20,972 nt of DNA from a virus. Location of the stretch: positions 1 to 20,972 of IMG/VR virus record IMGVR_UViG_3300042887_001435; one strand, given 5' to 3'. The position numbers were made by a program, and so were the translations under genes. This document shows, piece by piece, positions 1-20,972 of the stretch. The notes below the pieces were generated by a model that was given only the letters and a program-made list of their open reading frames with translations, made no database searches and was not told the origin of the DNA. How positions within the stretch are numbered: position 1 is the stretch's first letter; every line of letters begins with the position of its first letter.

Positions 1-1
1 C

Positions 2-136
2 AGAATTGTAATCCGCGCTTATAATTGCAGCGGGAATGAGCACACTAATATTGACCTAGAGCATTTGATGGATTGTTTGAATCAGCACTTATTAAATTCG
101 ATTTTCGCCCGCGCCGCTTTGGGAGAGAAAAAATGA
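2..136 (+). CDS. C-terminal end of an unknown protein (5' end outside window)
   Basis: An open frame runs in from the left edge with no stop and ends in TGA at 134-136. About 44 C-terminal residues are visible, ending in LGEKK. Its stop overlaps the ATG of the next gene in an ATGA arrangement, which is typical of translational coupling in phage operons and is the main reason to believe this frame. I recognise no motif in the fragment, and the product cannot be named from this piece. Confidence 0.6.
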   Translation, partial: RIVIRAYNCSGNEHTNIDLEHLMDCLNQHLLNSIFARAALGEKK

Positions 137-303
137 TTGAAGATCTGTCGCTGTATCTGTTCTTTTACGGCTTCGGCCTAGCATCGGGAGTGTTTGTGTC
201 ATGGTTAGAATCCTACTCGCAGTCACGCTACTGGCATCACCAGCAGCAGCTCAAGAGATCAGCGTCTGGGGCGGCCCGAACGGGGCGGTCGCAACAGAAC
301 TAA
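133..303 (+). CDS. small membrane protein, unknown function
   Basis: This 56-residue protein has one hydrophobic segment near residues 5-25 (LYLFFYGFGLASGVFVSW), then a basic, glutamine-rich tail. The start at 133 is chosen because it has a purine-rich GGGAGAG site just upstream and forms an ATGA overlap with the preceding frame. An in-frame ATG at 73 lies inside the previous gene and is less likely. The last 103 bases overlap the next gene in another frame. A membrane protein overlapped by an exported protein recalls Rz/Rz1 spanin pairs, but the second protein has no lipobox cysteine and this one has no long periplasmic coiled coil. Function is unknown. Confidence 0.55.
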   Translation: MIEDLSLYLFFYGFGLASGVFVSWLESYSQSRYWHHQQQLKRSASGAARTGRSQQN

Positions 304-437
304 GCTATCCTAACGAGAACTTTTACTACACGCCGCAGGGCATGATCTCAGCCCCAAAGGTCGGCAACATGACCGTCTACAACGGACCTAATGGAGAGTA
401 TCTTGGCTATCGCATGGAAGGGGGAAGTGATGACTGA
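201..437 (+). CDS. small exported protein with signal peptide
   Basis: This 78-residue protein has an N-terminal hydrophobic stretch (MVRILLAVTLLASPAAAQ) that reads as a classical Sec signal peptide with cleavage after AAA or AQ. The mature part is short and rich in Gly, Asn and Tyr, with two GGPNG/NGPNG turns (residues 24-28 and 61-65), suggesting a small beta-structured periplasmic or surface protein. A GGGAG site lies about 10 bases before the ATG. It starts inside the preceding gene and its stop overlaps the following HNH gene by 8 bases. No cysteine is near the cleavage site, so it is not a lipoprotein. A role in cell-envelope modification or superinfection exclusion is only a guess. Confidence 0.6.
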   Translation: MVRILLAVTLLASPAAAQEISVWGGPNGAVATELSYPNENFYYTPQGMISAPKVGNMTVYNGPNGEYLGYRMEGGSDD

Positions 438-891
438 AATTTGGCGCGATGTCGTCGGATTTGAAGATGCTTACCAAGTTAGCAATATAGGCCGCGTCAG
501 GTCTAAATCGCGGGTGTTGAAGCCGGCTCGCATAACTGGCGGGTATTTGGCTGTATCATTAGGCTACAACAAACAGCGAACTATTCATCGGCTTGTAGCA
601 GCGGCGTTCTTTGGGCCTAGCACTCAAATGGTGCTGCATAAAGATGGCGACCGCCAGAACAATGTCGTTGAAAATCTCTACCATGGCGATTATTTTGACA
701 ACGCCGCCGACGCTATACGTCATGGAACGCAAGTGAGAGGCGAGCGTCAGCACGCGGCTAAACTTACTGAAGATATTGTTCGCTTCATACGCGCTTCGCC
801 GGAGTCCGGAGCGGCGCTAGCGCGTCAACTGAATGTCACTACAGCCTGCATAGGTCTGATCCGTCAGCGAAAGAACTGGAAACATGTCTGA
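430..891 (+). CDS. HNH homing-type endonuclease with NUMOD4 motif
   Basis: This 153-residue protein begins with a NUMOD4-like segment (EIWRDVVGFEDAYQVSNIGR, residues 3-22). An HNH core follows, with IHRLVAAAF around His53 and LHKDGDRQNNVVENL at residues 69-83. The C-terminal part (KLTEDIVRFIRAS through NWKHV, residues 111-153) resembles the helix-turn-helix DNA-binding tail common in these enzymes. Such proteins cut DNA site-specifically and spread as free-standing homing endonucleases. The start at 430 follows a GGAAGGGGGAAG ribosome site; an upstream in-frame ATG at 391 lies inside the previous gene. The 3' end overlaps the DNA polymerase start by 8 bases, so it sits inside the replication operon without interrupting a gene. 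Confidence 0.9.
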   Translation: MTEIWRDVVGFEDAYQVSNIGRVRSKSRVLKPARITGGYLAVSLGYNKQRTIHRLVAAAFFGPSTQMVLHKDGDRQNNVVENLYHGDYFDNAADAIRHGTQVRGERQHAAKLTEDIVRFIRASPESGAALARQLNVTTACIGLIRQRKNWKHV

Positions 892-2815
892 CATACTGTG
901 GCTTGACTACGAAAGCCGAAGCGAATGTGGATTGCCAGAAAGAGGTGCGTATAACTACGCCGAACACCCTACTACCAGTATGTTGTGCGCGGCGTATGCG
1001 TTCAACGACGAGGGCGCTCAGTTATGGTGGCATTACGAACCTATGCCGCAGCGCATACGGGATCATTTTGAAGCCAAGAAACAGATCAGATGCCACAACG
1101 AGGAATTTGACCGGCTTTTGACTTGGTTTGTGGTGTGCCCTAAATACGACGCGCCCTTACCGCCGCTTGAGTCTTGGTATTGCACGGCGGCGCAAGCGCG
1201 CGCTAATTGCGCGCCAGGATCGTTGGAAGACGTAGGGCGATTTGCCGGCACAAACATGCGCAAGGATCATCGGGGCGCGGCGCTGGTAAGAGCGTGCTGC
1301 ATCCCGCCGTATAAAGATGACTTATTGCCAGAGTTGGGTGAGTATGCGCTTCAAGACGTTAGAACAATGCGCGCCGTTAGTCAAACTTTAAGAGAGCTAA
1401 CCCCCGAGGAATTGGAGGATTATCATGTTAATGCCCGCATCAATCTTCGTGGCGTTCTTGTCGATCGGCGTCTATGCCGCGCGGCGGTCAAGTATGCGGC
1501 TGACGAACTTCAAGAGATCGAAGCTACGGTTAAGACCGTCACTAACGGTGAAATTATCTCAGTCCGTTCGCCCAAAATGCGGCTCTGGGTTCAAGAACGA
1601 CTCGGACCAGAAGCGCGTAAACTTATGGAACGTGACGACAAATTCTCCATAGACAAAACTGTTCGTGCTAACCTACTGGCTATAGACGACCCTGAAGAGG
1701 TGCCCCCCGATGTCAGAGAAGTCATACAATGCGCCGATGACCTTTGGGCGAGCAGTGTTGCTAAATTTAATCGCCTTGATAACCTTGCTTGTGCTGATGG
1801 TCGTGTTCGAGGCGCTTTTGTCTTTGCCGGCGGATCAGCCACAGGACGGGCTTCCTCGTATGGTGCGCAAGTCCACAACTTTACACGTAAGTGCGCCGAC
1901 GACCCGGAAGCCGTGCGACATGCAATGGTTCGCGGCCATGCCATCGTGCCTCATTACGGAGCCCGTGTCACCGACGTTCTGCGTGGGATGCTACGGCCCG
2001 CCCTGATACCTGAAAAGGGCAAGCAGTTCGTCGTCGCTGACTGGAGCGCCATCGAAGGCCGCGTAAATCCGTGGTTGTCCGGCAGAGGTGAGGATAAGTT
2101 ACAGGCATTCCGTAATCGGCTTGACCCTTACATTGTCAACGCCGCCGCTACGTTTCGCGTGCCGTATGAGAGTGTCGATAAGTCGCAGCGTCAGGTCGGC
2201 AAGGTGCAGGAGCTGGCGTGCGGTTTTGGTGGTGGTATCGGCGCGTTCGCCGCAATGGGCCGCGTCTATGGGTTGAGCCTTCCTGAAGAAGAGGCACGAC
2301 GTATGGTGGACGCATGGCGTCGCGCTAACCCGTGGTCCGTTCCGTTCTGGTCTGATCTTGAAATTGCTTACATTCGTGCGCTGCGCAATCCGGGTAAAGT
2401 GTTCGAGGCAGGTCGAATAAAATACTTGGCCGACAAACAGCACCTTTGGTATGCTCTGCCTTCTGGCCGTGTGCTTTGCTATCCTAATGCGCGGTTCGAA
2501 GAAGATGGTTCGATCACCTATTCAAAGGCGTCTTGGAAGCCTGCGGCGGATGCTAAAGAGTGGCCTCGGGGTCGGCTCTGGAGAGGGTTGGCTTGCGAGA
2601 ACGTCACACAAGCGACCGCCCATGATCTTTTACGTGAGGCTCTTCGCCGTCTGCCTGACGTTGTGTTGCATGTTCACGATGAGATTGTGCTGGAGTCTGA
2701 TCGGCCCGAAGAGGCGAAGGCGCTCCTAGAAGAAGTTATGACGACGCCGCCCGCATGGGCTGAAGGTTTACCGTTAGACGTGGAGGCGGCCATCATGGGC
2801 CGTTATGGCAAATGA
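884..2815 (+). CDS. DNA polymerase I-like (family A) with 3'-5' exonuclease domain
   Basis: This 643-residue phage replicative polymerase is of the family A (Pol I/T7-type) class. The N-terminal proofreading exonuclease shows all three motifs: LDYES (Asp8, Glu10), HNEEFD (residues 71-76) and YALQD (154-158). The polymerase domain has a TGRASS segment near 320-325, motif A VADWSAIEGR (384-393, catalytic Asp386), motif B RQVGKVQELACGFGGG (436-451) and motif C HVHDE (596-600, Asp599). There is no N-terminal 5'-3' exonuclease domain, as in phage enzymes. It overlaps the HNH gene by 8 bases and the primase-helicase start by 4 (ATGA), indicating one translationally coupled replication operon. All expected catalytic residues are present, so it should be active. 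Confidence 0.95.
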   Translation: MSDILWLDYESRSECGLPERGAYNYAEHPTTSMLCAAYAFNDEGAQLWWHYEPMPQRIRDHFEAKKQIRCHNEEFDRLLTWFVVCPKYDAPLPPLESWYCTAAQARANCAPGSLEDVGRFAGTNMRKDHRGAALVRACCIPPYKDDLLPELGEYALQDVRTMRAVSQTLRELTPEELEDYHVNARINLRGVLVDRRLCRAAVKYAADELQEIEATVKTVTNGEIISVRSPKMRLWVQERLGPEARKLMERDDKFSIDKTVRANLLAIDDPEEVPPDVREVIQCADDLWASSVAKFNRLDNLACADGRVRGAFVFAGGSATGRASSYGAQVHNFTRKCADDPEAVRHAMVRGHAIVPHYGARVTDVLRGMLRPALIPEKGKQFVVADWSAIEGRVNPWLSGRGEDKLQAFRNRLDPYIVNAAATFRVPYESVDKSQRQVGKVQELACGFGGGIGAFAAMGRVYGLSLPEEEARRMVDAWRRANPWSVPFWSDLEIAYIRALRNPGKVFEAGRIKYLADKQHLWYALPSGRVLCYPNARFEEDGSITYSKASWKPAADAKEWPRGRLWRGLACENVTQATAHDLLREALRRLPDVVLHVHDEIVLESDRPEEAKALLEEVMTTPPAWAEGLPLDVEAAIMGRYGK

Positions 2816-5109
2816 ATTTGTTTGATTACTTTACGGCGCTTGCGCCAGCCGGCGAGACGGCGCTGATCGTTAAACAGATCGACACAGGCCGTCTGCACAA
2901 AGACGGCTCGCCTAAATACACTTGGCCGGCGTATCTGCCGAAGCACAAGCGCAAGGAAGGCGAGAGCTGGTTTCTTAACACCGGCTCGTTTATCATGGAT
3001 CGGATGCGCGACAAGCCGTCCGCTTCTGTGGCGAACTGCACGCATGTTCTGTTTATGATGTTGGATGACATTGGCACGAAGTCAGAAGTCCCGCCGTTGC
3101 AGCCGACCGCCATCGTCGAGACGAGCCCCGGCAACTATCAATATTGGTATGCCTACTCTGAGCAGCCGACTGTGGAGGAACATTGTGCAGCTCTCACCGC
3201 TATTGCTGAAGCTGGCTATACCGATCCTGGTGCTACTAACGCCGTGCGTAACTGTCGCCTGCCAGGCTCGGTTAATGTCAAGCCGGGACGCGATGCGTTC
3301 GTCTGCCGACAAGTAGAGTTTCACCCGGAGCGTGAGTTTACGTTAGCTGAAATATGCGACGCGCTTGGTGTTACGCCGGCGGAAGCCGGCACAGCAAGGG
3401 CTATTACGTTTCGCGTAAAAGACACCGGCAACGACACGGTGCTGGCATGGCTAAATGAAAACGGTCTTGTTACGTCTGGCGTAAACGCAGAGGGTTGGTG
3501 CGGCGTTGTCTGCCCGAATCATGAAGGTCATACAGATGGACAGATTGAGGCGCGATATAAGCCGCAGGATCGTTCATTCTGTTGCTATCACGCTCATTGC
3601 GACGGTCTTGATAGCAAGTTCTTTTGCGATTGGGTATCGGAACAAGGTGGGCCGCGCACCATCCCCGGCTTGCGAGACGATCTCATTGCCGACTACACCA
3701 GCAAGATTAGCGAACTAAAGCCGACAAAAGAATACCCTGACGACGCGGCGGCGCGGATTGCCGAAGTCGAGCGCAAGCAGGCTGGGCGCGAAGATCGCGC
3801 CGGCTGGCATGAACGCTTCGCCTATATCGTCGATGATGACGCTTACTTTGATAAAAAGACATGCAGCGAGATCAGCCGCAAAGCCTTCAATGCTGTGTTC
3901 CGGCACATTGAATGCAAATCAACCGGCGAAAAACCGCGCCGTATTGAAGCGTCTATCTGGTATGACGAAAACCGCGAAGCGATGGGCGGCTATGCGCTTA
4001 AGGGCCTAACCTACGCCGCTGGCGAAGACTGGATGGTTCATAAAGACGGCCTTGTCTATGGCAACGTCTGGCGCGACGCCAGGCCGGAGGTCAAAGAGGC
4101 TGGCGATCCGCAGATCTGGCTCGATCATTGCCGGCGGCTTGTGCCGGACGCTGCGGAGTTGGAGCATATCTGGAATGTAATGGCGTTCAAGCTCCAGCAC
4201 GCGAACGTCAAGATCAACCACGCTATCCTGCATGGCGGCAAGGGCGGCTGCGGTAAGGATACGATGTGGGCTCCTTTCATCTGGTCGGTCTGCGGGCCGC
4301 ACGAGAAGAACAAGGGGCTGATCGACAACGAGAGCCTGTCAAGCCAGTGGGGTTATCAGCTTGAGGCTGAGATCGTCGTCCTTAACGAACTAAAAGAGCC
4401 AGAGGCGAAGGATCGTCGCGCGCTGGCGAACAAGCTCAAGCCGATTATTGCCGCCCCGCCGGAGATGCTGACGATTAACCGCAAGGGCTTGCACCCCTAC
4501 AAGATGGTCAATCGTCTGTTCATGCTGGCGTTCACGAACGAGGACATGCCGATCACGCTGGACAGTGACGACCGGCGCTGGTTTTGCGTCTGGTCTGAGA
4601 GCGCCAAGATGACGCCGGAGGAAGCCAAGCGGATCTGGGGCTGGTATAACGCCGGCGGCTTCGAGGCGGTCGCGGGTTGGCTGCGGGCGCGGGATGTGTC
4701 GCGGTTCAGCCCCCAGGGCATACCGCCGATGACCGACTACAAGCAGAAGCTGATCTATGTCGGCATGAGCAACGCCGAAGGTTATGTTTATCACGAGATC
4801 GAAGCGGGCCATGCGCCGTTCAACGTCGATGTTATCGCCGGGCCTTGGCACAAGATAATCAAAGATATGAACGACGCGCATAATAATAACAGTTCGTTCA
4901 AAGTTGTGCAGCCGGCGCTATTTCACGCACTGAAAGAAGCCGGGTGGATCGACAAGGGGCTATGCTATTCAGCGGACTACCGTTCTAAAAAGCATTGCTT
5001 TGTTCGCCCGGCCCTGAAAGACTGGTCACGGTCGGACGTGCGGCGTGAGCTGGCGCGGATCACGGGTGAGGGAAGGGACACGGATAATGTCGTCTCACTT
5101 AAAAATTAA
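2812..5109 (+). CDS. primase-helicase: AEP/PrimPol-like domain plus SF3-type helicase
   Basis: This 765-residue fusion carries replication initiation activities. The N-terminal part looks like an archaeo-eukaryotic-type (RepB/PrimPol-like) primase: MLDDIG (residues 83-88) supplies the acidic pair and NCRLPGSVNVK (147-157) matches the conserved R-PGS-N-K element. A putative zinc-binding segment follows (Cys230, Cys234, His237, His240, then Cys257/258, His260, His262, Cys263). The C-terminal part is an SF3/D5-like helicase of the DUF5906 type, with Walker A GGKGGCGKDT (475-484), Walker B-like EIVVLNE (520-526) and FTNEDMP (574-580) as a likely sensor region. It probably primes and unwinds for the adjacent polymerase. 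The start overlaps the polymerase stop (ATGA). The primase assignment rests on short motifs; the helicase assignment is firmer. Confidence 0.88.
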   Translation: MNLFDYFTALAPAGETALIVKQIDTGRLHKDGSPKYTWPAYLPKHKRKEGESWFLNTGSFIMDRMRDKPSASVANCTHVLFMMLDDIGTKSEVPPLQPTAIVETSPGNYQYWYAYSEQPTVEEHCAALTAIAEAGYTDPGATNAVRNCRLPGSVNVKPGRDAFVCRQVEFHPEREFTLAEICDALGVTPAEAGTARAITFRVKDTGNDTVLAWLNENGLVTSGVNAEGWCGVVCPNHEGHTDGQIEARYKPQDRSFCCYHAHCDGLDSKFFCDWVSEQGGPRTIPGLRDDLIADYTSKISELKPTKEYPDDAAARIAEVERKQAGREDRAGWHERFAYIVDDDAYFDKKTCSEISRKAFNAVFRHIECKSTGEKPRRIEASIWYDENREAMGGYALKGLTYAAGEDWMVHKDGLVYGNVWRDARPEVKEAGDPQIWLDHCRRLVPDAAELEHIWNVMAFKLQHANVKINHAILHGGKGGCGKDTMWAPFIWSVCGPHEKNKGLIDNESLSSQWGYQLEAEIVVLNELKEPEAKDRRALANKLKPIIAAPPEMLTINRKGLHPYKMVNRLFMLAFTNEDMPITLDSDDRRWFCVWSESAKMTPEEAKRIWGWYNAGGFEAVAGWLRARDVSRFSPQGIPPMTDYKQKLIYVGMSNAEGYVYHEIEAGHAPFNVDVIAGPWHKIIKDMNDAHNNNSSFKVVQPALFHALKEAGWIDKGLCYSADYRSKKHCFVRPALKDWSRSDVRRELARITGEGRDTDNVVSLKN

Positions 5110-5281
5110 TATCCTGAACGTCTTGGCTAATCTGACAGATCAGCTTGATTTATATCTGGACTGGGCCTCGACTCCGGGGGATGATGAGTGTCCGCCGGAG
5201 ATCGTCGAGGCGCTATGTCAAGCGCATGAGACGGCCCGCGAGTTGCTGGAGGGTCTTGGCTATGGTCAGTCTCGTTCGTGA
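5087..5281 (+). CDS. small acidic hypothetical protein
   Basis: This 64-residue, mostly helical and acidic protein (MSSHLKINILNVLANLTDQL near the start, ending LGYGQSRS) has a Cys-Pro-Pro turn near the middle. The start at 5087 is chosen for the GAGGGAAGGGA ribosome site 7-17 bases upstream; it overlaps the primase-helicase end by 23 bases. It is the next gene of the rightward replication operon. I recognise no family. Confidence 0.6.
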   Translation: MSSHLKINILNVLANLTDQLDLYLDWASTPGDDECPPEIVEALCQAHETARELLEGLGYGQSRS

Positions 5282-5396
5282 TCTGGTAATCTGCTACGGC
5301 TTCATTTTTCTGTATTGGCATGAGTATAGTGGACAGCGACGCCTGCTGCGCGGGCAGCTAGCGCCTGTTCTTTTGTCTCGAAATAGCCAAGGCTGA
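5262..5396 (+). CDS. possible small membrane protein overlapping a convergent gene
   Basis: This frame encodes 44 residues with a hydrophobic segment at about 4-20 (LVRDLVICYGFIFLYW) followed by a basic stretch. A strong GGAGGG ribosome site sits 8 bases before the ATG, inside the preceding gene, which it overlaps by 20 bases. The last 95 bases lie antisense to the 3' end of the HNH gene at 5302-5760. The C-terminal part may therefore be a new tail created when the HNH gene arrived. The membrane segment lies before most of the overlap. The ribosome site and membrane segment support it; no family is recognised. Confidence 0.45.
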   Translation: MVSLVRDLVICYGFIFLYWHEYSGQRRLLRGQLAPVLLSRNSQG

Positions 5397-5760
5397 TAGC
5401 TTTACGTTTTTTGTAAACGTATGCGTTCCATTTTTGGCTGCGTTTGTGAAAATAAACGCCCAACGGTTTACCGCGATTTTGGCAATTTTCGCTGTTTGTC
5501 GCCAATCTAAGATTTTCTAGCCGATTATCTGATTTGTCGCGGTTTATGTGGTCTATTTGCGGTTCGGGCCACACGCCGTAATGCATAGCCCATATAATAC
5601 AATGCGCCGGATAACTGCGCCGGTCTGCATAAACGCTTGAATAACCCTTTTTTGGCGTGCCAGTTAATTTTCCCGCGCGTTTGCCTATGCGCCGCGTCAA
5701 TTGTCCAGTTTGCGCGTCGTAAGAAAATAGCTCGTTGAGTCGGTCTGATGTCGGTCGCAT
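5302..5760 (-). CDS. HNH endonuclease with AP2-type DNA-binding domain
   Basis: This 152-residue protein has an HNH core around YPAHCIIWAMHYG (His53) and QIDHINRDKSDNRLENLRL (residues 68-86), followed by a C-terminal AP2/integrase-like DNA-binding module (GVYFHKRSQKWNAYVY onward, about 101-135). This is the classic HNH-AP2 homing endonuclease layout and is unrelated in flanking domains to the NUMOD4-type HNH at 430-891. It sits at the end of the leftward gene run, convergent with the rightward replication operon. It lacks a visible Shine-Dalgarno site and instead has a promoter-like sequence ending 5 bases before its ATG. It is probably a selfish insertion with its own transcription. Confidence 0.9.
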   Translation of the reverse strand: MRPTSDRLNELFSYDAQTGQLTRRIGKRAGKLTGTPKKGYSSVYADRRSYPAHCIIWAMHYGVWPEPQIDHINRDKSDNRLENLRLATNSENCQNRGKPLGVYFHKRSQKWNAYVYKKRKAISLGYFETKEQALAARAAGVAVHYTHANTEK

Positions 5761-5765
5761 AGGTT

Positions 5766-5794
5766 CTTATACTATGCGGGGATAGGATTGTCTA
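5766..5794 (-). promoter_or_regulatory. sigma70-like promoter for the HNH-AP2 gene, possibly leaderless
   Basis: On the minus strand, TAGACA (5789-5794) and TATAAG (5766-5771) are separated by exactly 17 bases, each one mismatch from the -35 and -10 consensus. The -10 box ends 5 bases before the HNH ATG at 5760, so transcription would begin at or next to the start codon. No ribosome site is present, which fits a leaderless message. The -35 box overlaps the stop codon of the upstream gene. Confidence 0.55.
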
Positions 5795-6022
5795 TTCTTT
5801 TGGGCGTCGATGCATAGCGGCCAAGATACGGACTCTTCGGCTTTCGTCCTGAACCTCGTCTAGCGCCCATTCGAGCGCGTTCCGTAGACGGGTGCTTTCG
5901 TCGACAGCCGCCGCAATAGTCCATTGGGCGCGCTGGCGAGCCTCCTGATAGCCTTTCAGATACGCCTCAGAGATTTCCTGCTGGAGCGCCTTTAGACGCT
6001 GCTCGAACTCCGCTTCGGTCAT
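5792..6022 (-). CDS. small helical hypothetical protein
   Basis: This 76-residue protein is rich in Glu, Gln, Arg and Ala (MTEAEFEQRLKALQQEISEA at the start) with heptad-like spacing, so it is probably one or two long helices or a coiled coil. It follows a hairpin terminator by a few bases and has an AGGTG ribosome site about 6 bases before the ATG. It is the last small gene of the leftward run before the HNH gene. I recognise no family. Confidence 0.6.
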   Translation of the reverse strand: MTEAEFEQRLKALQQEISEAYLKGYQEARQRAQWTIAAAVDESTRLRNALEWALDEVQDESRRVRILAAMHRRPKE

Positions 6023-6032
6023 GGCAGCACCT

Positions 6033-6056
6033 AAAAAGAAGCCGGCTTGCGCCGGC
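6033..6056 (-). terminator. Rho-independent terminator in the leftward gene run
   Basis: Reading leftward, a perfect 6-bp stem GCCGGC with a GCAA loop (6041-6056) is followed directly by TTCTTTTT (6033-6040). It lies between the genes ending at 6085 and starting at 6022. It would end or attenuate most leftward transcripts before the last small gene. Confidence 0.7.
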
Positions 6057-6084
6057 CAGTCACCATAGGGAGGAAAACGGGCGT

Positions 6085-6285
6085 CTAGCAGACGCCATGG
6101 CCCATATACATCAGATCAAGCCGCCGCACAATCTCCTGTTCGGTTAGCACCGGACTAGGTTCCGCCATGGGTCGCACGGCCCGCCAAAACGCCCACAGGG
6201 GCGGGTTCACCTCATAGACCGGCTCGTCGCGTGGCAGGTCTGGTATCACGGCCTGTATGGCCTCGTATTGCTCCTCGAACGTCAT
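6085..6285 (-). CDS. hypothetical protein, 66 residues
   Basis: This is a small acidic protein with a Pro/Trp-rich middle (NPPLWAFWRAVRP, residues 27-39) and a helical C-terminal part (VLTEQEIVRRLDLMYMG). Its ATG overlaps the stop of the 22-residue membrane peptide upstream (ATGA), and GGGG lies about 8 bases before the start. A terminator hairpin follows. I recognise no family. Confidence 0.6.
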   Translation of the reverse strand: MTFEEQYEAIQAVIPDLPRDEPVYEVNPPLWAFWRAVRPMAEPSPVLTEQEIVRRLDLMYMGHGVC

Positions 6286-6350
6286 TTTAGCCCCAACACT
6301 ATTTCGATTATTACCGCCAGTAAGATTGCCATTGCTTCACCGATTTTCAT
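6282..6350 (-). CDS. candidate 22-residue membrane peptide
   Basis: The frame reads MKIGEAMAILLAVIIEIVLG then LK and stop, almost entirely one hydrophobic helix. Two junctions support it: its start overlaps the end of the DnaA-like gene by 14 bases, and its stop overlaps the next gene's ATG by 4 (ATGA). A weak GGGATC ribosome site lies about 8 bases upstream. Without this peptide there would be a 51-base gap in an otherwise gapless run. It is too short for family recognition. Confidence 0.4.
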   Translation of the reverse strand: MKIGEAMAILLAVIIEIVLGLK

Positions 6351-6582
6351 AGCGTTTGATCCCGTGCATGATGGTCGTGTGGTCGCGGCCGCCTAGCACG
6401 TGCCCGATTAGTTGATAGGGCGCGTTCAACTCGTGCCGTGCGCGCCACATGATCTCGAACCGTGGCCAGATGACCCCTTTGCGGCGGTTGTGGCCGGTTA
6501 GGGCCTCGGTGGAGATGTTATGATTCCGGGCTGTTTCCTCTATCAGATCCTGAATTGCTTCCGTCATCTCTTGCTTTTGCAT
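6337..6582 (-). CDS. stand-alone DnaA domain IV-like DNA-binding protein
   Basis: This 81-residue protein matches the C-terminal DnaA-box-binding domain of bacterial DnaA and nothing else of it. HNISTEALTGHNRRKGVIWP (residues 21-40) corresponds to the first domain IV helices and their basic loop. LIGHVLGGRDHTTIMHG (58-74) is the DnaA signature, with the GRDHTT residues that read the box. There is no AAA+ ATPase or domain I. It should bind TTATNCACA-type sites without ATP-dependent assembly. The start at 6582 follows a GCGAGG ribosome site and overlaps the upstream gene by 65 bases; an alternative ATG at 6612 lacks one. DnaA-box-like sites occur before the first three genes of this gene run. 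It could act as a repressor, origin binder or competitor of host DnaA. Confidence 0.88.
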   Translation of the reverse strand: MQKQEMTEAIQDLIEETARNHNISTEALTGHNRRKGVIWPRFEIMWRARHELNAPYQLIGHVLGGRDHTTIMHGIKRYENR

Positions 6583-6763
6583 GTTTGCCTCGCAGCATAA
6601 AATTGAGCGCATGGGCGGCGGTCATAACAGCCCGTTCGTCGGCGTATGGCGCGTTGATCCTCATTATGAGGGAGCCATCGCGCCTGTGCAGCGATAGCCC
6701 CTCCCCGGTGCGCCAGCGGGTTGTGACCCCGCCGGGTTCGGTGTCAAGGTCAAGCCGTAGCAT
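6518..6763 (-). CDS. hypothetical protein, 81 residues
   Basis: This protein has a beta-rich N-terminal half (MLRLDLDTEPGGVTTRWRTG then LSLHRRDGSLIMRINAP), a helical segment (DERAVMTAAHALNFMLRG) and a Ser/Gly/Asp-rich disordered tail. The tail lies in the 65-base overlap with the DnaA-like gene. A GCGGGG ribosome site precedes the ATG by about 3-4 bases, and the start overlaps the upstream small gene by 14 bases. I recognise no family. Confidence 0.6.
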   Translation of the reverse strand: MLRLDLDTEPGGVTTRWRTGEGLSLHRRDGSLIMRINAPYADERAVMTAAHALNFMLRGKHAKARDDGSNSGSDRGNSPES

Positions 6764-6902
6764 GACCCCGCGCCTCCAGCTCGTTCTGGATGATCTTTGC
6801 GCGGTAATCGTCCTGCTCTGTCTCTAGCAGGATGTTAAGCGCCTCGTCAGACAGCCAGTGTAAGAGTTGCGAGAACTCAAAATAATCCTTCATGCGGCTC
6901 AT
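6750..6902 (-). CDS. small acidic hypothetical protein, 50 residues
   Basis: The frame MSRMKDYFEFSQLLHWLSDE, continuing to GHATA, encodes an acidic helical protein. A strong GGGAGG ribosome site lies 6 bases before the ATG. The start shares one base with the stop of the upstream membrane peptide (TAATG) and the end overlaps the next start by 14 bases. Without it a 200-base hole would remain in a gapless operon. No family is recognised. Confidence 0.6.
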   Translation of the reverse strand: MSRMKDYFEFSQLLHWLSDEALNILLETEQDDYRAKIIQNELEARGHATA

Positions 6903-6997
6903 TATAGGCCTCCCAGTAGATACGTTATGAATAGGGCGAGCGCGGGGATTGCCAGCGCTGCGCCGATGGCGAAGGCGATCAGGTCACGCTTCCTCAT
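6902..6997 (-). CDS. small membrane peptide, 31 residues
   Basis: The frame begins MRKRDLIAFAIGAALAIPAL and continues as ALFITYLLGGL: three basic residues then a single hydrophobic helix, a standard inner-membrane peptide with N-in topology. Its start overlaps the upstream gene by 14 bases and its stop shares one base with the next ATG. Possible roles include host-membrane interference or superinfection exclusion, but none can be inferred from sequence. Confidence 0.5.
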   Translation of the reverse strand: MRKRDLIAFAIGAALAIPALALFITYLLGGL

Positions 6998-7253
6998 AAT
7001 CTTCCACGCACTTCTCTGCGACATGGTCGCTTGTCTCTAACTGTGCGACGATTAGGGCATAGAGCGGGTGCTGGCGGTCTAGCGGGGCGTCTAGCGTGAT
7101 GCTTTCCACTTCTATGTCGTACGGGCCGCCCCTATAGCCAACCTCCCGGTCTGGGCCTTCCCAGCCATAGCTGATCTCGGCGCTGCCGTAACAATAGACG
7201 GCAAGGCCCGGCCATGGCTGCAATTCATCAAAATCATATGTGAAGGTATTCAT
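6984..7253 (-). CDS. hypothetical protein, 89 residues
   Basis: This acidic, Tyr/Trp-rich protein begins MNTFTYDFDELQPWPGLAVY and is probably beta-rich in the first two thirds (VYCYGSAEISYGWEG, YDIEVESITLDAP) with a C-terminal helix. The start at 7253 is chosen because it overlaps the upstream stop as ATGA and has GGAG about 9 bases before it; an ATG at 7268 lacks both. Similar small beta-rich proteins are common among phage early genes of unknown function. Confidence 0.65.
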   Translation of the reverse strand: MNTFTYDFDELQPWPGLAVYCYGSAEISYGWEGPDREVGYRGGPYDIEVESITLDAPLDRQHPLYALIVAQLETSDHVAEKCVEDYEEA

Positions 7254-7414
7254 TGTTCGCCACTCCAAATGGTTGTCCAGTATTGTTCAGACGCGTTCGT
7301 GTGCGCGTCCTGTAGCGTCTTAAACGCGAAGTCTAAGACGGGTGACCGCTCCACTGTGGAGAGGTGATCTAAAAGCGCCTCTAGCGCCTGTATCTCTATA
7401 TCAATGTTCAACAT
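7250..7414 (-). CDS. hypothetical helical protein, 54 residues
   Basis: The protein MLNIDIEIQALEALLDHLST, ending TIWSGEQ, is mainly helical. The start at 7414 has a GGGGAGA ribosome site about 8 bases upstream and lies 14 bases inside the preceding gene; a farther ATG at 7447 is inside that gene without a ribosome site. It ends with a 4-base overlap into the next gene. No family is recognised. Confidence 0.6.
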   Translation of the reverse strand: MLNIDIEIQALEALLDHLSTVERSPVLDFAFKTLQDAHTNASEQYWTTIWSGEQ

Positions 7415-7565
7415 CGTGCGTCTCCCCGTATGATTGCAGCATTTCAAGCCGCGTGATTTGCTGGCGTATGCCGGCTGCTAAGCCGGCGTCGCCTTCCCAT
7501 TCCGCCTCTATTAGCGCGTCGCGCAAATGTTTAAGCGCCTGCCAGATTGGTCGGGGCTCGTTCAT
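7401..7565 (-). CDS. small hypothetical protein, 54 residues
   Basis: The frame begins MNEPRPIWQALKHLRDALIE and ends THDVEH; it is a charged, two-helix-like protein. The ATG overlaps the stop of the upstream gene (ATGA) and its 3' end overlaps the next start by 14 bases, so it fills an otherwise empty stretch of the operon. No family is recognised. Confidence 0.55.
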   Translation of the reverse strand: MNEPRPIWQALKHLRDALIEAEWEGDAGLAAGIRQQITRLEMLQSYGETHDVEH

Positions 7566-8026
7566 AACGTAGCCCTCAAGAATTGACGCGCGATCATCTC
7601 CGCGTTGCCCAGCGACGCTATGGACGCCGCTAGAGACAGCGACAAGCCAAACTTGGCTAGGAACGTCGTCAGCTCGTCAGGCGGGACTTTGGCGATGATC
7701 CGCGCGGCGTGCTCTAGTTTAGCTTTCGGAACGCGCTTGCGCGGAACGCTGGCGACAGGTTCGGCTTTGAGTTGCGCCGGCCACCGATACACGCCGTTTG
7801 TTTTGGTTGCTTCGGCCAGAATAATCGGGCGCAACTTTTCGTTATACATCGCCAGCCCGGCGCGACGGCGCTTTGTCTCTTTATCGGGTTGCGGACTGCG
7901 CGCCGTTCCCGCCCGGCCAGTCAGGCTATGCGATAGCGCGTTAGCTTCCCACGCGACCAGATGGCCGGCATGATGAACGCCGGGGTTGCGCCATTGGGCG
8001 TCCATTGCTTCTTTAATGCTTGTCAT
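7562..8026 (-). CDS. hypothetical protein, 154 residues
   Basis: This is the largest non-HNH protein of the leftward run. It has a His/Trp-rich N-terminus (MDAQWRNPGVHHAGHLVAWE), a basic middle (residues 46-56, KPDKETKRRR-like) and a second basic patch (PRKRVPKAKLEHAARII), then a predicted helical C-terminus. The basic patches hint at nucleic acid binding, but no known fold is recognised. A GGAG site lies 8 bases before the ATG, just after a hairpin plus DnaA-box-like leader. It ends in ATGA with the next gene. Confidence 0.65.
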   Translation of the reverse strand: MTSIKEAMDAQWRNPGVHHAGHLVAWEANALSHSLTGRAGTARSPQPDKETKRRRAGLAMYNEKLRPIILAEATKTNGVYRWPAQLKAEPVASVPRKRVPKAKLEHAARIIAKVPPDELTTFLAKFGLSLSLAASIASLGNAEMIARQFLRATL

Positions 8027-8040
8027 TGTTTAGGCTCCTA

Positions 8041-8083
8041 TGTTGATATGTTACAAAATAGGCGACGCCGTGAAGCGCCGCCT
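8041..8083 (-). terminator. hairpin terminator and repeated leader module (copy 1)
   Basis: Reading leftward, a 10-bp stem with a TCAC loop (8060-8083, two G-T wobbles) is followed by ATTTTG, a short U-tract. Immediately after comes TAACAT and ATATCAACA (8041-8049), a two-mismatch DnaA-box-like site. The hairpin follows the stop of the gene at 8088-8327. The layout matches that at 8346-8390. Confidence 0.55.
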
Positions 8084-8087
8084 GTGA

Positions 8088-8327
8088 TTAGTCTGCCTTT
8101 ATATGCTTTGCGATTTCATGCCAGTTAACATCGGCAAGGAACGCCATTGCGTAGTCTAGCGCCAGCCCGTTGGCGGTTTCTTCCATAAGGTTCTCAGCGT
8201 ATTCCCTCAACATCGCCGGTACGTCGTCGCAATGGTCGAACAATTCATCGGTCGCACCATCGAACATTTCCAGATTAACCCGCCACGTCGCGTAGTTTGT
8301 CCAGCCATTGTAGGTATTGTCAGTCAT
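8088..8327 (-). CDS. small phage protein with NGWTNYATW motif (DUF7249-like)
   Basis: This 79-residue acidic protein begins MTDNTYNGWTNYATWRVNLE; the NGWTNYxTW motif at residues 7-15 marks a family often seen in phages and mobile elements, which I match from memory to DUF7249, of unknown role. The rest is helical (AMLREYAENLMEETANGLAL). A GAGGAG ribosome site lies 7 bases before the ATG. It is flanked on both sides by hairpin plus DnaA-box-like leader modules, so it may be transcribed as its own unit. Confidence 0.7.
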   Translation of the reverse strand: MTDNTYNGWTNYATWRVNLEMFDGATDELFDHCDDVPAMLREYAENLMEETANGLALDYAMAFLADVNWHEIAKHIKAD

Positions 8328-8345
8328 TGTCGTCTCCTCTTACAG

Positions 8346-8390
8346 TGTGGATATGTTACGATAAAGGCCGCGCTCCTGCAAGCGTCGCCT
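8346..8390 (-). promoter_or_regulatory. hairpin, promoter-like and DnaA-box-like leader module (copy 2)
   Basis: Reading leftward, the arms AGGCGACGCT and AGCGCGGCCT form a stem with a 2x2 internal loop (8365-8390), followed by TTTAT. TTGCAG (8376-8381) and TAACAT (8353-8358), 17 bases apart, form a weak promoter. ATATCCACA (8346-8354) is one mismatch from the DnaA box TTATCCACA and overlaps the -10 by two bases, the same geometry as at 8598-8632. It precedes the gene starting at 8327. Confidence 0.5.
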
Positions 8391-8396
8391 GTTAGA

Positions 8397-8570
8397 TTAG
8401 GCTTGCGCGATCTTGCGCGCGAGCTGGACGATCGCCGCCCGCTCACTGTCTACTAGCATCGCGAAGGGATGCTTGCGATCATACGCGACGACGGCGCGCG
8501 CGGCTTTGATTAGGGCGTCGCGGTTGCCAGCGCGATAGGCGGTTTTCAGAGCGGTAATTTTCTTTTCCAT
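8397..8570 (-). CDS. small basic helical protein, 57 residues
   Basis: This is the first gene of the leftward run. The protein begins MEKKITALKTAYRAGNRDAL and is Lys/Arg/Ala-rich, with two or three helices. The start at 8570 has a GGGGAAA ribosome site about 7 bases upstream; an ATG at 8597 has none and falls at the edge of the DnaA box. Promoter-proximal small basic proteins in phages are often DNA- or polymerase-binding regulators, but I see no diagnostic motif. Confidence 0.6.
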   Translation of the reverse strand: MEKKITALKTAYRAGNRDALIKAARAVVAYDRKHPFAMLVDSERAAIVQLARKIAQA

Positions 8571-8597
8571 GTCGTTTCCCCTTTTGGTTAGCGTCAA

Positions 8598-8632
8598 TGT
8601 GGATAACTTAGCACAATTCGAGATTGCGTCAA
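8598..8632 (-). promoter_or_regulatory. leftward promoter overlapped by a perfect DnaA box
   Basis: Reading leftward, TTGACG (8627-8632) and TAAGTT (8605-8610) are 16 bases apart, a good sigma70-type promoter for the leftward genes. TTATCCACA (8598-8606), a perfect consensus DnaA box, overlaps the -10 by two bases and covers the initiation region. Binding of DnaA or of the phage DnaA-like protein would be expected to block initiation here. Confidence 0.6.
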
Positions 8633-8813
8633 GAGATTTTTGACGGGGCGGGAAAATGAATAGCGTTTAGCGCCGGTTTATGCGGTCGTTAGGCGGGAGA
8701 AAGTCTATTGAGAACAAGGCGCTTAGGCGATATATGCTAAAGTAAAGATAACAACCTATGAAAATGTTAAGTTGTATACATACATATTTATCTGCAACCG
8801 ATTTTTTTTGGCT

Positions 8814-9003
8814 GTATAAACTGCATAAACCGCCTAAAACCGCCTCGCCCCACGCCCGCGCAGTCATCACAGGGCGACCGGGAATTTCCCTGCGCCAATG
8901 TTGTCCACATAGCATAAACTGCATAAACTGCATAAACTGCATAAAGCCTGGAGGCTCAACACGACTTGCTGGCGACTTGCATAAACTGCATAAAGCATAA
9001 GCA
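8814..9003. repeat. 9-bp tandem repeats (iteron-like; origin or control region candidate)
   Basis: Three clusters of a 9-base unit, consensus GCATAAACT, lie on the plus strand. One is at 8814-8840 (GTATAAACT, GCATAAACC, GCCTAAAAC). Another is at 8912-8947 (three perfect copies then GCATAAAGC). The last is at 8979-9003 (one perfect copy, GCATAAAGC and a partial GCATAAGCA). The pair GCATAAACTGCATAAAGC occurs identically at 8930-8947 and 8979-8996. Complemented, the unit contains TTATGCAGT, which matches seven of nine positions of TTATNCACA. TTGTCCACA (8901-8909), one mismatch from a DnaA box, lies just before the second cluster. Iterons beside AT-rich DNA between divergent operons are typical of replication origins. 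Confidence 0.6.
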
Positions 9004-9044
9004 CGGCTATTGATTGTCAACTAATGTAATGCTTTAAGTGTACA

Positions 9045-9072
9045 TTCATAATTGTAAACGTAATGTTATAAC
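9045..9072 (+). promoter_or_regulatory. candidate rightward late promoter with imperfect palindrome
   Basis: TTCATA (9045-9050) and TATAAC (9067-9072) are 16 bases apart. The -10 lies inside an imperfect palindrome, ACGTAAT-GTT-ATAACGT (9058-9074, one arm mismatch), which could be an operator. The expected transcript would carry about a 90-base AT-rich leader before the first late gene. The -35 is only a 4/6 match. Confidence 0.3.
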
Positions 9073-9167
9073 GTATCAGGTATGTAAACAGGGCGGGGGG
9101 CTGGGCCTTGGGATCTCCTTTAAGAAATACGTAGGCATTAAGAACAATTTTTATTTTTATTTTTTAT

Positions 9168-9701
9168 ATGCTAAAAGACTTTATGACGTTTGAATCTCTT
9201 CCCTACGAACCGCGCAAAATCGAAGCGACTGAGGCGGTGCTGGAGCGCATCTACTTAGCCGCGCGCAAAGGGCTGAAAGGCGACACGCTCGCCTACGCCG
9301 CTGGCATGACGCCGACCGAATACCGCAGGCTCGTGCAGTTCGACCCCATCGCGGAGTATGCTGAACTTAAAGGGCGCGCTGAGGGTGAGGCGGAGATGTC
9401 CGAAGTGCTGCACAAGGCGGCGCGCGAAGGCGACACCAAAGCGGCGCTGGACATCCTTAAGCATGTCCACAAGTGGACAGCCCCGCAGTCGGTGCAGGTG
9501 CAGGTCGAGCAGCGCATATCCATCATAGCGGCGCTAGAAGAGGCGCAGCAGCGCGTGATCCAGGGAGAAATATTAGATGCAAGCGCCATACGGGGTGATC
9601 TTCCAGAACCCGAACAAAGTATTCGTGGGAATGCCGCATGGGCGCAAACCGCCGTTGTCGAAGGATCTGATCGACAAGATCAACCTGATCGCTCGCGCTG
9701 A
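9168..9701 (+). CDS. probable terminase small subunit
   Basis: This 177-residue protein has a helix-turn-helix-like segment (GLKGDTLAYAAGMTPTEYRR, residues 36-55) followed by a helical middle (AEMSEVLHKAAREGDTKAAL, about 75-94). That arrangement is common to small terminases, which recognise the packaging site and assemble into rings. It is the first late gene and lies one gene before the large terminase, which supports the call. No Shine-Dalgarno site precedes either ATG 9168 or the alternative ATG 9183; the upstream 30 bases are almost only A and T. The last 125 bases overlap the next gene, and the overlapping C-terminal tail is polar and probably disordered. It could instead be a transcription regulator. 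Confidence 0.65.
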   Translation: MLKDFMTFESLPYEPRKIEATEAVLERIYLAARKGLKGDTLAYAAGMTPTEYRRLVQFDPIAEYAELKGRAEGEAEMSEVLHKAAREGDTKAALDILKHVHKWTAPQSVQVQVEQRISIIAALEEAQQRVIQGEILDASAIRGDLPEPEQSIRGNAAWAQTAVVEGSDRQDQPDRSR

Positions 9702-10218
9702 CGGGGCGTGGTATGAAGGCGACGGAGCGGATAAAGAATATTTTGCCGTGCCCTACAAAGGGTCATGGGACGACAAATTTGCCAAGTCCGTGAAAGGCTA
9801 CCCGGTCGAGTTCCTGTTCGTGCTGTTCTCAAACGTCAAAGAAAACCATACGGCGGCGCGCGTAACGGACAGCAGCAAGACGATCTTTCAGTCGATTCTT
9901 GACAGCGACGTAAACTATTTTAACGACCGTGACTTCGACGATGAAACGCTGACTAAGTTCTTATCTGAGATGGGTATGCTCAATCAGTCAAAGAAACCGG
10001 CGACTGAGCGCAACGTAACGGCATTCCTGTCTGAAGGCGAAAACAAGATGTGGGGAGGAAAAGAACCGCATAAGTTCGCTAAGAGCGCGGAACGCTGGCG
10101 TAATAAGTTTTTATTGGCCCAGCCTGACGGAGCGTATTTCATGGGGGCCGGGCACCTGCCAGAGATCCTGCGCATGTATCCATCGCTCCACATGATCGGC
10201 GGCGGAAAGGCTGAGTGA
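9577..10218 (+). CDS. unknown protein between the terminase genes
   Basis: This 213-residue protein begins MQAPYGVIFQNPNKVFVGMP. Aromatic and charged residues are mixed, with several Lys-rich turns, and it looks like a compact alpha/beta domain. No catalytic motif, membrane segment or signal is seen. A GGGAGA ribosome site lies about 9 bases before the ATG, and the stop shares one base with the large terminase ATG (TGATG). Its position between probable small and large terminase suggests a packaging or DNA-handling role, but that is inference only. The 125-base overlap with the gene before it is unusually long. Confidence 0.75.
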   Translation: MQAPYGVIFQNPNKVFVGMPHGRKPPLSKDLIDKINLIARADGAWYEGDGADKEYFAVPYKGSWDDKFAKSVKGYPVEFLFVLFSNVKENHTAARVTDSSKTIFQSILDSDVNYFNDRDFDDETLTKFLSEMGMLNQSKKPATERNVTAFLSEGENKMWGGKEPHKFAKSAERWRNKFLLAQPDGAYFMGAGHLPEILRMYPSLHMIGGGKAE

Positions 10219-11747
10219 TGCAAGTTCCTATTTATAGCGCCGACGAAGAACAGAAGCTGATGGCGACGCTATGGTCGGCGCAAGTGAAGAACGATCCGGT
10301 CGCGTTCGTGAGGATGGCGTTCCCATGGGGTAAGGCCGGCACGCCGCTGGAGGGCTTCACAGGCCCGCGTCAGTGGCAGTTGCAGGTGCTGATGGACCTG
10401 CGCGACCACATCCGTGAAAACAACGGTAAGGTCGATTTCGAAACCTTCCGCATGGCGACCAGCTCCGGGCGCGGTATCGGCAAGTCGGCCCTAGTCAGTT
10501 GGCTCGTGATCTGGATGCTGACGACCCGGATCGGCTCAACGACCATCGTGTCGGCCAACAGCGAAGCCCAGCTCAGATCTGTCACCTGGGCCGAGATAAC
10601 TAAGTGGCTATCCATGTCACTCAACAGCCATTGGTTTGAGGTGAGCGCTACCCGTGTGCTGCCGGCTAAGTGGATTGCCGAATTAGTCGAGCGGGATCTG
10701 AAGCTAGGCACGCGTTACTGGGGCGTCGAGGGGCGGCTGTGGTCGGCCGAGAACCCAGACAGCTACGCGGGCGTGCATAACTTCGCGGGCGTCATGTTGG
10801 TGTTCGACGAGGCCAGCGGTATTGATGACTCTATCTGGGCGGTGGCCAGTGGCTTCTTTACAGAGAACACTCCTAATCGTTTTTGGCTTGCTTTTAGCAA
10901 CCCCCGCCGTAACAGCGGATACTTCTACGAGTGCTTCAACAGCAAGCGCGATTTCTGGCGAAACAAGGTTGTTGACGCCAGAAGCGTGGAGGGCACTGAT
11001 AAGGCAGTCTATCAACAGATTATCGACGAATACGGACCCGATTCTAGCCAAGCGCATGTTGAGGTTTACGGAGCCTTCCCGAACGCGAGTGACGACCAGT
11101 TCATACCGTCGTCATTGGTTCAAGACGCGCAGACACGCCTACCATCGAAAGATCAGACGGCACCGATAATTGTGGGCGTCGATCCGGCGCGGTTCGGGGC
11201 TGACGCCACGGTCATCGCCATCCGGCAGGGACGCGACATTATCGGCATACGCCGCTACCGGGGCGACGACACCATGGAGGTGGTCGGCAGGGTCATCGAC
11301 ATCATAGAAGAGTTCCGGCCCGCGCTGGTCGTCATCGACGAGGGCGGGCTAGGCGCGGGCGTGGTCGACCGGCTGAAGGAGCAGCGGTATAAGATCCGTG
11401 GGGTTAACTTCGGCATGAGATCCACCAAGCCCGTCATGTTTGGAAACAAGCGGGCCGAGATGTGGCACGCCATGCGGGAGTGGCTGAAGACAGCCAGCAT
11501 ACCAAACGACCGCTTCCTCAAGAGCGACCTGACCGGGCCGATGATGAAACCCGACAGTAAAGGGACTATATTCCTAGAGAGTAAGAAGGACATGAAGGCG
11601 CGGGGGCTGGCCTCACCCGACGCCGCCGACGCTATCGCCGTGACGTTCGCGTATCCGGTCGCGCACAGGGAAGCAAGACCAATGGACAACAGACCGCGCG
11701 TCAGTTATGGTGGCAACGCAGCCTCTTCAGGATGGATGGGACACTAG
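10218..11747 (+). CDS. terL: terminase large subunit (packaging ATPase-nuclease)
   Basis: This 509-residue DNA-packaging motor has an ATPase domain with Walker A SSGRGIGKS (residues 82-90) and Walker B VMLVFDEAS (192-200, Asp197, Glu198). A coupling-type segment WLAFSNPRRNSG follows (223-234). The RNase H-like nuclease domain shows GVDPARFGAD (320-329, Asp322), VIDEGGLGAG (372-381, Asp374) and SPDAADAIAV (466-475), the three metal-binding acidic sites. It would translocate DNA into the prohead and cut concatemers. The start is taken at ATG 10218, which shares a base with the previous stop; a GTG at 10215 is immediately upstream and less likely. Confidence 0.95.
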   Translation: MQVPIYSADEEQKLMATLWSAQVKNDPVAFVRMAFPWGKAGTPLEGFTGPRQWQLQVLMDLRDHIRENNGKVDFETFRMATSSGRGIGKSALVSWLVIWMLTTRIGSTTIVSANSEAQLRSVTWAEITKWLSMSLNSHWFEVSATRVLPAKWIAELVERDLKLGTRYWGVEGRLWSAENPDSYAGVHNFAGVMLVFDEASGIDDSIWAVASGFFTENTPNRFWLAFSNPRRNSGYFYECFNSKRDFWRNKVVDARSVEGTDKAVYQQIIDEYGPDSSQAHVEVYGAFPNASDDQFIPSSLVQDAQTRLPSKDQTAPIIVGVDPARFGADATVIAIRQGRDIIGIRRYRGDDTMEVVGRVIDIIEEFRPALVVIDEGGLGAGVVDRLKEQRYKIRGVNFGMRSTKPVMFGNKRAEMWHAMREWLKTASIPNDRFLKSDLTGPMMKPDSKGTIFLESKKDMKARGLASPDAADAIAVTFAYPVAHREARPMDNRPRVSYGGNAASSGWMGH

Positions 11748-11996
11748 ATGGTATCGCTGTCAGTAGGGCGTGGCGAGAAGCTGTCGACTAAGGCGGGCGC
11801 TGGGCTGACGGCTAAGGGCCGGGCTAAGTATAACGCCGCGACGGGCAGCAAGCTGAAGCCGCCGGCTCCTAACCCTAAGACCAAGGCCGACGAGGGCCGT
11901 AAGAAGTCGTTCTGCGCGAGAATGTCCGCAGTAGCGGCAAAAGCTAAAAATGGCGAACGCGCTAAAGCTAGTTTACGGAGATGGAAATGCCCGTAA
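11748..11996 (+). CDS. small basic phage protein (DUF6321-like)
   Basis: This 82-residue, very basic protein has the pattern LTAKGRAKYNAATGSKLKPP (residues 20-39) followed by KKSFCARMSAV and the terminal RRWKCP. I recognise this as the DUF6321 family, commonly encoded near terminase and portal genes. Its role is unknown; DNA binding or packaging assistance is plausible from charge and position. It begins directly after the terminase stop and overlaps the next gene by 10 bases. Confidence 0.8.
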   Translation: MVSLSVGRGEKLSTKAGAGLTAKGRAKYNAATGSKLKPPAPNPKTKADEGRKKSFCARMSAVAAKAKNGERAKASLRRWKCP

Positions 11997-12139
11997 AAAA
12001 ACCGGGATTGTATGCTGCAATCCACGCAAAGCGGGCGCGCATCAAAGCCGGATCAGGCGAAAAGATGCGGAAGCCCGGCGCAGAGGGCGCACCGACCGCC
12101 AAGGCGTTCAAGCAGTCAGCTAAGACGAGGAAGAAGTAA
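11987..12139 (+). CDS. small Lys-rich phage protein, 50 residues
   Basis: The frame begins MPVKKPGLYAAIHAKRARIK and contains GSGEKMRKPGAEGAPTAKAF; it is strongly basic. This KKPGLYANIHAKR-type protein is familiar from many phage genomes near the terminase and portal genes, without known function. GGAG lies 6 bases before the ATG. It overlaps the previous gene by 10 bases and shares one base with the next start (TAATG). Confidence 0.75.
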   Translation: MPVKKPGLYAAIHAKRARIKAGSGEKMRKPGAEGAPTAKAFKQSAKTRKK

Positions 12140-12276
12140 TGCCTCTAGTTAAATCATCCTCTAAGGCCGCGTTCCGCACGAACGTGAAAAAAGAAATCGC
12201 CGCCGGTAAGCCGCCGAAGCAGGCCGTCGCTATCGCGTATTCGACCAAGCGTGCGGCGGCTAAGAAAAAGAAATAA
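12139..12276 (+). CDS. small Lys-rich phage protein, 45 residues
   Basis: The frame begins MPLVKSSSKAAFRTNVKKEI and includes AGKPPKQAVAIAYSTKRAA then a lysine run. The KPxKQAVAIAYS motif recurs in small phage and plasmid proteins of unknown role. GAGG lies about 8-9 bases before the ATG. It shares single bases with both neighbours' start and stop codons (TAATG twice). It is the third successive very basic small protein before the portal region. Confidence 0.75.
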   Translation: MPLVKSSSKAAFRTNVKKEIAAGKPPKQAVAIAYSTKRAAAKKKK

Positions 12277-13427
12277 TGCCTGTCAACGCGCTCGCTCCTG
12301 AACCGCGTAACGCCATGCTACGGCCCTATGAGCCGTCATGGAAAGAGCAGATCGCGGCCTTTTTGATGGGAAACACACGCCCGTCGCCGGAGCGTCGTCA
12401 GTTCGCGACGGGCATAGCCGACATACTGGGCTACCTGCCCGGCACGGGTAACGTGCTACAGGGCCAAGAGGCTGCCCGCGCTGGCGACACCAAGGGCGCG
12501 ATCATGGCCATGCTACCGCTGCCCGGCGCTAACGTCGCGGCTAGGGCGGAGCAGGCTATTGCGCAGGACGTGGCCAAGGGCATACGGGCGTATCATGGAA
12601 CGCCACACGACTTTCCGCAATTTGATATTAGCAAGATCGGCACCGGCGAAGGCGCGCAGTCGTTTGGACACGGGCTGTATTTTGCAGAAGCTGAAAATTT
12701 AGCTAAATATTACCGCGATAAATTAACGCATCCATTATACAAAGGAAAACCAATAGGTGAGATAGATATACCACATGCTGAAATGGATGTGGCCGAAATT
12801 ATTTCTAACGATATAAAACAAGGTATGTCGCCAAGCGAAGCTATTGCACTTGCGCAAAAAGATCACCTAAGATACGCGCAACACGCAGTTAAAGAATTTA
12901 GGGAATCGCCTCCTGAATTGAAAGCTATTCGTGAAGATTATGCGCGAAAAGCTATCGAACAAGCTAAAATCGCGCGGACAATTAAACCCGAAGATTTTAC
13001 AGGCAATAAGGGGCATATGTACGAAGTTAATATTAATGCGCGTCCCGAAGAACTATTGGATTGGGATAAAACATTAAATGCGCAAAGCCCTGAAGTTTTA
13101 GCGGCTTTTATGAAATTGCCAAACGCCGAACGTAAGTTAAAAGAATATGGAAATGTGCCGGTCGGGCAACTTATGGAATCGGGGCTTATGCCGCATTCTT
13201 TTGATATATCTGACCCGGCATTTTCTAAAGCATATAACGAAGCCGGCATAAAAGGGATCAGATATTTAGACGCAAAATCCCGCGCCGCCGGCGAAGGCAC
13301 CCGCAATTATGTGGTGTTTGACGACAAATTGGTTGAAATTATGCGTAAATACGGTCTAATGGGGCCAATAGGCGCTGGGATAGCGGCTAAGATATTGGCT
13401 CGCCAAGAACAGCGGCAGGATATGTAA
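12276..13427 (+). CDS. putative ADP-ribosyltransferase with phage N-terminal domain
   Basis: This 383-residue protein has an N-terminal part (1-105) with the Gly/Pro/Ala-rich pattern GIADILGYLPGTGNVLQGQE seen in large virion-associated phage proteins. The rest resembles an ADP-ribosyltransferase fold: RAYHGTPHDF (104-113) and FGHGLYFAEAENLAKYY (130-146) match the His- and Tyr-bearing nucleotide-binding strands of H-Y-type enzymes, and NYVVFDDKLVEIM (344-356) matches the final strand. A helical segment is inserted between them (about 165-240). It would transfer ADP-ribose from NAD to a host or virion target. From about 12600 the DNA becomes clearly richer in A and T than its neighbours, suggesting transfer of the catalytic domain. 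It shares single bases with genes on both sides. Confidence 0.75.
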   Translation: MPVNALAPEPRNAMLRPYEPSWKEQIAAFLMGNTRPSPERRQFATGIADILGYLPGTGNVLQGQEAARAGDTKGAIMAMLPLPGANVAARAEQAIAQDVAKGIRAYHGTPHDFPQFDISKIGTGEGAQSFGHGLYFAEAENLAKYYRDKLTHPLYKGKPIGEIDIPHAEMDVAEIISNDIKQGMSPSEAIALAQKDHLRYAQHAVKEFRESPPELKAIREDYARKAIEQAKIARTIKPEDFTGNKGHMYEVNINARPEELLDWDKTLNAQSPEVLAAFMKLPNAERKLKEYGNVPVGQLMESGLMPHSFDISDPAFSKAYNEAGIKGIRYLDAKSRAAGEGTRNYVVFDDKLVEIMRKYGLMGPIGAGIAAKILARQEQRQDM

Positions 13428-15544
13428 TGGCTTCTGATGACGTAATCGCCGCTGGCAAAGTCTCCGACAACCCGGACGATGACCGTCTGGCCACTATGCG
13501 TCATCGCTTTACGGTGGCGCAGGCCGCCTACAGCGACAGCCGCGAGGACGAGCTGGACGACCTGCGGTTCATGGCGGGCTCGCCCGACAACGCCTGGCAG
13601 TGGCCGGCGGACGTGCTGGCGACACGTGGCGCGGTGCAGGGGCAGACCATCAACGCGCGGCCCTGCCTGACGATCAACAAGCTGCCGCAGCATGTGCGCC
13701 TCGTGACGAACGAGCAGCGCCAGAACCGTCCGACTGCGCGCGTCATCCCGGCCGATGAGAACGCCGACCCGGAGGTCGCGGAGATCTTCGACGGCATCGT
13801 GCGTCACATCGAATATATGTCCGACGCCGACGTTGCCTATGACACCGCCTGCGATAACCAGGTCACATACGGCGAAGGTTACATCCGCATCCTGACGGAA
13901 TATACGAAAGAAGATTCTTTTGAACAGGACATCAAGATCGCTCGTGTCCGTAGCAGCTTCAGCGTCTACATGGACCCGATGATCCAAGATCCGTGCGGTC
14001 AGGACGCGAACTGGTGCTTTATTACGGAAGACATTCCGAAAGCTGAATATGAGCGCATGTATCCTGACGCTACGCCTGTTACGGGCATGATGTCTCAGGG
14101 TGTGGGCGACCAGACGCTCAGCATGTGGGTCAGCCAAGAGACTGTCCGCATCGCTGAGTATTTCTACATCGAACATCGTAAGGCGACGCTGAACCTCTAC
14201 CCGGACAACATCACGGCTTTCAAAGGCACGCCGGAGGACAAGCGGCTCATGGCCGCCTATGGCAAGCCGCTGCGCAGCCGTGAAAGCGACCGCAAGCAGG
14301 TCAAATGGATCAAAACCAACGGCTATGAGGTGCTGGAGGAGCGCGACTGGGCGGGTAAGTATATCCCCATGATCCGCGTTGTCGGCAACGAGTTCGAGGT
14401 CGACGGTCAGATCTACATTAGTGGTCTGGTGCGTAACGCTAAAGACGCGCAGCGCATGTATAACTACTGGGTCAGCCAAGAAGCTGAAATGCTCGCGCTA
14501 GCCCCCAAAGCGCCGTTTATTGGCTATGGTGGCCAGTTCGAAGGCTACGAAACCAACTGGAAGACGGCCAATACGAACAACTGGCCGTATCTGGAGGTCA
14601 ATCCTGATGTCACTGACGGGGCCGGAAACCCGCTGCCGCTACCTGAACGCGCCCAGCCTCCGATGGCTCAAACGGGCCTTATTCAAGCCAAGATGGGGGC
14701 TGGCGAAGACATCAAGTCGACCACTGGCCAGTACGATAGTAGCATTGGGGCGACTTCCAACGAACGGACGGGGCGTGCGATCCTCGCTCGGGAGCGGCAA
14801 GGCGACACGTCTACTTATCATTATGTCGACAACCTCGCGCGGGCGGTAAAATACGTCGCTCGCCAGCTCGTCGACCTGATTCCGAAGATCTACGACACGC
14901 AGCGCGTGGCTCGCATCATCAACGTCGAGGGCGACGTGGACATGGCGCGCATCAACCCGGCTCAGCCGGAGGCGGTGCGTAAGATCGTCGATGAACAGGG
15001 TATTGAGATCATGAAGATCTACAACCCGAATGTCGGCACTTACGACGTTCAAGTTAGCTCTGGTCCTAGCTACATGACGCGCAAGCAGGAGGCGATGGAC
15101 ACGATGGGCCAGATCCTCCAGACCAATCCGGCTCTTTGGTCGGTCGCGGGCGATCTGTTCGTCAAGAACATGGACTGGCCGGGCGCGGAGACGATGGCCA
15201 AACGGTTTGAAAAGATGCTCGACCCGAAAGTCTTGCAGGACACCGACGAATCGCCGGAAGCGCAGGCCATGCGTATGCAGATGGAGCAGATGGCGCAGGA
15301 GATGGAGCAGACAACGGCTCAGATCCAGCAGCTTATGCAGTCGTATGAAATGCAGAAACTGGCGATTGACGAGCAAAACGCGCAGATTAAGGCTTATGAC
15401 GCTGAAACCAAGCGTATTTCGGCCATGCAAGCGGGTATGACGCCTGAACAGGTGCAGGACATCGTGCAAGGCACCATTGCGGCGGCTCTGGACATGGGCG
15501 ACATCGTGCCGGGCAACACGCCCATGAGGGAGATGGGACAATGA
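13427..15544 (+). CDS. P22-like portal protein
   Basis: This 705-residue protein forms the head vertex ring through which DNA is packaged and ejected. The early segment with DLRFMAGSPDNAWQWP, then RPCLTINKLPQHVRLVTNEQ and RQNRPTARVIPADE, is characteristic of P22-type portals, as are the length and the Gln/Met-rich helical C-terminal barrel region (about 620-680). It follows the packaging genes and shares one base with the preceding stop (TAATG); its own end overlaps the next gene by 4 bases (ATGA). No truncation is seen. Confidence 0.93.
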   Translation: MASDDVIAAGKVSDNPDDDRLATMRHRFTVAQAAYSDSREDELDDLRFMAGSPDNAWQWPADVLATRGAVQGQTINARPCLTINKLPQHVRLVTNEQRQNRPTARVIPADENADPEVAEIFDGIVRHIEYMSDADVAYDTACDNQVTYGEGYIRILTEYTKEDSFEQDIKIARVRSSFSVYMDPMIQDPCGQDANWCFITEDIPKAEYERMYPDATPVTGMMSQGVGDQTLSMWVSQETVRIAEYFYIEHRKATLNLYPDNITAFKGTPEDKRLMAAYGKPLRSRESDRKQVKWIKTNGYEVLEERDWAGKYIPMIRVVGNEFEVDGQIYISGLVRNAKDAQRMYNYWVSQEAEMLALAPKAPFIGYGGQFEGYETNWKTANTNNWPYLEVNPDVTDGAGNPLPLPERAQPPMAQTGLIQAKMGAGEDIKSTTGQYDSSIGATSNERTGRAILARERQGDTSTYHYVDNLARAVKYVARQLVDLIPKIYDTQRVARIINVEGDVDMARINPAQPEAVRKIVDEQGIEIMKIYNPNVGTYDVQVSSGPSYMTRKQEAMDTMGQILQTNPALWSVAGDLFVKNMDWPGAETMAKRFEKMLDPKVLQDTDESPEAQAMRMQMEQMAQEMEQTTAQIQQLMQSYEMQKLAIDEQNAQIKAYDAETKRISAMQAGMTPEQVQDIVQGTIAAALDMGDIVPGNTPMREMGQ

Positions 15545-15897
15545 GCTGCGCGGATCTGATCGGACACTTGTTTTTAGCTAGGGATGTGACCCATTCGGTG
15601 CATCTGAATACGCGGTCTTACGCCAAACACAAGGCTCTGGGCGGCTTTTATGAGAAAGTCATCGACTTGGCGGACGATTTGGCGGAAGCCTATCAGGGTC
15701 GATATGGCTTAATCGGGCCGATTACGCTGCATTCGGCCAAGAAAACCAACAATGTCGTTGAATTTCTTGAGGATTCCCTGAAAGAGATCGAAGAAGCGCG
15801 AAAAGAGTATAAGGACGACTCCGCCATCCAGAACATCATCGACGGGATTGTGGACTTATATCTCAGCACACTGTATAAATTGAAATTCTTAGCGTGA
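15541..15897 (+). CDS. ferritin-like/DUF5856-type helical protein
   Basis: This 118-residue all-helical protein includes HSVHLNTRSYAKHKALGGFY (residues 18-37) and DDLAEAYQGRYG, which resemble the DUF5856 phage family with a Dps/ferritin-like helical look. Whether the His/Glu/Asp residues bind metal cannot be told from sequence. It is coupled to portal by ATGA and has a GGGAG-type ribosome site. Its place among head genes suggests a virion or assembly role. Confidence 0.7.
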   Translation: MSCADLIGHLFLARDVTHSVHLNTRSYAKHKALGGFYEKVIDLADDLAEAYQGRYGLIGPITLHSAKKTNNVVEFLEDSLKEIEEARKEYKDDSAIQNIIDGIVDLYLSTLYKLKFLA

Positions 15898-15904
15898 GGC
15901 TGAT

Positions 15905-16207
15905 ATGGAACTCTTAAATCCGCTCGCGGACAGTAATTTTCCGGCTAAAACGGCGTCTTTTACCGGCACCGCTGGCTCTACTGCAACTTGGCCGGCTGGC
16001 GCGCAGGGCGTCGTAGTGTGGGCGGACTCGGCTTGCTATGTGCTTGTCGGTGAAGGCGCCACAGCCACGACAAGCAGCACGCCGATCCCGGCTAATACGC
16101 CGATCCCGTTCTATGTGCCGCCTGGCACCGGCTCTCCTTGGCGCGTCAGCGCTATTCAGGTGTCGTCGGCGGGCAACGTCTACGCTAAGCCGATCAATAT
16201 TCGATGA
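15905..16207 (+). CDS. probable small virion protein (beta-rich)
   Basis: This 100-residue protein is rich in Ala, Thr, Ser, Pro and Gly, with alternating hydrophobic residues (GVVVWADSACYVLVGEGATA, then PFYVPPGTGSPWRVSAIQ). It is consistent with a single beta-sandwich domain like head-decoration or head-tail connector proteins. GAGG lies before the ATG, and its stop overlaps the next gene by 4 bases (ATGA). No named family is recognised with confidence. Confidence 0.65.
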   Translation: MELLNPLADSNFPAKTASFTGTAGSTATWPAGAQGVVVWADSACYVLVGEGATATTSSTPIPANTPIPFYVPPGTGSPWRVSAIQVSSAGNVYAKPINIR

Positions 16208-16368
16208 GCTGGGGCGTCGCACTTCGCAACGCGGTCGCCATCGGCCTTGGCGGTATAGCCAGCTTGGTCAGTGGCGGCCCGGCCAGCAGCGAAGCTAAAG
16301 ACAACTTGCTCACCGAATCTGGCGCTAATCTGGTGCAAGAAAACGGCGGCTTCATCCTTCTGGAGTGA
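16204..16368 (+). CDS. small phage protein, 54 residues
   Basis: The frame begins MSWGVALRNAVAIGLGGIAS and ends LVQENGGFILLE. The opening GVALRNAV and the closing repeat LLTESGANLVQENGG, with its turn-rich LL-E-G pattern, are familiar from small proteins in phage structural operons; function is not known. It overlaps the previous stop as ATGA and is followed after five bases by a GTG-started gene. Confidence 0.7.
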   Translation: MSWGVALRNAVAIGLGGIASLVSGGPASSEAKDNLLTESGANLVQENGGFILLE

Positions 16369-16373
16369 TGTAG

Positions 16374-16871
16374 GTGGCGGTAAATATTTCACTCTTTGCG
16401 GGCATAGGCGCGCAGCTTTTCGACGATAATGGCGTTCCGTTAGTCGGCGGTAAGATCTATTCTTATCTCGCCGGAACGACCACGCCAGCGGCCACATACA
16501 CGAGCTCTTCCGGGGGGACCCCGCATACCAACCCCATCATTCTTGACGCGGCGGGCCGCGTTCCCGGCGGTGAGATCTGGCTGTCTATAGGTAAGAAATA
16601 CAAATTTATCGTTAAGACCTCCACAGATGTGTCTATCGCCACATACGACAATGTGTTTGGCGGCGGCGGCATCTTCGCAGTCGATGATTTTACGGGCACG
16701 GGAAGTCAGACGGTATTTACGCTGTCAAACTCAGCGCTGGCGGCAAACTCCGTCAACATCTACATAAATGGCGTCTACCAGAATAAGAATACTTATTCCG
16801 TGTCTGGAGCTACGCTGACATTTTCTGCTGCGCCGCCAACCACGTCTAAGATCGAAGCGGTCTATAATTAA
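16374..16871 (+). CDS. tail fibre/tailspike adaptor-like protein (GTG start)
   Basis: In this 165-residue protein, residues 1-95 (GAQLFDDNGVPLVGGKIYSY, then ILDAAGRVPGGEIWLSIGKK) resemble the head-binding N-terminal domain that anchors podoviral tail fibres and spikes. Residues about 103-165 (TGSQTVFTLSNSALAANSVN, then INGVYQNKNTYSVSG) match the beta-sandwich repeat common in fibre proteins. The start is GTG at 16374; GGAG lies about 9 bases upstream and no ATG is available. It directly precedes the tailspike gene, so it probably links the spike to the tail. Confidence 0.75.
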   Translation: MAVNISLFAGIGAQLFDDNGVPLVGGKIYSYLAGTTTPAATYTSSSGGTPHTNPIILDAAGRVPGGEIWLSIGKKYKFIVKTSTDVSIATYDNVFGGGGIFAVDDFTGTGSQTVFTLSNSALAANSVNIYINGVYQNKNTYSVSGATLTFSAAPPTTSKIEAVYN

Positions 16872-16883
16872 CAGGGGTTTTCT

Positions 16884-18551
16884 ATGGCGCTCACCAAAGT
16901 CTCATACTCCATGATTCAAGGCGCGGTTTTTAACCCGCTTGATTATGGAGCTGATCCTACGGGCGTCGCGGATAGCTCCACGGCTATTCAGGCCGCTATT
17001 GATGCGGCGTATAATGCCGGCGGCGGCGAAGTATTTTTCCCTGCTGGTCGCTATAGAATCGCCAATACGCTTAAAATTCAGCTCACCTATACGCCTAACG
17101 TCTATATTAAACTGCGGGGTGTCGGGTCGGGCCAAGCGACAGTCGCGGCCTCTAGCACTTACGGCAGCATATTAGTTGGTGAAACCGGCTACATCATGAT
17201 CGAGATGTCTGGCGGCTGTAATACGATATTTGAAGATATTGGGTTAATCGCCGGAACAAGTAACGCATCAACAATCGGCATTTATCTTCAGCGCGTCAAC
17301 GCGGTAAACGGCAATGGCTATTGCGCGAACAATAAATTTATCCGGTTGGCTATTGGCATGGGATCAACGCCGGGCGCTAATGGCGGTGTAGGCACTATCG
17401 CCATTATGAATAAGCGTGGGGAACACCACACGCACGAAGAATGCTGGTATTACGCCGATACGCCGGTCATTCTTGACGGTAATTCCGTATATGGCCCAGC
17501 ATCGGCTAACCCTATTATCTCGCCCTATTATGCGGAGTCTTTTCCGGGCGGCGCTACATTAGGCGTCAACTTATTTAGGCAATGTCTACTTTTTGCCGTC
17601 CACAACTGCGTAGAGGCTTTTTCTGTCAACAATTTGACGCTGCAGTCTGTGTATTTTGCTGTGCGCGCAAGCTACGTGGGCGTTCTGATTCAATTTGGTC
17701 AGAACATTGTAATGGACGCCACTAATATTGAATATACCGGAACTGTGCCTACTTCAGCCGATACTTTTATTAAGGTTGTGGGTAATTTTTACGGTCTTCG
17801 CGTCAGCGCAACATCTAATATACCCGGCTATACATTAATAAGCACGGATAGCGGAGCGACACTTTTCGAAGCAGATATTGTTGCTGCTAACGCAAACTTT
17901 GGTGCGATTTTTGACCAGACTACTTATGCTGGCGGGGATCTTTGGGGCGCGAGCATAAAATATAATTCGAATTGGGGCCATACGGTCCCCGATACTGGAA
18001 TTAACAACAGTATCATAACGAATGTTAATAATACTGTTGCCGGCGCTCAGCAACTTGATATTAGAACCCTCACGCCGAGTTCCGGTTACGCGACGGGTTA
18101 TGGATCAATTCTGGCTAATACTAATGGCGACGATACCATCACGGTGGCGACTACAACATATATTTGCTCACTCAACATACCATATTCTTGCCTGTTGACG
18201 GGCGCTACCGTATTAACTGGTTCCGTGGCTAATGGAAATACGAAGATCTATCTTCTGGATCGCGCGGGAAATGTGTTAGCGCAAACAGCATCTTTCAGCG
18301 TTACAGGTGCTACGTTCCAACTGGTTGGAAATAACTTCACATCGCAATATTTCGCCAAAGGCCCGGGGAAATATTATATCGCTGTTCAATGCGATAATAA
18401 CGCCGGAACCAATAGAATCCGAACTTATGCGCTGGGGACTTTCGGCGCAGTTGGCCGCTCACCGACAGTATTTGGAACTCTGTCTAATAGTTCGTCAAAT
18501 GCCCCTACAAATTTTGCGGCTAACGTGGGCGTTGTCGCCACTACTTACTAA
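16884..18551 (+). CDS. tailspike, pectate-lyase-like beta-helix
   Basis: This 555-residue protein has near its N-terminus the sequence FNPLDYGADPTGVADSSTAI (residues 17-36), the hallmark of the Pectate_lyase_3/GH28-like right-handed beta-helix of phage tailspikes. It is followed by GGGEVFFPAGRYRI (about 47-60) and a long Asn/Gly/Thr/Val-rich helix body. The last third (VNNTVAGAQQLDIRTLTPSS onward) looks like a separate beta-rich C-terminal receptor or trimerisation domain. It would bind and probably depolymerise host surface polysaccharide. AGGGG precedes the ATG. Its codon use looks more A/T-rich than portal or terminase, consistent with exchange of host-range genes. Confidence 0.88.
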   Translation: MALTKVSYSMIQGAVFNPLDYGADPTGVADSSTAIQAAIDAAYNAGGGEVFFPAGRYRIANTLKIQLTYTPNVYIKLRGVGSGQATVAASSTYGSILVGETGYIMIEMSGGCNTIFEDIGLIAGTSNASTIGIYLQRVNAVNGNGYCANNKFIRLAIGMGSTPGANGGVGTIAIMNKRGEHHTHEECWYYADTPVILDGNSVYGPASANPIISPYYAESFPGGATLGVNLFRQCLLFAVHNCVEAFSVNNLTLQSVYFAVRASYVGVLIQFGQNIVMDATNIEYTGTVPTSADTFIKVVGNFYGLRVSATSNIPGYTLISTDSGATLFEADIVAANANFGAIFDQTTYAGGDLWGASIKYNSNWGHTVPDTGINNSIITNVNNTVAGAQQLDIRTLTPSSGYATGYGSILANTNGDDTITVATTTYICSLNIPYSCLLTGATVLTGSVANGNTKIYLLDRAGNVLAQTASFSVTGATFQLVGNNFTSQYFAKGPGKYYIAVQCDNNAGTNRIRTYALGTFGAVGRSPTVFGTLSNSSSNAPTNFAANVGVVATTY

Positions 18552-18562
18552 AGGTAAAAGAA

Positions 18563-19240
18563 ATGGCTGACCTTAAAATATCCCAACTTCCTTCCGCTAC
18601 TACACCTGTAGCTGGAACCGAAGTCCTTCCGATTGTGCAGAGCAGCACGACCAAACAAGTGTCTATCGCTAATCTTACGGCTGGCCGCGCTATTGCGGCG
18701 TCGTCGGTCGCTGTCGGCGGCGCTACGATTGGCACTGATGCTGTCGCGGTTACGGGGCCCGTATCGATAACTGCAACGAGCGCTAAGTTATTGATAGGAT
18801 ACGCGGACACATCATATAATTATTATGACGCCGACAACCATATCTTTAGGACATCTGGCGCGACCCCCGTTTTTTCGGTTGACGGCAATGGCAACGCGGC
18901 TGTCGGAACAACGCCCGTTGCGGGTCAGCGGCTAACGGTATATGCCGCTGGCGGCGCGGGTATAACTGTTACGAACTCTACAAATAAGGGTCGTATATAC
19001 TCTTTTCTCAATGACCTATACATAGACGCCGGATTTGGCGGAACTGCCGGATCAGTATATTTCCGCCGTAGTTCGTCAACGCTTAATTCGCTTCAGATTG
19101 ACCCTAATGGTAACGTGTTGATCTATAACACGGGCGGCGCACCTGCTACGCCTACAGGCGGAGGCTATCTGTATGTCAGTGCGGGCGCTCTTTACTATAA
19201 AGGCTCCAGCGGCACCGTGACCCCTCTGGCTGTTGCATAA
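18563..19240 (+). CDS. tail fibre-like structural protein
   Basis: This 225-residue protein begins MADLKISQLPSATTPVAGTE, an opening common to phage fibre or head-fibre proteins (KISxLPxAT followed by DVLPIVQ-type repeats). The body is Ala/Gly/Thr/Val-rich beta structure with repeated FSVDGNGNAAVGT and IDPNGNVLIYNTGG turns, as in trimeric fibres. There is no chaperone-type C-terminus. A weak AGGTAAAAG ribosome site precedes the ATG. It probably forms a second appendage beside the tailspike. Confidence 0.8.
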   Translation: MADLKISQLPSATTPVAGTEVLPIVQSSTTKQVSIANLTAGRAIAASSVAVGGATIGTDAVAVTGPVSITATSAKLLIGYADTSYNYYDADNHIFRTSGATPVFSVDGNGNAAVGTTPVAGQRLTVYAAGGAGITVTNSTNKGRIYSFLNDLYIDAGFGGTAGSVYFRRSSSTLNSLQIDPNGNVLIYNTGGAPATPTGGGYLYVSAGALYYKGSSGTVTPLAVA

Positions 19241-19251
19241 GGACTCAAATT

Positions 19252-19575
19252 ATGGCGGTTAAATATTCGTGGGTTATCAACGCCCTAGACAGCTATCCTG
19301 ATGAGAACGGCAAAAAAGATGTCGTGTTTCGTATTCACTGGCATCGTGAAGCGGCTGACGGCGCGAAAATCGTTGATACATACGGCGCGCAGGAAATAGA
19401 ACTTTTGGCTGGCGCTCCATTCACGCCGTATGACGCGCTGACCAAAGCGCAGGTCGAATCTTGGCTTGAGACGGCGCTGGGGGCTGAAATGCTCGCCGCC
19501 ATAAAAGATCATCTTGATGCTCGACTGGCTGAAATTACTTCGGTGCCGGTCGTTAAGCCGCTTCCTTGGGCTTAA
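19252..19575 (+). CDS. phage hypothetical protein (DUF7936-like)
   Basis: This 107-residue protein has an N-terminal beta half (KYSWVINALDSYPDENGKKD then VVFRIHWHREA) and a helical C-terminal half (DALTKAQVESWLETALGAEM). It resembles a small family found beside tail fibre genes, which I tentatively match to DUF7936, of unknown function. AAGGA lies about 9 bases before the ATG. It is followed after two bases by another small gene. Confidence 0.65.
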   Translation: MAVKYSWVINALDSYPDENGKKDVVFRIHWHREAADGAKIVDTYGAQEIELLAGAPFTPYDALTKAQVESWLETALGAEMLAAIKDHLDARLAEITSVPVVKPLPWA

Positions 19576-19577
19576 CA

Positions 19578-19736
19578 ATGAAATATATCACGATGACGCT
19601 CTCAGTTGACGATTGGAATATCATTATCCGCGCCTTGGCCGAACGGCCGTATGTTGAAGTCGCGCATTTGATTCCAGATGTAAAGGCTCAAGCGCAACAA
19701 GCGCTTAGTGTTGACGACGCCGAAACAAAAGCGTAG
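19578..19736 (+). CDS. small hypothetical protein, 52 residues
   Basis: The frame MKYITMTLSVDDWNIIIRAL continues to SVDDAETKA and encodes a strand then a helical region. It starts two bases after the previous stop and ends 43 bases before the scaffold ATG, filling an otherwise empty gap. The ribosome site is weak. No family is recognised. Confidence 0.55.
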   Translation: MKYITMTLSVDDWNIIIRALAERPYVEVAHLIPDVKAQAQQALSVDDAETKA

Positions 19737-19779
19737 TCTACATAGACCGACTAGCCGGATAGCTAGGACAGGAGACGTA

Positions 19780-20559
19780 ATGTCTGAAGAAGAACAGGCT
19801 GTAGCGGAGATCAGCCCCGCGCCGGAACCGGAAGCTACGGCAGCACCGGAATCTGCTGATACGACGCCGGAGGAACAGCAGCCTACAAAATCGTTCTCTC
19901 AGGAAGAGTTGGACGCGATTGTAAGCAAGCGCCTTGCAAGAGAACAGCGCAAATGGGAAAGAGAGCAGGCCCAACGGCTTGCGGAGCAGCAGGCTAGAAC
20001 GCCCGCCGCACCTCCACCTGCGCCGGATGATTTCGAGAATGCTCAGCAATACGCGGAAGCGTTAGCGGAGCAAAAAGCGCGAGATCTTCTAGCCCAGCGC
20101 GAGGCCGCAGCCCAACAGGCAGCGATCTTGGAGTCCTATAAGGACCGTGAAGAAGAGGCTAGGGACCGATACGAGGACTTTGAACAAGTCGCGTATAACC
20201 CGAACCTTCCCGTCACGGACGTTATGGCTCAAGCCATCCAGGCTTCTGATATTGGCCCAGAGGTAATTTATTACCTTGGCTCCAATCCAAAAGAAGCCGG
20301 GCGGATTTCCAAACTGCCGCCTGTCTTGCAGGCAAAAGAGATCGGGAAGATCGAGGTCAATCTGACCACGAACCCGCCGGTTAAGAAAACCTCAACCGCG
20401 CCCGCACCTCTTGCTCCTGTCACGGCTACTCGATCAAACTCAGGCCCGCGTTACGATACGGCAGACCCTCGGTCTATCAAGTCAATGTCAACGTCGGAAT
20501 GGATTGAAGCGGAACGGCAGCGTCAGATCAAGAAGTGGGAAGCGCAGAATCGGAGATAA
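19780..20559 (+). CDS. scaffold-like protein
   Basis: This 259-residue protein is highly charged and low in complexity: an acidic Pro/Ala/Glu-rich N-terminus, then KSFSQEELDAIVSKRLAREQ (about 37-56), a long Gln/Glu/Arg/Ala helical segment and a polar C-terminus. This composition and the place directly before the coat gene fit a capsid scaffolding protein that nucleates the prohead and then leaves. The start at 19780 follows a strong ACAGGAGA site; an upstream in-frame ATG at 19708 lies inside the preceding gene and has no site. The call rests on composition, the EELDAIVSKRLARE motif and position. Confidence 0.8.
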   Translation: MSEEEQAVAEISPAPEPEATAAPESADTTPEEQQPTKSFSQEELDAIVSKRLAREQRKWEREQAQRLAEQQARTPAAPPPAPDDFENAQQYAEALAEQKARDLLAQREAAAQQAAILESYKDREEEARDRYEDFEQVAYNPNLPVTDVMAQAIQASDIGPEVIYYLGSNPKEAGRISKLPPVLQAKEIGKIEVNLTTNPPVKKTSTAPAPLAPVTATRSNSGPRYDTADPRSIKSMSTSEWIEAERQRQIKKWEAQNRR

Positions 20560-20562
20560 GGT

Positions 20563-20972
20563 ATGTCTAACTCAATTCTTACGATTGACATGATTACTCG
20601 CAAGGCTCTTGAGATCCTTGAGAATAATCTTGTCCTGACGCGCACCGTTAACCGCCAGTATGACGACTCTTTCGCCGTTGAAGGCGCGAAGATCGGCTCG
20701 ACCCTGCGTATCCGCCTGCCTGACCGCGCTCTGGTCACGGACGGCGCTGCGCTCCAGGTTCAGGACGACAACGAACAGTACACGACCCTGACCGTGTCTT
20801 CGCAGAAGCATATCGGCGTGAACTTCACGACCGCCGAACTGACGATGCAGTTGGACGACTTCGCGGAACGTGTGCTGAAGCCGCGTATTTCGCAGCTCGC
20901 CGCCAGCATCGACGCTGACGTTGCGAACTCGTTCAAATACATCGGCAACTCGGTCGGCACGCCCGGCACGAC
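20563..20972 (+). CDS. P22 gp5-like major coat protein (3' end outside window)
   Basis: The frame begins MSNSILTIDMITRKALEILE and continues to the window edge, giving about 136 residues. LVLTRTVNRQYDDSFAVEGA, STLRIRLPDRALVTDGAALQ and the HIGVNFTTAELTMQLDDF segment are typical of P22-type coat proteins (HK97 fold). GGAG lies 8 bases before the ATG, three bases after the scaffold stop. It would form the icosahedral shell. Confidence 0.88.
   Translation, partial: MSNSILTIDMITRKALEILENNLVLTRTVNRQYDDSFAVEGAKIGSTLRIRLPDRALVTDGAALQVQDDNEQYTTLTVSSQKHIGVNFTTAELTMQLDDFAERVLKPRISQLAASIDADVANSFKYIGNSVGTPGT

Follow-up and report, generated by a model that had tools for sequence, protein, structure and literature searches.

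DnaA is the universal initiator of bacterial replication, and a phage gene that keeps only its DNA-reading part, set in an operon whose promoters carry DnaA boxes, raises the question of what such a protein reads and what it controls. The gene lies in a viral record of 20,972 bases (the window, meaning the whole stretch of DNA analysed) from a podovirus whose portal is P22-like. Its place is the far end of an operon of small genes that reads leftward (Table 1). The original prediction, made from the letters of the window, was that of a phage regulator reading DnaA boxes, either to repress its own operon or to compete with host DnaA.

Table 1. Positions of the genes, boxes, promoter parts and hairpins discussed in the text (window coordinates, except for the last line)
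Feature	Position	Strand or direction	Remarks
DNA polymerase A and RepB-type primase genes	884-5109	rightward	
Leftward operon of small genes	~5302-8597	leftward	Site of the finding
Stand-alone DnaA domain IV protein, 81 aa	6337..6582	-	Proposed operon repressor; basis: Pfam, AlphaFold2, residues
Tightly packed small genes joining element 3 to the domain IV gene	6518..7565	-	Many ends overlap
154-aa gene behind element 3	7562..8026	-	Commonest family behind an element (19/67)
Element 3, TAACATATCAACA, before the 154-aa gene	8041..8053	-	Box ATATCAACA at 8041-8049
Terminator-like hairpin directly upstream of element 3	8060..8083	-	10 pairs, then ATTTT
79-aa gene (DUF7249) behind element 2	8088..8327	-	
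Element 2, TAACATATCCACA, before the 79-aa gene	8346..8358	-	Box ATATCCACA at 8346-8354
Hairpin directly upstream of element 2	8359..8392	-	Weaker, z -1.5
57-aa gene that opens the leftward operon, behind element 1	8397..8570	-	Orthologues behind an element in 6/67 cases
Element 1, TAAGTTATCCACA, first leftward promoter	8598..8610	-	Perfect DnaA box TTATCCACA at 8598-8606 overlaps the -10
-10 TAAGTT, first leftward promoter	8605-8610	-	Weak; last two bases overlapped by the perfect box
-35 TTGACG, first leftward promoter	8627..8632	-	16 bp from the -10
Terminase and structural genes	from ~9168	rightward	
Related phage without the domain IV gene, repressor C annotated in the equivalent operon (L159, OR003940)	33444-33971, 36014-36325		TGACCCAGTGGGTT repeats, one directly after TTGACA

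A stand-alone DnaA domain IV

The 81-residue protein, whose reading frame is preceded by a GAGG Shine-Dalgarno sequence, had been described as DnaA domain IV with GRDHTT kept and the ATPase and partner-binding domains missing, a description that the searches bear out. Residues 10-77 match positions 1-68 of the 69 in the Pfam profile PF08299 (Bac_DnaA_C) with an E-value of 6.3e-16; the Pfam search and the protein length exclude an AAA+ ATPase domain III, and the Pfam search finds no N-terminal DnaA domain. Structure prediction, proposed as a check on the resemblance to domain IV, gave an AlphaFold2 model with a pLDDT of 95 (from a 34-sequence alignment), whose top PDB matches are all DnaA and whose best match is 1J1V, in which domain IV of E. 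coli DnaA is bound to a DnaA box (TM 0.85, rmsd 0.7 A). The protein is a complete stand-alone DnaA domain IV.

E. coli DnaA reads its box from both grooves, TTA in the minor groove through Arg399 and TnCACA in the major groove through a helix that begins at H434 (PMC5742627). The phage protein, which includes LGGRDHTTIMHG, has R33 in place of Arg399 and RDHTT in place of R432-T436 in the alignment to 1J1V, and in 34 viral homologues D67, H68, T69 and T70 are invariant and R33 nearly so, the invariance of DHTT being partly built in, since the search patterns used to find the homologues contained DHTTIMHG. With these recognition residues kept, the protein may bind DnaA boxes. Among 84,980 bacterial and archaeal genomes only distant matches were found (33-53% identical), the best over most of the protein length having 43% identity, so that the protein was not copied recently from a host; assignment of a host through bacterial genomes was dropped because the matches were only distant. 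Element 3 holds the last box upstream of the gene, and the window box scan found no further box between the two (6518..7565). As the intervening genes are packed, the protein is probably made from the very promoters that it would control.

The phage group also carries a second DnaA domain IV protein, of 234 aa, encoded among rightward early genes at 1386-2090 of contig L078, which is identical to the window where the two were compared and in which this gene lies just left of window base 1. Its C-terminal part resembles sigma region 4 (Sigma70_r4_2, E 4e-4, below cut-off), giving a layout that resembles GafA, and proteins of this type, in two sequence types, are present in many clade members. 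Genes of the HNH/AP2-like homing endonuclease type stand between early genes at 5302-5760 of the window and 221-700 of L078, as judged by eye from their translations.

A conserved element in promoters and leaders

The perfect box described as overlapping the -10 of the first leftward promoter was found at its stated position on the minus strand, and so were the two boxes before the next genes. By itself the window proves little, as its 48 matches with up to two mismatches are at chance level (41.9 expected) and the two-mismatch box ATATCAACA alone would mean nothing. The first leftward promoter is not listed by a consensus promoter scanner, which misses it because TAAGTT matches TATAAT at only three of six positions. 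Comparison with the many relatives found when the protein, primase, terminase and a divergent-clade alignment served as queries argues for all three boxes, the degenerate one included. The plus strand has a further box at 8901, TTGTCCACA, which was left out for want of general conservation.

All three boxes form part of TAACnTATCCACA, a conserved element that is confined to the operon sense strand, reads GTAACATATCCACA in most copies and usually stands 7-27 nt before an operon start codon. In 31 dereplicated relatives, TATC[CA]ACA was counted 85 times in the sense and 6 times in the antisense direction, with ~2.5 and ~2.0 expected from shuffles. Conservation of the boxes together with the gene, on which the original prediction had been made to depend, is seen throughout: all 35 dereplicated phages that encode the protein have the element, with 2.1 copies on average and none in antisense, and 66 of the 67 related phages that lack the close protein do not have it, although, the carriers being one clade of environmental phages, this is one evolutionary association with strong internal conservation and not many independent events. 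The one comparator with the element, L210, is related at 93% in its terminase, and its fragment stops short of where the gene would lie. A more distant domain IV protein is carried by 20 comparators, none of which has the element, and no box enrichment was found with distant phage domain IV families, so that a general rule by which phage domain IV genes come with boxes was rejected.

An unseeded k-mer comparison returned TATCCACA as the top 8-mer of the clade leaders (19% of 263, against 0 of 322 comparator leaders). Two collection-wide scans for DNA patterns, covering 2.9 million viral contigs, gave 24 stretches in one case and 35 in the other, all inside this phage group except for five of the former and one of the latter; these (L162/L166/L176, L163/L170 and L185) were discarded as chance matches by context, mostly inside reading frames of other phages. 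In 10 long loci scanned, the sites are confined to this operon. Behind the element stand 17 unrelated gene families, with start codons 7-27 nt away in nearly all cases, indicating that the element is kept although the genes downstream of it vary. Position 1 of the box is mostly A, C or G, not T, and in a lineage with DHTG for DHTT (L090-L092) the boxes read TATACACA or TATTCACA, varying at the free base of TTWTnCACA. The TAAC by which the element reaches 4 bp upstream beyond a DnaA box is as clade-specific as the box itself and is not explained by domain IV alone, suggesting that recognition may involve something else.

The first promoters of the carriers take two forms. In one, to which the window belongs, TTGACG/A is followed after 16-17 bp by TAAnnT merging into the box; L006, L089, L094 and L213 have TTGACG/A 17 bp from TAACnT. 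In the other, which is common, box 1 stands directly behind TTGAC, and a distance of 26-27 bp separates it from box 2, which is close to where transcription is expected to start. Box 1 lies between the -35 and the -10 and carries TATCCACA without TAAC; being upstream of the transcript, it cannot act in the mRNA and acts as DNA. Later genes are mostly preceded by a GC-rich hairpin and then T, followed by the element and a Shine-Dalgarno sequence. The hairpin shows compensatory changes in relatives (one pair is C-G in 8 and G-C in 7), and perfect hairpins occupy in them the position of the weaker one in the window. Its loop sequences, for example TTGCAA, TTTACA or TTGACA, often lie 16-18 bp before TAACnT; at least five of the six bases of TTGACA are matched at 21% of elements, compared with 3% of random positions, and at internal copies both -10 and -35 matches are weak.

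The divergent intergenic region (window 8812-8998) has at most one DnaA box, the boxes being placed in promoters and leaders instead of an origin cluster. It contains 9-bp direct repeats, CTGCATAAA, in place of which relatives have CATGACTATTTGACTAT and CATGACGATCCGACGTTT, and looks like a strain-variable origin or operator array. A role of the domain IV protein as a replication initiator was rejected, because this region has no DnaA box array and its repeats are non-DnaA and differ between relatives. In L158 (MW202483, 28215-28593) and L225, which have a more distant domain IV protein, GTTTAyGTAAAC palindromes take the place of DnaA boxes in the divergent region. Immediately ahead of the terminase operon (~9098-9136), the stretch GGGCTGGGCC..GGGATCTCCTTTAAGAAATACG is nearly identical in most relatives; could it be a late promoter or a packaging site?

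A candidate autorepressor and its alternatives

The 81-residue protein is, probably though by no means certainly, a monomeric autoregulating repressor of its own operon that uses DnaA domain IV alone at DnaA-box operators. The monomer would bind asymmetric operators with the core TATCCACA, usually inside TAACATATCCACA, placed at the first leftward promoter, both between -35 and -10 and close to the start site, and repeated before later genes of the operon, where a terminator-like hairpin and a box would insulate each gene. As its own gene lies at the far end of the operon, the accumulating protein would shut down both the operon and itself. A monomeric autorepressor fits the single asymmetric boxes, in one orientation, that overlap the -10, the spacer and the start, and the position of the sites inside the polymerase footprint, together with that of the gene at the far end of the operon it would control, favours autorepression. 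The analysis establishes the identity of the domain, the conservation of its recognition residues and of the strand-fixed sites, the exact association of sites and gene, and the site geometry; occupancy of the sites by this protein, rather than or besides host DnaA, and repression by that occupancy are what we infer from these patterns. That a phage regulator reads the DnaA boxes of its own operon, as originally predicted, is the best-supported reading, given the element in all 35 carriers and the footprint geometry, and what is a code word in replication origins seems to have been turned by these phages into a gene switch. Competition with host DnaA, the other possibility named in the prediction, gained no support, although it may occur and host DnaA may share the sites.

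Host DnaA could be the main reader of the boxes, which are near-consensus; the recognition residues are identical, and full-length DnaA represses promoters such as nrdAB and its own (PMC8203912). The operon would then sense the replication state of the host, and the phage protein would block or compete at these sites or at oriC. This is unlikely, because related phages without the protein also lack the sites, which would not be expected if host DnaA were their sole reader, because T is mostly replaced at box position 1, and because the protein, with no closer bacterial match than that given above, is no recent host copy. It is possible, if doubtful, that this DnaA mimic both represses its own operon and occupies the host oriC boxes, timing early shut-off and halting host replication, and that with the second, sigma-like domain IV protein it forms a two-regulator circuit of DnaA box readers. 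Activation of these promoters, as by the DnaA-like domain of GafA, is quite improbable. GafA consists of DnaA-like and sigma-like DNA-binding domains, the former being a separate small gene in Hyphomicrobiales (PMC9638019), the nearest phage relative of the window encodes, just to the left of it, a second domain IV protein whose end resembles sigma region 4, and several internal -35 elements are poor; however, the boxes lie within or downstream of the polymerase footprint and none upstream of the -35, and the strongest promoters, with good TTGACA/G, look activator-independent.

The strand-fixed asymmetric sites in short intergenic gaps, a hallmark of mycobacteriophage L5 repressor sites (PMC9283540), and the terminator-like hairpins that precede the internal copies could also point to a stoperator, in which leader-bound protein, with the hairpin, stops the elongating polymerase instead of blocking initiation. 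With the hairpin upstream of the box, though, the polymerase would reach the terminator first, and the boxes at the first promoter are better explained by a block of initiation, so that we give this reading a very low probability as an alternative; such an activity may rather exist alongside repression. Least plausible is that the element has been copied along with the genes as a leader or promoter sequence unrelated to the domain IV protein, its likeness to a DnaA box being coincidental. The equal clade-specificity of TAAC and box agrees with such copying, as does a different repeated leader before the genes of phage DSL-LC05, but the box 1 of two-box promoters lacks TAAC, and the variation of TATACACA and TATTCACA tracks the free base of the DnaA consensus.

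If autorepression is the true reading, the DNA-reading part of DnaA has been cut out and made a dedicated phage repressor, whose operators are identified by conservation. It would predict a function for some of the many phage Bac_DnaA_C proteins, an unstudied set whose members usually carry the label of replication initiator, and raises the question of whether early control in phages relies on sites that host DnaA also uses. The literature searched, incomplete in its coverage, contained no description of a system of this kind.

Comparison with known systems

With DnaA domain IV itself (PF08299, 1J1V) the phage protein shares the fold, the RDHTT recognition helix, the counterpart of Arg399 and a DnaA-box-like target, whereas it is free-standing, without AAA+, linker or partner-binding domain, and its sites are at phage promoters with no origin array. 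In the autoregulation of DnaA at the dnaA and nrdAB promoters (PMC8203912), a promoter DnaA box likewise serves as a repression site, although full-length, ATP/ADP-switched DnaA is needed there and the phage regulator has no nucleotide switch. GafA, whose DnaA-like domain is required for turning on the gene transfer agent genes of Rhodobacter, and its adjacent DnaA-like small gene (PMC9638019) show that a DnaA-like domain can serve as a transcription factor, in some cases as a small protein of its own; GafA, however, activates via the omega subunit of RNA polymerase, no DnaA-box operators have been described for it, its gene setting differs, and the phage protein has no sigma-like part.

A positional parallel, suggestive only, is offered by DSL-LC05 (69% portal identity), which lacks the domain IV gene and has a repressor protein C annotated in the equivalent operon; repeats of TGACCCAGTGGGTT occur in this phage, one of them directly after TTGACA. 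The mycobacteriophage L5 repressor acts as a monomer at asymmetric sites of fixed orientation in promoters and short intergenic gaps (PMC9283540). The sites described here are similarly asymmetric, oriented with transcription (85 sense, 6 antisense) and located at promoters and in short intergenic gaps, and a monomeric type of reading is predicted for them. The L5 repressor differs in having two DNA-binding domains and no DnaA homology, in contrast to the single DnaA domain IV of the phage protein, and its sites are 13-mers spread over the genome, not gathered in one operon. By these likenesses, the L5 repressor is the nearest functional analogue of the proposed repressor, and DnaA as a transcription factor and GafA are the nearest molecular ones.

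Follow-up and report, generated by a model that had tools for sequence, protein, structure and literature searches.

What purpose do the short tandem repeats between the divergent gene blocks of this virus serve, and which protein reads them? The window, by which we mean the whole stretch of DNA analyzed here, is a complete IMG/VR record of 20,972 bases and represents a freshwater phage fragment. Its repeat array lies between a leftward block of small genes and the rightward small terminase (TerS) gene, and terminase and portal genes are encoded rightward. A first-pass annotation had described three clusters of tandem repeats resembling degenerate DnaA boxes and proposed a candidate origin. 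A search of bacterial genomes returned just one partial match, in an uncultured bin. In addition to the features in Table 1, the window contains an HNH/AP2 gene (5302-5760) and a gene at 12276-13427 with AYHGTPHDF...GHGLYFAE, which by eye only resembles an ADP-ribosyltransferase-type motif.

Table 1 Repeat array of the window and genes considered in its interpretation.
Feature	Position	Strand	Evidence
Family A DNA polymerase, probable elongating enzyme	884..2815	+	PF00476 E 7.4e-16, phrog_17
RepB-type primase / DUF5906 (D5/P4-type) helicase, proposed initiator	2812..5109	+	PF16793 E 1.3e-10, PF19263 E 3.4e-12
Primase-helicase C-terminal domain, residues about 605-765, with predicted winged helix (about 654-731), proposed unit reader	4624..5106	+	covariation; AlphaFold2 model
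DnaA domain-IV-only protein, leftward block	6337..6612	-	PF08299 E 8.3e-16
DnaA-box-like TTATCCACA, exact; resembles ATATCCACA strings ahead of other leftward genes; not conserved	8598..8606	-	
Left set of degenerate inverted units (GGTTTATGCGGT, TTAGGCG, TTAGGCGATATATGC) directed away from core	8663..8737	-	inverted repeats I1, I2 with cluster 1
AT-rich core flanked by left and right units, possible site of melting	8738..8811	.	74% A+T over 8740-8811
Cluster 1, 9-bp head-to-tail CTGTATAAA CTGCATAAA CCGCCTAAA (8812-8838), third unit to 8840 = CCGCCTAAAA	8812..8840	+	
DnaA-box-like TTGTCCACA, exact, adjoins cluster 2; not conserved	8901..8909	+	
Cluster 2, four GCATAAA units, spacing exactly 9 bp	8910..8945	+	TRF 8912-8945, period 9, 100% match
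Cluster 3, TTGCATAAACTGCATAAAGCATAAGC; two units 8977-8994, then GCATAAGC	8977..9002	+	
Small terminase (TerS) candidate, adjoins array	9168..9701	+	position before TerL

The three clusters of 9-bp units described at first pass are indeed present and run head to tail (8812-8838, 8910-8945 and 8977-8994), with seven exact GCATAAA units within 8823-8994. Counting both strands, the window holds 13 copies of this heptamer, seven of them in that interval, while shuffled sequences contained 3.6 on average and 9 at most, and none of 100 reached 13. The AT-rich DNA reported beside the repeats was likewise found, and it sits between two sets of units. The feature is thus larger than initially annotated, comprising inverted units on the left (8663-8737), the AT-rich core and the forward clusters on the right (8812-9002). 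Positions 8663-8686 are 75% complementary to 8820-8843, and 8723-8737 are 87% complementary to 8823-8837.

Using scans for the primase-helicase and the large terminase, each of which yielded 80 loci, we examined approximately 60 related podovirus contigs. Most relatives with enough sequence display the same order upstream of TerS: tandem units in reverse orientation, AT-rich DNA and then forward tandem units, the latter about 90-130 bp beyond the reversed ones and with further clusters to the right. In some contigs the tandem scan found no clear tandem. Conservation of the repeats in position, named at first pass as a point on which the proposal could fail, is therefore evident across the relatives, which also retain the AT-rich core with units on both of its sides. 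Counted by the first seven unit bases over all contigs, 333 copies fall within 44.1 kb of array region (7.55 per kb) versus 184 in 1.12 Mb outside (0.164 per kb), i.e. an approximately 46-fold higher density inside the 700-bp array region, and units near the core point outwards (left, 81 reversed and 21 forward; right, 90 forward and 8 reversed), figures that are partly built in because units were assigned by eye and the choice relied on density and orientation. This pattern of density and orientation holds for every lineage class. That the units are functionless, neutral minisatellites is extremely unlikely: neighboring arrays resemble plain ones (GATCCC x5 in G001, CCTGCC in L127, CCCCCTG in L120), but the position and outward orientation are fixed, and matching units occur in separate clusters flanking the core in phages whose TerL proteins are 66-100% identical.

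The sequence of the unit, on the other hand, is lineage-specific (TGCATAAAC, TGACTATA, CGACGATC, CGCCTAAC, TGCCGAAAC, TGACCCAAA, TTGTCCACA and others), with a period of 8, 9 or 10 bp. G001 has the same unit as the window. Elsewhere we assigned TGACTATA (G002, G006, L014, L038, L039), TGACGATA (L012, L024, L032), CGACGATC (G049, L026, L036), CGCCTAAC (G003, L019, L020), TGCCGAAAC (L052, L053), TGACCCAAA (G039, G041, L157), TTGTCCACA/TGGTCCACA (G044, L061, L062) and ACTACCAAC (MW202483), while the G004 unit is ambiguous, with CTAACCCAA on the left and TGACCCAGA/CTGCCCAGA on the right. The array, its layout, the conservation of its position and the turnover of its unit are all computed directly, as is the covariation with a protein domain described below.

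Other elements accompany these arrays. Separate simple minisatellites lie beside the array or replace part of it upstream of TerS in G001/L090, L120, L127 and L020 (including TGGCAGGCGT), and a second repeat family, TTGTTTACAT(T/A), is located between array and TerS in L236 (MW202483), L106, L107, L112 and L114. A homing-endonuclease-like gene separates the array from TerS in L236 (27644-28090) and in G049. Finally, seven tandem ACTGCATAA units, of which one is a variant, occur at 323-400 in L002 (IMGVR_UViG_3300045918_000033), a 35.8-kb contig of an unrelated phage. They lie upstream of a gene that by eye resembles a small terminase.

The turnover of the unit bears directly on the DnaA-type array proposed at first pass. 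The match of TTATGCAGT to TTATNCACA at seven of nine positions is correct if N is counted; the phage encodes a DnaA domain-IV protein (DnaA-C), and tandem TTGTCCACA units occur in G044, L061, L062 and L066. Nevertheless, the relatives do not keep their units as DnaA boxes (TGACCCAAA, TGCCGAAAC, TGACTATA etc.), and the units of most lineages are unlike any such box. Exact TTRTNCACA occurs only twice in the whole window (the two boxes in Table 1), which is chance level (shuffle mean 0.92; at least two in 22 of 100 shuffles), and not at all in the 15.5 kb of the nearest relative, G001/L090. The domain-IV protein also fails as the determinant of the unit sequence, for it hardly differs among phages whose units do: its recognition helix, RDHTTIMHGIKRYE, is common to the window, L012 and G049 despite their differing units. 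The corresponding protein of G001 is less similar to that of the window, though the unit is shared, and in several near-complete relatives of 36-39 kb with strong arrays (G039, G041, G046) no such protein was detected. Given the other proteins, the correlation between motif and DnaA-C is r=0.01, and host DnaA does not account for dozens of differing units. We thus regard it as very unlikely that the units are degenerate DnaA boxes for the phage domain-IV protein or host DnaA, which would entail specific binding to GCATAAACT units.

The domain-IV protein may in fact have its targets in a different set of strings. On the minus strand of the window (8035-8610), GTAACATATC(C/A)ACA-type strings precede several leftward genes (8041, 8346, 8598), and as ATATCCACA matches the DnaA box at eight of nine positions, strings of this type are possible binding sites. 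The leftward block has up to five TGTGGATA in close relatives and mostly none in distant relatives without the DnaA-like protein. Two domain-IV proteins are encoded by many relatives (G002, G003, G004, G005, G008 and others): a shorter one in the leftward block, about 80-100 aa long, and a longer one at another locus, of about 160-230 aa.

The unit changes together with the C-terminal domain of the primase-helicase and not with any DnaA-like protein. Controlling for the rest of the protein, unit distance and C-terminal domain distance gave a partial Mantel r of 0.76 for 16 close relatives and 0.31 for 41 (p=0.0003 for both, the floor of 3,000 permutations), bearing in mind that such permutation tests only partly remove shared ancestry. 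Conversely, the rest of the primase-helicase had a negative or nil correlation with the unit once the C-terminal domain was controlled. The effect survives the addition of TerS, TerL and DnaA-C as controls (r=0.73 in the close and 0.33 in the full set), and sliding-window covariation peaks at residues 600-765. Pairwise comparisons illustrate this: between the window and L011, whose units are one base apart, the C-terminal domains are 98% and the remainders 93% identical, compared with 63% and 89% for G002 and 59% and 88% for L024, while L024 and L032, with a unit in common, share 99% of the C-terminal domain and 88% of the rest. Of all 765 columns, the one at residue 719 carries the most information about the unit, being Y, H, C, M/L, S or G according to unit class. 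When units were instead called blind by an automatic 7-mer caller, the C-terminal domain retained a positive but small effect with the rest controlled (r=0.29 and p=0.007 in the close set; r=0.10 and p=0.015 in all). This check is the weaker one, as by eye roughly one contig in four was misassigned (e.g. G001, G004, G008). A first motif caller, applied to the whole 2-kb upstream region, was overwhelmed by GC-rich coding 9-mers and dropped. Among 15 near-complete genomes, an SNF2-like helicase correlates with the unit about as well as the C-terminal domain. Of the three binders suggested at first pass, i.e. the phage DnaA-like protein, host DnaA and the primase-helicase, the last fits best on the grounds of this covariation.

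AlphaFold2 models of the last 113-170 residues predict the order H-b-H-H-b-wing-b with a two-stranded wing, followed by a helix (pLDDT 84 and pTM 0.75 for the shorter model). Structural matches are weak, the best having a Z of 6.1 and unrelated winged helices being matched as well, and the top-ranking ones are winged-helix domains. The P4 origin-binding domain is absent among the matches listed, which excludes nothing, and a sequence search of solved structures yielded no relative of the C-terminal domain. Elsewhere in the protein, the helicase part distantly matches a solved phage primase-helicase region (6k9c/6k9e, E 8e-6) and the primase part weakly matches the solved 3h25. The predicted recognition helix (VQPALFHALKE, 700-709) is nearly invariant among relatives, so specificity would need to reside in the wing and the loop preceding that helix; residue 719 is placed in the predicted wing hairpin.

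The small terminase encoded 170 bp away offers another potential reader, for which the units would be packaging sites of the pac/cos type. In relatives the array is immediately upstream of TerS, as is the L002 array of a small-terminase-like gene (by eye). With the primase C-terminal domain controlled, a correlation between TerS and the unit persists among the close relatives (r=0.41); with automatic calls this signal is larger than that of the C-terminal domain (r=0.56 in the close set and 0.15 in all), which may reflect linkage, as TerS adjoins the array. Against this, TerS adds nothing in the full set (r=0.03), and its residues 1 to about 65 are identical, bar the first few, in the window, L011, L024, L032, L036, L038, L039 and G002, eight phages that have five units between them (TGCATAAAC, CGCATAAAC, TGACGATAT, CGACGATCC, TGACTATAT). 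Since this N-terminal part is identical across five units, TerS cannot set the unit sequence, and we rejected it as that factor; a packaging role for the units is accordingly improbable.

Alternatively, the units could be operators of a repressor or activator at divergent promoters that diversified in the manner of immunity systems. The array is intergenic, with divergent blocks of genes on its two sides, some plasmid regulators also make use of short repeats that lack spacers, and the initiator sites of P4 and PICIs can double as regulatory ones. However, a promoter-like scan found one hit versus 1.5 expected, which is chance level, and the promoter and terminator scan as a whole was uninformative. 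Moreover, no universal repressor gene was identified, and the arrangement of units about an AT-rich core that barely varies in size resembles that of an origin. An operator role is unlikely.

What remains of the initial proposal is the origin itself, minus its DnaA-type part; pointing to an origin are the conserved position, the AT-rich core and the presence of units on both sides. The reading that we favor, and hold to be fairly likely, places at 8663-9002 an iteron-type origin of replication akin to those of PICIs, SaPIs and P4, with its units bound by the C-terminal winged helix of the primase-helicase; the repeats would then probably mark where copying of the phage DNA starts. From the layout and the covariation we infer binding, melting, priming and origin activity as follows. 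Short asymmetric units, directed outwards on either side of the AT-rich core, would be bound by the winged helix, and the bound primase-helicase copies would assemble as helicase rings on one side and the other. These rings would melt the core, the N-terminal RepB-type primase domain would prime and the family A polymerase of the phage would extend the primers. Between lineages the unit diverges in step with the winged helix, which would leave each phage with a private initiator-origin pair. Counting against an iteron-type origin read by the primase-helicase are the distance of 3.7 kb between array and initiator gene and the case of L002, where the window's unit forms an array although no DUF5906 or primase-helicase relative was detected in the record. 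In near-complete relatives GC skew, a check suggested at first pass, tracks the direction of the genes and does not clearly indicate an origin.

A broader proposition is about as likely as not: in a widespread family of lytic-looking freshwater podoviruses, iteron and winged-helix wing would have changed together repeatedly, so that a single scaffold offers at least a dozen specificities for DNA. Co-infection, satellites or origin-targeting nucleases may have driven these changes. If true, this would place the iteron-origin organization of satellites in a family of complete phages. As a single small domain and the unit vary jointly in many sister phages, these could reveal, one residue at a time, how the DNA target of a winged helix shifts, and also why phage replication origins diversify.

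A comparison with known replication systems reveals likenesses to several of them. Origins of the oriC type share 9-mers adjoining AT-rich DNA, and a few relatives have TTGTCCACA units, but here the unit is not kept as a TTATNCACA-type box and the DnaA-like protein fails to track it. In P4, according to PMC4234260 (citing Yeo 2002; Ziegelin and Lanka 1995), the alpha protein unites primase and helicase and binds the repeats of its origin through a winged helix at the C-terminus. Similarly, PF16793 and PF19263 (primase and P4/D5-type helicase) are joined in one 765-aa protein in the window. Its primase is of the RepB type, whereas that of alpha is of the Toprim type; the origin repeats of alpha differ in sequence from the window's unit, and the winged helices are likened here on the predicted fold of the window's domain. 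P4 also needs a second iteron region (crr) in cis, whereas 17 of 18 larger records here have no second, distant cluster of exact units, a search that degenerate clusters could escape.

In PLE satellites of Vibrio cholerae, the RepA DNA-binding domain covaries with the origin and only cognate pairs replicate, a phage nuclease mimicking RepA targets the origin, and modules are exchanged (PMC8263062). There, however, the protein belongs to the RepA_N family with an N-terminal DNA-binding domain, iterons are about 30 bp, there are five elements and origin swaps were tested. PICI and SaPI initiators are helicases, sometimes fused to a primase, of which allelic Pri-Rep variants exist (PMC6092414; PMC7581432), and the C-terminal part of the SaPI Rep helicase recognizes iterons (PMC7581432). 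Their origin lies just 3' of the rep gene, whereas the primase-helicase of the window ends at 5109 and the array starts near 8663, beside TerS. They are satellites without capsid genes of their own, in contrast to the full-size podovirus considered here, with terminase and portal genes in the window and P22-type capsid genes in relatives such as MW202483; furthermore, dozens of phages with many unit types are involved. Overall, the feature in the window works like the PICI, P4 and PLE systems but is not a PICI or P4 element, as it belongs to a full-size phage and is located away from the initiator gene.
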